A DNA stretch of 64,000 bases from Methanolacinia petrolearia DSM 11571 (GTDB taxonomy: Archaea; Halobacteriota; Methanomicrobia; Methanomicrobiales; Methanomicrobiaceae): NCBI RefSeq assembly GCF_000147875.1, contig NC_014507.1, forward strand, positions 2,542,001 through 2,606,000. The letters run 5' to 3'. A program made the position numbers and the translations under genes. Shown here piece by piece: positions 1 to 64,000 of this stretch. How positions within the stretch are numbered: the first letter of the stretch is position 1; each line of letters opens with the position of its first letter. The notes below the pieces were generated by a model. It worked only from the letters and a program-made list of their open reading frames with translations. It did not search any database and was not told where the DNA came from.

Positions 1-1044
1 CCTTACTGTTACGAGACCGGACTGAAACTTCCGAAAAAACGGATGGACGAAGCGACGGTGGAGAAAACGATAGAGTTCATCAGGCATACGACGGTTTCGA
101 ACAACAGCAGGATGATTATTCTTGGTTTTTTCGGGGGAGAACCGCTCCTCGAGACTGAGACATGCAGAACCATAGCAGAAGAGATCTTCGAATGGGCGAA
201 GGAGAGATCGATTGAATATTACGGGACGCTGACTACAAACGGAACACTGATCGACGATAAGACGGTGCTTGACCTCTTCCCGTATATATCATCCCTGCAG
301 GTAACGCTTGACGGTGCGGAAGATTTTCATAATTCCAAAAGGTTTTATTCGGGGGGGAGAGGCACATACCAGGACATCATGACCAATGTCGGGCGTTTAA
401 AGGATTGGGACGGTCATATTTCCTTCCGCGTACACATTTTCAGCGATCTCAACGACGTGAAGGTGCTGCTTGAAGATCTCAAAAGGAGAGGATTCGATAA
501 AAATCCCAAATTTCATATCTATTTCGCACTTGCAGCACCATCAGATGCCTGTCTTCATTTTATAGACGACGAAGAAATGGTCCGGGGCTCCGAAAAGGCT
601 TCGGTTCTGCTGCCAGGGGCCAGGCGTCTTGCAGCCGCCTGCGGTTTTTCGACTGAGATTACGGATGACACCATCTCAGGCGAATATCTCCACAGCTGCT
701 GCGGATATATAAAAAAAGGTGTCTACATGATAGATCCCCACGGTGATATCTACATGTGCCCTGTTTTCACAGGCGACAAACAATATTCCATAGGGTCGGT
801 TCACGCCGGCAGTTTTGATGAAAGAACACCGTTTTATTACAAGATTCTCACGAAAAGTCCCCTGACCGTTGCAGAATGCAGGGATTGCGAGTATCTTCCC
901 CTCTGCGGCGGAGGGTGCCCGATGGAACGCTACATGAGGGATTCCGTTCCGGGCTCAGTCTACTGCGGCCTGAACAAAGAGCTGATCGGAAAAAAGATCG
1001 AAGAGCACTTCAGCCGGAAAATTTCAGCCCGCGGGGATGATTAA
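1..1044 (+). CDS. Radical SAM/SPASM protein, 5' end outside window
   Basis: The reading frame is already open at base 1 and starts upstream of the window; 347 codons are visible. The first residues read PYCYE, the usual tail of a CxxxCxxC radical SAM cluster motif whose first cysteines are missing. A GGEPLL motif (SAM binding) follows near visible residue 43. The C-terminal third has SPASM-type cysteines (CRDCEYLPLCGGGCP), which bind auxiliary Fe-S clusters. The family includes peptide maturases and sulfatase activators. The stop overlaps the start of the next radical SAM gene by 8 bases, so the two are probably co-translated. The substrate is unknown; a ribosomal peptide encoded to the left is plausible. 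Confidence 0.88.
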   Translation, partial: PYCYETGLKLPKKRMDEATVEKTIEFIRHTTVSNNSRMIILGFFGGEPLLETETCRTIAEEIFEWAKERSIEYYGTLTTNGTLIDDKTVLDLFPYISSLQVTLDGAEDFHNSKRFYSGGRGTYQDIMTNVGRLKDWDGHISFRVHIFSDLNDVKVLLEDLKRRGFDKNPKFHIYFALAAPSDACLHFIDDEEMVRGSEKASVLLPGARRLAAACGFSTEITDDTISGEYLHSCCGYIKKGVYMIDPHGDIYMCPVFTGDKQYSIGSVHAGSFDERTPFYYKILTKSPLTVAECRDCEYLPLCGGGCPMERYMRDSVPGSVYCGLNKELIGKKIEEHFSRKISARGDD

Positions 1045-2368
1045 AATTAAAAACTCGATGTACAACATATATCTTCCCGGAACTGATACGGGAGAATATT
1101 TCTTATTCAACTCCTTTCAGGGATCTATAGCGGTAATTGATGATGCGGTGAAAAATTCCCTGCTACACAGGGACCTCAGCTCCTTTGATGATGATTATAT
1201 TGCAGCACTGCATCAGAACGGTTTCATCGTGGAAGATGGGAAGGATGAATTTCTTGCTTACGAGAACAGTTTTCGTTCAAGAGTCATGGACCCGGGCGAA
1301 TATGAATTCTGCATCTGTCTTACCGAACGATGCAACCTGGCGTGCAGCTATTGCGGATCGGGGGAAAGGGGAAGAGGCCGTTCATTTGAAAATGAGACTA
1401 TCGACAGGGCGATATCTTTTATAAAAGAAGAGACCTCTGCAAGCAGGCGGAAAAATCTCAATATAAGAGTCTTCGGCGGCGAACCGCTCCTGGAATATAA
1501 TATTTTAATAAAACTGCTCAGCGAACTGAAAGAATGGGCCGTCTCCCGTGGTACCGGTTTTTATGCCGCCCTGATAACCAACGGAACAATGCTTTCAGGG
1601 GAAAAGATCGGTGAACTCTCGCCTTTTGTCAGTGTCGTGCAGCTAACTCTTGAGGGTTCGCGTGAGTATCATGATAAAATAAGAAAAAACATTGACGGAA
1701 GCGGGACTTATGATACGATCGCCGGAGCAGTGAAGGACTGTATTGAAGCGGGAATAAAGGTACTCCTGCGAATCCATGTTTCAAAAGAGAATTCCGAAGG
1801 ACTGGATGATCTCTTCTTTGATCTAAAAGAACGCGACTTTGGCACGAATGAAGTAGGACTGTCAGTCAGCCCTCTTCTTTTCGGAAGCTCCATATGCAGA
1901 TTCCATCCTTTCCAGTGCAGCATTGGTAACGATCACGGAGCCCCCCTGTACGAGGCATGGAGGCTGGCGATGAAACACGGACTTAACCCGTTATTAAAAC
2001 CCATGAGCAACCATATCATGCCCGGCTGCCCGTTCAAAAATTTTTATTCTGCAATAATAGATCCATCCGGCGGGATTCACAGGTGCCTGAAGCAGGCAGG
2101 AAGAGAGACGGAATGCAATGAAAGTCTTTGCGGCAATATTTTCGACGATCCATCATCGGCCGGTGACGTTGAAAAGAAAGATGAGCCTCTCAAAAGGGAG
2201 TTCAACCTCCCGGCGTGTGAAAGCTGCTCTTATCTTCCTCTCTGCGACGGCGGATGCCAGGGCATCCGGTTCGTGGACGAAAATTTTTCTCCCGGAGATT
2301 ATTGCAGGGCCGTGAAGGAAATAACGAACGAGAGGATTTATTCATATATAGGACAAATCCGCAGGTGA
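1037..2368 (+). CDS. Radical SAM/SPASM peptide-maturase-like protein
   Basis: This 443-residue protein has three parts. Residues 1-90 form a small domain with the pattern seen before the radical SAM core of RiPP maturases (SMYNIYLP, LFNS, then a GFIV-type strand). The radical SAM core has CNLACSYC near residue 98 and FGGEPLL near residue 147. The C-terminal SPASM domain has CESCSYLPLCDGGCQG. The presumed reaction is SAM-dependent radical chemistry on a peptide or small substrate. It overlaps the preceding radical SAM gene by 8 bases and resembles it along its length, suggesting duplicated or paired enzymes. No Cys-rich precursor gene is visible next to it. Confidence 0.88.
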   Translation: MIKIKNSMYNIYLPGTDTGEYFLFNSFQGSIAVIDDAVKNSLLHRDLSSFDDDYIAALHQNGFIVEDGKDEFLAYENSFRSRVMDPGEYEFCICLTERCNLACSYCGSGERGRGRSFENETIDRAISFIKEETSASRRKNLNIRVFGGEPLLEYNILIKLLSELKEWAVSRGTGFYAALITNGTMLSGEKIGELSPFVSVVQLTLEGSREYHDKIRKNIDGSGTYDTIAGAVKDCIEAGIKVLLRIHVSKENSEGLDDLFFDLKERDFGTNEVGLSVSPLLFGSSICRFHPFQCSIGNDHGAPLYEAWRLAMKHGLNPLLKPMSNHIMPGCPFKNFYSAIIDPSGGIHRCLKQAGRETECNESLCGNIFDDPSSAGDVEKKDEPLKREFNLPACESCSYLPLCDGGCQGIRFVDENFSPGDYCRAVKEITNERIYSYIGQIRR

Positions 2369-2379
2369 TCGCCGGTAAA

Positions 2380-3348
2380 TCAGATTACTGCCCTCAGTCT
2401 TTCGATCTCCCGGACTTTTCTGGCACCGGCATTATTTAAAAACGAGATCACCTCTCCTTCATCCGAATAAATCCCACCGACCTGAAGAGTGGAGAGACCT
2501 CTATCGTATGCCTTCATAGCGATCCGGGCGATCGCCTGGATCTTTATGTCCTGCCCTGTCCTTCCCGCGGACAGGAAGCGTAATATCCTGCCATTACCGG
2601 GATCTGACGGGTCGACCGCCCAGCGTATGCACCCCGATGAGCAGGGTGCAGAATAAAATTCCACATCCTGTGCCGAGAAGAATTCCCTCTCAATAATATC
2701 GAGCGGGCTTTCATGTACCTCCGCCGGTATCTCTGTCACCTCAGGATACTCCGGGGAAGCATTACAGAATTCAAGGTATTTTTTCCGCCTTTCGCTACGA
2801 TCGTCAATATTTTGCATTTTAAAACCTGGAAAGAGATATGACCCGAACTTTTCCGGTGTGCCGGGGGAGAGATCCAGTTCGTGGCATTCCTTCTTTTCAA
2901 CGGAAACAAACCCGTTTTCCTTCAGCAGGTCGACAAAAACAGGGTTATTCAGGTTTCCAAAGAAGTTATCCGTGGAAGGATAGAATACCGGACCGTTCAG
3001 CCGGCTGAAGCCTTCAAACTCGAGCGTGTTTATCCCCAGGGAGGAGGCAAGTTCCATGATCGCAGTAATAATGCGGTTATAGACCTCCGTCTCCGCTCCC
3101 CTCAGGAACGATACCGGATATGTGGCAAGCAGGACCCTGCTCCCGCTTTTTGAGATGTAGGATATGCACATAACAAACCCGATCCATTGTATTGCTCCCA
3201 TATCGCCCCGGCGGTAAAGGGAGAGAGGGTAACGTGAAAGGTTGTTGTCCCGGTTGAAGGCAAAAGCGCCAGTAAAGGGAGCATTCTCCAGGTAACGGGA
3301 CGGCGGAAACAGGAGATCGGTTCGTATTTTTCCATCGTTCCGGATCAT
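2380..3348 (-). CDS. Hypothetical protein with two GNAT-like lobes
   Basis: This 322-residue protein is not assigned to a family with certainty. Residues 70-165 (strand-rich, then VFVDLLKENGFVSVEKKE) and 235-320 (IQAIARIAMKAYDRGL, then VISFLNNAGARKVREIE) each resemble the C-terminal half of an acetyltransferase (GNAT) fold, with a final strand pair after a 'neighbouring residue' helix. It lies 8 bases downstream of the B12-binding radical SAM gene on the same strand and is probably in that operon. It converges on the two SPASM genes with an 11-base gap. It could acylate a peptide or small molecule made by the neighbouring radical enzymes; this is inference. Confidence 0.6.
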   Translation of the reverse strand: MIRNDGKIRTDLLFPPSRYLENAPFTGAFAFNRDNNLSRYPLSLYRRGDMGAIQWIGFVMCISYISKSGSRVLLATYPVSFLRGAETEVYNRIITAIMELASSLGINTLEFEGFSRLNGPVFYPSTDNFFGNLNNPVFVDLLKENGFVSVEKKECHELDLSPGTPEKFGSYLFPGFKMQNIDDRSERRKKYLEFCNASPEYPEVTEIPAEVHESPLDIIEREFFSAQDVEFYSAPCSSGCIRWAVDPSDPGNGRILRFLSAGRTGQDIKIQAIARIAMKAYDRGLSTLQVGGIYSDEGEVISFLNNAGARKVREIERLRAVI

Positions 3349-3356
3349 TCACAACC

Positions 3357-4802
3357 TCACAGAAAATTTACCCTGCTTACAGTCAGGTTTGAAATGATAT
3401 CTTCAAATTTTTCCTTCATAAATTCCATCCATTTCACCTGAAGACTATTCATCTGCCCGGGTGAGAGGGTGTCCGTATGGTAACCGTAAAGATCAAAAGG
3501 CATACCGCAGGCACGTTTCCTGCTCCTTTCATAATAATCTTTGAAACTTCGAAAGTGCGGGGTTATACCAAACTCACCGGGATTATTGAACATCGGGGAC
3601 CCGGGATCGAGGGTCAGGGGAGTGCTGAAGATCATCTTCAGCATCGAACCGCTGCTGAGTTTTTCAGCCAGTTCAAGTGTTTCATTGAAACTCTCCTCGG
3701 TCTCGAAAGGGAAACCTGCGGCAAAATAAACTGCATAGGGAATTTTCAGGGACTCCATCAGCTCAACGTTTTTTAAGAGATCGCTGTTGCTGTATCCTTT
3801 CCCGTTTTTCGCCCGGACCTCTTCGTTGCCGGAAAGCGGTGAAAAAACCAGCGTTGAATAATTTAATGAAAATGTTTCGGCAAATTTTTCGGCAAACGCG
3901 GGGGTCGAAAGGCTGTTTAATTCGATATACGCACCTATATCGATGTCATTTTTTCCTATATCGCTCAAAAGAGACTCCCAATACTCCACTCCTGCCATCT
4001 GGATATCGTGAGAAAAATTTACCGTATGGACTCCGAGTCCGGCGAGGTGCCTGATATTATCCGTTACCTGCTTCTTCTCCCTGAAAAAAAGGTGGTTCCT
4101 GTTGAATATTTGCTGGTGGGCATTTTTCCCTCCGCCGCAAAAACTGCAGTCGAAAACACATCCTTTTGCCACACAAAGCCAGTAGCTGTACCAGAACTGC
4201 CCCCTGGAGTAAAAATGGATATTACACTTGAGATATTCCTCCCAATGTTTAAGGGAGGTTATATCCGAATAATTTGCAGAGTAAGCGTCATCCGCGGTGT
4301 AAGATACAGGATTCGTTATAACTTTCCCGGAAGAGCGGTATGTAAGATTTGAAACGGACGAGATCTTTTCAGTGCCGCCACCGCTTGTTGCGGATACTAA
4401 TTCTAAAAGCGGTTTCTCACCATCACCGCTGATGACAAAATCCACATATTCATGATCCGATATTATCTGATCTGAAAAATATGATGCTGTGAACCCTCCT
4501 ATAACAACATAACATTCGGGACGAATCTCCTTACACAACCGGGCAAGCTCCAGAGCACCGAAAGCGTGCTCATGCCAGTGCAGGTCTATAAGTGCAATAT
4601 CGAATTCAGTCTTTTCCAGGTCATCTTTTATCCGGTACCCGCTGTCAAGGCTGAGTTCAAGTCCAACGTTTATTGCATATACCTGAAAATTTTGTTCCTT
4701 CAAAAGGTTCATGAGATTTATCATGCCCATCGGCATGAGAATATACATCGGCCTTTTTAAATGGGCGGATGGGTGTAAAAATAAAATTTTCAGGTTTTTC
4801 AT
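3357..4802 (-). CDS. Cobalamin-binding-domain radical SAM protein
   Basis: This 481-residue protein has the architecture of B12-binding radical SAM enzymes. An N-terminal Rossmann-like B12-binding region (residues 5-150, FLHPSAHLKRP, then DLHWHEHAFGALELA and VVIGGFTASYF) is followed by a radical SAM core with CVFDCSFC near residue 215. The C-terminal part is long and lacks a SPASM Cys cluster. Family members methylate unactivated carbons or phosphorus, or rearrange rings. The B12-binding part lacks an obvious DxHxxG, as in many members of this class. The start is preceded by AGGAACTA. The GNAT-like gene follows 8 bases downstream. The substrate is unknown. Confidence 0.85.
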   Translation of the reverse strand: MKNLKILFLHPSAHLKRPMYILMPMGMINLMNLLKEQNFQVYAINVGLELSLDSGYRIKDDLEKTEFDIALIDLHWHEHAFGALELARLCKEIRPECYVVIGGFTASYFSDQIISDHEYVDFVISGDGEKPLLELVSATSGGGTEKISSVSNLTYRSSGKVITNPVSYTADDAYSANYSDITSLKHWEEYLKCNIHFYSRGQFWYSYWLCVAKGCVFDCSFCGGGKNAHQQIFNRNHLFFREKKQVTDNIRHLAGLGVHTVNFSHDIQMAGVEYWESLLSDIGKNDIDIGAYIELNSLSTPAFAEKFAETFSLNYSTLVFSPLSGNEEVRAKNGKGYSNSDLLKNVELMESLKIPYAVYFAAGFPFETEESFNETLELAEKLSSGSMLKMIFSTPLTLDPGSPMFNNPGEFGITPHFRSFKDYYERSRKRACGMPFDLYGYHTDTLSPGQMNSLQVKWMEFMKEKFEDIISNLTVSRVNFL

Positions 4803-4868
4803 TAGTTCCTATATTAAAAACAATAATATATTGATTTTGGGGAGAGAACATGCATCTGATCGCGAAGG

Positions 4869-4886
4869 CAGAGCTGTACAACTCTG
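4869..4886. promoter_or_regulatory. 18-bp near-palindrome upstream of the B12 radical SAM gene
   Basis: CAGAGCTGTACAACTCTG is a near-perfect inverted repeat with one mismatched pair and centre GTAC. It lies about 65 bases upstream of the B12 radical SAM start, in the 196-base gap between two minus-strand genes. A TATA-like stretch (AATATATT) lies between it and the start. The position fits an operator, but no regulator is known. No small peptide gene was found in this gap. Confidence 0.35.
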
Positions 4887-4998
4887 GCTAAATCTTCCCC
4901 TGTAATGATGCTGACTCCCTCCCTTTATCAACCCATCCTTAGATCTGAAAAAAATGTTGTTGAGAGATTCTGAGAATAAAGGATTAAATTTCCCCGGC

Positions 4999-6477
4999 TT
5001 ATACTCCGGCAACCACCAGTTCAGGAACAAACTCCTCTTTTTCCGAAACAGATGAGGATTTTTGTGCCACAATCTCATCCCATAATGCGGCATTCCGTAT
5101 GCACCCTGGGTCAGGTTTCGTCACGTCGTGGAAGTATGCCCATGCCCGTGCCCTGCACCCGCCGCAGATATACTTGCTCGAGCATGTGCCGCAATTTCCT
5201 GTAAGAAGATCGCGGTCTCTCAAAGTCTTGAGAAATTCTGCATTCTGCCACATCTGGAGAAAATCCTGCTCCCTGATGTTCCCGACAGTGACTGGCATGA
5301 ATACGCACGGCTGGATATCGCCCTGCGGCTCGACACTGCAATACAGCCGGCCGGCCCCGCACCCGCCTATGAAATCGGCAAGCATCCGGGTCTTTCCTTT
5401 CATCTCCGCACCGAGGTGGAAGTGCCCGACGGGGATCCCCGAATCTTCATTCTCTTCGACGGCGACACGGGCGAACTGCGGAGCGGTCGAGAGCACCTCG
5501 GGCATCACTCCCGGCATATTCATCGCAAGAATCCGCTTGAGGAAATCCTCTCTCACGCAGGGGTGGATGTCCTTTGCCGCCATCGCAGTTCCCCGGCCGG
5601 TCGGAATGAAATTGAAGCAGATCATCCGCATCGCACCGAGATCCTGTGCAAACCGGTAGATCTCCGGAACCTGTTCGTAGTTGTCCTGCGTTACTGTAGT
5701 CGCAATGCATGTATAGATCCCTTCCGCGACACAGTTCCGGATGCCCGCAACACTGCGATCGAATGCACCGTCGATTCCCCGCACTGCATCATGATGTCCG
5801 GCATCCTTCCCGTCTATCGAGATTTCGACATATTCCACCCCGGATTCCCTGAGCCGGGCGGCGGTTTCAGGTGTTATCATAGTCCCGTTGCTCGCGAGTG
5901 CGACATACATGCCTTCCTCGTGGGCATAGGATGCGATATCGAAGAAATCCTCTCTCATCAGCGGTTCACCACCGGAGAACGCGATAACGACCACTCCGGC
6001 GGCGGCGAAATCCCGTATCAGCTTCTTTGCCTCATCCGTATCCAGTTCGTCGGGCAGGGCCTTCTGTGCATCCTGGTAGCAGTGTTTGCACTTCAGGTTG
6101 CACATGTGAGTGAAATCCCAGACCACAAGAAAAGGGGCGTTTGTTATCTGCGGCCTTGAAATTCCGTAACGTGCAATACCGTTCAGGACATTCATAAGCC
6201 CGCGTTTGAATATCGGCTCCTCCAGCCCCTTCCGGATATAATCTTCATTTACATCGAACAGGCTGCTGCTTTTTTTCAGCGTATAACCGACTATCCTGCC
6301 GGCGAACCTGCATTTCCAGCAGAGTGACTGATCTTTTCCGAGATAGTGATCGATTGCATTCGACAGCCGGTTTCCACATTTGTCGTCGGTTACAACAAAC
6401 CTGAGAAAGGCACGCGAGACCGGATTTCCAATCCATCGCTCGACTGTCGTTATGGCCAGAGTAATGTCGTCAGGCAT
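4999..6477 (-). CDS. Radical SAM/SPASM protein with N-terminal helical domain
   Basis: From the ATG at 6477 the protein has 492 residues. About 120 residues of helical N-terminal domain (MPDDITLA, two Cys in LCWKC) come first. The radical SAM core follows (CNLKCKHCYQDA, FSGGEPL), and then a SPASM-like C-terminus with CGTCSSKYICGGCRARA. This layout recalls methanogen radical SAM proteins related to heme/PQQ-type maturases; the substrate is not known. The frame is open 47 codons further up, to 6618, but AAAGGGG sits 8 bases before 6477 and the MPDDIT start looks like a natural N-terminus. It is separated by 196 bases from the other radical SAM genes, so membership of their cluster is uncertain. 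Confidence 0.85.
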   Translation of the reverse strand: MPDDITLAITTVERWIGNPVSRAFLRFVVTDDKCGNRLSNAIDHYLGKDQSLCWKCRFAGRIVGYTLKKSSSLFDVNEDYIRKGLEEPIFKRGLMNVLNGIARYGISRPQITNAPFLVVWDFTHMCNLKCKHCYQDAQKALPDELDTDEAKKLIRDFAAAGVVVIAFSGGEPLMREDFFDIASYAHEEGMYVALASNGTMITPETAARLRESGVEYVEISIDGKDAGHHDAVRGIDGAFDRSVAGIRNCVAEGIYTCIATTVTQDNYEQVPEIYRFAQDLGAMRMICFNFIPTGRGTAMAAKDIHPCVREDFLKRILAMNMPGVMPEVLSTAPQFARVAVEENEDSGIPVGHFHLGAEMKGKTRMLADFIGGCGAGRLYCSVEPQGDIQPCVFMPVTVGNIREQDFLQMWQNAEFLKTLRDRDLLTGNCGTCSSKYICGGCRARAWAYFHDVTKPDPGCIRNAALWDEIVAQKSSSVSEKEEFVPELVVAGV

Positions 6478-6706
6478 CGGTAAACCCCTTTGAATTCCTC
6501 GGGCGTGTAATTTTGGATACGTTTTTACTCCACCAATGATTTGCCTGTTACAGGATGTCCGGAGATCGTGTATGATATTATTTGAAAGATTACGCCAATT
6601 GTTTGGATGCTCAATCATCCTAAATTAATATTTCGCTGGTCCGGACTCACCCTGCCTGAGTTATCGATACAACGGCAAATTTCAAAAAAAATGAAAAAAA
6701 AGAGAT

Positions 6707-7567
6707 TCAGGGGCTCAAAGGTGATTCATCCGTATCGAGGAAGTATAACGCATTCTCCCCGTATTGAACAGGTGCATAATGTGAACCCACATGCGGGAGA
6801 CCCTGGAACCGTACGAGCCAGGACCCGTTGATCTGCCCTGCCATCTGGACGGATACCGGATCAGGCGTAAGATCGTCGGCAGTTCCGACTACGAGCATTA
6901 CATCCTTCTCAATAGACGAAAGGCCGTACCATGATCCGTTCCAGGCGAGGTTTGCCTCAGCTTCCCTGCGAATCCCTTCCGGCATTGAACTGTTGGACGC
7001 AGATTCCTCGATCTCCCCGAGCAGTTTTTTAGTCTCAGGTATTTTGACGCTGTAGGTATTCGAGTCCAGGACCAGCTTTTTCACGGAGTCCGGGTGGTCG
7101 ATTGCCAGCTGCTGGGATACGGATGATCCCATCGAGACTCCGTATACATTCATGCTGTCGTAGCCCAGTGCCTGCATAAAGAGTGCCGCATCGTCTGCAT
7201 AAAGCGGAATCGTAGTTGTTGCGTTTGCTTCACTGCTGTAACCCATACCGCGGTGGTCGTAGGTGAAGACATGATATTCAGTCGCAAGAATTCCTATGAA
7301 GGTCTCGTTCCAGTTATCGATAGTCGCACCGAATCCCTGTATCATAAGCAGAGGTTCGCCGGATCCGAATTCACGGTATCCCAGCGTAACGCCGTTGACC
7401 TGCACGTACTCGACCGCGGTATCATTAAACGAAACCGCGGGATACTCCTGTTGTGACGAGTTGAAATCCTCAGTAATAGGTATGCCCGTATCAGCCGTAC
7501 ATCCTGCCGTTATAAAAACGGAGATAATCAAAGCGGTTAAAATAATGAATGTTTTCAGACCGTTCAT
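6707..7567 (-). CDS. Lipoprotein alpha/beta hydrolase
   Basis: The protein is 286 residues from the ATG at 7567, chosen because GGAGGGTGAT precedes it. It begins with a hydrophobic signal peptide ending in a lipobox-like ITAGC, so it is probably exported and lipid-anchored. The alpha/beta hydrolase fold shows an oxyanion region (IQGFGATIDNW), YDHRGMGYS, the nucleophile elbow GVSMGSS and a late catalytic His in GLPHVGSHY. The substrate cannot be read from sequence; esterases, peptidases and haloperoxidase-like hydrolases all share these features. It appears to be monocistronic. Confidence 0.85.
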   Translation of the reverse strand: MNGLKTFIILTALIISVFITAGCTADTGIPITEDFNSSQQEYPAVSFNDTAVEYVQVNGVTLGYREFGSGEPLLMIQGFGATIDNWNETFIGILATEYHVFTYDHRGMGYSSEANATTTIPLYADDAALFMQALGYDSMNVYGVSMGSSVSQQLAIDHPDSVKKLVLDSNTYSVKIPETKKLLGEIEESASNSSMPEGIRREAEANLAWNGSWYGLSSIEKDVMLVVGTADDLTPDPVSVQMAGQINGSWLVRFQGLPHVGSHYAPVQYGENALYFLDTDESPLSP

Positions 7568-7786
7568 AAGAATCACCCTCCCGGGTTTATTGATCCAAAC
7601 CGGATTTTCACCGTTGGATAAATCCAAATATATAATTTTTGAAAAGCATATAAATTTCCTGTATGAGGTCCGGCAGGGACGCTTAAATTTCTCTTGTTTG
7701 CAAATATTACAATCTTCAACCCGGAAATCCTACCCCGGGTGGGCATCACGGAAGTTCAATATCAAAAAGACTCCATAAAATCAGAT

Positions 7787-8218
7787 ATGGATGTAAATTT
7801 CTGTGTACTCTATAAGGGAGACGGGTTCCCGCCGGCTAACAGGTACTGCCGTGAATGCCCTGAGGCGGAGAAGGCATGCGACAGGCTATGGGCACTTGTA
7901 GTAGAACTTTCCAAATCAAATAACGGCGGTGCGGTAAAACTTCCGGAAACACGGGCTGAAATGTATCCCAACCCTAAAAACCAGGAGATTGTCCACCTTA
8001 AGATCAACTGCCGGTGGAATCTTGGGAAGGAGGATTTTCTTTACTTCATCTCCACGGGTTATGCTAATATGGGACGGAAAGACGAACGGCACAAAAGAGA
8101 GGTTTCACCAAGCATGACAAGGCAGGTGCCGTATGTAAGGTCGATAGTCGAGGCAATCGGCGGATATAACATTCCGGAGATCAAAGCCGTAAGAGATATT
8201 CAGCAAAAACGTTTATGA
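7787..8218 (+). CDS. Small conserved-looking hypothetical protein
   Basis: This reads as 143 residues from the ATG at 7787; the frame stays open to 7694 and neither start has a good ribosome site. Three cysteines cluster near the N-terminus (YCRECPEAEKAC), which could bind metal. The rest is a charged mixed alpha/beta protein without a domain I recognise, and no transmembrane segment is seen. Its stop codon lies inside a 35-bp stem-loop repeat that recurs inverted at 11224-11258. Confidence 0.55.
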   Translation: MDVNFCVLYKGDGFPPANRYCRECPEAEKACDRLWALVVELSKSNNGGAVKLPETRAEMYPNPKNQEIVHLKINCRWNLGKEDFLYFISTGYANMGRKDERHKREVSPSMTRQVPYVRSIVEAIGGYNIPEIKAVRDIQQKRL

Positions 8219-8239
8219 AACAAAGGTTTCATGAACTGT
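8205..8239 (+). repeat. 35-bp stem-loop repeat, left copy
   Basis: Bases 8211-8236 form an 11-bp stem (GTTTATGAAAC with GTTTCATGAAC, one G-T pair) around an AAAG loop. The whole 35 bp recurs inverted at 11224-11258 with one mismatch. This copy covers the stop codon of the preceding plus-strand gene. It may act as a terminator, a REP-like element or a recombination site. Confidence 0.8.
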
Positions 8240-8280
8240 CCATGTAATATTGACGGGTGATAATTTCCCGCCAAAAATAG

Positions 8281-8925
8281 ATGAAAATAATGAACGGACA
8301 GAAAATAATTGACCAGTGTCTCATATTTGAATCGCAGGATACCCGTGGAGATCTAGGAAAAGCGATAGCCGAAGCTGTATCCGGTTATTCTCCCGGAGAT
8401 CTCAAAAAGATACAATGGAATTTCTCTGGCAGGATCCGGAATATAAATCCTCTCTACCGGAGCAAGCTTGAAAGGACTGTCAACGGCCATCTAAGTGAAA
8501 CATGGGAGAAGATCAGAATCATGAACCAGCAGGGATCTTTTTCTCCGATGAAAGAGCCGCTGCCGGAAGATGCAAAACAGTTCTGGAATATAGCCGCGGC
8601 AGAATGCTCTTCAGGAGAACCTGAAAAAGACAGAATCAGATTTCTCAAATACCTTCTTGCAGGTTTCTGCATCTTCGTCATGAACGTTCCACCCCATCCA
8701 GTCGGAATGCCCTTTCCCGGCGGAGACAAGGTTCAGCTGATCGACGGAATATACTACTGCCCGGTCAGGGAAAAGTCAGGCGATGTCGATTCCGCTTTAT
8801 GCCCGTTCTGTCCGGCCCGGCAGACGCCGGAGATCGGGTACCTGAAACCTCCCCGGGACGGAAACACCCGCAGAAAGCAGGAATTCATCAAAGATACATA
8901 CGAACATCATCACTTCAACGGGTGA
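8281..8925 (+). CDS. DUF2115 (UPF0305) family protein
   Basis: This 214-residue protein matches the archaeal DUF2115/UPF0305 family, known mainly from methanogens and of unknown function. The recognisable part is the C-terminal half: HPVGMPFPGG, then YYCPVREK and ALCPFCPARQ. The cysteines in YYCPV and CPFC suggest a metal-binding site. The N-terminal half is helical (SGYSPGDLKKIQW). A second ATG at 8290 is an alternative start. It precedes the amt-glnK operon by about 270 bases but has its own spacing and no visible link to nitrogen control. Confidence 0.8.
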   Translation: MKIMNGQKIIDQCLIFESQDTRGDLGKAIAEAVSGYSPGDLKKIQWNFSGRIRNINPLYRSKLERTVNGHLSETWEKIRIMNQQGSFSPMKEPLPEDAKQFWNIAAAECSSGEPEKDRIRFLKYLLAGFCIFVMNVPPHPVGMPFPGGDKVQLIDGIYYCPVREKSGDVDSALCPFCPARQTPEIGYLKPPRDGNTRRKQEFIKDTYEHHHFNG

Positions 8926-9145
8926 GATTCCGGTCAGACCTGATGACAGCGGATATAGCGGATAGCTTCAGTCTCCCGGTATGAAATCCGCCACGATGGC
9001 ATTTCAATAATTCAAACCCGGATGCCAGTTTAAAGGCCTTTAGCTACCCGATCTGAAAAAAAAGCTTCGGAATAGCAAAGAAACATCATAAAAATTTTTT
9101 ATGAGTCATAAAACGTGATGAAACATATAAATAAACATTTGTACA

Positions 9146-9195
9146 AATATTTATAATGCATGGAAGGAATATTCCTTCTATGTTGAGGAGGTGAT
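9146..9195 (+). promoter_or_regulatory. amt-glnK promoter with NrpR-type operator
   Basis: A TATA-like box (AAATATTTATA, about 9146-9155) precedes GGAAGGAATATTCC at 9162-9175. This is GGAA-N6-TTCC, the consensus published for the archaeal nitrogen repressor NrpR in Methanococcus. It lies where transcription would start. A strong Shine-Dalgarno site GAGGAGGTGAT follows at about 9185-9195. Confidence 0.7.
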
Positions 9196-9225
9196 TATCT
9201 GACATTAAAAGAACTTAGATTTTTA

Positions 9226-10907
<1,682 letters not shown>

Positions 10908-11223
10908 CCTCAAAACTAAACTTTTTTTGAATGGAGAAATGCCGCAGGGAGGTGATAAAAAGTAGGCAAAACAGTAGCTAAAGGACGATTTATATGATTC
11001 AGATATAAATTCCGTAATTACCACTGTCGGAGGCACCGGGAGAAATACTCCATACTCATCCTCCCGGGTCTCCAGGGCACAAAATTCTTATACCCCCTAG
11101 TATATCCGCATTTTGACTAAAAAAATTATTCATCTTTCATTTTAATTAAAAAATGAAATTTCCTTATAATAAATTCACTTCGGCATATGCTTTACATGAA
11201 AATCACGTTGTGGTTTACACGAA
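10908..11223. other. Intergenic region after glnK with T-run and hairpin
   Basis: No protein gene is seen in these 316 bases. A run of seven T at 10922-10928 is a likely archaeal terminator for amt-glnK. An orphan Shine-Dalgarno-like GGGAGGTGAT lies at 10948-10957 with no open frame after it. A TATA-like TTTATATGA near 10990 is followed by a 7-bp GC stem, CCGGGAG (11036-11042) with CTCCCGG (11061-11067). This could belong to a small RNA or a regulatory element. Confidence 0.4.
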
Positions 11224-11258
11224 ACAGTTCATGAAACCTTCGTTTCATAAACGTTTTT
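11224..11258 (-). repeat. 35-bp stem-loop repeat, right inverted copy
   Basis: The reverse complement matches 8205-8239 at 34 of 35 bases; the only difference is in the loop (GAAG against AAAG). This copy covers the stop codon of the minus-strand hydrolase gene, mirroring the left copy. The pair encloses the DUF2115, amt and glnK genes. Confidence 0.8.
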
Positions 11259-12191
11259 TAGGAAAGCGATTGCCTGCTCCTGTGCCTCTTTGGACCTGGG
11301 ATTTATCCAGAAGCAGAGATGGGAACCCTCCTCAATCCAGATTCTCTCCGCATCCCTGATATGCTCGTATGCATAAACCCCGTCGTACAGTTTCACGTCG
11401 GCGTCATGAGTGCCGTGGACAATAAGTGCCGGACACTCGATCTTTTCTACAGGAAGGTGATAAAGAGTCCGGGTAATGGCCATATCGTTCTCCGTCCCGG
11501 CCTTTCGGGTCTTATACGGATACATAGTATTCATGAAAGCCGTAACGAAATCATGAGCACAGGGGTCATTCAGGACGAAATCGAGATGTTTCTTCATCTG
11601 TTCCTTTGTAAAATACGCCTCGCTTTTGAAGATCTCCTTTATGAAAGCATCCGGCTTGGATTTCGTCATCTTCTGCAGGAGTTTCTGGCCGGAATCGGAC
11701 AGGAATATCATCTGGGCTACCGGCCCTGCTGTTTCCGGCAGATCATAATATCCGCTGACGGAATCGGCAGTTACAAGAGCCCATATACGATCCGGGTGGC
11801 GGATTGCAAACGTGTATGCAAAAGGCCCGCCCGCAGAGACCGAAAAGACCGCGACCTTATCTATTCCAAGCTCATCGAGAGCGGCGGCAAAGAGATCCAC
11901 CTGATCTTCAAGGGAGGCCCCGCTCTCAAGCGGAGTGCCAAGATAACCCGGCCGGGAAAGAGACAGCAACCTGAAATCCTTTGCTGCGAAATCGATGGCC
12001 GCACGGCACTGGTCGATACCGCCAAGACCGCCATGAATCCCCATCAATACAGGGCCGTCGCCTTCCGCCAGGTCGATCTCGATCTTCCCGAGTTTCGTCT
12101 CAATTATCTTTGGAGTGATAGATACGCCTTTTAATACTTCCAGCCTGCCATCTTCGGTTTTTTTGGATTTTTTATCCTTTTTTTGCGACAT
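11229..12191 (-). CDS. Cytoplasmic alpha/beta hydrolase
   Basis: This 320-residue protein starts with a lysine-rich tail (MSQKKDKKSKK) and has no signal peptide. It shows an alpha/beta hydrolase core: the oxyanion loop GIHGGLGGIDQ, LSRPGYLGTP, the nucleophile elbow FSVSAGGPF, a late acid in VHGTHDADV and the catalytic His in EGSHLCFW. The nucleophile motif is SxSxGG rather than GxSxG, a common variant. The substrate is unknown. It is monocistronic, and its last codons lie within the 35-bp repeat. Confidence 0.82.
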   Translation of the reverse strand: MSQKKDKKSKKTEDGRLEVLKGVSITPKIIETKLGKIEIDLAEGDGPVLMGIHGGLGGIDQCRAAIDFAAKDFRLLSLSRPGYLGTPLESGASLEDQVDLFAAALDELGIDKVAVFSVSAGGPFAYTFAIRHPDRIWALVTADSVSGYYDLPETAGPVAQMIFLSDSGQKLLQKMTKSKPDAFIKEIFKSEAYFTKEQMKKHLDFVLNDPCAHDFVTAFMNTMYPYKTRKAGTENDMAITRTLYHLPVEKIECPALIVHGTHDADVKLYDGVYAYEHIRDAERIWIEEGSHLCFWINPRSKEAQEQAIAFLKNVYETKVS

Positions 12192-12395
12192 TACAGATCT
12201 CCGTCTCCTGGTTGCATGTTTGATTAAGATGTAATTTCTATCGATATTGATATTCTATCTTTCGCCGTCGCAGGTTTTTTTAAAGTCCCTCAGGAAAAAA
12301 GAGAACAATAACCAGACCTTAGCTTTTCAGGGAGTCCGGTCCGGCAGTTTGCGGCTTGTTTTATTGTTTTTTCAAATATATCTTCAAAACATTCC

Positions 12396-13091
12396 TCAAA
12401 ATTTATCAAGAGGGCACACCTTGATGCACATTCCGCACCTGAGCCCCCCGAGGGCATTGAACATATAGTCTGCACATTTCTCCCTGTGGATCACCCCTTC
12501 GGCAGTAATCGCTTTCGGAGGGCAGATATCGATGCATTTCATGCAGTCCTTACAGGCCTCGTTTACGAAGGGAAGCTCCCCCTTGTCGTCAGGCTCAAGA
12601 GGCGCATCGGTGAGAATTCCCATCATGCGAACCTTCAGCCCGAACTCCTTCGTGATTAGGAGATGGTTCATCCCGAAGTTCCCGAGCCCGGCATGGTATG
12701 CGGCATATTTGAACGAAAAATCGGCCATAAGCGTCTTCCGGTCTGCATACCAGTAGCCGAACTCGCTCCCCTCGCTCGGTGCGATCGTCGCCATGTAACC
12801 GGACTTCTCGATAAACTTCGCAACCTGAAAAGAGATGACACGAAGAGTCGCTGTTCCCGCCATGAGAGTATTGGTATATTCCCCCCTCCCCAAAGGAAGG
12901 GTTGAAAAGGCGCCTTTCGGGACCGAGACACCGATTATTATCACGGACTTAACACCGGGCATAACGTCCCGCGGATTTTTACCCTTGTAATCAGGGCTGT
13001 CGAAGCAGGACGAATCGACAATCCCCACAAAATCTGCCCCGAGCCCGAGAGCGGTATCTTTCAGTAATCCTGATATATTTTCTTCTGCCAT
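12396..13091 (-). CDS. 4Fe-4S protein related to epoxyqueuosine reductase
   Basis: This 231-residue protein has an N-terminal domain of the QueG/reductive-dehalogenase type (VKSVIIIGVSVPKGAF, GLGNFGMNHLLIT). A double [4Fe-4S] ferredoxin segment follows: CKDCMKCIDICPPKAI and later CGMCIKVCPL. QueG-like proteins use cobalamin and two Fe-S clusters, but short archaeal relatives such as this one (QueG itself is longer) have no assigned substrate. A related protein is encoded at 35292-36017. It probably acts as a cytoplasmic reductase or electron carrier. It is monocistronic. Confidence 0.8.
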   Translation of the reverse strand: MAEENISGLLKDTALGLGADFVGIVDSSCFDSPDYKGKNPRDVMPGVKSVIIIGVSVPKGAFSTLPLGRGEYTNTLMAGTATLRVISFQVAKFIEKSGYMATIAPSEGSEFGYWYADRKTLMADFSFKYAAYHAGLGNFGMNHLLITKEFGLKVRMMGILTDAPLEPDDKGELPFVNEACKDCMKCIDICPPKAITAEGVIHREKCADYMFNALGGLRCGMCIKVCPLDKF

Positions 13092-13170
13092 CTTTCGCTC
13101 CTCGTATCTGAGAAAAGGTTCCTGATGAACTTTTGCGGGAATAAAAGATTAAAGTTCCCCGTTTTCGGGT

Positions 13171-13725
13171 TTACTTGTGAAAGATCCCTTCCAGGCAGTA
13201 GACGGTCAGTTTTTCTACAGTGCCCTCTTCGTCGCACAGGGGCCTCAGGTTACACCCGGGACACATCCTGGAGCCAAGCTCTTTCTTATCGACGTCAAGC
13301 GTCCCGCGTTTTTCATGGAGTTCGTAGAGCAGCTTGAGATATTTGCCCTCTGCGATCCTCGGGACCGTGTCTATCCCATCGAGCCCCATCCACTCGTAAA
13401 GACGTTTTCCTCCCTTACCGGAATTGCACGAACGGCAGACACGGATCGCGTTATCGGGAATATCAGGGCCTCCGCAGGAGCGGGGGAGGATATGCTCGGT
13501 GGTAAGCGGACCCTTCGCCCCGCAGTATATGCATTCGTCAGGTTTTTCGTGCTCCTTCAGCCACTCCCTGATCGTCGACGACCACACGATATCGCCGTCA
13601 CGGAGCTGAATGAACTTTTTCATCTGGAACCCCCGGCTGCCTCCGAGCCCGGCGGACTTTGATATCAGCTTTGCATACTGCCAGAAGATCTGGTCGCGGA
13701 TTGTTTTGACTGCTGCAGGCGGCAT
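13171..13725 (-). CDS. HNH endonuclease-domain protein
   Basis: This 184-residue protein has a clear HNH nuclease motif in the middle: CIYCG, then [14 protein letters not shown], then [16 protein letters not shown]. The paired CxxC motifs bind structural zinc and the histidines and Asn form the nuclease centre. A second Cys set follows near the C-terminus ([16 protein letters not shown]). No methylase, phage or restriction gene lies next to it. It is therefore an orphan nuclease, possibly for repair or defence. Confidence 0.82.
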
Positions 13726-13811
13726 TGATAATTTTATGTCGTCGCAGTGACGCGATAAAAGTATCGGGAGGGAATTTTAGGCCACCGGTTCCGGATTCAG
13801 GATCGGAAACC

Positions 13812-16244
13812 TTACGAATAAGGATGGATGAACCTGAAGAGCCAGACCTTGATGATATCGTTGATGAGGAAGAACAGGAATGCATAACCCCAGACCAGAA
13901 GTGCCGGCACCCAGCCTACGGCCGTCATGAGGACACCATATACAGCAATAAGGGTGGGTATGACCTGGGTCGCCTCCGTCGTGCCGAACAGGGCAAGAGA
14001 AGGAAGCGGGCGCTCCCAGAAATGCTGCTGGCCCGTGCGGGCGAGATAAATCGTCATGTGGCCCGCTACTGCGAGCTTTAAGAATATGAGCGTCTGGATG
14101 GTATCGGCATCGAAAAGGAAGTAGAACTTCAGCAGCCAGAGAAGAAGGAAACTGGAGCCTACGCCGAGCACGCCGAGGATACTTGCGATGGTCAGGATCC
14201 GGTTCATCTGCCAGCGTACGGGTTTTGGTGCGATCGGAGCGTTGTCGTATGCAATCATCATGATCGGGAGATCGTTGAGAATCGCAAGGACAACGATCAT
14301 TAGTGCAGTAACCGGGTAAAAATTCAAAACGACAATACAGAGCGTCATGAAGATGAGAACCCTGACCGTCTCGGCCAGCCTGTAGACGGCATAATTCTCC
14401 ATCCTCCTGAAGATCGCACGACTCTGTCCTATCGCATCGATAATCACCGAAAGGCCCGGCTTCGTAAGGACGATGTCAGCGGCAGACTTTGCAGCATCGG
14501 TTGCACCGGCGACTGCGATCCCGGAATCGGCTTCTCTCAGGGCGGGAGCGTCGTTCACTCCGTCGCCGGTCATCCCGACGATGTGATCCGCTTCCTGCAG
14601 AACTTTGACTATCCTGAACTTGTTCTCCGGGAATACCTCCGCGAACCCGTCGGCCTTTTCAAGCTGTGTGAGGACATCCTTCCTCTCCCCGGAGATGAAC
14701 GACGACTGGGGGATGATCTTCTTTCCGAGTCCCACCTGACCGGAGATCTCCTGTGCGATTGCTGTATGGTCTCCGGTCACCATCTTGACATCGATTCCGA
14801 GCCTCTTCGCCTCGGCAATCGTTGCGGCTGAGTCCTCACGCGGAGGATCGAAAAGCCCGATGACACCGAGGTACTTCCACTTCCCGTCGCCCCCCTTCCG
14901 TGCAACTCCAAGAGCACGAAAACCCTTTTTCGCAAAATCCAGGACCTGACCGTCAAGCACAGCCGAAAAAGCAGGATTGGCCGCACCTCCGGACCCGGTA
15001 AGAGAAGATATCGCCTGTGGTGCTCCTTTGGCGACTTCATACAATTCACCAGATCCGTCCCTGACCGTCGCACGGGAATATTTGGATACCGGATCGAACG
15101 GGGTGAAGTCCTCCTGCTCGCCGGGAAAAGACTGTCCTCCATTGAGTTCAGAGAAGCGCTTAAGGATCGCACGGTCTATCGGGTCGTTGCTCTCGGAATT
15201 CGAGGCGAGGGCGGCGGCCGTGATCACTTCATCTTCAGAGGCTCCACCGAATGCATGAACTTCGCCGACACTTATGGCATTCTGCGTTATCGTTCCCGTC
15301 TTGTCCGAGCACAGGATATCCATCCCAGCCAGCTCCTCTATGGCCGTGAGCCTGCTGACGATCGCCTCCTTCCTGGAAAGAGCCATCGCACCTACTGCAA
15401 GAGTGACGGTGAGCACGGCCGGAAGAGCGGCGGGAATGGCTGCAACAATAAGAACCAGTGCGAACTGGAGCGTATTTGCGAAGGACTCCGAACGCAGCAT
15501 CGATACCGTAAAGACGATTGCAACAAGGACAACTGCGAGGAGGATGAGGTAGTTACCTATCTTTATTACAGCCTTCTGAAAATGGCTCCGGGGCGGCTTC
15601 ACCTCGAGCAGGCTGGTGGTTTTTCCGAAGAACGTGTCCGCCCCGGTCTTGGTGACTGAGGCATCCATCTCCCCCTCGCGGATAATCGAACCGGAATATG
15701 CCTCGTCGCCGGATTTCTTTTCAACGGGAAGAGACTCACCGGTAAGAGCAGACTCGTCGAGGAGGAGATAGTTCCCCTTTAGCAGGTGAAGATCGGCAGG
15801 GACTATGTTTCCGAGCCTGACATGAACGATGTCGCCCGGCACAAGTTCCCGTGCAGGAAGATCCTGCCACTCCCCGTCCCTTAGCACACGTGCCGAAGGA
15901 GCGAGACGCTGTTTTAAAAGCTCTATGGAATTTTCGGCCTTTCTTTCCTGGAGAAAACCCACGACAGCGTTGATCATTAAAAGAAGGACAATGACCGAAA
16001 AGTCCTCCCAGTGGCCGATGAACGCGGAGAGTACGGCGGCGATCTCGATCATCCACGGGATCGGGCCCCAGAAATAACCGAAAAATTTCAGGAGAGGGTG
16101 TCTCTTTTCCTCCGGCATATCGTTGAATCCGAACTTTTCACGGAGTTCTTCGACTTCCTGCCCGGTCAGTCCCTTCAGAGGTCCTGCATTCCCTCCGTTG
16201 CCGCCTGCACCGGTGAGCCCTGCACTCGTACCCTGCTCAGTCAT
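13812..16244 (-). CDS. Plasma-membrane-type P-type H+-ATPase
   Basis: From the ATG at 16244 (preceded by GGAGCTGAT) the protein has 810 residues. It is a P3A-type ATPase, the class that exports protons in plants and fungi and is known in some archaea. Visible motifs are LTGESLPV (actuator), CSDKTGTITQNAISV near residue 315 (phosphorylated Asp), a KGAPQAI nucleotide-binding motif, MVTGDHTAIA and TGDGVNDAPALREAD. About ten membrane helices are expected; the M4 segment reads VAAIPAALPAVLTV. The N-terminus is Gly-rich (GAGGNGGNAGPL). An in-frame ATG lies nine codons up. It is divergent from the GH18 gene. Confidence 0.92.
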   Translation of the reverse strand: MTEQGTSAGLTGAGGNGGNAGPLKGLTGQEVEELREKFGFNDMPEEKRHPLLKFFGYFWGPIPWMIEIAAVLSAFIGHWEDFSVIVLLLMINAVVGFLQERKAENSIELLKQRLAPSARVLRDGEWQDLPARELVPGDIVHVRLGNIVPADLHLLKGNYLLLDESALTGESLPVEKKSGDEAYSGSIIREGEMDASVTKTGADTFFGKTTSLLEVKPPRSHFQKAVIKIGNYLILLAVVLVAIVFTVSMLRSESFANTLQFALVLIVAAIPAALPAVLTVTLAVGAMALSRKEAIVSRLTAIEELAGMDILCSDKTGTITQNAISVGEVHAFGGASEDEVITAAALASNSESNDPIDRAILKRFSELNGGQSFPGEQEDFTPFDPVSKYSRATVRDGSGELYEVAKGAPQAISSLTGSGGAANPAFSAVLDGQVLDFAKKGFRALGVARKGGDGKWKYLGVIGLFDPPREDSAATIAEAKRLGIDVKMVTGDHTAIAQEISGQVGLGKKIIPQSSFISGERKDVLTQLEKADGFAEVFPENKFRIVKVLQEADHIVGMTGDGVNDAPALREADSGIAVAGATDAAKSAADIVLTKPGLSVIIDAIGQSRAIFRRMENYAVYRLAETVRVLIFMTLCIVVLNFYPVTALMIVVLAILNDLPIMMIAYDNAPIAPKPVRWQMNRILTIASILGVLGVGSSFLLLWLLKFYFLFDADTIQTLIFLKLAVAGHMTIYLARTGQQHFWERPLPSLALFGTTEATQVIPTLIAVYGVLMTAVGWVPALLVWGYAFLFFLINDIIKVWLFRFIHPYS

Positions 16245-16547
16245 TATCAGCTCCTGCAGGAGCCTGCACATGAAAAATAATGCTGCATGTCATCAGTTTT
16301 CTGTATCGAAATCCTTTCAGGATCTATATGCAGAACATCGTAAAAAAAGATCGGGGCGGTATATTTCATGCAGGTTCACCCTTCACTTTGTTTAGCCGGC
16401 AAGGCTAAACAGGGATTCCGGTTTTTTGCATTAATCACGGACATTACGGGCTTAGAGATCAGTATCTTCCTTTCGAATCTAACCACCAACAAGTATATCA
16501 GGATCTAATTTCAAGATCGGGTCACCTTAAATAGGTTGGTGATTATT
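16245..16547. other. Divergent intergenic region with perfect hairpin
   Basis: This gap lies between the divergently transcribed H+-ATPase and GH18 genes and must hold both promoters. GTTTAGCC and GGCTAAAC at 16390-16410 form a perfect 8-bp stem around a GGCAA loop, and six T follow at 16422-16427. Because no plus-strand gene ends here, it may be an operator or an attenuator rather than a plain terminator. No gene is seen. Confidence 0.45.
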
Positions 16548-19442
16548 TTGATTTTGAATCGACTTGCATTATTAATTCTGATCGTTCTGTTGGGAAGCCT
16601 GTGCCTTCCTGCAGGAGCAGCGAACTGGCCTGATCAGTTCTATGCACCGTATATAAATATTGAGATGTATGCACCTCCCACGATCAACGATGTTTACGAT
16701 GCGACCGGCGTGAAGTACTATTCGCTTGGTTTCATAACCGCGAACACCACTACCGGCAAACTCCGGTTCGGAGATCATCCTGAAGCAGATTATTACAAAG
16801 ATCAGATCGACACACTCCGTACAAAGGGCGGTGACGTGATTATCTCCTTCGGGGGAGCGTTTGCTGAAAAAACCGAACCGGCGATAGTGATAACGGACCT
16901 GAACAACCTTGTTGATGCATACGGTTCCGTCATCGATACATACGGTATGAACTACATAGATTTCGACATCGAAGGAGGGGCACTCACGAACATAGATGCC
17001 AATAGCAGACGCTACGAGGCGATATTGAAGCTTAAGGAGAAATACCCGGATCTCATGGTCTCGACAACCATCGCCGTCATGCCTTATGGCCTCACAGAAT
17101 TTCAATTGAATTATCTCAGCAATGCAACGAAGGCCGAGGCCGAATACAAGAAAAATACAGGAAAGGACGTGCTCATCTTCGACAGGATCAATATCATGCT
17201 CATGGACTACGGTAATGATTACAAAGGGGACATGGGGCAATATGCGATAGAGGCCGCAACCAACACGAACAAACAGTTAAGCCAGGGCTATTACAGCGGC
17301 AAATCCGAGGCCGAGATATGGAAGAGAATGGGCCTGACCCCGATGATCGGCCAGAATGACAACCAGTACGAGATCTTCACCCTGAACAATGCCAAAACGC
17401 TTGCAGAGTTTGCGGGAAGCAACGGCGCAGGAATGATGTCACAGTGGTCTGTCCACCGTGATAATGGAAATTGCCCGGGGCAGGTTGTTGCAAGTCCTCT
17501 GTGTAGCGGCATTGTACAGGATCCTTATGAATTCTCGAATATCCTCAAGAATTATACCTCGATGAGACCTTCGGAACCTGCTCCCATATCATCCACTATC
17601 TGGCCCGACCAGTTATGTGCACCGTATATCGATTACGGACTCTGGCAGGGTTACACGATCAACGATGCATACGCTGCAACCGGAGTGAAGTATTATACAT
17701 GCTGTTTCATAACCGTGAACAATGCAGGCGAACTCAGATTCGGAGATCATACCGAAGCCGACTACAGGTTGAACGATATAAATGCACTCCGTGCAAACGG
17801 GGGAGACGTGATAATATCCTTCGGCGGAGCATTCGGGGAATCCTCCGAACCTGCAGTCAAAATAACAGACCTGGACAAACTCGTCGATGCATACAGCTCC
17901 GTCATCGAAACATACGGTGTGAACTACATAGATTTCGACATCGAAGGAGCGGCAGTCACGAACCAGGGGGCCAACAGCAGGCGCAATCACGCAATAATCA
18001 GGCTTAAGGAAAAGTACCCGGACCTGAAAGTATCGACCACTCTTGCCGTCAGCCCTGTTGGATTCACAGAAGAAGTACTGGCTTTCCTCTCTGATGCAAA
18101 GGGTGTCGAGGACAAATATAACAGTGAAAACCCGGGAAAAGATGTACTCATCTTCGACAGGGTCAATATCATGCTCATGGACTATGGTCCCAGCTACCTT
18201 GGAGACATGGGGCAATATGCAATAGATGCCTCCAATGGCGTGCACAGACAGTTAAGTCAGGGTTATTACAGCGGCAAATCCGATTCCGAGATCTGGAAGA
18301 GGATGGGGCTTACCCCGATGATCGGACAGAATGACCAGGAAGGAGAGATCTTTACCCTGGACAATGCCAGAACGCTTGCCGAGTTTGCGGGAAGCAACGG
18401 TGCCGGTATGATGTCGATGTGGTCGTTAAGCCGTGACAACAGCGGCACTGTCGGCCAGTTCCCGCCTTCCGCGACAGGAAGCAGCGTTCAACAGGAACCT
18501 TTTGAATTCACGAATATCATCAAAAACTATCCCTCGATGAGGATCGACCCGACAAGAACTCCCGAACCGACACCGACCTATGAAACTGGTCTGATAACGC
18601 CTACACCTACGCGGGCAACCGGCCTGATACCTGAATGGAATTCGGAGAAGGAGTATGATACCGGGGAGATTGTCCTTTACGGCGGCAGTATGTATGCCGC
18701 AAGATGGTGGACGATTGACGAGGAGCCCGGCATAGAATATGTCTGGCTGTCGACATCCGGAAAACTCGTACCGGATCGTGCAACAGGACTGATGTCGCAA
18801 TGGGATTCCGGTAGGATATATACCGAAGGAGAGACCGTCATTTATGACGACGGCGTATATTCTGCAAAATGGCTGACAATGGGTGAAAAACCCGGCGAAA
18901 CCTATGTATGGGATATGATTTCAGAGATTGAACCTGAGGTTCCCGTGACAGAAACCGTTACGGAGACAGAGACTCCTGCAACAGGCCTGATAATGAAATG
19001 GGACTCGAAGACCGAATATGACGCAGGAGATAAAGTCCTCTACAAGGGTAAAACCTATACGGCAAGATGGTGGAACGTAGCCGAACCCCCCGGCCACACA
19101 TATTCATGGATATCGGATGCAGGCGAATACATGCCTACCCCTACTCCCTCATCGGGCCCGGCAAAACAGTGGGATTCGAGGAAGGCATATGCAGCCGGCG
19201 ACATGGTCATCTATAACTACAACAGGTACAGGGCGAGCTGGATGAACAGGGGCGAAGTTCCCGGAGTATCGTATGTCTGGGAACTGGCCCCTGAAGAGCC
19301 TACACCTTCACCGACGCGGGCAACCGGCCTGATTACTCCGACTCCCACTTATTCAAAAGGACTTATTACTCCGACTCCGACCCGTGCTACAGGTCTGATT
19401 ACCCCGAATCCCACCCCTGCAACAGGCCTTTTGGGAGGATAA
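16548..19442 (+). CDS. Secreted tandem GH18 protein with carbohydrate-binding modules
   Basis: The TTG at 16548 is chosen because GGTGAT lies 4 bases upstream; it gives 964 residues. A signal peptide (NRLALLILIVLLG to PAGAA) is followed by two GH18 (chitinase-like) barrels at about 30-345 and 350-665. Each has the catalytic YIDFDIEG strand (near residues 140 and 461) and near-identical stretches such as QLSQGYYSGKS and MGLTPMIGQND, so the domain was duplicated recently. Four CBM5/12-like modules follow (WDS..Y..G..V.Y....Y.A.W......PG..Y.W). They are joined by Pro/Thr linkers that repeat TGLI. No membrane anchor is seen at the end. The likely role is binding and hydrolysis of chitin or another GlcNAc polymer outside the cell. 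Confidence 0.9.
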   Translation: MILNRLALLILIVLLGSLCLPAGAANWPDQFYAPYINIEMYAPPTINDVYDATGVKYYSLGFITANTTTGKLRFGDHPEADYYKDQIDTLRTKGGDVIISFGGAFAEKTEPAIVITDLNNLVDAYGSVIDTYGMNYIDFDIEGGALTNIDANSRRYEAILKLKEKYPDLMVSTTIAVMPYGLTEFQLNYLSNATKAEAEYKKNTGKDVLIFDRINIMLMDYGNDYKGDMGQYAIEAATNTNKQLSQGYYSGKSEAEIWKRMGLTPMIGQNDNQYEIFTLNNAKTLAEFAGSNGAGMMSQWSVHRDNGNCPGQVVASPLCSGIVQDPYEFSNILKNYTSMRPSEPAPISSTIWPDQLCAPYIDYGLWQGYTINDAYAATGVKYYTCCFITVNNAGELRFGDHTEADYRLNDINALRANGGDVIISFGGAFGESSEPAVKITDLDKLVDAYSSVIETYGVNYIDFDIEGAAVTNQGANSRRNHAIIRLKEKYPDLKVSTTLAVSPVGFTEEVLAFLSDAKGVEDKYNSENPGKDVLIFDRVNIMLMDYGPSYLGDMGQYAIDASNGVHRQLSQGYYSGKSDSEIWKRMGLTPMIGQNDQEGEIFTLDNARTLAEFAGSNGAGMMSMWSLSRDNSGTVGQFPPSATGSSVQQEPFEFTNIIKNYPSMRIDPTRTPEPTPTYETGLITPTPTRATGLIPEWNSEKEYDTGEIVLYGGSMYAARWWTIDEEPGIEYVWLSTSGKLVPDRATGLMSQWDSGRIYTEGETVIYDDGVYSAKWLTMGEKPGETYVWDMISEIEPEVPVTETVTETETPATGLIMKWDSKTEYDAGDKVLYKGKTYTARWWNVAEPPGHTYSWISDAGEYMPTPTPSSGPAKQWDSRKAYAAGDMVIYNYNRYRASWMNRGEVPGVSYVWELAPEEPTPSPTRATGLITPTPTYSKGLITPTPTRATGLITPNPTPATGLLGG

Positions 19443-19632
19443 ATCTAAACCAATTTTTTTAATTCATAACTCTCCTTTTCAGAATGCAGGCGGGAAATAC
19501 CCCGGAGGATTTTCGGCCTCTAACACAATATTTTTATCATCCTGCAAGAAATATTCAAAATAAAGCGTTATCGGTCTTTTTTCGATAAACAGGCACTTAC
19601 CGGATCAGGCCGTACTTACGGAAGTGACATCA
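19443..19632. promoter_or_regulatory. Upstream region of the methyltransferase cluster
   Basis: A T7 run at about 19451-19458 ends the GH18 transcript. An AT-rich stretch (CACAATATTTTTATC) could be the promoter. TTATCG (19568-19573) and CGATAA (19583-19588) form a 6-bp stem about 50 bases before the MtrH-like gene, a candidate regulatory hairpin. GGAAGTGA is the ribosome site for the ATG at 19633. Confidence 0.4.
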
Positions 19633-20505
19633 ATGTTCAGTTTTAAAACCGACCAGAAGACATACGAGATCGCCGGCACCAGGGTTGGCGGCCAGCCGGG
19701 CGAAATCCCCACGGTCCTTATCGGGAGTATGTTCTATACAAAACACAAGATTGTAACAGACGAAAGAGCGGGAGAATTCGACAGGGATGCCGCCGAAGCC
19801 CTGGTAAGGAAGCAGGAAGAGCTCGGAGACAAGACCCGCAACCCGGCCTTAATCGACATCGTGGCTTCATCTTCGGAAGCGATCCTCAGGTACATCGATT
19901 TTGTTGCAGGGATGAATGAAAAACCGTTCTTCATCGACTCCGCAAGTGCGGATGTCAAGATTGCCGCGATCGAATACGCAAAAGAGATCGGTCTCGAAAA
20001 AAGGATCGTCTACAACTCCGTCTCTATCGAGACGAAGGATAACGAATACGCGGCCTTAAAGGCAAACGGGATCGAATCGGCAATCCTCCTCTCGTTCACC
20101 AGGGACATCATGAGCAGCAGGGCACGGGCGGAGACCGTGGATAAACTCGCACCCAAAATGGAAGAGTCCGGTATCAAAAATATCCTCGTCGATACCTTCG
20201 TAATGGACGTTCCGAGCCTCACACCCTCCGGCAGGGCGACGATAGAGATCAAGAAGAAGACCGGATATCCATGCGGGACCGCGGCACACAACGCGATATC
20301 GACATGGAAGGGACTCAAGAATATGCTCGGAAAGGAGGGAGTGAGATCTGCGGATATCGTTGCAAATATCATGCCGGCAATCTTCGGCGCCGACTTTCTG
20401 CTCTACGGCCCGGTCGAGAACTGCGAATCAGTCTTCCCTGCGGCCTTCACGATAGATACCACCTACAGGTATGCCGCGAGGATGAAAGAGACCATCGATG
20501 TCTGA
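19633..20505 (+). CDS. MtrH-family methyltransferase (MtoA/MtvA-like)
   Basis: This 290-residue protein is a homologue of MtrH, which moves methyl groups between a corrinoid and tetrahydromethanopterin. It has the family opening (FKTDQKTYEIAGTRVGGQPGE.PTVLIGSMFY) and the conserved DSAS and PCGTAAHNA segments. No other Mtr subunit gene is nearby. Instead it heads a cluster with a corrinoid activator, a corrinoid protein and a URO-D methyltransferase, as MtoA and MtvA do in O-demethylation systems. It therefore probably passes substrate-derived methyl groups from the corrinoid protein to tetrahydromethanopterin. The ATG at 19633 follows GGAAGTGA; a GTG at 19624 is less likely. It overlaps the next gene by 8 bases. 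Confidence 0.88.
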   Translation: MFSFKTDQKTYEIAGTRVGGQPGEIPTVLIGSMFYTKHKIVTDERAGEFDRDAAEALVRKQEELGDKTRNPALIDIVASSSEAILRYIDFVAGMNEKPFFIDSASADVKIAAIEYAKEIGLEKRIVYNSVSIETKDNEYAALKANGIESAILLSFTRDIMSSRARAETVDKLAPKMEESGIKNILVDTFVMDVPSLTPSGRATIEIKKKTGYPCGTAAHNAISTWKGLKNMLGKEGVRSADIVANIMPAIFGADFLLYGPVENCESVFPAAFTIDTTYRYAARMKETIDV

Positions 20506-22336
20506 GGAGAATCACAGCGTCAGGGTCACCTTCGAGCCCGACGGAAAGACGGTCGAAGACTCTTCAGGAACACTGCTCGAACTTGCACAGGCTGCAAACA
20601 CGAGCCTTCGCGGAGACTGCGGCGGAGCGGGAGTCTGCGGCAAATGCAGGGTCCAGATCGTAAAACTATACGGGGAGGTATCCGATCCGACGGAGAAGGA
20701 AAGGGATCACCTGAAGGACGGAGAGATCGCCGCCGGCTACAGGCTCGCCTGCCAGACGAAGATTCTCTCGGGGAAATGCACTGTTCACATCCCACCTGCA
20801 AGCAGGACTGCAAAGCGGGAGATCTCTGGTCTCGGGCTTGATGAGGATGTCCCTCTCGACCCGGCAGTAAGGAAGATCCATGTAAAGCCGGAAAAAGCGA
20901 CATTCGGGGACCCAAGACCCGACATTCAAAGGCTTAAGGACTCCCTCCAGGCAGGAGACGAACTGAAGTTTCCGCTCACGGTTCTCTCGGGCCTCCCCGC
21001 AGTACTGCGCAGTTCCGGCTGGAATATAACCGTAACGCTGTGGAAGGACAAACTGGTATCTGTCGAGCAGGGAGACACTTCGAAAGAATGTTTCGGGATA
21101 GCGGTCGATATCGGTTCTTCCAAGATCATCTGCCATCTCGTGAATCTCGTGACAGGAGAAACCATTGCAAAGGCAAACGGCGAAAACCCGCAGATCATGT
21201 ACGGCGAGGATGTAGTATCGAGGATAACATATGCATCGAAGTCGCCGGAGAAACTGAAAAAGCTCCAGTCGCTTGTTACCGGAACCATAAACTCGCTCAT
21301 AGAAGAGGCATGCAGGGAGAGCGGAAAGTCACCTGAAAATATCTACGAGATGGTCTTTGTGGGAAATTCGGTAATGCACCACCTCGTCCTCGGGATAATC
21401 CCGAAGTATATCGGCGTCGCACCGTTCGTCCCGGCTGTAACAGATCTGGTGAGTTTTCCCGCGAAGGATATAGGCATTAACATCAATCCCGACGGGATGA
21501 TAACCGCAATTCCCCTCATAGGCGGATTTATCGGAGCGGATGCAGTCGCAAACATCCTCATATCAGGGATCTACGAGACCGACGATCTCTGCCTCCTGAT
21601 CGATATAGGAACGAACTCGGAGATCCTTCTCGGAAACTCCAAAGAGATCATGGCATGCTCGGCTCCTTCAGGGCCTTCGTTCGAGGGAGCGCACATAAGT
21701 TCGGGGATGAAAGCGGTCAGCGGGGCTATCGAGAGCGTGAAGATCATCGACGGCAAACTCCTCTACTCCACGATCGACGATGAAAAACCCAGAGGAATCT
21801 GCGGCAGCGGCATAATCGATCTTGTCGCAGAGCTATATACGGCCGGAATAATCACAAGGACAGGAAAATTCAGGAACCTCGATCATCCACGGATCGTAGT
21901 CCGGGACGTTCCCAGGTTTATCGTCGCAGGAAAGGAAGAGAGCGGAATAGACAATGATATATCGGTCAGCGAAAAGGACATCAACGAGTTTCTGCTCGCA
22001 AAGGGATCGCTTAAGGCCGGATGGAAAATACTGGCAAAAAAGTGGGGAATTGCTCCTTCTGAGATAGACAGGATCTATCTTGCGGGCTCCTTCGGCACGC
22101 ATGTAAATATCGACAACGCGATAGTTCTCGACATCCTCCCGGACATTGACAGGGAGAAGATCGTTTTCGCCGGTGAAACCGCGGTCGGCGGGGCGAAGAT
22201 CGCACTCAAATCACTGGAAAAGAGAAATGAACTGAAGGAAATCCTGAAAAGGGTAAAGTACGTGGAGCTCTCGATTGAGCATTCGTTCCAGAAAGATTAC
22301 CTCGCGTCCATCCCGATATCCGGGCGTAAAAGCTGA
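20498..22336 (+). CDS. RACo-type corrinoid activation protein (2Fe-2S plus ASKHA)
   Basis: This 612-residue protein has an N-terminal plant-type [2Fe-2S] ferredoxin domain with Cys41, Cys47, Cys50 and Cys85. A linker follows and then a DUF4445/ASKHA ATPase-like region (GIAVDIGSSKIICHLV, IDIGTNSEILLG, GICGSGIIDLVAELY, YLAGSFGTHVNIDNA). This is the layout of RACo and MtoD, which reduce inactive Co(II) corrinoid proteins to Co(I) at the cost of ATP. Methanogen RamA differs in having C-terminal 4Fe-4S ferredoxin motifs, so this gene is of the bacterial type. It overlaps the MtrH-like gene, so the two are translationally coupled. Confidence 0.9.
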   Translation: MSEENHSVRVTFEPDGKTVEDSSGTLLELAQAANTSLRGDCGGAGVCGKCRVQIVKLYGEVSDPTEKERDHLKDGEIAAGYRLACQTKILSGKCTVHIPPASRTAKREISGLGLDEDVPLDPAVRKIHVKPEKATFGDPRPDIQRLKDSLQAGDELKFPLTVLSGLPAVLRSSGWNITVTLWKDKLVSVEQGDTSKECFGIAVDIGSSKIICHLVNLVTGETIAKANGENPQIMYGEDVVSRITYASKSPEKLKKLQSLVTGTINSLIEEACRESGKSPENIYEMVFVGNSVMHHLVLGIIPKYIGVAPFVPAVTDLVSFPAKDIGININPDGMITAIPLIGGFIGADAVANILISGIYETDDLCLLIDIGTNSEILLGNSKEIMACSAPSGPSFEGAHISSGMKAVSGAIESVKIIDGKLLYSTIDDEKPRGICGSGIIDLVAELYTAGIITRTGKFRNLDHPRIVVRDVPRFIVAGKEESGIDNDISVSEKDINEFLLAKGSLKAGWKILAKKWGIAPSEIDRIYLAGSFGTHVNIDNAIVLDILPDIDREKIVFAGETAVGGAKIALKSLEKRNELKEILKRVKYVELSIEHSFQKDYLASIPISGRKS

Positions 22337-22474
22337 TTTCAATTCATTTTTTTTAAATTATAACCACGGAATTTGTTTTTAGAGCCTGCAAAAAGGCTGC
22401 AACAGAGATAAATTATATCTGGAGCCCCGCAAGAGTATCAATTATCTCACTCAAATGTGAGAGGGGTATAAAAA

Positions 22475-23113
22475 ATGACAGACGTGAGAGAAGATTTTAT
22501 AAATGCACTCGTAGATCTCGACGAGACGAAATGCATCGACCTTGCGAAGCAGAGGGTCGAAGCCGGAGAAGACCCCTTCACCATCCTGGAAGACCTCAGA
22601 GAGGCTACCGACAGAATAGGCAATATGTTCGAAGAGGGCCGGTTCTTTGTCTCGGACCTCATGATGGCGGGAGAGATCCTCAAACAGATAATGGTGGTGC
22701 TCAAGCCCGCATTCGGAGACCGGAAGATCGAAAGCAAAGGAACGATCGTCATCGGAACGGTCGAAGGCGACGTCCACGATATCGGAAAGAACATAGTCAC
22801 CGCACTTCTTGAAGCGGAAGGATTCACGGTCGTCGATCTCGGTGTCGACCAGCCGCCCGAGGCGTTCATCAATGCGATCAAGGAGAACAAACCGCTCGTC
22901 GTAAGCCTTTCCGGGCTCCTGACCGAGGCTATCGATTCGATGAAGAAGACCGTCGATGCAATCAAGGCCGCCGGACTCCGCGACAGTGTAAAGATAATCA
23001 TCGGAGGAGGAAGAACCGACGAAGAGGCGAAGGAATACATCGGCGCAGACGACTGGTCCGACGATGCAACGAGCGGCGTCAGGAAGATTAAGAAACTCGC
23101 AGGGGTGGCGTAG
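22475..23113 (+). CDS. Methyltransferase corrinoid protein (MtoC/MtvC-like)
   Basis: This 212-residue protein has the two-domain layout of methyltransferase corrinoid proteins. A helical cap domain (1-85) is followed by a Rossmann B12-binding domain with D99-x-H101-x-x-G104 in GDVHDIGKN, where His101 ligates cobalt. Later segments (VVDLGVDQPPE, VSLSGLLTEAIDSM, IIGGG) fit the MtaC/MtbC/MtvC family. It would carry the methyl group between the URO-D enzyme encoded next and the MtrH-like protein. It begins 139 bases after the activator gene, possibly with its own promoter, and ends directly at the next start. The ribosome site is GAGAGGGG. Confidence 0.92.
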   Translation: MTDVREDFINALVDLDETKCIDLAKQRVEAGEDPFTILEDLREATDRIGNMFEEGRFFVSDLMMAGEILKQIMVVLKPAFGDRKIESKGTIVIGTVEGDVHDIGKNIVTALLEAEGFTVVDLGVDQPPEAFINAIKENKPLVVSLSGLLTEAIDSMKKTVDAIKAAGLRDSVKIIIGGGRTDEEAKEYIGADDWSDDATSGVRKIKKLAGVA

Positions 23114-24370
23114 ATGGAGCCCGCAGAACTCTACCGCCAGAGGCTTGACAGGTTAGAGGCGGTAATCAAAGGAAAAGAGCCGGACCGCGTTCCGATAACG
23201 GCCATGGTAACCATATTCCAGGGCCATTATGCAGGATACAAGGCAAAAGATGTCATACTCGATGCGGCGAAGAACAAGGAAGCGACCCTTAAGACGGCTG
23301 CCGATTTCGATTTCGATTCGATAACCGCCCTTACCGGACTTGAAGGAACGATCATGAGCATGACGTTCCTTAAATCGGCTCCCGAACTCATTCCCGCCGC
23401 AAGGTTCCTGCAGGCCCAGTACCACCCGATCTTAAAAGATGTCTACACTAAATGGCCGGGAATCGAGCTCGATGACGATGCCCACCCGCAGTTCATCGGC
23501 AAGGAGATCATGAAGGTCGAAGAATACGACCAGTTCATCGAAAACCCTACAGAATACCTGAACCGTGTTGCACTGCCGAGGATCTGTCCGGGGCTTGCTG
23601 AACCGGGATCTCCGGAATCTAACGCTGCATTCTCAAAATACGGCGCCCAGCTTGCCACTTTCGGTGCATCACAGGGCGATCTCATAGGCTCTCTTGCGGC
23701 GATGGGTTTTCCGACATTTCCGACTGCATGGAGCTATTCGCCGCTCGATGTACTCGGAGATTTCCTTCGCGACATAAAGAACATAGTCATCGATCTCTTC
23801 AGGTACCCGGAAAAAGTAAAACAGGCGGTTGAAGCCCTTACACCGATGTTGATAGAATCGGCAAGGATAACGGGAACTGTCCCGCCGGAGATGAAGAAGG
23901 CGCTCGGCACCGATATCGTCGAATGCTTCTTCCCGCTGCACTTAAACGAGTACCTCAACCCGAAACAATACGACGAGTTCTACTGGCCGGCCCTGAAAAA
24001 AGTGCTCGAAGAAACTATCGCAATGGGTCAGACGCCGTACATCCTCTTTGAGGGGCGTCACGACGCACATCTCGAAACACTCCTCGAACTTCCAAAAGGA
24101 AAGGTGATCGCCGTATTCGACAAGACCGACCCGAGAAAGGTGAGAGATGTCGTCGGCGATCATGTAATTCTTTCAAGCGGTCCGCCCAACTCACTCCTTA
24201 TCGGTGGAACGCCCCAGAAGGTCGACGACTACATGAAGAGTATGCTCACCGACTGCAAGGAAGGCGGAATGATGATCTACCCCGGAGTCGACGGCGGAAT
24301 CTCCGGAGATGCCAGACCTGAAAATGTTCAGGCGATGATCAAAGCAGTACAGAAATACGGAACATACTGA
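23114..24370 (+). CDS. URO-D family corrinoid methyltransferase (MtoB/MtvB-like)
   Basis: This 418-residue TIM-barrel protein belongs to the uroporphyrinogen decarboxylase-like methyltransferases. Its C-terminal region (ILFEGRHDAHLETLLELPKG, FDKTDPRKVRDVVGD, ILSSGPPNSLL.GGTPQKV) resembles the MtvB/MtoB/CmuA-like branch. The HxC zinc motif of MtaA/MtbA is absent. In the Mtv/Mto systems the URO-D member takes the methyl group from an aryl methyl ether and gives it to the corrinoid protein. Here the start abuts the corrinoid-protein stop with GGGGTGG as ribosome site, so these two are a functional pair. The substrate is inferred: methoxylated aromatics, or another methyl donor. Confidence 0.85.
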   Translation: MEPAELYRQRLDRLEAVIKGKEPDRVPITAMVTIFQGHYAGYKAKDVILDAAKNKEATLKTAADFDFDSITALTGLEGTIMSMTFLKSAPELIPAARFLQAQYHPILKDVYTKWPGIELDDDAHPQFIGKEIMKVEEYDQFIENPTEYLNRVALPRICPGLAEPGSPESNAAFSKYGAQLATFGASQGDLIGSLAAMGFPTFPTAWSYSPLDVLGDFLRDIKNIVIDLFRYPEKVKQAVEALTPMLIESARITGTVPPEMKKALGTDIVECFFPLHLNEYLNPKQYDEFYWPALKKVLEETIAMGQTPYILFEGRHDAHLETLLELPKGKVIAVFDKTDPRKVRDVVGDHVILSSGPPNSLLIGGTPQKVDDYMKSMLTDCKEGGMMIYPGVDGGISGDARPENVQAMIKAVQKYGTY

Positions 24371-24499
24371 TCTTAACAGGGAGGGAAAGCCCCCCCTGCC
24401 TGAACTTTTTTCCTGCCGGAGATACGAAACGATTCTCCCGCGGCATAAAACTCAAATTAATATTAAAAATGAACTGAAATTTTCAGAAAATCCGACATG

Positions 24500-24608
24500 T
24501 ATAAATACTACAATACATAGTCTCTATCATGAAACAGGGAGAAAAAGGGGCACATTACATATTCTCCTGCAAAGTGCCCGGAAAATCGATCCCTCAGGAG
24601 GTTGCGGC
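24500..24608 (+). promoter_or_regulatory. Promoter and 5' leader hairpin of the decarboxylase operon
   Basis: A TATA box (TATAAATA, 24500-24507) precedes a leader of roughly 80 bases. GGGCAC (24548-24553) and GTGCCC (24574-24579) form a 6-bp stem with a 20-base loop. The ribosome site CAGGAGG lies just before the ATG at 24609. The leader hairpin is a candidate post-transcriptional control element. Confidence 0.45.
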
Positions 24609-26930
24609 ATGAACCCCGAGGAGAGACTCCAGGTAGGAGTTATCGACGCGAATGTTCATACAGACACTCCGGCAGGAAGGGCTGTAACAAAAATTATCCA
24701 GGATCTGGCCGAATACGGAATCGAGGTCACTGTACTTGTATCTACAGAAGATGCAAGAGCAGCTCTCTCTAACCTGCCGTCGGCAGACTGCATAATGGTG
24801 AACTGGAACGTCGGTGAATCGGATGATAGTCCTGCCGGAAAGAAGGTTGCCTCAGGGGTTGATGCAAACCTAATCATATCCGAGATCAGGAAACGAAATG
24901 AGGAGATCCCGATCTTTCTCATGGGCGAACCTACGAGTGAACCGCCGAAAAAGCTCCCTATCGAGATGATTAAAGGGATCAACGAGTTCGTCTGGGTGAT
25001 GGACGACACCGCCGAATTCCTTGCGGGACGAATAAGAGCAGCGGCAAAGAGGTACAGGGATCAACTCCTTCCCCCGTTCTTCGGCGAACTGGTGAATTTC
25101 TCCCGCGACTTCGAATATTCATGGCACACGCCCGGTCATGCAGGCGGAACCGCATTCAGGAAATCGCCGGCAGGAAGGGCATTCTTCAATTTCTTCGGCG
25201 AACAGTTGTTCAGGTCAGACATATCCATCTCAGTAGGCGAACTCGGCTCCCTTCTCGACCATTCCGGGCCGGTAGGAGAGGCGGAAAGATACGCGGCAAA
25301 GGTGTTCGGTGCGGATTCCACCTATTTTGTCACCAACGGAACGTCGACATCGAACAAGATCGTCTTCTTCGGGAGGGTCACCGCAGACGACATTGTCCTC
25401 GTCGACAGGAACTGCCACAAATCGGCGGAGCATGCACTGACCATGACTCATGCGGTCCCGGTATACCTCATTCCGACAAGGAACAGGTACGGGATCATCG
25501 GTCCGATACATCCCGAAGAGTTCTCACCTGAAACTATCAAAGCGAAGATTGCGGCCTCCCCGCTGACAAAGAAACTGAAAAACAAGACTCCCATCCACTC
25601 GATAATTACAAATTCAACCTACGACGGCCTCTGTTATCACGCGGAATGGGTGGAGAACGAGCTCGGAAAGAGTGTCGACAGCATCCACTTCGACGAGGCA
25701 TGGTATGGATATGCACGCTTCAATCCGATGTACCGCAACCGCTTCGCGATGAGGGACGGTGCCAAGAACCCCGGAGGGCCCACGGTCTTTGCAACGCAGT
25801 CGACCCATAAACTGCTCGCTGCACTCTCACAGGCATCCATGGTCCATGTCAGAAACGGAAGGGTGCCGATCGAACACTCGAGGTTCAACGAGGCGTTCAT
25901 GATGCACTCCTCGACCTCCCCGCTCTATACCATAATCGCCTCCTGCGATGTCTCCGCGAAGATGATGGACGGGGCATCGGGAAGGATGCTCACACAGGAG
26001 CCGATCGAGGACGCGATCAGGTTCAGGCGGATGATGGCGAGGATCAACAGGGAGATCGGTACGGGAAAAACGGCGAACGACTGGTGGTTCGGAATGTGGC
26101 AGCCTGATTTCGTAACAGATCCATCCACCGGCAAGAAGATGGACTTCGCCGACGCAGGCATCAACCTGCTGGGCAAAGAGCCGTCATGCTGGGTTCTCCA
26201 CCCCGAGGACAGCTGGCACGGGTTCACTGATCTCCCCGACGACTACTGCATGCTCGACCCGATAAAGGTGACCGTGCTCATGCCCGGAGTAAAAGACGAC
26301 GGAACACCGGCCGACTGGGGAATACCAGCGGCAATCGTCGTCAAGTTCCTGGACACGAAAGGAATCGTCAACGAGAAGTCGGGCGACTACAACATACTCT
26401 TCCTCTTCTCTATGGGAATCACCAAGGGCAAGTGGGGAACGCTTGTCACCGAACTCTTCGAATTCAAGCGCCACTGGGAAGAGGAAACACCGCTCGAAGA
26501 GGTCTTCCCCGATCTTGTGAAGGAATGGCCGGAGAGGTACGGCGGAATGACCCTGCCCGGACTGGTCAACGATATGCACGATTACATGAAAAAGACCGAG
26601 CAGGGCAAACTCCTCCAGGAGGCCTACGAGAAACTGCCCGAACAGGTCATGACATACGCGGAGGCCTACAGGTGCCTCGTCCGCAACGAAGTGGAGCATG
26701 TCGCAGTCTCTGATATGGAGAACAGGATCGTTGCAACCGGAGTGTTCCCGTATCCGCCAGGAATCCCTGTCCTCGCACCCGGCGAATCGGCGGGAAAGAA
26801 GAAAGGAGCGATCATCAAATATCTCCTTGCACTCCAGGAATTCGACAAGAAGTTCCCGGGATTCGAGCACGACATACACGGCGTTGAGAACGTGAACGGG
26901 AAGTACATGATATACTGCCTGAAGGAGTGA
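24609..26930 (+). CDS. PLP-dependent Orn/Lys/Arg decarboxylase
   Basis: This 773-residue protein is a fold-type I decarboxylase of the inducible AdiA/LdcI type. Residues 1-140 form the receiver-like wing domain. The core has HTPGHAGG, VTNGTSTSNK, FDEAWYGYARFNP and the PLP lysine in TQSTHKLL. The C-terminal domain is complete (total length near the 755 of AdiA). The DEAWYG and size favour arginine or lysine as substrate; the exact amino acid is uncertain. The reaction consumes a proton and makes an amine plus CO2. An APC antiporter follows 2 bases downstream, which suggests an amino acid/amine exchange cycle for acid resistance or energy gain. Confidence 0.9.
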   Translation: MNPEERLQVGVIDANVHTDTPAGRAVTKIIQDLAEYGIEVTVLVSTEDARAALSNLPSADCIMVNWNVGESDDSPAGKKVASGVDANLIISEIRKRNEEIPIFLMGEPTSEPPKKLPIEMIKGINEFVWVMDDTAEFLAGRIRAAAKRYRDQLLPPFFGELVNFSRDFEYSWHTPGHAGGTAFRKSPAGRAFFNFFGEQLFRSDISISVGELGSLLDHSGPVGEAERYAAKVFGADSTYFVTNGTSTSNKIVFFGRVTADDIVLVDRNCHKSAEHALTMTHAVPVYLIPTRNRYGIIGPIHPEEFSPETIKAKIAASPLTKKLKNKTPIHSIITNSTYDGLCYHAEWVENELGKSVDSIHFDEAWYGYARFNPMYRNRFAMRDGAKNPGGPTVFATQSTHKLLAALSQASMVHVRNGRVPIEHSRFNEAFMMHSSTSPLYTIIASCDVSAKMMDGASGRMLTQEPIEDAIRFRRMMARINREIGTGKTANDWWFGMWQPDFVTDPSTGKKMDFADAGINLLGKEPSCWVLHPEDSWHGFTDLPDDYCMLDPIKVTVLMPGVKDDGTPADWGIPAAIVVKFLDTKGIVNEKSGDYNILFLFSMGITKGKWGTLVTELFEFKRHWEEETPLEEVFPDLVKEWPERYGGMTLPGLVNDMHDYMKKTEQGKLLQEAYEKLPEQVMTYAEAYRCLVRNEVEHVAVSDMENRIVATGVFPYPPGIPVLAPGESAGKKKGAIIKYLLALQEFDKKFPGFEHDIHGVENVNGKYMIYCLKE

Positions 26931-26932
26931 CA

Positions 26933-28372
26933 ATGAGCGAAGAAACAAAGACAGGCAAGGGAGTAAAGAAAGTCTATCTCGGCATATTCGCCCTTGCGAT
27001 GATAAACGTCGCCGCAGTGCTGAGCATCAGGAACTTTCCGTCGATGGCAATCTACGGGTGGTCGTGTATCGGGTGGTACATCATCGGGACGATACTATTC
27101 CTGATCCCGATCTCCCTTGCGGGTGCCGAACTTGCAACAGGCTGGCCCGAGGGCGGTGGTGTCTACGCATGGGTAAAGCAGGCGTTCGGGGAGAGAGACG
27201 GATTTATCGCGCTCTTCTGCGAATGGTCGAACAACCTCGTCTGGTTCCCGACCGTCCTGTCGTTCATCGCAGCGACACTCGCATTCGCCCTTACACCGAA
27301 TCTTACATCGAGCCCGCTGTATATGTTCACCGTGATGATGATCGCATTCTGGGGAACTACCGCAGTCGCATATTTCGGCGAAAATGCCTCGACTAAACTC
27401 AGCAACTTCGGCGTAGTGCTCGGCAGCATCATCCCTGCGGTAGTGATCACGCTTCTCGGGATCTGGTGGTTTGCATCCGGGCAGCAGCTGGTTCTCCCTG
27501 AATTTTCACTTGGAGAGATTGCACCGGAGATAAATCTCGATACACTGCCTTTCTTCGCAACGGTTGTTCTTCTCTTTGCAGGTATGGAGATGGCGGGCTT
27601 CCACGCTCTCGAAGTCAGAAACCCGCAGACGGACTTCCCGAAGGCGATCGGCATCTCGGCAGTAATAATCTTCTTCTGCACGATTGCGGCGACGCTCGCA
27701 ATTGCATTTGTAATCCCGGCAAACCAGCTGAGCCTTGCATCAGGTGTTATGCAGGCGATACAGTATTTCTTTGATTCCGCGGGGCTGTCGGCTTTCGTTG
27801 GGCCTATGGCGTTGTTGATCACTATCGGCGGTGTGGTAAATCTCGCGGCATGGCTCATAGGACCTGCAAAAGGTCTCGGGGTCATTGCAGAAGAGGGGAA
27901 CATGCCGCCAATGTTTGACCGGACGAACAAATACGGAGCTCCGGTTGCGGTTCTGGTCACGCAGGCGCTCATCGGCTCTGTAATCTCGCTCCTGTATGTG
28001 TTCCTGCCGTCCGTCAACCAGGCATACTGGATACTGTCGGCTATGACCGTGGAACTGCTCTGCATCGTATACTTCCTGGTATTTGCTGCTCTCATCAAAC
28101 TCAGGTACAGCCAGCCCGATAAGCCGAGGCCGTTCAAGATCCCCGGCGGAATGCCGGGAGTCTGGATCGTCGGAGGGATGGGAGCAGTAGGAGTCGTATT
28201 CTCGTTCATCGTGGGACTTATGCCCCCTTCCTACTACGACAACACAATCGGCTATGTCGTAGCGGTTCTCTTCGGGACATTCGTTCTTGCGGTTCCGCCT
28301 CTTATCTTCCTTAAACTAAAGAAACCAAGCTGGGCAAAAGGTGCAAACAAGGAGGTGGCACAGGATGAATGA
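26933..28372 (+). CDS. APC-family amino acid/amine antiporter (GadC-like)
   Basis: From the ATG at 26933 (ribosome site AAGGAGTGA) the protein has 479 residues and about twelve membrane helices. The opening helix and the EGGGVYAWVKQAFGER loop are typical of the glutamate:GABA antiporter subgroup of the APC superfamily. It directly follows the amino-acid decarboxylase gene and very likely imports that enzyme's substrate in exchange for its amine. Together they would act as a virtual proton pump. The stop overlaps the start of the next small gene by 8 bases. Confidence 0.88.
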   Translation: MSEETKTGKGVKKVYLGIFALAMINVAAVLSIRNFPSMAIYGWSCIGWYIIGTILFLIPISLAGAELATGWPEGGGVYAWVKQAFGERDGFIALFCEWSNNLVWFPTVLSFIAATLAFALTPNLTSSPLYMFTVMMIAFWGTTAVAYFGENASTKLSNFGVVLGSIIPAVVITLLGIWWFASGQQLVLPEFSLGEIAPEINLDTLPFFATVVLLFAGMEMAGFHALEVRNPQTDFPKAIGISAVIIFFCTIAATLAIAFVIPANQLSLASGVMQAIQYFFDSAGLSAFVGPMALLITIGGVVNLAAWLIGPAKGLGVIAEEGNMPPMFDRTNKYGAPVAVLVTQALIGSVISLLYVFLPSVNQAYWILSAMTVELLCIVYFLVFAALIKLRYSQPDKPRPFKIPGGMPGVWIVGGMGAVGVVFSFIVGLMPPSYYDNTIGYVVAVLFGTFVLAVPPLIFLKLKKPSWAKGANKEVAQDE

Positions 28373-28811
28373 AAAGCAGGAGGTCGTTATTATCGTGGTA
28401 ATACTTGTACTTGCGATTATACTGCTGCCGGTTTCAGTTGCAATATTAGCCCACGGCACAGACCCGTACCGTATCATCGAGGGAAACCCCATAGAGATCG
28501 CAGCAGAGAAGGCAGGCCTTACCATCTGCAACGAAACGGAGACGTCATGGAATATCGCCGGACTCACCAAAGGAATGACTTACACGATCTCCGACAACTG
28601 CGCAAACCCGACGGAGACGATAAGGCTCGATGTATTGTCATTCGACAGTTCCGAATCGAGGGATGCGGCGATACTCGCGTATCACTCGAATACGATCGGG
28701 AAGAACCACCCTCACGGAAGCCTGATCGTATTAGGGCAGTACCTGATCTTTGTCAACTATTCGGGAAGTTCCATCCTGAGCAAGATCTCGCAGGAACTGG
28801 GTAAATTATAG
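28365..28811 (+). CDS. Small membrane-anchored extracytoplasmic protein
   Basis: From the ATG at 28365 (GGAGGTG 7 bases upstream) this is 148 residues. One N-terminal helix (VVIIVVILVLAIILLPVSV) anchors an outside domain of about 115 residues with two cysteines (ICNET, NCANP). I do not recognise the domain. It overlaps the antiporter gene by 8 bases, so it belongs to the decarboxylase operon and may assist the transporter or bind its substrate. This role is inference. A T7 run lies just after it, between convergent genes. Confidence 0.7.
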   Translation: MNEKQEVVIIVVILVLAIILLPVSVAILAHGTDPYRIIEGNPIEIAAEKAGLTICNETETSWNIAGLTKGMTYTISDNCANPTETIRLDVLSFDSSESRDAAILAYHSNTIGKNHPHGSLIVLGQYLIFVNYSGSSILSKISQELGKL

Positions 28812-28826
28812 AAATAATTCTTTTTT

Positions 28827-31694
28827 TCAACAGCCGTATATTACGCGGTATTTTCCTTCCGGAACAGTCATTTCAAATCTTGCGCCTTTGCCCGGACTGC
28901 CGCATTCCTTTATCTCCACACCTGATATCGCGAGGATCTCCCTGGCCAGGAAGAGACCCAAACCAGTGTTTTTGCCGAATCCGCGCTCGAAGATCAGTTC
29001 CTTGTCATCATCCGGGATCCCTGTCCCGTCATCCTTCCATACTATACTGTATCCGCCGTTTTCGGAACGCATGCATGAGACCTCTACCCGTGAAACTGAA
29101 CCACCGCCATGTCGCACGGTATTGTCGAGAAGAGTATCGAAGACCTTCCTCAGGATTGGGTCGGCTAAGATCTCGATATCGCAGCCAACTATTTCAAAAG
29201 GAAGAGAACTCTGGCTTCTTACAACAGCGAGAATCTCAGCCAGGTTCTGCCATACAGGCACATGCGAACCGAGGTTCTCGTACTCTCTCGTAAATTCGAT
29301 CTGCTTCTGGATCTTTTCAAGAAGTTCATGGAGAGTCTCTATATACTGCCCGTACTCCGGATCTTCAGGATTTTTCAGCAGTTCGATGAAACAGTAAGCA
29401 GCCATGACGCTGTTTAGGATGTCATGGCGTGTAATGCTGTAGAGGAGTTTCAGCTTGTGGTTTGCATTCTCAAGTGTTTCCCGGATGTTTTTAACATCCC
29501 CGACATCGTCGAAGAATCCCAGGACAATAAATGAGCCGTCCTTATTACTCTGCGAGATGCAGGCATTGATTTTCAGGTGCTTCTTTTTCGTCTCACCTTT
29601 TTTTATGTATTCAAAATTGAAGTCCTCAAGATAGCCTTTCTCCAGGAGAATATCTGTCAGAAGATCGCTTCCGGCAGGGTCAGAATGCAGAATCTCTTTC
29701 AGGGATCCGGGATTGCCTGTAACTTCTTCCGGAGAGGAGAAACCGAGAATTTTCGCCCCGGTTCCGTTTAGGGTAAGAAATTCACCGTCCGACGTGCTGG
29801 TGAATATACCAATTGGAGCATTCTCGATCAGGTTCCGGTATTTCTCTTCGCTTTCCCTGAGTTCCGTGTGGCCTTTTTCCAGTTCGTCGTAGCCCTGGCG
29901 AAGTTCTTCCTCCATAACCGCAAGCTGTTCATAAGCTGAAGTCAGTTCTTTATTCCTGTTTACCAGGGTTTCCTCGAACTCTCTTTTGGCTGTAATATCC
30001 CGGATAGATTCGATGGCACCGGTGATTTTTCCACTGGAATCATAGAGCGGTGTTGCGATGAACCAGAGATAGGCGCCTTTGCCGCCGTATAAATACGGGA
30101 TCTCGATCTCGGATACGAGCCTGTTCCCGTCGGTTATGACGGAAGGATAATGAGATTCACCAAGAAAATCGTTTTCCAGGACCATATCGATAAGAATGGG
30201 CTTTCTTTCCCTGTAGAAGGGCAGGGCATACTCGTAGTTGCCCCTGCCGACGATATCTTCGGACCGGACCCCAGTCATCTCCTCAATAGCCCGGTTCCAT
30301 GCAATAACCCTGCCGTGATTGTCTATTACGAACGTCGCATCGGGAAGGAAATCGATGATGTCCATAAGATCCTGTCTGCTCTCTCTTAATGCATCTTCGG
30401 CATATTTCTGTTCGGTAATATCGGAGACCATGGCAAACGAACCCCTGAAGTTCCCGCTTTTTCCAAAGACATGAGTCGATTTCACCTTCATCCACCTGAT
30501 CTCCCCGTCCTTTCTCATCATTCTCCGGACGTATAGACCGCTTTCACCCCCTTTTCTGTGCTCGATCTCAGACAGGTGATCTTTTTGATCTTCGTCGTGG
30601 ATGAATGACGAAATCTTTCTTCCGACCATCTCTTTTGTGGAATATCCAAGCATCTCGGCCATTTTTTTATTCACGAAGGTGGTCATCTCCCGGTTGTCCA
30701 TCTCCCAGATGCCTTCCTCCGCCGTCTCGACAATACGCCTGAATTTTTCCTCGCTCTCCCGGAGAAGAATTTCTTTCTGTCCCAGTTCGTTGTAGTTCTG
30801 TCTGAGCTCCTCCTCGGCTGCCTTGAGCTGTTCATACGCCCCCTGGATTTCGTCATTTCTCTCTTCTATGGTATTCAGGTGCATCCTGAGCTCTTCATTG
30901 AGCTCGGCGAGCTTTTGATTGCTTTCCTGAAGTTCATCTTCGGCTGCCTTTCGTTCAGTGATCTCGTCAAGTATAATCAGAAGGGCCGGCCTCTCTTCCC
31001 AGTGAATAGGGGTGGCATGAATCTTCACCCAGTGCGTATTCCCGGAGGAATCGAGGACCCTGAATTCGTACTCCTCGGGAGCACTTTTCCCCGTGATTCT
31101 GCGTTCATAACGGCCGAGCACCATCTCGCGATCATCGGGGTGGATTAAATCGTCGATAGATTTTCCAACCATTTCACCCGGGGGAATATCGATAATGGAG
31201 GAAAAACGCGGATTGGAAAACCTGACCTGGTGATCCTGTGCAATAAAGATCGCTTCGTTCGCTTTTTCGACGAGCAGGCGGTACTTCTCTTCGCTGTCCT
31301 TTAGTGCTGCCTCGGTCTGCCTTAACGCGATCGACTGTCTCACCTTATGGACAAGCTCTACAAACTGGGAGTTGGGTTCTCCTCCCTTCTGGATGTAGAA
31401 ATCGGCTCCGTTTTCAAAGGCCTGGATTACAACCTCTTCCCGGCCCTTGCCCGTGAATATGATGAAGGGGATTTTGTCGCCTGAGGCACGGATGGCCTTC
31501 AGGAGATCGATACCGTCCATTCCGGCCATCTGGTAATCGGAGATAACCGCATCGTATTCTCCCGTTTTCATCAGTTCAAGTGCCAAAGCTGCGGATTCGG
31601 CAGTATCGACAGAAAAGTCACCGCTCTTTTCAATAAATATCCTTGCAAGTTCGAGAAGAACGGGTTCGTCGTCGACATAAAGAATCTTTATCAT
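28827..31694 (-). CDS. Receiver, four PAS and histidine-kinase signalling protein
   Basis: From the ATG at 31694 (GGTGATC upstream) the protein has 955 residues. The N-terminal receiver domain has VDDEP, the phosphoryl Asp in ISDYQM and FTGKGREE. PAS domains begin near residues 135, 315, 440 and 615, with coiled-coil stretches (about 255-315 and 575-610) that repeat a YEQLKAAEEELRQ-type heptad. The kinase end has an H-box of the archaeal type (SITRHDILNSV) and an ATPase domain with LDNTVRHGG, WKDDGTGIPDDD and GLGLFLAREIL. No transmembrane helix is seen, so it senses a cytoplasmic signal. The receiver suggests it is itself controlled by another kinase. It is monocistronic. Confidence 0.9.
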   Translation of the reverse strand: MIKILYVDDEPVLLELARIFIEKSGDFSVDTAESAALALELMKTGEYDAVISDYQMAGMDGIDLLKAIRASGDKIPFIIFTGKGREEVVIQAFENGADFYIQKGGEPNSQFVELVHKVRQSIALRQTEAALKDSEEKYRLLVEKANEAIFIAQDHQVRFSNPRFSSIIDIPPGEMVGKSIDDLIHPDDREMVLGRYERRITGKSAPEEYEFRVLDSSGNTHWVKIHATPIHWEERPALLIILDEITERKAAEDELQESNQKLAELNEELRMHLNTIEERNDEIQGAYEQLKAAEEELRQNYNELGQKEILLRESEEKFRRIVETAEEGIWEMDNREMTTFVNKKMAEMLGYSTKEMVGRKISSFIHDEDQKDHLSEIEHRKGGESGLYVRRMMRKDGEIRWMKVKSTHVFGKSGNFRGSFAMVSDITEQKYAEDALRESRQDLMDIIDFLPDATFVIDNHGRVIAWNRAIEEMTGVRSEDIVGRGNYEYALPFYRERKPILIDMVLENDFLGESHYPSVITDGNRLVSEIEIPYLYGGKGAYLWFIATPLYDSSGKITGAIESIRDITAKREFEETLVNRNKELTSAYEQLAVMEEELRQGYDELEKGHTELRESEEKYRNLIENAPIGIFTSTSDGEFLTLNGTGAKILGFSSPEEVTGNPGSLKEILHSDPAGSDLLTDILLEKGYLEDFNFEYIKKGETKKKHLKINACISQSNKDGSFIVLGFFDDVGDVKNIRETLENANHKLKLLYSITRHDILNSVMAAYCFIELLKNPEDPEYGQYIETLHELLEKIQKQIEFTREYENLGSHVPVWQNLAEILAVVRSQSSLPFEIVGCDIEILADPILRKVFDTLLDNTVRHGGGSVSRVEVSCMRSENGGYSIVWKDDGTGIPDDDKELIFERGFGKNTGLGLFLAREILAISGVEIKECGSPGKGARFEMTVPEGKYRVIYGC

Positions 31695-31925
31695 GAGGAT
31701 GATCACCGAATCCCTTTGTTGTAGAATAGGGGAAGGTTCTGTAATAAATTATCCTTGTGCTCCAATAGTACAATGCGCTAAACACTTTTCACAAAAAATT
31801 AGAATAAATATTTTGTTAAAAATGAGATGAAAATTAATAATTAAAGGCTTGATAACTCTAAGTAGAAAATATTATTAACATTAAATAATAATTGAACTGT
31901 TTGTAAATCTCATGGGGGCTGGACC

Positions 31926-32483
31926 ATGAAAAAAAGAATTACTAAAGATTCATCTATTAACATCAGAACTAACAAAAGTCGTATTGATGGTGACGTTATC
32001 GTTGGTGGTCACAATTCAAAAGTTGTTAAACAAACGGTTATCCATGACAATTCTATCAAATATGACATAGACAAAGAAAACAATTTCTTCTTTGATGCCT
32101 TATCTCCATATTTAATTAGAAAATTGGGTAAGACAAAAGTTTTAGGAATAGGAGCTGGAAGTTCAATATTAGGATTTTTATCCATGTTTAAGGGTATAGA
32201 GGGTCCTTCTTATTCTATATTCCTTTGGATGGGATTCTTTTTGTTAATTTTCGGATTCGTTTTTATTGGTGTCATAAAGCATTACTTAAACACAAAATGT
32301 AAAAACTGCAACAGAGAGTTTGCCTATGAAGAAATAGGCTCACCTCAAAGAAGGGAAGTCCAAACAAGTGATGGATTAATTAAACAAACAACTACCAGAC
32401 AATATAGATGCAAATACTGTGGAGACATTCAAAAAATTAAAATAAATAAAACCATAGACCCCGATTCTGATTATAGACTATGA
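31926..32483 (+). CDS. AT-rich orphan membrane protein with zinc ribbon
   Basis: This 185-residue protein has a polar, beta-like N-terminus (VIVGGHNSKVVKQTVIHD). Two hydrophobic segments lie near residues 75-88 and 98-118. A cytoplasmic zinc ribbon follows, with CKNC and CKYC about 40 residues apart. I do not recognise a family. The gene and its flanks (about 31760-32760) are visibly richer in A and T than the neighbours and use AAA, ATT and TTA codons heavily. This suggests recent acquisition. The neighbouring genes have no related role. Confidence 0.65.
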   Translation: MKKRITKDSSINIRTNKSRIDGDVIVGGHNSKVVKQTVIHDNSIKYDIDKENNFFFDALSPYLIRKLGKTKVLGIGAGSSILGFLSMFKGIEGPSYSIFLWMGFFLLIFGFVFIGVIKHYLNTKCKNCNREFAYEEIGSPQRREVQTSDGLIKQTTTRQYRCKYCGDIQKIKINKTIDPDSDYRL

Positions 32484-32762
32484 TATGTCAATTATTTTAG
32501 TCAGATCTATTTTGAATCAATTTAGTTGTGATTCCATTTATTTTATCAAATCCATAGTTTCAATCATCATAAGCGATGAATATAAAAAAAATCTGATTTC
32601 GACCCTCCAAATGTAAATTAGTAATGTTTATTCATCCAAGCTAATTAAATACATATAGTGAATTAAAGAGGACAAATCCTTTTCTCCAAAGAATATTATC
32701 TAAATTCATTTCAGGAGAATTCCGGACTATTAAAAAAAAGAAAGATTTACAGAGGCAAAGAC

Positions 32763-33629
32763 ATGCAGAATTCAAAGAATATAAAAAACTGGATCGACTG
32801 CTGGGAAGCGTCGAAAAAAGATTCGAAAAAACCAGGGAACATGGGAGATCCCGAAGTATGGGAAAAAAGGGCGGAGATGTTCGCCCACAGGCTGAAGCCC
32901 GGAAAACGGCAGGGGAGAACGAACATGGTACTCGAACTCCTGGAGGAGGTCGGTTTTAAACCGGAGGGAGCCCGTGTCCTTGACATCGGCTGCGGTCCGG
33001 GAGCGTTGGCAATTCCCCTTGCCCGTGCCGGTGCCGACGTTACGGCAATCGACATTTCCTCGAAGACACTGGAATACCTGAAAGATAATGCGGAGAAAGA
33101 AGGACTCTCGGTACACCCCGTCAAATGCCACTGGTGGACTGCGGATATAGACGAACTCGGGTTCAGGGACCAGTTCGATCTCGTGATATCGTCGATGACC
33201 CCGGCGATTAAAGACTTCGAGACATTCGAAAAGATGAACGCCTGCTCGAAGAACTACTGCTACCTTAGTCATTTCATCAGGAAAACCGACAACGAGGCGG
33301 ACCCGGAGATCTACAGGGAGATCCTGAAAACAGAGCCTCCACGCCGCAAGTCTGAAGGGACGATACCCGGCTTCTTCTATATCTTCATGTATGTCTACCT
33401 CAACGGATACAGTCCGCTGGTTACGATCAACCACAGGCAGCCGGAAGGCGAAAATGGATGGAAAGACGCTGCTGAAAGAGCAATCGAATTTTTGGAGGCT
33501 GAGTATGACTGCACGGAATCGGTAAAATCGGAGATCATGGACTATTATGAAAAGAAGACAAAGGCCGGAGAAGACCTCTTTGGATCGGATGTATTCATAG
33601 GCATGATGGCATGGTCGAAGGACAAGTGA
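32763..33629 (+). CDS. Class I SAM-dependent methyltransferase
   Basis: This 288-residue protein has a Rossmann methyltransferase core: motif I VLDIGCGPGALAIPLA near residue 77, acidic motif II AIDIS and a later VISSMTPAI. The first 60 residues are helical and basic. The C-terminal part has VTINHRQPEGENGW and likely folds over the substrate. Archaeal methyltransferases of this type act on small molecules or corrinoids, but no specific substrate can be read here. It lies alone, after the AT-rich orphan. Confidence 0.82.
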   Translation: MQNSKNIKNWIDCWEASKKDSKKPGNMGDPEVWEKRAEMFAHRLKPGKRQGRTNMVLELLEEVGFKPEGARVLDIGCGPGALAIPLARAGADVTAIDISSKTLEYLKDNAEKEGLSVHPVKCHWWTADIDELGFRDQFDLVISSMTPAIKDFETFEKMNACSKNYCYLSHFIRKTDNEADPEIYREILKTEPPRRKSEGTIPGFFYIFMYVYLNGYSPLVTINHRQPEGENGWKDAAERAIEFLEAEYDCTESVKSEIMDYYEKKTKAGEDLFGSDVFIGMMAWSKDK

Positions 33630-33844
33630 ACCGAAATATTATAACTCATAACCCGGTAATTCACTCCGAAATTATATTTTTTTAATACTCGCAAAATTTT
33701 TGCATACCCCCGCCTAACAATTCAAATCTTCACTAAAATTCCGGGAGGGATAAAGATAAAGCGTCTTAAAAGAGATAAGAGATTGCCATTTTAAGGCAGA
33801 TCGGAAAGACGCCTGCCTGAATCAGAAACGCGAGGGTGAACGAT

Positions 33845-35254
33845 ATGGATACGGAAAATGATCCACGAAAGATTATAGAAGTGATAAATCCGGCGGACGG
33901 CTCTCTAATAGGAACCGTCCCTGCCGGAACCGCTGCAGATGTCGGTGCTGCCGTCGACGATGCCTCCGGAGCACTTGCCAAATGGTCGTCGCTCCTTCCG
34001 CGGGAGAGGGGGAAGAAGCTGTTCAACGCCGCAGCGGCGATCAGGAAGGATAAAGACCGTCTCGCAGCACTCCTGACATCCGAGCAGGGAAAGCCGCTTG
34101 CCGAATCTAAAAACGAGATCATGGGCTGTGCAAACGTCCTTGAATATTATGCCTCGATCTCGGGATCGATCACAGGTGAGGCTCTTCCCAGGTCCGATTA
34201 CGGGTATTCGTTCACTATAAAGAAACCGCTCGGGGTCTGCGGTGCGATAATCCCGTGGAATATGCCGGCCCTGATAATGGCATGGAAGACCGGGCCTGCA
34301 CTCGTCGCCGGAAACGCACTGATCGTAAAACCCGCAACATCGACACCACTTACTTGCATGGAGATGGCATCGTTAATACACGGGACAGGGATTCCTGAAG
34401 AGATACTCCGGGTGATCCCAGGAAGCGGGGATGAGGTAGGAAACGCGATAGCCGCCCACCCGAAGATCAGGGCGGTATCGTTCACAGGATCTACCGAGAC
34501 CGGAAAAATTGTCGAAAAGGCAGCCTGCGGAACAGGGAAACATCTCACGCTCGAACTCGGGGGAAGCGACCCGATGATCGTATGCGACGATGCCGGTATC
34601 GCTGCGGCGGCGGCAGGTGCGGCGGCAGGACGGTTCTATAACTGCGGCCAGACATGCACGGCCGTAAAGCGCCTGTATGTATTCGAGAGCATTGCGGATG
34701 AGTTCATGAAGGCACTGGAATCCGCCGTTACAGGAATAAAGATCGGGAACGGTCTCTCGCCGGGCGTCAGGATGGGGCCGATGAGCAGCAGCACGGGAAG
34801 GGAGAGGATCGAAGAGATCATAGACTCTGTCCGCAACTCGGGCGACGGGGAGATCACAAGAGGCGGCCGGATTCCGGAAGGTGCGGACTACGAAAAAGGA
34901 TTCTTCTACGAACCTACGATCGTAGCCGGAGTCTCGGGCGAAAGCAGGCTTATGAAAGAGGAGGTCTTCGGACCGGTGCTCCCCGTATCCGTCGTCCCCG
35001 GGATGAATGAGGCGATAGAGGCGGCGAACTCGACAAGATACGGCCTCGGCGCCTCGGTCTGGACGAAAAGCATCGGCCGGGCGGTAAGGGCCGCGGAAGA
35101 GATCGACGCGGGTATCGTGTGGATCAACAGGCACTTAAAGATCCCGCCGGAAGTTCCTTTCGGCGGGGAGAAGGCAAGCGGAACAGGACGGGAGAACGGC
35201 ATATATGCACCTGAACGCTATATGACAGAAAAGACTGTCATAGTCTCGCCATAA
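33845..35254 (+). CDS. NAD(P)-dependent aldehyde dehydrogenase (SSADH-like)
   Basis: From the ATG at 33845 (GAGGGTGA upstream; a GTG at 33836 is the alternative) the protein has 469 residues, typical of the family. It shows the Rossmann site SFTGSTETGK, the catalytic Glu in LELGGSDP and the nucleophile Cys in NCGQTCTAVKR. GPMSS and EEVFGPVLPV follow. Sequence style is closest to the succinate-semialdehyde/lactaldehyde dehydrogenase group. It oxidises an aldehyde to an acid; the physiological aldehyde is not clear. The following Fe-S protein gene is 37 bases downstream and may be co-transcribed. Confidence 0.9.
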   Translation: MDTENDPRKIIEVINPADGSLIGTVPAGTAADVGAAVDDASGALAKWSSLLPRERGKKLFNAAAAIRKDKDRLAALLTSEQGKPLAESKNEIMGCANVLEYYASISGSITGEALPRSDYGYSFTIKKPLGVCGAIIPWNMPALIMAWKTGPALVAGNALIVKPATSTPLTCMEMASLIHGTGIPEEILRVIPGSGDEVGNAIAAHPKIRAVSFTGSTETGKIVEKAACGTGKHLTLELGGSDPMIVCDDAGIAAAAAGAAAGRFYNCGQTCTAVKRLYVFESIADEFMKALESAVTGIKIGNGLSPGVRMGPMSSSTGRERIEEIIDSVRNSGDGEITRGGRIPEGADYEKGFFYEPTIVAGVSGESRLMKEEVFGPVLPVSVVPGMNEAIEAANSTRYGLGASVWTKSIGRAVRAAEEIDAGIVWINRHLKIPPEVPFGGEKASGTGRENGIYAPERYMTEKTVIVSP

Positions 35255-35291
35255 TAACAGGATAGAACCCGTAATACAGGAATATAAAATA

Positions 35292-36017
35292 ATGAGCGAT
35301 TTGAAAAGAGTGACTACGCGAATTACAGAAGAGCTTGACAATTTCATTGGCGGGTGCGATGCCGCAATATGGGGCTACTGCGACCTTTCGGGCATTACAA
35401 ACCGTCCTTTCCCGGAACTCAGGAACGGGATATCGATGGGGATAAAACTGAACCCTAAAATAGTCCTATCCCTGAAGGAAGGCCCGGGAGAGGAATACAC
35501 CCGCGAATATGACGAGGTCAACAGCCGGCTGGCGGTGCTTGCCGGGAAAGTCTCGGAATTTATCAAAGATCTGGGATACGACGCCGGTTTCATACCCCCT
35601 ACACAAAGTCTCAACGACCCGGAGAGACTATTCGCAGACTTCCCGCACAAGACTGCTGCAACCTTGTCAGGTCTCGGATGGATCGGGAAGAACGCACTTC
35701 TGGTTACAAAAAAATACGGGTCTGCACTTAGGATCATCACGGTATTTACCGATGCCCCGTTTACTACAGGAGAACCCGTCATAAAATCCTACTGCGGGGA
35801 TTGCAGAAGTTGCATGGATCTCTGTCCTCCGGGAGCTGTACGGGGTGTAAAGTGGTCGCAGGGAATGTCGAGGGAGAAGCTTCTCGATACACGCAGGTGC
35901 TTTGAATACAGCAGAAAAATGGGATATGAAGCCGGCCCGGGACATGGAGTATGCGGGAGATGCATCGTAGTCTGCCCGTGGACTGAAAAATACCTGAAAA
36001 GGGAAGGCGTCCTGTAA
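35292..36017 (+). CDS. 4Fe-4S protein related to epoxyqueuosine reductase
   Basis: This 241-residue protein resembles the one at 12396-13091 in plan: a QueG-type N-terminal domain (GLGWIGKNALLVTKKYG) and a double [4Fe-4S] segment (CGDCRSCMDLCPPGAV, CGRCIVVCPW). It also has a middle loop with CFEYSRKMG. The role is likely reductive, with unknown substrate. It follows the aldehyde dehydrogenase and precedes nfo by 20 bases, so it may be the start of the repair/tRNA operon. Confidence 0.78.
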   Translation: MSDLKRVTTRITEELDNFIGGCDAAIWGYCDLSGITNRPFPELRNGISMGIKLNPKIVLSLKEGPGEEYTREYDEVNSRLAVLAGKVSEFIKDLGYDAGFIPPTQSLNDPERLFADFPHKTAATLSGLGWIGKNALLVTKKYGSALRIITVFTDAPFTTGEPVIKSYCGDCRSCMDLCPPGAVRGVKWSQGMSREKLLDTRRCFEYSRKMGYEAGPGHGVCGRCIVVCPWTEKYLKREGVL

Positions 36018-36037
36018 TCAAAAGGGTATTCCTGAAG

Positions 36038-36889
36038 ATGAGCGTAAAAGTGGGCTGTCATGTTTCAATCGCCGGATCGATCGATCAGGCCGTGGACCGT
36101 GCGAAGACGATCGGGTGCGACACCTTCCAGGTGTTCACAGGAAACCCGAGGGGATGGAATGTCAAACCTCTCGAAGAGGCTGCGGCCAAATTATTCAGGG
36201 AGAAAGTGGCTGCATCGGGCATCTCTCCGGTCATTGCTCATATGCCTTATCTCCCGAATCCCGCATCGCCGAAGGATGAGCTGTACGAAAAGTCCTGCGG
36301 AGTACTCCTCCGTGAACTTCAGAGATGCTATACTCTCGGAATACCATACCTTGTTACTCATCCCGGAAGCCATTTAGGGAGCGGAAGAGAGGGAGGAATC
36401 GAAAGAATCGCGGGAGCGATCGATTCGGCACTAGGGAAGGATACGGGAAGCACCTGCATACTTGTCGAGAATACGAGCGGATCGAAGAATTCCATCGGCG
36501 GAACTCTTGAGGATATTAGCGACATTCTGGATGCTGTGTCCGGCACCGGGAAGAAAAGAACTGGCGTCTGCTTCGACACCTGCCATGCATACGCGGCAGG
36601 ATACGATCTCTCTAAAAAATCAGGACTCGACGATCTGCTCGATAAATTCGAGTCGTTGATCGGCCTCAAAAGACTGAAGGTCATCCATCTCAACGACTCG
36701 AAGGGAGTCGTCGGAGGGCATCTCGACCGCCACGAGCATATCGGCCTCGGGGACATCGGCGAGGGAGGAATGAGAAACATACTTACAGACAAAAGACTCC
36801 ACCATCTCCCGTTCATCTGCGAGACGCCCGTAAATGCGACACGCGACGATAAAGGCAACCTTGTGAAGGTCAGGGAGCTATCGACCTGA
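36038..36889 (+). CDS. nfo: Endonuclease IV (AP endonuclease)
   Basis: This 283-residue protein is a full-length endonuclease IV, which cuts DNA 5' of abasic sites. It has the opening KVGCHVSIAGSIDQAV, then FTGNPRGW, LVTHPGSHLGSG, the metal-binding GVCFDTCHAYAAGYD, and LNDSKGVVGGHLDRHEHIGLGDIG. These hold the three-zinc site ligands. It begins 20 bases after the Fe-S protein gene and is 27 bases upstream of endA, so it is probably part of a five- or six-gene operon. Confidence 0.93.
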   Translation: MSVKVGCHVSIAGSIDQAVDRAKTIGCDTFQVFTGNPRGWNVKPLEEAAAKLFREKVAASGISPVIAHMPYLPNPASPKDELYEKSCGVLLRELQRCYTLGIPYLVTHPGSHLGSGREGGIERIAGAIDSALGKDTGSTCILVENTSGSKNSIGGTLEDISDILDAVSGTGKKRTGVCFDTCHAYAAGYDLSKKSGLDDLLDKFESLIGLKRLKVIHLNDSKGVVGGHLDRHEHIGLGDIGEGGMRNILTDKRLHHLPFICETPVNATRDDKGNLVKVRELST

Positions 36890-36916
36890 AACTCCCCTCC
36901 CTCACGACCTAGCAAG

Positions 36917-37954
36917 ATGCTATTATCAATAAAAACCAACCTGTTCTTTCAAGTGAAGGCTTCTTTTGACGGAGAATGGGTATGCCCCGGGGAAGACGGG
37001 ACTGCCCTGTATGAAAACAGCGGTTACGGCAGGCCGGACGGAAACAGGCTGAAACTGTTTCCCGAGGAGGCCCTCTACCTCGCCGGAAAAGGCAAACTTA
37101 CGGTCGATAAGCTCGACTTCGATGCACTCGCAATGAAGTTCTCGGAAAAGCCCGGGTTCATGCGGAGATTCCTGGTGTACAGGGACATACGCGAGAGGGG
37201 CCTCGTCATCCAGACAGGACCTCAGGACTTCAGGGTATTCCGGAGAGGCGAGAAGCCGGGGAAGGGAAGATCCCAGTACCTCATAAGAGTGCTCTCGGAG
37301 CGGGACTTCGTAGATTTCGAAGCGATTGCCGCCGACTCCCATTCTGCGGCAAACATGCGGAAACAGTTCGTAGTCGCTGTCGTAGACGACGAGAACGAGA
37401 TCACGTATTATGAGATAAAGACCAACGACCTCCCCAAAGGAGAAAGCTGCGACGAGATAAAAAAAGTAAAAGGGAGGCTCACCGGGAATTCGGTCTTTGT
37501 CATGCCGAGGGAAGGAAAGAATTTTCTTCCCGAAGGGGCGATGTTCGGAACATGGTTTGACGAAAACCGCCTGGTTCTTTCGCCTCTCGAAACGCTCTAT
37601 CTTCTCGACAAGGGCCTGCTGGAGATCGAAGGCGGAAAAGAAGAAGAGTTCAGGGAGAGACTTGAAGAAGAGGACCCCGAACTTCTGTTCAAGATGAACG
37701 TTTACGAGAGCCTCCGTGACTCATGCTACATACCGAGAACCGCCTATAAATTCGGCCATCACTTCAGGGTGTACAACGAGAGATCCAGCCATTCGGCAAT
37801 GCTCGTCCACGCGATTCCCGGCGGATCCGGGATGCCGATGAGCAGGGTGTCGAGGTCGGTCAGGCTCGCCCACAGCGTCAGGAAGAAGATGCTTTTTGCA
37901 TGTGTAAAGCAGAAGAATATAGAGTACATCGAATTTGCAAGAATAAAACTGTAA
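36917..37954 (+). CDS. endA: tRNA-splicing endonuclease EndA, two-repeat form
   Basis: At 345 residues this is the alpha2-type archaeal EndA, made of two fused repeats, that removes introns from tRNA precursors at bulge-helix-bulge sites. The second repeat keeps the catalytic triad: Tyr in FRVY, His in SHSAMLVH and Lys in VRKKMLF. In the first repeat the equivalent positions read FRVF and SQYLIRV, so Tyr and His are lost; it is the structural half. It stands between nfo and trpS in the same direction, a sensible grouping with tRNA synthetases. Confidence 0.9.
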   Translation: MLLSIKTNLFFQVKASFDGEWVCPGEDGTALYENSGYGRPDGNRLKLFPEEALYLAGKGKLTVDKLDFDALAMKFSEKPGFMRRFLVYRDIRERGLVIQTGPQDFRVFRRGEKPGKGRSQYLIRVLSERDFVDFEAIAADSHSAANMRKQFVVAVVDDENEITYYEIKTNDLPKGESCDEIKKVKGRLTGNSVFVMPREGKNFLPEGAMFGTWFDENRLVLSPLETLYLLDKGLLEIEGGKEEEFRERLEEEDPELLFKMNVYESLRDSCYIPRTAYKFGHHFRVYNERSSHSAMLVHAIPGGSGMPMSRVSRSVRLAHSVRKKMLFACVKQKNIEYIEFARIKL

Positions 37955-37982
37955 TACTATAAAACACCGAAGTTGAAAATCC

Positions 37983-39248
37983 ATGCAGTCCGAAATCAAC
38001 CCGTGGTCAAGCAATCAGGATATCGAGACGAACAAGCTCTTCAGCGAGTTCGGGATCGAACCTATCGAACCGCTTCTTGACAAGATCAAAAACCCGCCGG
38101 CGTTCCTCAGGAGAAATATCGTAATCGGCCAGAGGGATTACGGCCGTGTTGTCGATGCGATGGCGAAGAACGAGAAATTCTTCGTCATGACAGGATTTAT
38201 GCCGTCCGGCCACCCTCATCTCGGCCACCTGATGGTTATGAAGGAAGTTGCATGGCATGTTCAGCAGGGCGGTATCGGTTCCGTAGCTATAGCAGACCGC
38301 GAAGCACATGCTGTAAGGGATATCTCGTGGGAGAAGTGCCGCGAATACGGGAAAGAATATCTCAAGTGCCTGTATGCTCTCGGATTTGAGGGAAGAACAT
38401 ACTACCAGAGCAGAAACAACGATCTAAAAGATCTCGCCTTCGAATCGGCGACAAGGATCAACTTCTCTGACCTGCAGGCAATATACGGGTTTTCGCAGGA
38501 TACAGCTCTTGCAAAGGCGATGAGTGTCGCGATGCAGGTAGGAGATATACTCTTCCCGCAGGCCGACGACGAACCCGCACCGACAGTTGTCCCCGTGGGG
38601 CTCGATCAGGACCCGCACATCCGGCTGACAAGGGATGTTTCGTACAAGCTCAGGATGTTCCTCGTCGAAGAGAGATGTGAAGGCGGCAGGCAATATATCA
38701 GTATCAGGTCGAAGAACGCATCCCCTGCCGCGATGGAGGATCTTGCATCCGAATTCCCGGGTGCAAAGGTCTACGAAGGACATATAGATATCAGCGGCGG
38801 AAATCTCGAGGAGATCCGGGAGATCGTCAGGAATGTAGAGATAAGAAACGGCGGGTACGGGTTCATCTCGCCCTCGGCTACATACCACACATTCCTCCAG
38901 GGACTTCAGGGCGGAAAAATGTCGAGCAGTGTCCCTGAGAGCCTGTTCGGTTTCTACGAGGACGAAAAATCGGTGAAGAAGAAGATCATGGGCGCCCTCA
39001 CCGGCGGAAGGATGACACTCGAGGAGCAGAAGAAGCTCGGCGGCGAACCGGAGAAATGCTCGATCTATCTCCTAAACCGCTTCCACATGCTTGAGAACGA
39101 CGTTGAGCTGAAGGAGATGTGCCGTGAATGCAAGGCGGGAGAACTCATGTGCGGTACATGCAAGAAGGAGACCTTCGAGAGGGTGAAGGAGTTCCTCTCC
39201 GACTTCAGGGAGAAGATGGACGAGTGCGAGCACAAGGTGGAGGAATAA
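37983..39248 (+). CDS. trpS: Tryptophanyl-tRNA synthetase
   Basis: This 421-residue class I synthetase charges tRNA-Trp. It has the HIGH-like PSGHPHLGH near residue 75 and the KMSSS loop in QGGKMSSSVPES. The archaeal/eukaryotic-type N-terminal extension is present. A Cys set near the C-terminus (MCRECKAG, CGTCKKE) may bind zinc. It begins 29 bases after endA, and pheS starts 6 bases after its stop, so they are co-transcribed. Confidence 0.95.
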   Translation: MQSEINPWSSNQDIETNKLFSEFGIEPIEPLLDKIKNPPAFLRRNIVIGQRDYGRVVDAMAKNEKFFVMTGFMPSGHPHLGHLMVMKEVAWHVQQGGIGSVAIADREAHAVRDISWEKCREYGKEYLKCLYALGFEGRTYYQSRNNDLKDLAFESATRINFSDLQAIYGFSQDTALAKAMSVAMQVGDILFPQADDEPAPTVVPVGLDQDPHIRLTRDVSYKLRMFLVEERCEGGRQYISIRSKNASPAAMEDLASEFPGAKVYEGHIDISGGNLEEIREIVRNVEIRNGGYGFISPSATYHTFLQGLQGGKMSSSVPESLFGFYEDEKSVKKKIMGALTGGRMTLEEQKKLGGEPEKCSIYLLNRFHMLENDVELKEMCRECKAGELMCGTCKKETFERVKEFLSDFREKMDECEHKVEE

Positions 39249-39253
39249 CTGAA

Positions 39254-40888
39254 ATGGAACTTACATACAATGAAAAGAGGCTTCTTGCGGTTTTAAAGCC
39301 GCTCAAGGATGCAGAAGAGGCTAGATCGAAGGCTGTCGAACCGATCAGGGAGACTCTGAAAGGAATCGGGGACGGCCGTTCGGCCAGAATAAATCCCCTC
39401 AAGGATACCCTGAAGGTTCTTGAAGAGACCAGAAACATCGCATTCCTCCCGATAAAAAAGGCAATAGAGCTTCTTGAAAATACGACCGAAGGAACTCTCG
39501 GCCCGATGCATACGCCGGATGCGGCATATCTTGCAAGGATAATGGACTCAACCGAAGAGGCGGTCGTCCAGTATGCCAACCTCCTCCAGGACCGCGGCCT
39601 TGCAATAGTCGAAAAGAAGAGCGTCGTCACATACAGGCTCACCGAGGAGGGCGAGGAGTACAGAAAGAGCGGCCTTCCGGAGAGGAACCTGATCGACTCC
39701 TTCGATACGGAGATCCCCATGGGGGAGCTCCAGAAGCACCCCCAGTCGAGGCTCGGAATTGGCTGGCTCAGGAAGAAAGGCTGGGTCGATATCAAAGACG
39801 GCATCGTAACAAAAAAAGGTGAAGCAGCGGAAGGAGTCGATGAGTCGGCTCTTAAAAATCCCGTCCCAAGCCAGCCCGGCATCCAGGATCTCCTGAAGAG
39901 AAAACTGGCTGAAGAGATCGAGAGTGTCTCATATATCATCTCGATAACACCCAAGGGCGAGAATCTCGTCGAATCCGGCCTCGACCTGAGACAGGAGGTA
40001 ATGACGCTCACCTCCGAACAGATACGAACCGGCGAGTGGAAGAACCTCAGGCTGAGAAAATACAGCACAAAGACCCCGAAGAGAGTCTACGCGGGAAAGA
40101 ATCACCCCTACCAGCAGCTCATCGACGATATGCGCCAGATCCTCTTCGAGATGGGCTTCACCGAGATGAACGGCGGGATCGTCGAGAGTTCGTTCTGGAA
40201 CTTCGACGTCCTCTTCCAGCCGCAGGATCACCCGGCAAGGGAGATGCAGGACACGTTCTTCCTCGATCTCGAAGAGGAACTCCCTGCTGGTTACGAAAAG
40301 ATCAGGGACATGCACATCTCCGGCGGAGACACCACCTCGACAGGCTGGGGAGGCGAATGGAAGGAGAAGAAGGCGATGCAGTGTGTCCTGAGAACCCACA
40401 CCACCAGCCTTTCGATCCAATATCTCAAGGATCATCCCGAGCCGCCGGTAAAGGCGTTCTGCATAGGCAGGGTATACAGGCGGGAGGCGATCGATGCGAC
40501 TCATACCCCCGAGTTCGAGCAGCTCGAAGGAATCGTGATGGACAAGGACGTAAACCTCCGACACCTGATGGGATTCCTCAAGGAATTCTACCAGAAGATG
40601 GGATTCGAGAACGTCCGCTTCAGGCCGGGGTACTTCCCTTACACCGAACCCTCGATCGAGCCCGAAGTATGGGTCGACGGTCTCGGCTGGGTGGAGCTCG
40701 GCGGATCGGGCATATTCAGGGAGGAGGTAACCGCACCCTGGGGAATAAAATACCCGGTCCTTGCATGGGGCCTTGGTGCATCAAGGGTTGCGATGCTCAA
40801 GATGGGGCTGAAGGATCTCCGCCAGCTCTACAGGAGCGATGTCGACTGGGTGAGAAACGAACCGATAGCAAGGAGCAGGAGGTACTAG
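39254..40888 (+). CDS. pheS: Phenylalanyl-tRNA synthetase alpha subunit
   Basis: From the ATG at 39254 (GGTGGAGGAA upstream) the protein has 544 residues, larger than bacterial PheS and typical for archaea. The first 200 residues form winged-helix-like tRNA/DNA-binding repeats. The class II core has motif 2 in [16 protein letters not shown] and [10 protein letters not shown], and motif 3 in [13 protein letters not shown]. It forms an alpha2-beta2 enzyme with PheT, whose gene starts directly after its stop. The frame is open further upstream inside trpS, but those starts lack a ribosome site. Confidence 0.95.
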
Positions 40889-40889
40889 G

Positions 40890-42503
40890 ATGCCGGTCAT
40901 AAAACTCCCATACAAATACCTGGTAAGACTCACCGGAGCTGAACGCGATACGATCGTCGACAGGCTCCCGATGATGGGATCGGATGTGGAGAGGATCGAG
41001 GAGGACCAGATCGATGTCGAGTTCTTCCCAAACAGGCCGGACCTGTTCTCGGTTGAGGGTGTCGCAAGATCGATGAGGGGATTCCTCGGGATCGAGACCG
41101 GACTCCCCGAATACAATGTCGAACCGGGCAACACAGAGTTCTCCGTCGACCCGAAGCTTGCAGATATCAGGCCGTATCTCGGGTCGGCAATAATCAGGGA
41201 TATAAAATTTGACGACGAGTCGATCGAATGCCTGATGGGACTCCAGGAATCCCTCCATTGGGCGGTAGGAAGAGGACGAGCGAAGGTCGCGATAGGCGTA
41301 CACGACCTCGACAAGGTCAAGGCACCGTTCAGCTACATCGCCTCGCCCCGCGACAGGAAGTTCGTCCCCCTCGATTTCGACCGTGATATGACTATGGAGC
41401 AGATGCTGAAGGAGCACCCGAAAGGTATCGACTATGCTCATCTCGTAGAGGAAAAGCCCCTCTTCCCGCTGATCGTAGACGCGGACGACAATGTCCTCTC
41501 CTTCCCGCCGATCATTAACGGGGAGCTTACGAGGGTTACAAAAGATACGAAGAACATCCTGCTCGACTGCACCGGGACCGACGAGAGAGCGGTCATGACC
41601 GCAGTTAAGATCATCTGCACTGCAATGGCGGAGGCGGGCGGAAGGATCGAGACGGTGAATGTCAACGGAACATCTATGCCGGATCTTTCGCCGTCTGAGA
41701 GAAGGGTCGACGTCGATGAATGCAACAAACTTCTGGGCCTTTCCCTTACTCCGGCGGAGATGGCGGAACTTCTGGAGAAAATGAGGTTCGGAGCCGTTCC
41801 AGACGGGAAATCGCACGTGAAGGTCACCGTCCCGTGCTACAGGTCGGACATCCTGCACGACTGGGACATCTACGAGGATGTGGCGATCGCATACGGGTAC
41901 GAGAACGTCCCGGCAGAACTTCCCCCTACATTCACGATAGGAAAAGAGAGTCCCGTCCAGAGAAAACTCGGGACGATCAGGGAGATCATGGCAGGACTCG
42001 GCTACATGGAGATCATGCCGTTCACGCTCTCGAACGAGAAGGTTCTCTACGACAACATGCAGAGGGAGAGAAAAACAGAGGCTCTTTCATTGATGCATCC
42101 CATATCGGAGGACCATACCCTTGTGAGAACCGACATCCTCCCGCTCCTTATGGAGACCCTGAAGCTGAACCAGCACAGGGAGCTTCCGCAGAGGCTCTTT
42201 GCGGCTGGCGACGTCGTGGAAAATGTTCAAACATTCCAGAAGGCTGCAGCAGTAATTATGCATACCGAGGCTGATTTCACTGAGATCTATTCGGCGGCCG
42301 ACGTCCTCCTAAGGGAACTCGACCTTGAATATACAGTTGAAGACTCGTCCGATCCCGCATATATCAAGGGAAGATGCGGCGACATCTATGTCGACGGAAA
42401 GAAGATCGGCTCGTTCGGAGAGATCCACCCCCAGGTCATACTGAACTTCGACATGGACCAGCCTATAGCCGGTCTTGAGATCGACCTGAGAGTTCTCCGG
42501 TAA
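40890..42503 (+). CDS. pheT: Phenylalanyl-tRNA synthetase beta subunit
   Basis: This 537-residue protein is the archaeal-type PheT, shorter than bacterial forms because it lacks the N-terminal EMAP-like and C-terminal anticodon domains. It shows the opening [33 protein letters not shown], and a B5-type domain with the dicodon [19 protein letters not shown]. The last third is the catalytic-like domain. It starts one base after pheS and ends the operon; a hairpin follows. Confidence 0.95.
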
Positions 42504-42516
42504 AAAAGAATTTTAA

Positions 42517-42536
42517 TTAAACCCTTTCAGGGTTAA
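42517..42536. terminator. Bidirectional hairpin terminator
   Basis: AACCCT and AGGGTT form a 6-bp stem with loop TTC between the convergent pheT and lipoprotein genes. T-rich runs flank it on both sides (TTTT at 42511-42514 and T6 at about 42543-42548). It probably serves both transcripts. Confidence 0.55.
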
Positions 42537-42545
42537 TTTCCTTTT

Positions 42546-43049
42546 TTAAACCATATACCAGATAGTAGCATCGGTTACGCTTGCGGTATTCTGGCTTGGG
42601 TTATACAGGACAATGTTCAGGTACTCGTCGGAAGACTCTTCCAGGACGCTCGATACAACGTCGTTATATGTGCTTATCGGGGTATAACTCCCCTGGTTCG
42701 TCCACATTTTGTTCTCGAAGTTTCTTAGCTCCGTGTCATTGAAGAACATGACGACAATAGGGTCGCTCGATATGACCTGGATCTTAAGGTTCATAAACTG
42801 CTCCGAATCGACGCTGGGTGAAAATGCCTGGAAATCGCCAAGCGGACCGAGTGTCTGCCCGGCACCTTCACGCCATAGTATCCATTCACCCATAATCTCG
42901 GGTTCAGTGGCCGTACCGGTCACCAAAGGAGTTGACACCCCGGTAGGTGTAGGGGTGACCTCGGTCTGGGTACTCGTGCACCCGCATACGAAAGCGGCCG
43001 CCACAACCATCAGCACGATAATTCCAAAAAGTTTGCGATTGCTTTTCAT
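42546..43049 (-). CDS. Putative lipoprotein, function unknown
   Basis: From the ATG at 43049 (GGAGGATTG upstream) the protein has 167 residues. A signal peptide with lipobox-like VCGCTS is followed by a Thr/Pro linker (TPTPTG). A single extracytoplasmic domain of about 120 residues has an IMGEWILWREGAG start. The domain reads like a small beta-sandwich of the kind found in archaeal surface lipoproteins, but I cannot name it. The frame is open 15 codons upstream without a ribosome site. It is monocistronic. Confidence 0.78.
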   Translation of the reverse strand: MKSNRKLFGIIVLMVVAAAFVCGCTSTQTEVTPTPTGVSTPLVTGTATEPEIMGEWILWREGAGQTLGPLGDFQAFSPSVDSEQFMNLKIQVISSDPIVVMFFNDTELRNFENKMWTNQGSYTPISTYNDVVSSVLEESSDEYLNIVLYNPSQNTASVTDATIWYMV

Positions 43050-43157
43050 CCACAATCCTCCGAAGAGTAGATCAATCAATCCAGTATTTAGCATTTTTCT
43101 AATTTACATTCATGACATGCGGAAAGGTTCATATTCATTCCCGTAAATCTTCAGTTT

Positions 43158-44093
43158 ATGAGATACTACCCCAATCCTGCCGAAAATCTCGACCTGAGGG
43201 CCGTAAACAATGCAATCGGGGAGGCATTCGCAGAACACGGAAGAGGAAACGTCCAGATGCCTCCTAAGGACTATGTATTCTTTGAAAAGGGGGATTTCCG
43301 GACTATGCCGGGATACATCCCCTCCCTCGGCATTGCAGGAGTAAAGGTAGTAAACGTCCACCCGGACAACAGGAAGGAGGGGCTCCCGACTGTTATGGCA
43401 GTCATCGTGATAATCGAACCCGAAACAGGATACCCGGAGGCGATCCTCAACGGAACAAAACTCACCGATCTCAGGACGGCTGCGGCCGGTGCAGTCGCGG
43501 CAAAATATCTCTCGCCTTCCGGGAAAGTATCGCTTGGCGTCTTCGGTAGCGGAAGGCAGGCGCAGACGCAGGTAGCAGCAACCGCCCTGGAGCTCGAGGT
43601 GGACGAGATCCGGGTGTGGAGCAGGAATGAATCTCATGCCGAGTCCTTCTGCAGTCTCTTTCCCGATCATGAGTGCCATCCCGCTGACCCGGAAGACGTA
43701 TGCGGGTGTGACGTCATCGTCACCGCCACCCCGTCACGCGAGCCGATCGTAAAGGATGAGTGGATCTCCGAAGGAACGCATATCAACGCAATCGGTGCCG
43801 ATGCTCCGGGAAAAGAGGAGCTCGACCCGGCCATACTGAACAGAGCCACCGTTATCGTCGACGACCCGAGGCAGGCCGTACATTCGGGTGAGATAAATGT
43901 CCCGATAAAAAAAGGGCTGTTCAGCGAGGACAAAATTGCAGGAACCCTGGGGGAGTATGTTCTCGGAAAAAAGAAGAGAATCTCAAATAAAGAGATTACA
44001 GTATTCGACTCCACCGGCCTTGCGATCCAGGATCTTGCTATATCAAGAATCGCGATGGAGAATGCAGAATGGATTGAACTTGAATTCAGTTGA
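43158..44093 (+). CDS. Ornithine cyclodeaminase/alanine dehydrogenase family protein
   Basis: This 311-residue protein belongs to the OCD/mu-crystallin family of NAD-dependent enzymes. It has a substrate-binding MPGYIPSLGIAGVKVV, the signature NGTKLTDLRTAAAGAVAAKYLS and a Rossmann site GVFGSGRQAQTQ. Archaeal members can be alanine dehydrogenases or ornithine cyclodeaminases; sequence alone does not decide. The neighbours give no clue to substrate. It is followed by the IS-disrupted membrane-protein gene. Confidence 0.88.
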   Translation: MRYYPNPAENLDLRAVNNAIGEAFAEHGRGNVQMPPKDYVFFEKGDFRTMPGYIPSLGIAGVKVVNVHPDNRKEGLPTVMAVIVIIEPETGYPEAILNGTKLTDLRTAAAGAVAAKYLSPSGKVSLGVFGSGRQAQTQVAATALELEVDEIRVWSRNESHAESFCSLFPDHECHPADPEDVCGCDVIVTATPSREPIVKDEWISEGTHINAIGADAPGKEELDPAILNRATVIVDDPRQAVHSGEINVPIKKGLFSEDKIAGTLGEYVLGKKKRISNKEITVFDSTGLAIQDLAISRIAMENAEWIELEFS

Positions 44094-44488
44094 AAATCAC
44101 TTTGGATAACGAAATAAATTGGGAATAAAACTGCGAGATTCATAACAGATCAGGAATAAAATTTTTAGAATGGACTTTATTGACTGGTGGTGCAGGCAGT
44201 CGGCTTATACGAAGATGCTGGCGGCTGTAACGGTCATTTCCTGTATTGCATATTCAATCATGTCTGCTATGAAAATTCTTCCGGATTTTCTTCTGATTCC
44301 AAATTATTTTCCGGTTCGGGACTTCTTCCCCATGATACTGTTTAAATACGACGTGACGGTAATTGCCAGTGCGATAACGGCCGGGATTATAATAAGTCTG
44401 TATTTGAGATCCGTTATAAGGATCTGGAATAGAAAGAGCTATTTCAGAGTGCTTGCATTTCTCTACGCGGGATTGCTCTTTTATTTAT

Positions 44489-44496
44489 ATTATTTA
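44489..44496. repeat. Target-site duplication, left copy
   Basis: ATTATTTA directly precedes the left IS end (GGCTCTGTAG). The same 8 bases follow the right end at 46266-46273. Confidence 0.8.
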
Positions 44497-45287
44497 GGCT
44501 CTGTAGAAAACCTCTCTCTTTTTTTAGAGAGTCATATTGTGGATTAGCATTCTGATTTTGATCTCTTTTATCTGGTTGAAATATTTCCTCGATCTGACAT
44601 TCTCTTTGTATTTCCTTTTAATTACTGAAAATACAGTCTCCACCATATTTCTCTGCCCGTATTTTTCCTGATTGAAATTCTCAATCATTTCCTTCCTGTA
44701 CTTTCCAGAGTAGATTTTTCCATTCCATTTCCTAACAGGAATTATTGATTCAGCTCCAATAACATCTCTGATATATTGATGAATCTTTTCAGAATCATAT
44801 CCTTTATCCATCGTGAAGCAATCAGTTTTTGTTATTCTGCTGACTTGGTTAATGAGAGATTTTGCATGTTGAGAGTCATGTACCGGTACCTTCGAAAATT
44901 TCCATCCCATAATAATTAATTTATCAGAATCAACAGCAATTGAAGCCTTAATAAAACTTTTACGAGTTTTATTGATTCTTTTTGAATAGTAATAACTTGC
45001 ATATGAACTGGTAAATCCAGTAGAATCTATCGATGTAATCCTGATTTGATTACCCTTCTGGTGTAATCTTCTAATCACATTTTTTAGGATTATACGAAAT
45101 GTGAGTGAAGGAATTCTTGAAAGAAATTTTTGAAGAGTTGTATAATGAGGTATTTGTTCTAATTGAAGAATATCGGTAATCGTTGTTAAATTAGGGAGTA
45201 ATTCTATAAAATCTCGATAATCTTTACCTATCTTTTCTTTTAATATGATTAATGTTAGAAGTTGGTGCTGAGTATATTTCTTTTTTG
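44497..45287 (-). mobile_element. Truncated IS5-like element
   Basis: This copy keeps the left terminal repeat (GGCTCTGTAGAAAACC) but lacks its right end. It stops where the next IS copy begins. It contains the 3' three-quarters of a transposase gene like that at 45314-46165. Confidence 0.82.
44524..45287 (-). pseudogene. IS5-like transposase, N-terminus missing
   Basis: The frame runs without a stop from KKYTQHQLLT (matching residue 32 of the complete copy) to the C-terminal HNMTL. About 31 N-terminal residues are lost at the junction with the second IS. The DDE-type stretch SIDSTGFTSSYA and the DKGYDS motif are intact, but the gene has no natural start. The internal GTG at 45078 would give only 184 residues. 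It differs from the complete copy at many positions, so the two are not a recent duplicate. Confidence 0.8.
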
Positions 45288-46265
45288 GGCCCTGTAGAAA
45301 ACCTATCTCTTTTTTAGAGAGTCATGTTATGGAGAACCATTCTGATTTTGATTTCTTTTAACTGGTTGTAATATTTTCTCGACCTGACATTCTCCCCATA
45401 TCTTCTTTTAATCACAGAAAAAACCGTTTCCACCATATTTCTTTGTCCATATTTTTGCTGATTGAAATTCTCAATCATTTCTCTCCTATATTTTCCAGAA
45501 TAGATTTTTCCATCCCATTTCCTAACCGGAATTACAGATTCAGCTCCAATAATCTCTCTGATATACTGATGGATCTTTTCAGAATCATATCCTTTATCCA
45601 TCGTGAAGCATTCTGACTTTGTTATTCTTATAACCTGATTCATGAGTGATTTTGCATGTTGAGAGTCATGTACCGGTACCTTTGAAAACTTCCATCCTAA
45701 TACAATTAATTTATCAGAATCAACAGCAATAGAAGCCTTAATAAAACTTTTACGAGTTTTATTGATTCTTTTTGAATAGTAATGACTTGCATATGAACTG
45801 GTAAATCCAGTAGAATCTATTGATGTAATCCTGATAATTTCTCCTTTCTGATGAATATTTCTAATTACTTTTTTCAGGATTATGCGAAATGTGAGTGCCG
45901 GAATTCTTGATAGAAATTTCTGAATAGTTGTAAAATGAGGTATATCTTTTAACCTAAGGATTTCACGAATTGGAGTTAATATATGTAATAATTCTGAAAA
46001 ATCACGATAATTCATCCTGATTTCTTCTTTGAGAATAATTAAAGTCAGAAGTTGATGCTGAGTATATTTTTTATTGGAATATTTTGAAGAGCGTAATGGC
46101 ACATGAGAATTTCTGATTACCTCCAGAGAAGTTTCCACAAGATTGATGTACCTGTTCTCAGACATTATTTAAGGAACTCCGGCTTTGTTTGTGGTTAAAT
46201 AAAATTGGAGTTCCTGTACGATCGATCTTTCGGTCGCTATTTTCTTAGAGGGTTTCTACAAGGCC
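45288..46265 (-). mobile_element. Complete IS5-like insertion sequence
   Basis: This 978-bp element is bounded by imperfect 16-bp inverted repeats, GGCCCTGTAGAAAACC on the left and the complement of GGCCTTGTAGAAACCC on the right. It carries one transposase gene. GGAACTCC (46174-46181) and GGAGTTCC (46207-46214) form an inverted repeat just upstream of that gene, in its promoter region. The right end is followed by the second ATTATTTA. Confidence 0.88.
45314..46165 (-). CDS. IS5-like DDE transposase
   Basis: This 283-residue protein is a full-length DDE transposase of the IS5-like kind. It has an N-terminal helical domain (YTQHQLLTLIILKEE), the first catalytic Asp in TSIDSTGF, the second in FTMDKGYDS, and a C-terminal Glu in RNMVETVFSVIKRRYGE, which matches the YREK-like region. 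It is intact and could be active. The coding bias is AT-rich relative to the host genes. Confidence 0.92.
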   Translation of the reverse strand: MSENRYINLVETSLEVIRNSHVPLRSSKYSNKKYTQHQLLTLIILKEEIRMNYRDFSELLHILTPIREILRLKDIPHFTTIQKFLSRIPALTFRIILKKVIRNIHQKGEIIRITSIDSTGFTSSYASHYYSKRINKTRKSFIKASIAVDSDKLIVLGWKFSKVPVHDSQHAKSLMNQVIRITKSECFTMDKGYDSEKIHQYIREIIGAESVIPVRKWDGKIYSGKYRREMIENFNQQKYGQRNMVETVFSVIKRRYGENVRSRKYYNQLKEIKIRMVLHNMTL

Positions 46266-46273
46266 ATTATTTA
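46266..46273. repeat. Target-site duplication, right copy
   Basis: ATTATTTA follows the right terminal repeat of the complete IS and matches 44489-44496. Confidence 0.8.
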
Positions 46274-46628
46274 CATTTTGTCGGTCACGCGCCTCCTCCC
46301 GGGATAGTGGAAGAGATCTTCTGGGTAATCATATGCGGTTTATCCGTCACCATTTGCGGACTTGTGATAGAATATATCTGCATGTTGCCGTGCAGGTGGT
46401 TCTGTCCGGAAAAAAGGTACATAACTCTGGCGGGAATCCGGTATCGCATCTCAGGGGAATCGGAAACATGCCATGCGAAGGCAGGCAGAAATAAGAAAAA
46501 AGCCAGTGACGCGTTAGAAAACGGATCTAAATTCATCCAGTCCAACGAGAACTCAGTAAACCAGTACGATGAAAGTCAGGAACCGGAAGAAAAGGCTTTG
46601 GTGCACGGTTTATAGCTGAAGTTCGCAG

Positions 46629-47435
46629 CTACAATCTTACGGCAACCCCTTTCTTCGCAAGGTATTCCTTTACATCGGCAACGGTCATCTCCCCGAAGTG
46701 GAAGACGGATGCCGCAAGGCATGCATCCGCTCTCCCGTAGACGAAGCCGTCGTAAAAATGCTCAAGCTTTCCTACGCCGCCCGATGCGATTACAGGGATC
46801 TTCACCTCTGATGAGATCATGGATGTTACCGGAATATCGAATCCCTGCTTCACGCCGTCGGTTTCCATGCTGGTTAAGAGAATCTCGCCTGCACCGCGGC
46901 TTTCGGCCTCCTTCGCCCACTGTATCGCATCTATTCCGGTCGGTTTGCTCCCGCCGTAAATAACGACCTCATACCAGCACCTGCTTCCGTCGGGCATCTC
47001 GATTACGGTCGCACCTTCCCTCATCTCGTTATTGCGGCGGACATCTATTGCAGCTACAATACACTGTTTGCCGAATTTTTCCGCACCTTTCGTGATAATA
47101 TCAGGGTTCTTCACCCCGCCAGTGTTGATCGAGACCTTATCCGCCCCGGCACGGAGAAGATTCTGCATATCGTCTATCGTATTGATCCCCCCGCCGACTG
47201 TAAGGGGCAGGAAGAGTTCGTCTGCGGCACGACGGATTACGTCGATAAGAGCTCCTCTCCCCTCTTTTGAGGCTGTTATATCGAGGAAGACCACCTCGTC
47301 AGCCCCCTGCGCGTTGTACCTCGAGGCAAGTTCTACGGGATCGCCGGCGTCTTTTAGCCCGAGGAAGTTCGTCCCCTTTACAACACGCCCGTCTTTGATA
47401 TCAAGGCAGGGAATGATTCTCTTTGTAAGCACCAT
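46629..47435 (-). CDS. hisF: Imidazole glycerol phosphate synthase subunit HisF
   Basis: This 268-residue TIM-barrel protein is the cyclase subunit of histidine biosynthesis. With HisH it turns PRFAR and glutamine-derived ammonia into imidazole glycerol phosphate and AICAR. It has the catalytic Asp in [15 protein letters not shown], the second Asp in AAIDVRRNN, and phosphate-binding TVGGGI and IASGGVG. It is divergent from cofH and has no other his gene next to it. Confidence 0.95.
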
Positions 47436-47476
47436 CTCTGTTAATATGAATGCAACTGAAGCCGTAAAGTTATTTC

Positions 47477-47558
47477 GAACTCCGGCCTCCCTACGGGTGC
47501 ACCGCCATATGTATAATATGTAAGTGCATATCGCTTTACCAACAGGAAACCGGAGTTC
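47477..47558. promoter_or_regulatory. hisF-cofH divergent promoter region
   Basis: GAACTCCGG (47477-47485) and CCGGAGTTC (47550-47558) form a perfect 9-bp inverted repeat with 64 bases between. TATA-like CATATGTATAATATG lies between the arms. The arms could be operator half-sites serving both genes. GGGAGA precedes the cofH start. Confidence 0.35.
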
Positions 47559-47581
47559 CGGGAGACAGGGAGACGATTCAA

Positions 47582-48691
47582 ATGGTATATAACGGAAGAA
47601 CAGGCAGGAGTGTCAGGCAAATCCTCAAAGATATCCGGGGCGGCTCAGTTCCGGATGAAACCGATGTGCTGGCATTACTCAATGCGACAGGACGGGATAC
47701 CTGGGATGTTGCCTCCGCCGCCGACATTATCCGCGAGGAGAAAGCCGGCGATGATATTACATGGGTCCGAAACCAGAATATAAACGTTACAAACATCTGC
47801 ATAAATTCATGCGGTTTCTGCGGCTTCTGCAGAAAACCAGGCGATCCGGACACATACTTCTTCGACGATGAGACCCTGAGAAGAAAGGTCCGTGAAGCTG
47901 AAGCAAGAAGGGTTACCGAGATCTGCACTGTAAGCGGCCTTCACCCCGACTTCAACGCCGATTCGTATCTCTCGCTTATAAGACTCATCAGGGATGAGGC
48001 GCCGGAGATCCATATCCATGCATCGAACCCGATGGAGGTGTATTATGCTGCGAAGCAGAGCGGCATACCTACGGAGGAGATGCTTACCCGGATGAAGGAA
48101 GCCGGACTTGGATCAATGTGCGGAACTGCGGCCGAGATCCTCGTCGACGATATCAGGAAGAAGATCTGCCCGGGAAAGATCAGCACCGGGGAATGGATTC
48201 GAATTATCAAAGAGGCACACAACCTCGGCATCCAAACGACGGCAACGATAATGTACGGGTCTATCGAAAGGCCTGAAGACATCGTCGCTCACCTGAAAAT
48301 TATCAGGGATATCCAGGAGGAGACCGGAGGATTCACGGAGTTCGTTCCGCTGAGCTATATCCACGGGCACACTCCTCTTTTCAGGCAGGGACTTTCGAGA
48401 GCGGGGGCAACAGGAAGAAACGACATCCTTATCACTGCCGTAGCAAGGCTCTATCTCGATAATTTCACGAACATACAGACATCATGGGTGAAATACGGGA
48501 CTAAAGTGGCCCAGTTATGCCTTATCTCCGGTGCGAACGACATCGGCGGGACGGTGTACGAGGAGAGCATCTCAAAATCAGCGGGGGGAAAGGACACCGA
48601 GTTCCTCGATCCCGTGGAGATGGAAAGGATGTCGGAGGACCTCGGGAGAAGACTTGTCAGGAGAAATACATTGTACCAAAAATTAGACTGA
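47582..48691 (+). CDS. cofH: FO synthase subunit CofH
   Basis: This 369-residue radical SAM enzyme joins tyrosine-derived hydroxybenzyl to 5-amino-6-ribitylaminouracil, making the precursor of the F420 chromophore FO; CofG finishes it. The cluster motif is [16 protein letters not shown]. The downstream segments [31 protein letters not shown] and [13 protein letters not shown] fit CofH rather than CofG. cofG is not in the window. F420 is essential in methanogens. The start is the ATG at 47582. Confidence 0.92.
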
Positions 48692-48707
48692 ATATTAAGA
48701 ATAAATA

Positions 48708-48965
48708 TTAGATTCTCTCTTTTCTGGATTCACAGCATTTTTTACGGGTTGATTCAACCAGATTCCTGTAATTCTCCACTGCAAGCAGAACCTTTTTGCT
48801 GTCGACGGTTATCTCACGAAAACTCCCGGACGGGAATTTCTTCCAGATCCGCCCTTCAACGGGATCGATTAGGGTGGAAGGCGTGACATGTTCCCCACAC
48901 TTGTTCAGCTCATCCCTCAGCCGTCTCCCCACAGGCACAAGATTCTCCGCGTATTCATTATCCAT
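48708..48965 (-). CDS. Small hypothetical protein
   Basis: From the ATG at 48965 this is 85 residues: a charged, soluble protein starting MDNEYAENLVPVG, with a basic Cys-containing tail (RKKCCESRKER). A longer frame reaches 49100 but would overlap the ahcY start. The ribosome site is weak and no family is recognised. It converges on cofH with a 16-base gap. It is probably real, because the frame is compact and placed tidily between genes. Confidence 0.45.
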   Translation of the reverse strand: MDNEYAENLVPVGRRLRDELNKCGEHVTPSTLIDPVEGRIWKKFPSGSFREITVDSKKVLLAVENYRNLVESTRKKCCESRKERI

Positions 48966-49056
48966 ATTAAACGTGGGAGTACGGTTTGAAGCGTTTTGTA
49001 AATAACTATTACCTTTCAGGAACAAAATAAAACCAGTTTCAATAAACGGTGATATT

Positions 49057-50283
49057 TTGAAATCCGGTGAACTTAAAATGAGCTGGGCGAGGCAGTACAT
49101 GCCCGTCCTCGGAGAGATCAGGAAAAGATTCGAGGCAGAGAAACCCTTTAAGGGAAACAGGATCGGAATGGCCCTCCATGTAGAGGCAAAGACAGCCGTT
49201 CTTGTAGAGACTCTTGCCGCAGGAGGCGCCGAGGTCTATATTACGGGCTGCAACCCCCTCTCTACGCAGGACGATGTCGCAGAGGCACTGAACGATGTTC
49301 CGGGCGTAAAATGCTACGCAAAGAGAGCATGCTCGGTAGAAGAGTATTACGATGCGATCGATAAAGTCCTTGATGTCAGGCCGACGGTTACGATCGATGA
49401 CGGCATGGACCTCATTCACCGCCTCCATACGGAGAGGCGTGAACTTCTCGACGGGATCATAGGGGGCTGCGAGGAGACGACGACCGGAATTCACAGGCTT
49501 CGTGCGATGGCTGCTGAAGGAAAACTCGAGTTCCCGGTAATAGCAGTTAACGACACGCCGATGAAGAGATTCTTCGACAATGTCCACGGTACAGGCGAGA
49601 GTGCACTCTCATCAGTGATGATAACCACGAACACGCTCATCGGCGGAAAATGGTTTGTAGTTGCAGGCTACGGCTACTGCGGCCGCGGGCTTGCAAAGAT
49701 GGCGCACGGCCTCGGTGCAAAGGTCATCGTAACCGAGATCGACCCGAGAAGAGCGCTTGAAGCCCACATGGACGGGTACTTCGTGATGACGATGGAAGAG
49801 GCTGCAAAGATCGGCGACATCTTCGTCACGACGACAGGCAACACATCGATCATCACGGAGAAGCATTTCAGGGTTATGAAGGACGGTGCTATCCTTTCCA
49901 ATGCGGGTCACTTCAACGTTGAGATAGATCTCGAATGGCTGCATGCAAACAAGGAAGGCTACGAAGCCCGCGACAGTATAGAGACATTTATAGTAAACGG
50001 GAAAAAGATCAATGTCCTCGCCGAGGGACGCCTTGTCAACCTTGCGACAACCAAAGGAATGGGGCACCCGATCGAGGTCATGGACCTCTCGTTCGCACTC
50101 CAGGCACTCTGCTCAGAGTATATCCTGAAAGAGGGTGCCGGGCTGAAAGGAGATGTATACGACGTCCCGAACGGGATCGACGTCGAGGTTGCATCGCTCA
50201 AACTCGGGTCTCTCGGGATCAACATAGATGCCCTTACCGAAGAGCAGAATCTCTACATGAATTCCTGGGATATCGGGACGTAG
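49057..50283 (+). CDS. ahcY: S-adenosylhomocysteine hydrolase family protein
   Basis: At 408 residues this is a SahH-family NAD enzyme that removes homocysteine from the product of methylation reactions. It has TLAAGGAEVYITGCNPLSTQDD, the NAD fold VVAGYGYCGRGLAK, MTGN-type TTTGNTSIIT and the C-terminal YMNSWDIGT. The TTG at 49057 is chosen because GGTGAT lies 4 bases upstream and the resulting MKSGELKMSWA opening looks like that of archaeal homologues; an ATG at 49078 is possible. In some methanogens this protein prefers S-inosylhomocysteine. A T9 terminator follows. Confidence 0.92.
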   Translation: MKSGELKMSWARQYMPVLGEIRKRFEAEKPFKGNRIGMALHVEAKTAVLVETLAAGGAEVYITGCNPLSTQDDVAEALNDVPGVKCYAKRACSVEEYYDAIDKVLDVRPTVTIDDGMDLIHRLHTERRELLDGIIGGCEETTTGIHRLRAMAAEGKLEFPVIAVNDTPMKRFFDNVHGTGESALSSVMITTNTLIGGKWFVVAGYGYCGRGLAKMAHGLGAKVIVTEIDPRRALEAHMDGYFVMTMEEAAKIGDIFVTTTGNTSIITEKHFRVMKDGAILSNAGHFNVEIDLEWLHANKEGYEARDSIETFIVNGKKINVLAEGRLVNLATTKGMGHPIEVMDLSFALQALCSEYILKEGAGLKGDVYDVPNGIDVEVASLKLGSLGINIDALTEEQNLYMNSWDIGT

Positions 50284-50311
50284 ATTCTGACAAAATTGAT
50301 AAAAACAGACA

Positions 50312-50320
50312 TTTTTTTTT
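50312..50320 (+). terminator. Poly-T terminator after ahcY
   Basis: Nine consecutive T lie 29 bases after the ahcY stop. Archaeal RNA polymerase commonly ends transcription at such runs without a hairpin. Confidence 0.6.
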
Positions 50321-50480
50321 CAATTAACAGTCCGCTCAGGTCCGGATACATTATACCGGAATAAAGGAATGAGAAGGCATCCCTGTTTTCTCCTGAAGGA
50401 AATACTGCATTAAAACGGCAACAGGGTTAAAGTAAAAAAATCTATTGAAAAAATATTGAAGATTTGAATTATTCAGTTTC

Positions 50481-51647
50481 TCAGCTCATCCCGAAGAATC
50501 CGGCGATGATGGATCTGTATTCCTCATAAAAGTTATAGAACCGCCCCATTTCGCTCCTGAAATACTCGGTGCCCGGAATTCCGAATATCGTTGTGCCGGG
50601 AGAAACACTGCCCGGAACCACTTCAGTAGCTGTTGCGGTTGTAGGCGCAGTCGTTTCTATTGTGTATGTTACCGAAGGAGTCGTGGACTTCGCATTGACT
50701 GCAATTGTCTTGCTTGAGGTGGTATAAGAGTTCGAGCCTTCATAGACGGTCAGTGTAACGGAGTATGAGCCGGCCGAATTATAGGTATGAGAAGTAGTTT
50801 TACTGGTTTCTGAAGATGTCTTCCCGTCACCAAAATTCCAGTAATATTGATCAATATCGTAATCTCCAGGATTTGCAGTGAAGGTTACGGTCAGCGGAGC
50901 TATACCAGTCGTAGGTGAAGCGGAGAACGATGCCGAGATATCGGAAGTAACCGTAATCCAGTCTTCTTCAACTATTGTACCGGCAACACCTTCCTCATCG
51001 ACGACAGTATGCCTGACCGTGTATTTTCCCTCTTCTTTGAATTTAATAGAAGGATTTTTGCTGGTGGAAGTAATCACGTCGATATCGTCATTGTCTTCAT
51101 CATAGAATTCCCAGTAATAATCCTCAATATCACGATCATCATAATAATCAGACTCATTGGATGCATCTTCAAAACTTACGGTGAACGGAGCACTGCCATA
51201 CCTGTCATCTACGGAAAACCCGGCAACAGGCGCATACTTTGAGGCTACTACTTCGATCTCTTTGTAAGATATGGAATAATTTCCGTTTTCATCGATGACT
51301 TTCAGAGATACATTATATGTCCCCGTGGAGGTGTAGGTATGTTCGGTATCAGCATCATCAGCATCGTCTACTTCATAATCATCACTGTAACTGCCGTCAC
51401 CGTCAAGATCCCACTTCCAGTATTTTATCGTATGTGATTTCTTCTCGGAAGTATCGGTAAACTTCACAATAAGAGGATTACTGCCTATATCAGAACTACC
51501 TTCGTTGTAATCTACTACAGAAAAAGATGCAGCGACATTAAGACCGTCATTGGCAACGAGTTCCCCCGCTGAGGCGGGCATACAGATTATTGATAATAAG
51601 ACCAGCATGAAAAAAAACAGGATGCCGATCTTTCCCATGAATTTCAT
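50481..51647 (-). CDS. Secreted PKD-domain surface protein A
   Basis: This 388-residue protein starts at 51647 (GGGAG upstream) with a signal peptide ending at MPASAG. Three PKD-type Ig-like domains follow, each with a WxFGDG- or YWKWDLDGD-type strand and an HTY..(A/T)G.Y.V.L.V end. A Thr/Pro linker leads to a C-terminal segment GTTIFGIPGTEYFR, then an aromatic amphipathic stretch. This tail is nearly the same in paralogue B and does not look like a known sorting signal. The protein lies downstream of Yip1 protein A and is probably co-transcribed. The likely role is a cell-surface adhesin or scaffold. Confidence 0.85.
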   Translation of the reverse strand: MKFMGKIGILFFFMLVLLSIICMPASAGELVANDGLNVAASFSVVDYNEGSSDIGSNPLIVKFTDTSEKKSHTIKYWKWDLDGDGSYSDDYEVDDADDADTEHTYTSTGTYNVSLKVIDENGNYSISYKEIEVVASKYAPVAGFSVDDRYGSAPFTVSFEDASNESDYYDDRDIEDYYWEFYDEDNDDIDVITSTSKNPSIKFKEEGKYTVRHTVVDEEGVAGTIVEEDWITVTSDISASFSASPTTGIAPLTVTFTANPGDYDIDQYYWNFGDGKTSSETSKTTSHTYNSAGSYSVTLTVYEGSNSYTTSSKTIAVNAKSTTPSVTYTIETTAPTTATATEVVPGSVSPGTTIFGIPGTEYFRSEMGRFYNFYEEYRSIIAGFFGMS

Positions 51648-51731
51648 AAATGACTCCCTTTAATAATTTTATTTTTTAATAGATTATACATACCGACATT
51701 CATATCGTTTCTCCATGCCGTAACTTCACAC

Positions 51732-53216
51732 TCATCCGAATATCGAAAAATTGTCCGCACCAAGCATTGTCATAATGATAAAGAGGACTACAAATACTGC
51801 CGCAGGGACCAAAACGGCGACAGAAGCCTGATCGGATTCCATGTAATAAGTCTCGCGCATCCCTGTATACTGAAGGTAAATGCTCCAGAACGGTGCAATA
51901 ATGATCCCCAAAAACGGGATTAATCCACCGACTGCATAAGGAGCCGCAGAATACGCCGCAACCTTGAGAGCCTGGCCGATATCCTCATCGAATCCCTCGT
52001 AATATGAAACGAAGTGCAGCAGGACTCCTGTCAGGGCTGCACAGATTGCGCCGAAAATAATCATCTCCACTGATACGAATATGAGGGTCCCCATATCCGC
52101 AAGCCCGGAAAGATATGGATATGCAGAAGCATCGGATGCCATCATGCCAAGGAAGAATAGACTGCCGAATGCAAATACCGCAAGCGATACAAGAAGAACA
52201 GGAACTGCATCCATTACTTCCCTGCTCCTTACCTGCCGGAACATCTCCTCAGGGGACCGGATGAGACCAATGATTGTTCCGGGAAAGGAATCCGAATCCG
52301 AATATCCCCCTCCGGATCTCCTGGAACCATAACCATTCCTCTTCGGAGCGGTCCTCTGCCTTCTTCCTGACGGCGGGGCATATACGAATTCACTATCCGG
52401 CTGCCTATCGGGTCTCCGGGAGTCATCTCTTTCAAAACGACGAGTATATTGTGGAGCCACACGTTCTTCAGGAAAATGATCATAAGAATGAGGATTAACA
52501 TGCCCCGGTGTCCCGAAATTCGAATAAGAATCCATGTTCCCGGATCCGGTGCGATCGCCCCGTTCCGGTGGAGGAGGAGGAGGGGGCGGAGGCTGGCGGA
52601 ACGATTCATCTGACGGAGGTGTCCGGATTTGACCTGCGGCAGACCATTGTGAACGATTTCTTTCCTCTTCGATTCCGGATGAGAAATTCATTTCCCCGCG
52701 CCTCCTCTGAAAATCCCTGAACCGGGGAGAAGGCGGAGGCGGCTGGTGAAATGAGCTGCCGGACATGGAATTTTGGACTCCCCCCGGATCATTTGTATTT
52801 ATGGAATTCATTCCCGGACGGGAAAAATCATCACCCCCTTTGTAAAGGTTGTTACCGGTTCTCGGGCGATCGGCACGTGACGGCAACTCCCCGTGCTCTA
52901 TCACTTGAAGCAGCGTATCCCTTTCATCCGACCGGTCTCCTGCTCCAGGTTTATCATGAAAAGCAAACATCATTCTGCGGTCCGAACCGTCCGGGGCCTT
53001 AATTGAGATCGTAAGAGCCGGTTCGCCGGATTCGCTACTCCCCGCGTTTGCAGAAACAATAACAGGCAATGGGATCTGGGACGATATTTCGCCTTTCATG
53101 CCTTTTTCAGAGAGAAGCAGTCTTTTATTCGTTAAAAAGAGAGTGAAAAGAACATCTTTAACTTTTATATCAGATAATTCGAGCACTAATGATTCATTAT
53201 TTCCAAGCTCTGGCAA
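51732..53216 (-). CDS. Yip1-family membrane protein A with Pro-rich linker
   Basis: This 494-residue protein has three parts. Residues 1-115 form a beta-rich domain (LTNKRLLLSEKG, like PH/GRAM-type folds). Residues 120-310 are a disordered Pro/Arg/Ser-rich linker with runs of prolines (FRQPPPPPPPPP). The C-terminal 180 residues carry about five membrane helices of the Yip1 domain, opening with TIIGLIRSPEEMFRQVR. The start is a TTG at 53216, with no ATG available. The protein is paralogous to that at 55374-57020 and pairs with the PKD protein directly downstream. Confidence 0.82.
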   Translation of the reverse strand: MPELGNNESLVLELSDIKVKDVLFTLFLTNKRLLLSEKGMKGEISSQIPLPVIVSANAGSSESGEPALTISIKAPDGSDRRMMFAFHDKPGAGDRSDERDTLLQVIEHGELPSRADRPRTGNNLYKGGDDFSRPGMNSINTNDPGGVQNSMSGSSFHQPPPPSPRFRDFQRRRGEMNFSSGIEEERNRSQWSAAGQIRTPPSDESFRQPPPPPPPPPERGDRTGSGNMDSYSNFGTPGHVNPHSYDHFPEERVAPQYTRRFERDDSRRPDRQPDSEFVYAPPSGRRQRTAPKRNGYGSRRSGGGYSDSDSFPGTIIGLIRSPEEMFRQVRSREVMDAVPVLLVSLAVFAFGSLFFLGMMASDASAYPYLSGLADMGTLIFVSVEMIIFGAICAALTGVLLHFVSYYEGFDEDIGQALKVAAYSAAPYAVGGLIPFLGIIIAPFWSIYLQYTGMRETYYMESDQASVAVLVPAAVFVVLFIIMTMLGADNFSIFG

Positions 53217-53642
53217 CGTCGTTATAACCCCCTATACAAGATCATTCTCCCGGAAATCCTCATTCATCACGTTTTTACAAAATCATTCGGTTGCAGACGC
53301 AATATCAGATACTTTCTCATCCGACTCATATTGCTATAACAGCGACTGAAAGATCAAGACCATAAATTGCTATTCAGGGTTGATTAAAATAATATATAAA
53401 ACTTATATGAATTATTTCGAATAAAAATTCGAAGTCATAAAAAATGACTAATATCAATCGTAAAATGATCAACCGAATAAAACATCCATTTTACATCCTG
53501 ACACGCCATTGAGAAGTCCGGGATTTTAAATCTAATCTTATACGAAAGATCAACTGTCTAAAAAATGAACAACCTGATAACCACAAAATAAAATTTAGGA
53601 ATTCTTCACCTGAAATATTCATGCTCCGTATCAGGACGTCCT
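53217..53642. other. AT-rich intergenic region between the two modules
   Basis: No gene is seen in these 426 bases, which must hold the promoter of module A. Two adjacent palindromes stand out: TTCGAATAAAAATTCGAA at 53416-53433 (7-bp arms) and GTCATAAAAAATGAC at 53434-53448 (5-bp arms). The base composition is far more AT-rich than the genes on either side. Confidence 0.5.
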
Positions 53643-55343
53643 TCACCCCATCCCGAACATTCCTGCAAGAAGAGATGTATACTCCTCATAGAAATTGTAA
53701 AACCGTGACATTTCGGTCCTGAAGTACTCGGTACCTGGAATTCCGAATATCGTTGTTCCAGAGGAAGTACTGCTGCCGAGATCTGCCTCTTCAGTCTCTG
53801 CAGAAGTTGCCGATTCAGTAACAGCATATGTTTTAGATGAAGTTGCCACAGATGTCGCCGCTGTACTGACAGTGATGTAATCGGATTCCGTACAAGTATA
53901 GGTGTTTCCCTCCTCATCCGTGACCTTCAGCTTGACATCATACGTGCCTGCAGTTTTGTATGTGTGACTGGTACTGGTATCCGATTCCGAAGAAGTCGAT
54001 CCGTCACCGAAATACCAGTAGTAAGTCTCAATATCGTACTCGTTGTATGCACCGTCGGTCGCATAGAAATATACTGTAAGAGGTGTCGTGCCTGAAGTTG
54101 GTGACCCGTAAAATGTAACTGAAAGACCGGAATATACCTCAATCAGGTCCTCTTCGGTCATCGAATCGCTTACACCGTCTTCGTCGGTAACCGTATACAC
54201 AAGAGTATAGACACCTTCATCTTCAAAGTCCAGTTCCGGGTTCTCGGAATATGAATAAAGGTATAAAGAATCGTCTTCATCGTAGAATTTCCATAACCAG
54301 CTTGTAATTTCAGCACCGGTATCTTCAGCCTCTTCAGAATCATCATAGAACTGGATAGTCAGCGTGGCAGCTCCGGATGTGTCACAGTCATCATCGATAT
54401 AGTAATCGGCAGTCGGAGCTGAATCGTCATCCACAACAATATCCATCTCATAACTATCCTCCTCACCGTCTTCATCGGTAACAGTCAGGGTGACCGTATA
54501 TGTCCCCTCTTCCTCAAAAGTAAATTCGGTATCGGCGCTGCTGTCGTCATCATCAAAGGTCTCGGTTTCGTCGTCATAATCGAAATCCCACACCCACTCC
54601 ACGATATCGGCCCCGGTATACGAATTCTCCTCCGATCCGTCTGTGAATTCAACGGTCAACGGGGACGAACCGCTGTCAACATCTACCGTAAAATAAGCAG
54701 AAGGGCTTTCGTCAAGCGTTATGTCTTCGGTATAAGTATCGGTGGAGCTGTCTTCACTTGTTACAGTAAGTGTTACCGTGTATTCTCCATAATCGTCATA
54801 GTAATGTGAACCGCTCTCACTTGTACTGGTGTCTCCGTCATCGAAGTCCCATTCCCATGATACTGCACCGTCAGTAGTGCTCTCGTAGGTTATCTTCAGG
54901 TCGTCGTCATCTACCGTAATGTCTGCAGAAGCATCCAAAGTGGGCTCTTCGATAGCAATATCTGTAGCAATCTGTTCAGTCGTGCTATCAGAATATGTTA
55001 CAACAAGAATGACGTCATATGTCCCGGTCTCATCATAGGTATGTGTGCCTGAACTGCCTGTTGCAGTGTCACTGTCATCGAAACTCCAGCTCCATGAAGA
55101 AGCTGTTTTTCCCGACACAGTGCCAGAATAAGTCAAAACAAGATAACCGTCCCAGTCATCTCCGGATGAAAGGGTCATGGCAACGTTAAGCCCTGAGGCC
55201 GAGGCCGAATCTGCTGCGGCCGGCGTGCAGATCAGCGGAAATGAAATTAGCACTAAAAGGACCAGCAGGGCGAATTTTCCTGTCGATCCAGATAAGAAAC
55301 TTTTTAGAATACTTCTCTTATTCAATTCAACATTGTCATACAT
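53643..55343 (-). CDS. Secreted acidic PKD-domain surface protein B
   Basis: This is about 566 residues from the ATG at 55343; nearby starts at 55352 and 55355 are equally possible. A cytoplasmic tail and signal segment (KFALLVLLVLISF to PAAADS) are followed by five PKD-like domains, two more than in protein A. They are very rich in Asp and Glu (for example DYDDETETFDDDDSS), which suggests calcium binding or a salt-adapted surface. The last domain and the C-terminal tail (GTTIFGIPGTEYFRTEM) match protein A. It follows Yip1 protein B in the same direction. Confidence 0.84.
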   Translation of the reverse strand: MYDNVELNKRSILKSFLSGSTGKFALLVLLVLISFPLICTPAAADSASASGLNVAMTLSSGDDWDGYLVLTYSGTVSGKTASSWSWSFDDSDTATGSSGTHTYDETGTYDVILVVTYSDSTTEQIATDIAIEEPTLDASADITVDDDDLKITYESTTDGAVSWEWDFDDGDTSTSESGSHYYDDYGEYTVTLTVTSEDSSTDTYTEDITLDESPSAYFTVDVDSGSSPLTVEFTDGSEENSYTGADIVEWVWDFDYDDETETFDDDDSSADTEFTFEEEGTYTVTLTVTDEDGEEDSYEMDIVVDDDSAPTADYYIDDDCDTSGAATLTIQFYDDSEEAEDTGAEITSWLWKFYDEDDSLYLYSYSENPELDFEDEGVYTLVYTVTDEDGVSDSMTEEDLIEVYSGLSVTFYGSPTSGTTPLTVYFYATDGAYNEYDIETYYWYFGDGSTSSESDTSTSHTYKTAGTYDVKLKVTDEEGNTYTCTESDYITVSTAATSVATSSKTYAVTESATSAETEEADLGSSTSSGTTIFGIPGTEYFRTEMSRFYNFYEEYTSLLAGMFGMG

Positions 55344-55373
55344 TTGAATCATCACTCAACCATTTTTAGGGTT

Positions 55374-57020
55374 TCAGGCCCCCCCGAATATCGAAAAATT
55401 GTCCCCGCCAAGCATTGTCATAATAATAAAAAGAACTGCGAATACTGCTGCAGGGACGAGAACGGCGACAACAGCCTGGTCGGGTTCCATATAACAGGTT
55501 TCCCGCATTCCTGTATACTGAAGATAGACACACCAGAGCGGTGCAATAATAATTCCAAAAAAAGGAATAACGCCTCCGACAGCATAAGGAGCTGCTGAAT
55601 ATCCCGCAACCTTCAGGCTTTGGCTGATATCTTCATCAAATCCTTCGTAGTATGCTACAAAATGCAGTAAAATACCTGTTATGGCTGCGAGGATTACACC
55701 GAAAATCATCATCTCAAAAGCCACGAATATGAGTGTTCCCAAATCGGCAAGTCCTGAAAGAGAGGGATAATCCGATGCACCGGCAGATGAGGCAATCAGG
55801 CCCAGGAAGAATGTACTGCCGAATGCAAATACCGCAAGTGATACAAGCAAAACAGGAACTGCATCTTCCACCTCTTTGGTCCTTAACAGACGGAACGTTT
55901 CTTCAGGGGAGCGCAGCATTCCAAGAATTGTTGCAGGAATGGAATCTGTACTGTAATATTCTCCCACAGTGCTCCCGGAGTAAAAAACATTCTTCTTTGG
56001 AGCGTTCCTTTGTTTTCTCCCCGGTCGTGGGGCACATCTGAATTCACAACTGGTCTGTCTTCCGGAACCCCCACCGCCATAATTTTCAAACCGCCTTATA
56101 TACTGCGGAGCAACGCGTTCATTCGGGAAAGGATCATATGAATAAGGATTACTCTGTTTTGCAGGTCCGAAGCTGCATGAAGAATCCATATTCCTGTAAT
56201 AATCCCTTCGATTGATGATATCCGGTGGCGGAGGAGAGGGAGGCGGAGGCTGGTGAAATGCATCCTTAGACGGAGATCTTCGGATTGGGTTTTCATATGC
56301 CCTGCGGGAAGTGCTCCTTCCCGTTTCAAAGCCTGATGAAGGATTCATATTACCATTATAACTCCGGGAAGAATCCCTGGCAGGCGGGTAATTATTGGAT
56401 GGAGGTCTCCTGACCGGATCAACACCAGCCCTATAAGAAGAGCCTCTTTCAACCTCCAATTCTGATGAAGGATTCATATTAGCATTATGATTCAGCGGGA
56501 AATATCCGGGCGGAGGTGGAGGCGGAGGTGGTTGATGGAATACCCTTCCCGATACAAAACTTTGGAAAGGTTCTGAATTACTAGTGAATTTTGAATTCAT
56601 TGCCGGGCTGGAAGAACTATCATCAGAAGAACGTCTTTTTGAAGAGACACCACGGGGATCAGCACCTGGAGGTAATTCACCCCGTTCTATCGCATGCAAA
56701 AGAGCGTCCCTCTCGAACGATCTGTCTCCCGCTTCCGGATTATTTTGGAAGACAAACATCATTCTCCGGTCCGAGCCGTCGGGAGCCTTAATCGATACAT
56801 TAAGGACCGGTTCGCCGGAATCACTGTTACCCGGATCTGCAGAAACAATTACGGGCAATGGCATCTGGGAGGATATCTCCCCTTTTGCGCCTTTTTCAGA
56901 TAGAATCAATCTTTTGTTTGTTAAAAGCAAAGTGAAAGTAGTACCTTTAACCTTTACATCAGAAACTTCAAGAAGCAATGATTCATTATTTCCAAGTTCG
57001 GGTAATGCCGTTATAACCAC
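55374..57020 (-). CDS. Yip1-family membrane protein B with Pro-rich linker
   Basis: This 548-residue paralogue of the protein at 51732-53216 has the same order: an N-terminal beta-rich domain, a long Pro/Ser/Arg/Asn linker with repeated FHQPPPPPPPP and NMNPSS units, then a five-helix Yip1 domain (TILGMLRSPEETFRLLR). The start is a GTG at 57020, after GAGG. The linker is longer than in A by about 50 residues because of internal repeats. It is the first gene of module B, with the PKD protein after it. Confidence 0.82.
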   Translation of the reverse strand: MVITALPELGNNESLLLEVSDVKVKGTTFTLLLTNKRLILSEKGAKGEISSQMPLPVIVSADPGNSDSGEPVLNVSIKAPDGSDRRMMFVFQNNPEAGDRSFERDALLHAIERGELPPGADPRGVSSKRRSSDDSSSSPAMNSKFTSNSEPFQSFVSGRVFHQPPPPPPPPGYFPLNHNANMNPSSELEVERGSSYRAGVDPVRRPPSNNYPPARDSSRSYNGNMNPSSGFETGRSTSRRAYENPIRRSPSKDAFHQPPPPSPPPPDIINRRDYYRNMDSSCSFGPAKQSNPYSYDPFPNERVAPQYIRRFENYGGGGSGRQTSCEFRCAPRPGRKQRNAPKKNVFYSGSTVGEYYSTDSIPATILGMLRSPEETFRLLRTKEVEDAVPVLLVSLAVFAFGSTFFLGLIASSAGASDYPSLSGLADLGTLIFVAFEMMIFGVILAAITGILLHFVAYYEGFDEDISQSLKVAGYSAAPYAVGGVIPFFGIIIAPLWCVYLQYTGMRETCYMEPDQAVVAVLVPAAVFAVLFIIMTMLGGDNFSIFGGA

Positions 57021-57261
57021 CTCACTGTCGTAGCTTCCAAACTAAAAGGTTTGTTAGTTTTCCATTTTGTTATTAGTTTTTAACATTATGTTAATATTAC
57101 TATTTAACTTTACTATTTACTCAATTCAGAAACAGGACATAGATCTATCAGAGCTCTGCTGAACCAGGGAATGGAGAAAAATTTTATAAAATTGTTCAAA
57201 TCAGTAGTAAAATTCAGAGAAACAGGGACTTAACAATGAGGCAATTACGGAAAAAGGTTGA

Positions 57262-57546
57262 TCAGTCCTTCCAGTTCCACCATTTGAGCAGTTCGGGATC
57301 GTGGACTTCATTTTCGGAAAAATATACAGCGCACCTGAAGACGTAAAGAACACACCTGTCAACATGCCCGCCCTGAAATACGCAGAGTTTCGAATACATC
57401 TCTTCAGGATCTTCACCTTTAAGATCGTCTACGGAGTGATAACCAATATTCATCAGGTCATGTGCAATCGACTTCCCGACGCCGGGTATTCTCATTAAAT
57501 CCACCAGTGCGGATCTTTCATCAGGCTTTTCTTTCATTTCCTTCAT
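57262..57546 (-). CDS. Helix-hairpin-helix protein, Cdd1-like
   Basis: This 94-residue protein matches the Cdd1 ('pathogenicity locus') family, a small helix-hairpin-helix protein found widely in bacteria and some archaea. It has LMRIPGVGKSIAHDLMNIG (the hairpin), VDDLKGEDPEEMY, QGGHVDRCVLYVFRCAVY and the ending LLKWWNWKD. The biochemical role is unknown; the hairpin implies nucleic-acid contact. It overlaps the upstream membrane-protein gene by 26 bases; an internal ATG at 57537 is also possible. Confidence 0.88.
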   Translation of the reverse strand: MKEMKEKPDERSALVDLMRIPGVGKSIAHDLMNIGYHSVDDLKGEDPEEMYSKLCVFQGGHVDRCVLYVFRCAVYFSENEVHDPELLKWWNWKD

Positions 57547-58045
57547 TCACCATCGCAAGCCCCATCGGGCACAGATCATTCATCTTACATACAGAACAGC
57601 CCTTCTTCCGGCTGTCTTTATTCCCGAAGATATATGCAATCAGTATCAGTAGCACCAGGATAACAGTCTTCAAAATCGAAAAATCAAAAACCATCGAGAT
57701 CACAAGGACGATTACCGGAAGAAGTGAAACGCTCATCCACAGGAATGGAGCAAAGCGTGCACCAAAACAGCCGGGAAAATCCTCAAAATTGCCTTTTTTA
57801 AAAATCTTCGACGTGTACCAGCCCCAGCCCATTGAGCAGCGGCCGCCGTAGTATCTGCACTTTGTGCAGATCGACTTCCTCATCACAAAGAGGAACATTA
57901 ATGCAAGAAATATTCCCCATGCCACCGCCAGAAAAGGTACAACAAGCCATATCGCATAAATTCCAAGCACGAGCCATATGAACACGACAATATTGGCGAT
58001 AACAACGCTCTTCAAAGTATAATTTTCAGGGGCACCGGTTTCCAT
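57521..58045 (-). CDS. Cysteine-containing membrane protein
   Basis: This 174-residue protein has four predicted membrane helices in two pairs (VIANIVVFIWLVLGIYAIWLV and the next; LLPVIVLVISMVF and the next). A soluble loop with CTKCRYYGGRCSMGWG lies between the pairs, and the C-terminal tail has CSVCKMNDLCPMG. The two Cys clusters look able to bind metal or Fe-S. No family is recognised. It precedes and overlaps the Cdd1-like gene, so they are co-transcribed. Confidence 0.72.
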   Translation of the reverse strand: METGAPENYTLKSVVIANIVVFIWLVLGIYAIWLVVPFLAVAWGIFLALMFLFVMRKSICTKCRYYGGRCSMGWGWYTSKIFKKGNFEDFPGCFGARFAPFLWMSVSLLPVIVLVISMVFDFSILKTVILVLLILIAYIFGNKDSRKKGCSVCKMNDLCPMGLAMVNEGNERKA

Positions 58046-58104
58046 TATGAAAAACAGGCATTTATTCTGGTAATAATACTATGGATGCGGAGTGAAAGTT
58101 CAAA

Positions 58105-58947
58105 TCACTGCCGACCTGCAAAGAGATACTCCTGTGCGTAGCCTGCATAATTTCCGAAATGCTCCCTGCCGAAATCCGCTATGCGATCATAATCTCTCTC
58201 AGAAAGAGGGCCCGCAGGATTTCCGGTCCCGTAGAGATCATTCATGATCCTCCTGATCCAGACATCGACAGGGAACGACTCGTAAAACTGGAAACCGAAA
58301 AGTAGGATGCAGTCGGCAACCTTTCGCCCTACTCCCGGGTACTTCATGATCTCCTTTCTTGCGCCGGTATAATCGAGCGAGCGAATGCGATCAGCCCAAC
58401 CCGGATCATCAGCGATCATTGAAGATGTTCTGCAGATATAACCCGAACGGTACCCAGTAGAGCATCCTTTGAGATCTGCGTCGCAGCGGCGGGAGAGATC
58501 CTCCGCCCCGGGGAAGGCATACGCCTCCTGACCGCCTTGCACGATCTTTTTCCCGTTCATCACCGCCATATTGCCGAGCATCCTCTTTATATTAGGAATT
58601 CCAGTGTTCTGTGCACAAAGATAAGACAAAAGGCACTCCCAGGGATCCTGCCTCATCACGCGAAGTCCGCGATACCGCTCCACAGCCTCACCGATGTATT
58701 CATCTGTAGAAAACGATCCGATTACACTTTCAAGATCAAAATCAAGATGAAACAGGTATTCGAGATACTCTTCGTCGCACCCGGAATATTCGATCTTGCG
58801 CCCCGACTGCCTGATGCTTATCACGCGACCTGCCGACACACCGGTCCAGAGATCACCCCTCTTCTCCCACCTGAATACCTGGCCGCAGGAGAGAGTTATA
58901 TCGAGATTGAAAGGCTGATCGGGTTTAAGAGGATAAACGGATTTCAA
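58105..58947 (-). CDS. 8-oxoguanine DNA glycosylase (OGG1 family)
   Basis: This 280-residue protein resembles OGG1-type glycosylases. It has an N-terminal beta domain (LDITLSCGQVFRWEKRGDLW), a helical part (SYLCAQNTGIPNIKRML), and the helix-hairpin-helix-GPD motif YPGVGRKVADCILLFGF, followed by FPVDVWIRRIM with the catalytic Asp. The lysine of the bifunctional class sits in GRKVADC. It removes oxidised guanine from DNA. The start overlaps the thiL stop by 4 bases; it is last in the rio2-DUF460-thiL operon. Confidence 0.9.
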   Translation of the reverse strand: MKSVYPLKPDQPFNLDITLSCGQVFRWEKRGDLWTGVSAGRVISIRQSGRKIEYSGCDEEYLEYLFHLDFDLESVIGSFSTDEYIGEAVERYRGLRVMRQDPWECLLSYLCAQNTGIPNIKRMLGNMAVMNGKKIVQGGQEAYAFPGAEDLSRRCDADLKGCSTGYRSGYICRTSSMIADDPGWADRIRSLDYTGARKEIMKYPGVGRKVADCILLFGFQFYESFPVDVWIRRIMNDLYGTGNPAGPLSERDYDRIADFGREHFGNYAGYAQEYLFAGRQ

Positions 58948-59813
58948 ACTTCATCCTCCTTATGTTCCCACCTGTGAAGATAACCGCGTCTTTCTACAGC
59001 CGCACCGTCGAGAAATACACCGGGAGAATCTATAACACGGCCTATGCACACCGCCTCCACTTCAGGCACGGGCATCATACCGGGATCGCAGGTAAAGAGA
59101 AGGCCAAAGTCTCCGCCGCCATACAGGGCCTGCTCTGAGATTACCCCGGGAGAAAGAGGAATGCGTTCAGCTAATATCTCAAAACCCGTTCCCGATGCAT
59201 CGGCCAGATCATAGAGCGATAATGCAAGACCGTCGGAGACATCCATCATCGCCGATGCACCGGCCTTCGCAATAAGAAGTGCCTCGGATACGAAAGGATG
59301 CGGTTCGACAAGAGAAAGCCAGTACCTTATATCGCCTTCCAGCGCCGCCTGCGCTTCTCCCGGGTTCCCCAGGATGTATACTAAGTCCCCGGGCGAACAC
59401 CCGCTGCGGGTGATATAGCAGTCCTCATCCGCAATGCCAAAACCTGTCGTAACTACGGTAAGCTCATCATGAGAATCGATATCCCCGCCTCGGATCTCCG
59501 TTTCGTAAAATTCGCAGCATTCACTGGCTCCTTTCATGATCCCCTCAAGCCTTTCCGGTCTGTCGAGGCCGACTGCGACAAGGATGAAAAGCGGAGCGGC
59601 ACCCGACGAAGCGATATCGGATATTGTAACGGCTGCGGACATCCATCCGATCTGGCGATCGGTCATGCCCTTTGGGAAATCAGTGCTCTCGTGGAGCATA
59701 TCCGTGCTTGCCACGATCATCTTCGATCCCAGCGGATATGACGCACAGTCGTCGAGTACCTTCTCCCTGCCGACTATGCCTGCAATGGATCTTAAAAGCT
59801 CACGATCGTCCAT
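58944..59813 (-). CDS. thiL: Thiamine-monophosphate kinase
   Basis: This 289-residue enzyme phosphorylates thiamine monophosphate to the diphosphate cofactor. It has the ATP-grasping DDCASYPLGSKMIVASTDML, the metal-binding SDIASSGAAPLF, GGDID and MDVSDGLALSLYDLA. The length is a little short of bacterial ThiL (about 325). It overlaps both neighbours (14 bases with the DUF460 gene, 4 with the glycosylase gene). Confidence 0.92.
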   Translation of the reverse strand: MDDRELLRSIAGIVGREKVLDDCASYPLGSKMIVASTDMLHESTDFPKGMTDRQIGWMSAAVTISDIASSGAAPLFILVAVGLDRPERLEGIMKGASECCEFYETEIRGGDIDSHDELTVVTTGFGIADEDCYITRSGCSPGDLVYILGNPGEAQAALEGDIRYWLSLVEPHPFVSEALLIAKAGASAMMDVSDGLALSLYDLADASGTGFEILAERIPLSPGVISEQALYGGGDFGLLFTCDPGMMPVPEVEAVCIGRVIDSPGVFLDGAAVERRGYLHRWEHKEDEV

Positions 59814-61749
59814 GCCTTCTTGCCTCCACCTCTCTCTCGGACCTGTATTCGCTCACAATCGACTCGATCATCTCCGCGGACTTCTCCTTTTCAAATATCT
59901 CCTGGCCCTCTTTCCATTTTTCAAGCGCCTGGTCGAAGTCTTTCCTGAATGCAAATCCTATGCTTCCCCTCGTAGCCACCGGGACATCGGCTGAGTTGAG
60001 CAGGGGGATCTTTTCATCCCTCAGGGCACTTATCAGCCGCTGATCCTGATCGGGTGTTATGACTGCACAGACTCCTGCATCCCTAAGGAACGATATGACG
60101 GCATTGCCCCACCCTCCTGTCTTTTCGATATACAGGATGTCTTCGGAACCGATACCGTATTCGTCGTCGACCGATCGTACACACTCGCGGGTTAGGTTCC
60201 GGACTACCTTCACGGGGATCTGCCGCTGATCGTTCTGGAGATCCGCATAGTTTTTCATGCGCTTTATCTGCCTTATGAATTTCTTCCTCCGCTTCTCTTC
60301 CTTCCGGAGTTTCGACTTCAGCGACTTTATCGTTGCGTCACGCTTTTCTATCTCCGAATCACGTTTTATCCTCTCAAAACGCCCTGACCTCTCGTCGCTG
60401 ATAATCCTTCCGAGATGATCGATCTCCCTCTCCTTCTCGGCAAGTTCGTCCTGGAGATCGGAAACGTACTCCCTGAGGTTCCGGACCATCCCTTCAAGCT
60501 GCGAGATCCTCGGGTCTTTTTTACTCTCAGGTGCTGAAGGCTCCTCCTTCTTCCGCTCCACCGCCTCTTTTCGGGGAATGGAACCGGCAACGATCTGCTC
60601 GATGGAAAGGCCACGGATGATCCCCGCTCTGGCTGTATCCAGATCAAATCCTGCAGGGATCCTCTTTTCGATATTCCTGAACTTGTTGTTGAAAGTCCGA
60701 TATGCCTCTATCGCAGCCGCAAGAGAGTCTCTCTCGTGATCGTTCGCATATGAAAAACCGGAGCATATCGCAACCTTTTCCTCCTGTGTCCGGTCCTCAG
60801 GGGGATTATAGCCTGCTGCATGAAACGACCTTCTTATCTTATCGACAGACGAGGGCATATGGGCGACATCGGATGCAATCAGGACAGGTTTTCCTAATGC
60901 TGATATCTCCTCGATCCAGTCGTTGATCGACATCTGCCTCGAACTTTTAAGTTCGACAAGATTTCCGTCAAGATCAAGCGCCGCAATACCTAACGTAGTC
61001 CCGGGATCGACCCCTACTATGATATTTCTCTTCTTCGAATGCTGCGGCCTGAAATGTATGCGGTCGAGTCTCCTCGCATTGACTCTGACCTGAACATCCG
61101 CACGCGCCTCTTCGGATACGGGAATGTGCTCCCGTGGGGCATGGACATGAAACTCCACTCTCCTGAGGCCGCCATACCCTTTTTGATCGATTCTTTCGTA
61201 CCTGAGGATTGCTTCCTTAAGCGCATCCTCGACTTCAACCGCCTTCTGCTGGACGGAGCCGTGAATCTTTCTTATATACCGGTTCTGGCTCCAGCCCCCC
61301 TTGCCTATCGACCTGTGCCGCGATACTGCGATATCGGTGGTCCCCCCGAATGCTATTACCTCACAGCCGCCGCCGAGTTCAGCCACATGGGCGATGGTCC
61401 TCGCCTCGACAAAGGGATCGAATTTGTTGTTGAACTTCAGGTTGTATCGTGCGGCAATAACTGCAAGCGATACCTGCTTCTCGCCGCCGGTAACCTGCAC
61501 AAGCCTGGTCTCAGGCGGGAGAATTCCGAGGACTGAATAGAGTTCATGATGATCCCTTGAGATCTCCTGGAGGCTGTCGACAGCAAGGATATCCGGTTTT
61601 TCAGCCGCAACCCTGCGAAGAACCCTGAAGAGCGACATCTCCCCCTCTTCGGTGATCTCCCTGTTCTCCCTGACGACAACGGCAAAGACCGGCCTCTTCG
61701 TCCTTGAACGGACGGAACCTTTGATCACGTCTATTCCGAAAACCTTCAA
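59800..61749 (-). CDS. DUF460 archaeal protein with coiled coil
   Basis: This 649-residue protein belongs to the archaeal DUF460 family of unknown function. Residues 1-180 and 205-370 have RuvC/RNase H-like strands (FGIDVIKGS; IIVGVDPGTTLGIAALDLDG), so nucleic-acid processing is likely. A long coiled coil (about 420-530, SQLEGMVRNLREYVSDLQDEL, many KRDSEIEKRD heptads) precedes a C-terminal toprim-like domain. It overlaps rio2 by 4 bases and thiL by 14. The conserved place beside rio2 hints at ribosome or RNA metabolism. Confidence 0.85.
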   Translation of the reverse strand: MKVFGIDVIKGSVRSRTKRPVFAVVVRENREITEEGEMSLFRVLRRVAAEKPDILAVDSLQEISRDHHELYSVLGILPPETRLVQVTGGEKQVSLAVIAARYNLKFNNKFDPFVEARTIAHVAELGGGCEVIAFGGTTDIAVSRHRSIGKGGWSQNRYIRKIHGSVQQKAVEVEDALKEAILRYERIDQKGYGGLRRVEFHVHAPREHIPVSEEARADVQVRVNARRLDRIHFRPQHSKKRNIIVGVDPGTTLGIAALDLDGNLVELKSSRQMSINDWIEEISALGKPVLIASDVAHMPSSVDKIRRSFHAAGYNPPEDRTQEEKVAICSGFSYANDHERDSLAAAIEAYRTFNNKFRNIEKRIPAGFDLDTARAGIIRGLSIEQIVAGSIPRKEAVERKKEEPSAPESKKDPRISQLEGMVRNLREYVSDLQDELAEKEREIDHLGRIISDERSGRFERIKRDSEIEKRDATIKSLKSKLRKEEKRRKKFIRQIKRMKNYADLQNDQRQIPVKVVRNLTRECVRSVDDEYGIGSEDILYIEKTGGWGNAVISFLRDAGVCAVITPDQDQRLISALRDEKIPLLNSADVPVATRGSIGFAFRKDFDQALEKWKEGQEIFEKEKSAEMIESIVSEYRSEREVEARRHGRS

Positions 61750-62618
61750 CCGATCACCAGATTAATTACCTCGTCAGTTGTCTTCGCGAGCCCGTACTTC
61801 TTTGAAAAATAGTTGACAAGGTTGTTGATATCACGCCTGAGTATCGTATCCGCATTGGGATGTGAAGGCTCTATCCACTGCGGCCAGTCGATGAGCCAGA
61901 CTTTCTCGCCATCGACCATGATATTGAATTCAGAGAGATCGCTGTGGATATAACCGAGCCTGTAGGCCTTTGCAAGGTTCTCCACGACCTCGTCGAAGAT
62001 CTCCTGCGGCTCTTCGAGAGTCACCTGGTTGAGGTTTAAGCCGGGAATGAACGACATGGCTATGACATTCCTGTTGATCGCGATCGGGACAGGGACAGAA
62101 ACGCCTCCCTTCTGGAGTGTGGAGAGGGCCGTAAACTCCATCTTGGCGGACTCCATCGATGCAAATAGCCATGGAAAATGCTTCCACTCTGGAATGTAAC
62201 TTCTGTTGAGCCTTACGGACTGGAAAGAGCGCTGCCCCACGCGGTGAATTTTTATTACAAGCACACCGAGGCCGAGCGCCTCGTATACCTCCGACTCCTT
62301 TCCGACGCCTATAAGCGAACCTAAGGCGTTCAGGGTGCCCTTCGTTACGAGAGACGATATTGCAAGAGCGTCATATCCCTTGAATACGAGCTGGTAGCCG
62401 GTATAGGGTTTGGTGCTGCTCTTAACCATGTCCATCTCCATCAGCCTGCCCAGCCTGTATTTCATCTCGGATTCGGAGAGTTTCGTTGATTTCCTGAGCA
62501 CATCCTCGGGGACCCACAGGTATTTCTTCATGAGCCACTCGAGGCTGTTTAAAATCCTGTATTCGTACTTGTGCAGTTCCTTTATTTCGTCGGCTGAGAG
62601 CGGCATATCTCTACACAT
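61746..62618 (-). CDS. Rio2 atypical protein kinase
   Basis: This 290-residue protein has an N-terminal winged helix (residues 10-90) and a RIO kinase domain. The nucleotide loop is GVGKESEVYEA, the catalytic loop HSDLSEFNIMV and the metal loop LIDWPQW. Rio2 takes part in late maturation of the small ribosomal subunit in archaea and eukaryotes. An ATG at 62606 (MPLSADEI) is an alternative start. It is first in a four-gene operon and divergent from the tRNA thiolase gene. Confidence 0.93.
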   Translation of the reverse strand: MCRDMPLSADEIKELHKYEYRILNSLEWLMKKYLWVPEDVLRKSTKLSESEMKYRLGRLMEMDMVKSSTKPYTGYQLVFKGYDALAISSLVTKGTLNALGSLIGVGKESEVYEALGLGVLVIKIHRVGQRSFQSVRLNRSYIPEWKHFPWLFASMESAKMEFTALSTLQKGGVSVPVPIAINRNVIAMSFIPGLNLNQVTLEEPQEIFDEVVENLAKAYRLGYIHSDLSEFNIMVDGEKVWLIDWPQWIEPSHPNADTILRRDINNLVNYFSKKYGLAKTTDEVINLVIG

Positions 62619-62669
62619 TTTATTTGTAGAAGATGATAAAAACTGATTGCATTAATACAGGACAGGGAT

Positions 62670-63557
62670 ATGAAGTGTTCAAAGTGCGGCAGTGACGCCG
62701 TACTGTTCCAGGACTACTCGGGAATGCACCTCTGCGAGAGTCATTTTACAGCGGACTTCGAAGGCCGGGCGAAGAAGGCGATACGAAAATATCGCTGGAT
62801 CTCCCAGGGAGACAGGATAGCCGTGGCGATGAGCGGAGGAAAGGACTCAAGCGCCCTACTGCACTTCCTCGCCAAAACATTCGGCGAACGAAGAGACATC
62901 ACCATATTCGCCATCTCGATCGATGAAGGGATCTGCGGTTACAGGGATATGAAACCTGTCGAAAAGATCGCCGAAAGATACGGGGTTTCATTCCATTCGG
63001 TCTCATTCAAAGATGCATATGGGTTCACCCTTGACGAGATCGTAGCGAAGCAGGGCGACAGGATATCCTGCTCCCGATGCGGGGTTTTAAGGAGGCATCT
63101 TCTCAACAAAACCGCAAGAGAACTTGGAGCAACGAAGATCGCGCTCGGTTTCAACCTGGACGACGAGGCGCAGTCGGTCCTGATGAATGCGCTCAGGGGC
63201 GATGCCGAAACCCTCGTCCGCAGACAGGTGCCGAGAGAAGGATTCATTCCGAGAATAAGGCCTTTCATCCATCTCCCGGAGAGAGAGGTCGCACTATATG
63301 CATTGCTCAACGTTGAAGGCTTCATTGAAGCGGGGTGTCCATATTCAAAAAAGGCCCTCCGGGCCGATGTCAGGGAGATCCTTAATATATACAACTACAG
63401 GCACCCGGCTGCAAAATATGCTCTCGTGAATCTCGGAGAAGGATTAAAAGGAAACGAGGGAGATAATAAGACAGAGCCATCGATCTGCCCGGAATGCGGG
63501 GAACCCGTGTTTGGGGAGTGCCAGGCGTGCAGGATTGTCATGGAGATGAAGAGATGA
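62670..63557 (+). CDS. tRNA 2-thiolation protein (TtcA/Ncs6-like, TIGR00269 type)
   Basis: This 295-residue PP-loop enzyme resembles archaeal Ncs6/CtuA. It has an N-terminal zinc finger (CSKCG, C..H), the ATP loop VAMSGGKDSSALL near residue 55, a CSRCGVLRR motif that holds the Fe-S cluster or thio-transfer Cys, and a C-terminal zinc finger (CPECGEPVFGECQAC). It activates tRNA uridine 34 with ATP for thiolation. The start is the ATG at 62670. The stop overlaps the start of the channel gene that follows. Confidence 0.9.
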   Translation: MKCSKCGSDAVLFQDYSGMHLCESHFTADFEGRAKKAIRKYRWISQGDRIAVAMSGGKDSSALLHFLAKTFGERRDITIFAISIDEGICGYRDMKPVEKIAERYGVSFHSVSFKDAYGFTLDEIVAKQGDRISCSRCGVLRRHLLNKTARELGATKIALGFNLDDEAQSVLMNALRGDAETLVRRQVPREGFIPRIRPFIHLPEREVALYALLNVEGFIEAGCPYSKKALRADVREILNIYNYRHPAAKYALVNLGEGLKGNEGDNKTEPSICPECGEPVFGECQACRIVMEMKR

Positions 63558-64000
63558 AAAGAAACCGGATTATCAGGCGTCTTAATCATCTCTTATTCCG
63601 GGACAGGCTCAATTTTTACATTGAACTGCTGATATTCCAGGTTATCTTCTATTCGATTCTGCTCTATTATGCCATACCTTATCTCGAGGGAACAAAACTG
63701 ACCCTTCCGGAATCGGTTCTCTTCGTAATGCAGACAATGACGACGGTCGGCTATGACCTGCTTACGTTCTTCCCTACGGAAAATCCGCTGACTATTATAA
63801 TAATTATAATAATTATGTCAACAGGTGTATTCACCGTTTTAATGATCATTCCTGCAGCAATGGCACCGTTAATCCAGGAGGTTTTCAGGCCGCAGCCTCC
63901 CGCAGCGGTTTCTGAAAAGATCAGCGGCCATGTCATAATCACCGGTTATGATGAACTTGTAAAATCATTGATCGAAAGCCTTCTTGTATCAAGCCTCAGG
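63554..64000 (+). CDS. K+ channel with RCK/TrkA-N domain, 3' end outside window
   Basis: 149 codons are visible from the ATG at 63554 to the right edge. A basic N-terminus is followed by a two-helix pore module: ELLIFQVIFYSILLYY, then the selectivity filter MTTVGYD, then IIIIIIIIMSTGVFTVLMII. After it begins a Rossmann RCK domain (GHVIITGYDELVKSLIESLL). The plan matches MthK-like ligand-gated potassium channels. The filter ends in GYD and not the usual GYGD. It overlaps the thiolase gene by 4 bases (ATGA), so it is translationally coupled. Confidence 0.85.
   Translation, partial: MKRNRIIRRLNHLLFRDRLNFYIELLIFQVIFYSILLYYAIPYLEGTKLTLPESVLFVMQTMTTVGYDLLTFFPTENPLTIIIIIIIMSTGVFTVLMIIPAAMAPLIQEVFRPQPPAAVSEKISGHVIITGYDELVKSLIESLLVSSLR

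Follow-up and report, generated by a model that had tools for sequence, protein, structure and literature searches.

Four intact, adjacent genes are found at positions 19633-24370 of the window, which is the 64,000-nt stretch of DNA that was analysed from the 2,843,290 bp genome of Methanolacinia petrolearia DSM 11571. Their products are a methyltransferase resembling MtrH, an activator of the RACo type, a corrinoid protein and a methyltransferase of the URO-D type. The organism's known growth substrates are H2, formate and 2-propanol, each with CO2. It comes from an oil field and is, as an earlier note on this DNA had supposed of the host, a hydrogenotrophic member of the Methanomicrobiales, and it requires acetate as a carbon source (PMC3035365). 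That note also took the genes to imply an unrecognised methylotrophic or methoxydotrophic ability in such a host; methylotrophic growth with methanol or with trimethylamine is reported to be lacking (PMC3035365). The features of the locus are listed below.

19633..20505, + strand: mtoA, predicted MtrH-like methylcorrinoid:tetrahydromethanopterin methyltransferase, 290 aa (PF02007, 8e-100)
20498..22336, + strand: mtoD, predicted RACo-type reductive activator of the corrinoid protein, 612 aa (Fer2 and RACo domains, Cys motif)
22445..22462, no strand assigned: inverted repeat TCTCAC-N6-GTGAGA just 5' of mtoC, a candidate operator or 5'-UTR hairpin
22475..23113, + strand: mtoC, predicted methyl-carrying corrinoid protein, 212 aa (PF02607 and PF02310)
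23114..24370, + strand: mtoB, predicted URO-D-fold O-demethylase (methyltransferase 1), 418 aa (PF01208, 5e-20)

The genes are arranged in the order A-D-C-B with one mtoCB pair. The start of mtoD overlaps the end of mtoA, for which an alternative GTG start at 19624 is possible. This is the sole set of its kind in the M. petrolearia genome, as mtoB is the only URO-D gene, mtoC the only PF02607 gene and mtoD the only PF14574 gene. A canonical mtr operon is also present at 2.41 Mb. Comparison with a genome of the same genus gave dN/dS values of 0.035 (mtoA), 0.090 (mtoD), 0.036 (mtoC) and 0.039 (mtoB), which indicates that the genes are real and under strong constraint.

The domain content and motifs of the proteins agree with these assignments. 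MtoC contains B12-binding_2 and B12-binding domains, has an intact DxHxxG motif for B12 (DVHDIG at residue 99) and is 71% identical to A. fulgidus MtoC (AF_0006). MtoD matches Fer2 and the RACo linker, middle and C-terminal domains (to 2.5e-81), retains the N-terminal 2Fe-2S cysteines (C-X5-C-X2-C...C, from residue 41) and is 54% identical to A. fulgidus MtoD. MtoA passes the cut-off of the MtrH-family model NF002142 but not that of canonical MtrH (TIGR01114), and it shares 53% identity with A. fulgidus MtoA and 31% with the organism's own canonical MtrH. In a tree it falls together with A. fulgidus MtoA (98/97) and is separate from MtrH of the Mtr complex. The canonical protein shares the PF02007 fold and a likely pterin site with MtoA, but it is 345 aa long and is encoded in the separate mtr operon. 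The intact frames, Pfam domains, motifs and recurrence of the set in other genomes confirm the four-gene composition read in the earlier note. That note had called the set "Mto/Mtv-like". The first half of the label stands, as in the trees the proteins fall with Archaeoglobus MtoB and MtoA; the second half fits less well, the second methyltransferase being of the MtrH type (PF02007), whereas Mtv uses MtvA. The MtvABC system of the acetogen Moorella thermoacetica does share a URO-D O-demethylase and a corrinoid protein with the M. petrolearia set, but MtvA is not of the MtrH type and transfers the methyl group to H4F.

MtoB is 63% and 60% identical to the two A. fulgidus MtoB proteins (AF_0007 and the second copy, respectively) and groups with both (clade support 100/95 to 100/100) in a tree that leaves out Methermicoccus MtoB and Moorella MtvB. 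Within this tree the MtoB clade comprises Methanomicrobiales, Archaeoglobi, Jordarchaeum and Bipolaricaulota (bootstrap/SH-aLRT 100/100). The Methanomicrobiales form a clade of their own (100/99), with Archaeoglobi alone as their sister at modest support (97/71). The AlphaFold2 model of MtoB (pLDDT 95.6) is a URO-D barrel, and a Foldseek search of the PDB matched it to URO-D enzymes and an M. mazei methyltransferase. An assignment to MtaA/MtbA/CmuA was rejected, as the protein scores 26.9 bits with TIGR01463 (cut-off 235) and 44 with PRK06252 (cut-off 244); a search of the protein for the HxC zinc motif found none, which also counts against this assignment. A proposed zinc motif, E-X14-E-X20-H, is absent from MtoB and from nearly all of the aligned rows and is thus uninformative.

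By sequence, the sole close PDB match to MtoB is CdmB of Acetobacterium dehalogenans (3.9e-81), an entry that is not among the Foldseek matches and is perhaps too recent for that library. Since CdmB is the best match of solved structure, it must be considered whether MtoB is a haloalkane demethylase that transfers methyl from CH3Cl to MtoC. The CdmBCA system resembles the M. petrolearia set in having a URO-D-fold first methyltransferase with a corrinoid partner. CdmB does not convert methoxylated aromatics (PMC13222342), and it branches beside the MtoB clade, though weakly (80/82). The proximity of this lineage shows that the substrate can change within the URO-D methyltransferase family, which weighs against the Mto assignment. 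However, MtoB is 37% identical to CdmB as opposed to 63% to A. fulgidus MtoB, and CdmB pairs with a second sequence (L097) outside of the MtoB clade (100/100). The two also differ at three positions (M. petrolearia MtoB numbering): His276, Glu279 and Glu313 of MtoB are replaced by W, S/T and Q in CdmB and its sister, and the CdmB cavity is hydrophobic. His276 and Glu313 occur in all 64 MtoB-type rows and Glu279 in 62 of them. All three residues closely follow predicted barrel strands (269-275 and 306-312) in the AlphaFold2 model and may line the cavity. Lastly, CdmBCA employs a CdmA-type second methyltransferase (related to MtqA/MtvA), which is absent from the M. petrolearia set, where the MtrH type (PF02007) is found instead. 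Based on the tree position, the residues and the type of second methyltransferase, the haloalkane function was rejected as very improbable. The three polar residues may make it possible to distinguish ether-cleaving from haloalkane-cleaving URO-D methyltransferases by sequence.

The closest characterised counterparts are archaeal. The Mto system of A. fulgidus (AF_0006-AF_0013), which is induced by 2-methoxyphenol (PMC8359953), has the same four components in the same clades. It differs in having two mtoCB pairs and two MFS genes within the cluster, in the order C-B-MFS-A-D, and A. fulgidus is not a methanogen, unlike M. petrolearia. By description, the Mto system of Methermicoccus shengliensis is also alike, with the same list of components, a methanogen as host and an MtrH-like second methyltransferase (PMC8630106). 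Methermicoccus, however, is methylotrophic, possesses other methyltransferase systems and has transporter and regulator genes adjacent to its Mto cluster, whereas M. petrolearia is hydrogenotrophic, has no other URO-D gene and lacks such neighbours. Demethylation of methoxybenzoates by Methermicoccus MtoB, MtoC and MtoA has been demonstrated; the methyl group is accepted by the pterin analogue H4F but not by CoM, and neither methanol nor trimethylamine is used (PMC8630106).

It is thus probable, judging from the sequence comparisons, that the M. petrolearia genes encode a complete Mto O-demethylase that transfers the methyl group of methoxy compounds to tetrahydromethanopterin. MtoB would bind a methoxylated aromatic and present the O-methyl group to Co(I)-MtoC, which would become methyl-Co(III) as the phenol leaves. 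The resulting methyl-tetrahydromethanopterin would join the normal pathway via the Na+-pumping Mtr complex, and the methyl group would be used in biosynthesis or be reduced to methane, with H2 or formate as the electron donor. The substrate, the acceptor and the physiological role are inferred. The same chemistry could act on another donor (an aliphatic methyl ether, for instance, or some different O-methyl metabolite), perhaps to assimilate carbon or as a means of scavenging and not for energy. The pocket residues that set the substrate of MtoB are unreadable from the sequence, a single mtoB is present with no adjoining aromatic transporter, and the need for acetate as a carbon source would fit such a role. 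This alternative is considered unlikely, as methoxylated aromatics are the substrates of the closest characterised relatives, the oil-field origin matches that of Methermicoccus, and in another Methanomicrobiales genome (G013) the mto module occurs together with MFS transporters.

The set was found in 10 of the 199 genomes sampled, or about 5% of Methanomicrobiales, with a patchy distribution that includes Methanoplanus limicola and Methanogenium marinum. In G013 five intact mtoB genes and MFS transporters form a single array; two MFS genes accompany the set there, which is also the case in A. fulgidus. The patchiness, the broken frames of the Methanogenium cariaci copy and the lack of any record of growth on methyl compounds would be compatible with a decaying, functionless relict of horizontal transfer. 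For M. petrolearia this is extremely unlikely given the four intact frames with their motifs, the dN/dS values of 0.035-0.09 and the conservation of the upstream inverted repeat. TCTCAC-N6-GTGAGA is kept 5' of mtoC in Methanolacinia, Methanoplanus, Methanogenium, Methanofollis and G013, with 0.12 matches expected by chance in the window. A second match in the M. petrolearia genome, at 615172, is within a coding region and was taken as chance.

The earlier note regarded the ability as unrecognised, but a study by Kurth et al. (2021, PMC8630106) had already listed M. petrolearia as an mto carrier in one sentence. The presence of the genes was thus known, with their function in this organism only predicted; the frequency of about 5%, the five-mtoB array and the conserved repeat before mtoC are added here. 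We tentatively propose, as a possibility somewhat short of even, that several hydrogenotrophic Methanomicrobiales reduce aromatic methoxy groups to methane with H2 or formate, with entry at methyl-tetrahydromethanopterin and energy conserved by Mtr, and that mtoCB is a cassette with its own upstream control element whose multiplication in some lineages (as in G013) widens the substrate range. If so, a group of methanogens long held to use H2, formate and secondary alcohols would be able to make methane directly from the aromatics of lignin, coal and oil fields, with no need for acetogenic partners. The set is widespread enough among type strains in culture (M. petrolearia, M. limicola and Methanogenium marinum) that ordinary cultures can settle the question.

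No MFS transporter or regulator gene is present among the four M. petrolearia genes or their direct neighbours, and the closest MFS relatives elsewhere in the genome share only 26-28% identity with those of G013. As a Bipolaricaulota cluster (L058) also has no MFS gene between its four genes, the transporter was treated as accessory and not catalytic. An Rfam scan of positions 19000-25000 gave nothing above chance, and a scan of viral_contigs found no relatives. Downstream of the set, at 24609-28372, is a decarboxylase/antiporter pair, which was left out of the system, as it adjoins the mto genes in Methanolacinia alone among the loci compared.

The genes claimed in the earlier note are all present in Methanolacinia petrolearia DSM 11571, as determined from open frames and Pfam assignments:

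19633-20505, plus strand: mtoA, MtrH-like methyltransferase; open frame, Pfam MtrH
20498-22336, plus strand: mtoD, RACo-type activator; open frame, Pfam Fer2 and RACo
22475-23113, plus strand: mtoC, corrinoid protein; open frame, two Pfam B12-binding domains
23114-24370, plus strand: mtoB, URO-D methyltransferase; open frame, Pfam URO-D

The DVHDIG motif of MtoC and the cysteine motif of MtoD (C-X5-C-X2-C...C) are intact. By membership the set is an Mto system, as all of the catalytic components are found and only the accessory adjacent transporter is missing, with no MFS gene among the adjacent genes. Judged from sequence, it is very likely an Mto system in its chemistry as well. The genes mtoA and mtoD overlap, mtoC and mtoB abut, and 138 bases separate the two pairs. 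Two modules, [mtoA-mtoD] and [mtoC-mtoB], seem to make up the set, because the pairs are divergent in a further genome (G163). The dN/dS values against a same-genus genome are 0.035 (mtoA), 0.090 (mtoD), 0.036 (mtoC), and 0.039 (mtoB), similar to the 0.033 of the neighboring decarboxylase; this is purifying selection of ordinary strength, which speaks for a functional set and against a relict. Directly 3' of it (24609-28372) lies an acid-resistance-like pair, an arginine/lysine-type decarboxylase and, after it, an antiporter of the amino-acid/GABA type, a pair which was seen beside the mto set only in Methanolacinia among the loci compared. The product of 16536-19442, here in a methanogen, resembles a chitinase: it looks secreted and combines two GH18 stretches with four CBM5/12 modules.

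The organism (Methanoplanus petrolearius SEBR 4847; one contig, 2,843,290 bp) came from an offshore oil field and uses H2 and CO2, formate, and CO2 with 2-propanol; methanol and trimethylamine are not used (PMC3035365). The ability had been called unrecognised; that description does not hold, as Kurth et al. (2021) already name Archaeoglobus fulgidus, M. petrolearia, and Methanothermobacter tenebrarum as mto carriers (PMC8630106), and the finding is therefore known in outline. An open-access literature search returned no further paper joining M. petrolearia and methoxy compounds. Four points described below were not found in the literature covered: how widely the set is distributed, the array of G013, the contrast in residues, and the repeat ahead of mtoC. 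It is plausible that M. petrolearia could make a living from methoxylated aromatics via Mto.

The URO-D gene, the MT-type corrinoid gene, and the RACo gene each occur once in the genome, all within the mto cluster. Since mtoB is the sole URO-D gene, the genome-wide search found no URO-D-family CoM methyltransferase of the MtaA/MtbA type that could accept the methyl group. MtoA clusters with A. fulgidus MtoA (98/97, bootstrap/SH-aLRT), is 31% identical to the organism's own canonical MtrH, which is encoded at 2.41 Mb within a normal mtr operon, and scores above the cut-off of the NCBI MtrH-family model and below that of the canonical MtrH model. Methermicoccus MtoA is active with the pterin analogue H4F and inactive with CoM (PMC8630106). 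The MtoA grouping, the Methermicoccus result, and the absent MtaA/MtbA-type alternative, together with the model scores, argue well for tetrahydromethanopterin as the probable methyl acceptor, in agreement with the earlier note. The canonical mtr operon (L131) also carries tandem, near-identical mtrA-like genes (10773-11510 and 11731-12453).

Among solved structures, only CdmB, the Acetobacterium chloromethane methyltransferase, is close to the URO-D protein in sequence, so the substrate had to be tested rather than assumed. M. petrolearia MtoB is 63% identical to A. fulgidus MtoB (AF_0007) but only 37% identical to CdmB. A maximum-likelihood tree of 75 rows, built with a careful method, places Methanomicrobiales MtoB in a single clade (100/99) joined outward by Archaeoglobi (97/71), Jordarchaeum (100/95), and Bipolaricaulota (100/100). 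CdmB falls outside the MtoB clade, paired there with a protein from an actinobacterium. His276 and Glu313 (M. petrolearia numbering) are invariant in 64 MtoB-clade, bacterial, and other archaeal rows and Glu279 is found in 62 of them, whereas in CdmB and its sister the positions of His276, Glu279, and Glu313 are occupied by Trp, Ser/Thr, and Gln, respectively. In the predicted structure (pLDDT 95.6) these residues fall just past barrel strands 269-275 and 306-312. The strand ends of such barrels are the usual catalytic face, and the predicted secondary structure, rather than coordinates, suggests that the three residues lie on it. They are proposed here as a candidate marker, not an established one, because function is unproven for most of the 64 rows.

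Among the sampled Methanomicrobiales genomes, mtoB occurs in 10 of 199 (7 of 38 genera): Methanolacinia, M. limicola, Methanogenium, a Methanofollis MAG, two f5 genomes, and the Methanomicrobiaceae genome G013. In the G013 array (L019 and L020, C3:285000-324999) mtoA and mtoD are each present once, mtoC gives six matches, and mtoB has five intact copies plus a broken one. Two MFS transporters also lie inside the array, and the closest M. petrolearia MFS proteins are 26-28% identical to these. A. fulgidus has a similar arrangement on a smaller scale, with two mtoCB pairs and MFS genes. In Methanogenium cariaci JCM 10550 (L059, 3439-8265) mtoC is intact and mtoA, mtoD, and mtoB are each split into two or three reading frames, reflecting either gene decay or draft-assembly errors.

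Comparison of the regions upstream of mtoC revealed one further feature:

22445-22462: inverted repeat TCTCAC-N6-GTGAGA, 12 bases 5' of the mtoC start

Equivalents of the form CTC(A/G)C...GTGAG occupy the same position upstream of mtoC in Methanolacinia, M. limicola, three Methanogenium, and Methanofollis, and upstream of most G013 mtoC copies, one of which is a remnant. The repeat is present at 12 of 13 compared sites, the thirteenth having a different inverted repeat, and was not seen upstream of mtoC in the f5 genomes or A. fulgidus. By chance 0.12 matches are expected in the window, and the only other exact match in the genome is inside a coding region. The repeat is a candidate operator or leader hairpin; its RNA folds only modestly better than shuffled sequences do (z -0.8 to -3.1).

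MtoB-like genes were also observed in Thermoproteota (Sulfolobales, Desulfurococcaceae) and Nezhaarchaeota (L065, L088, L091, L093, L094, L098, L101, L102, L104), several of them accompanied by corrinoid and RACo genes. Two genomes of a Methanosarcinia-class genus (L129 and L130; G205 and G251) have clusters in which distant URO-D methyltransferases, three per genome, are encoded together with corrinoid proteins and RACo.
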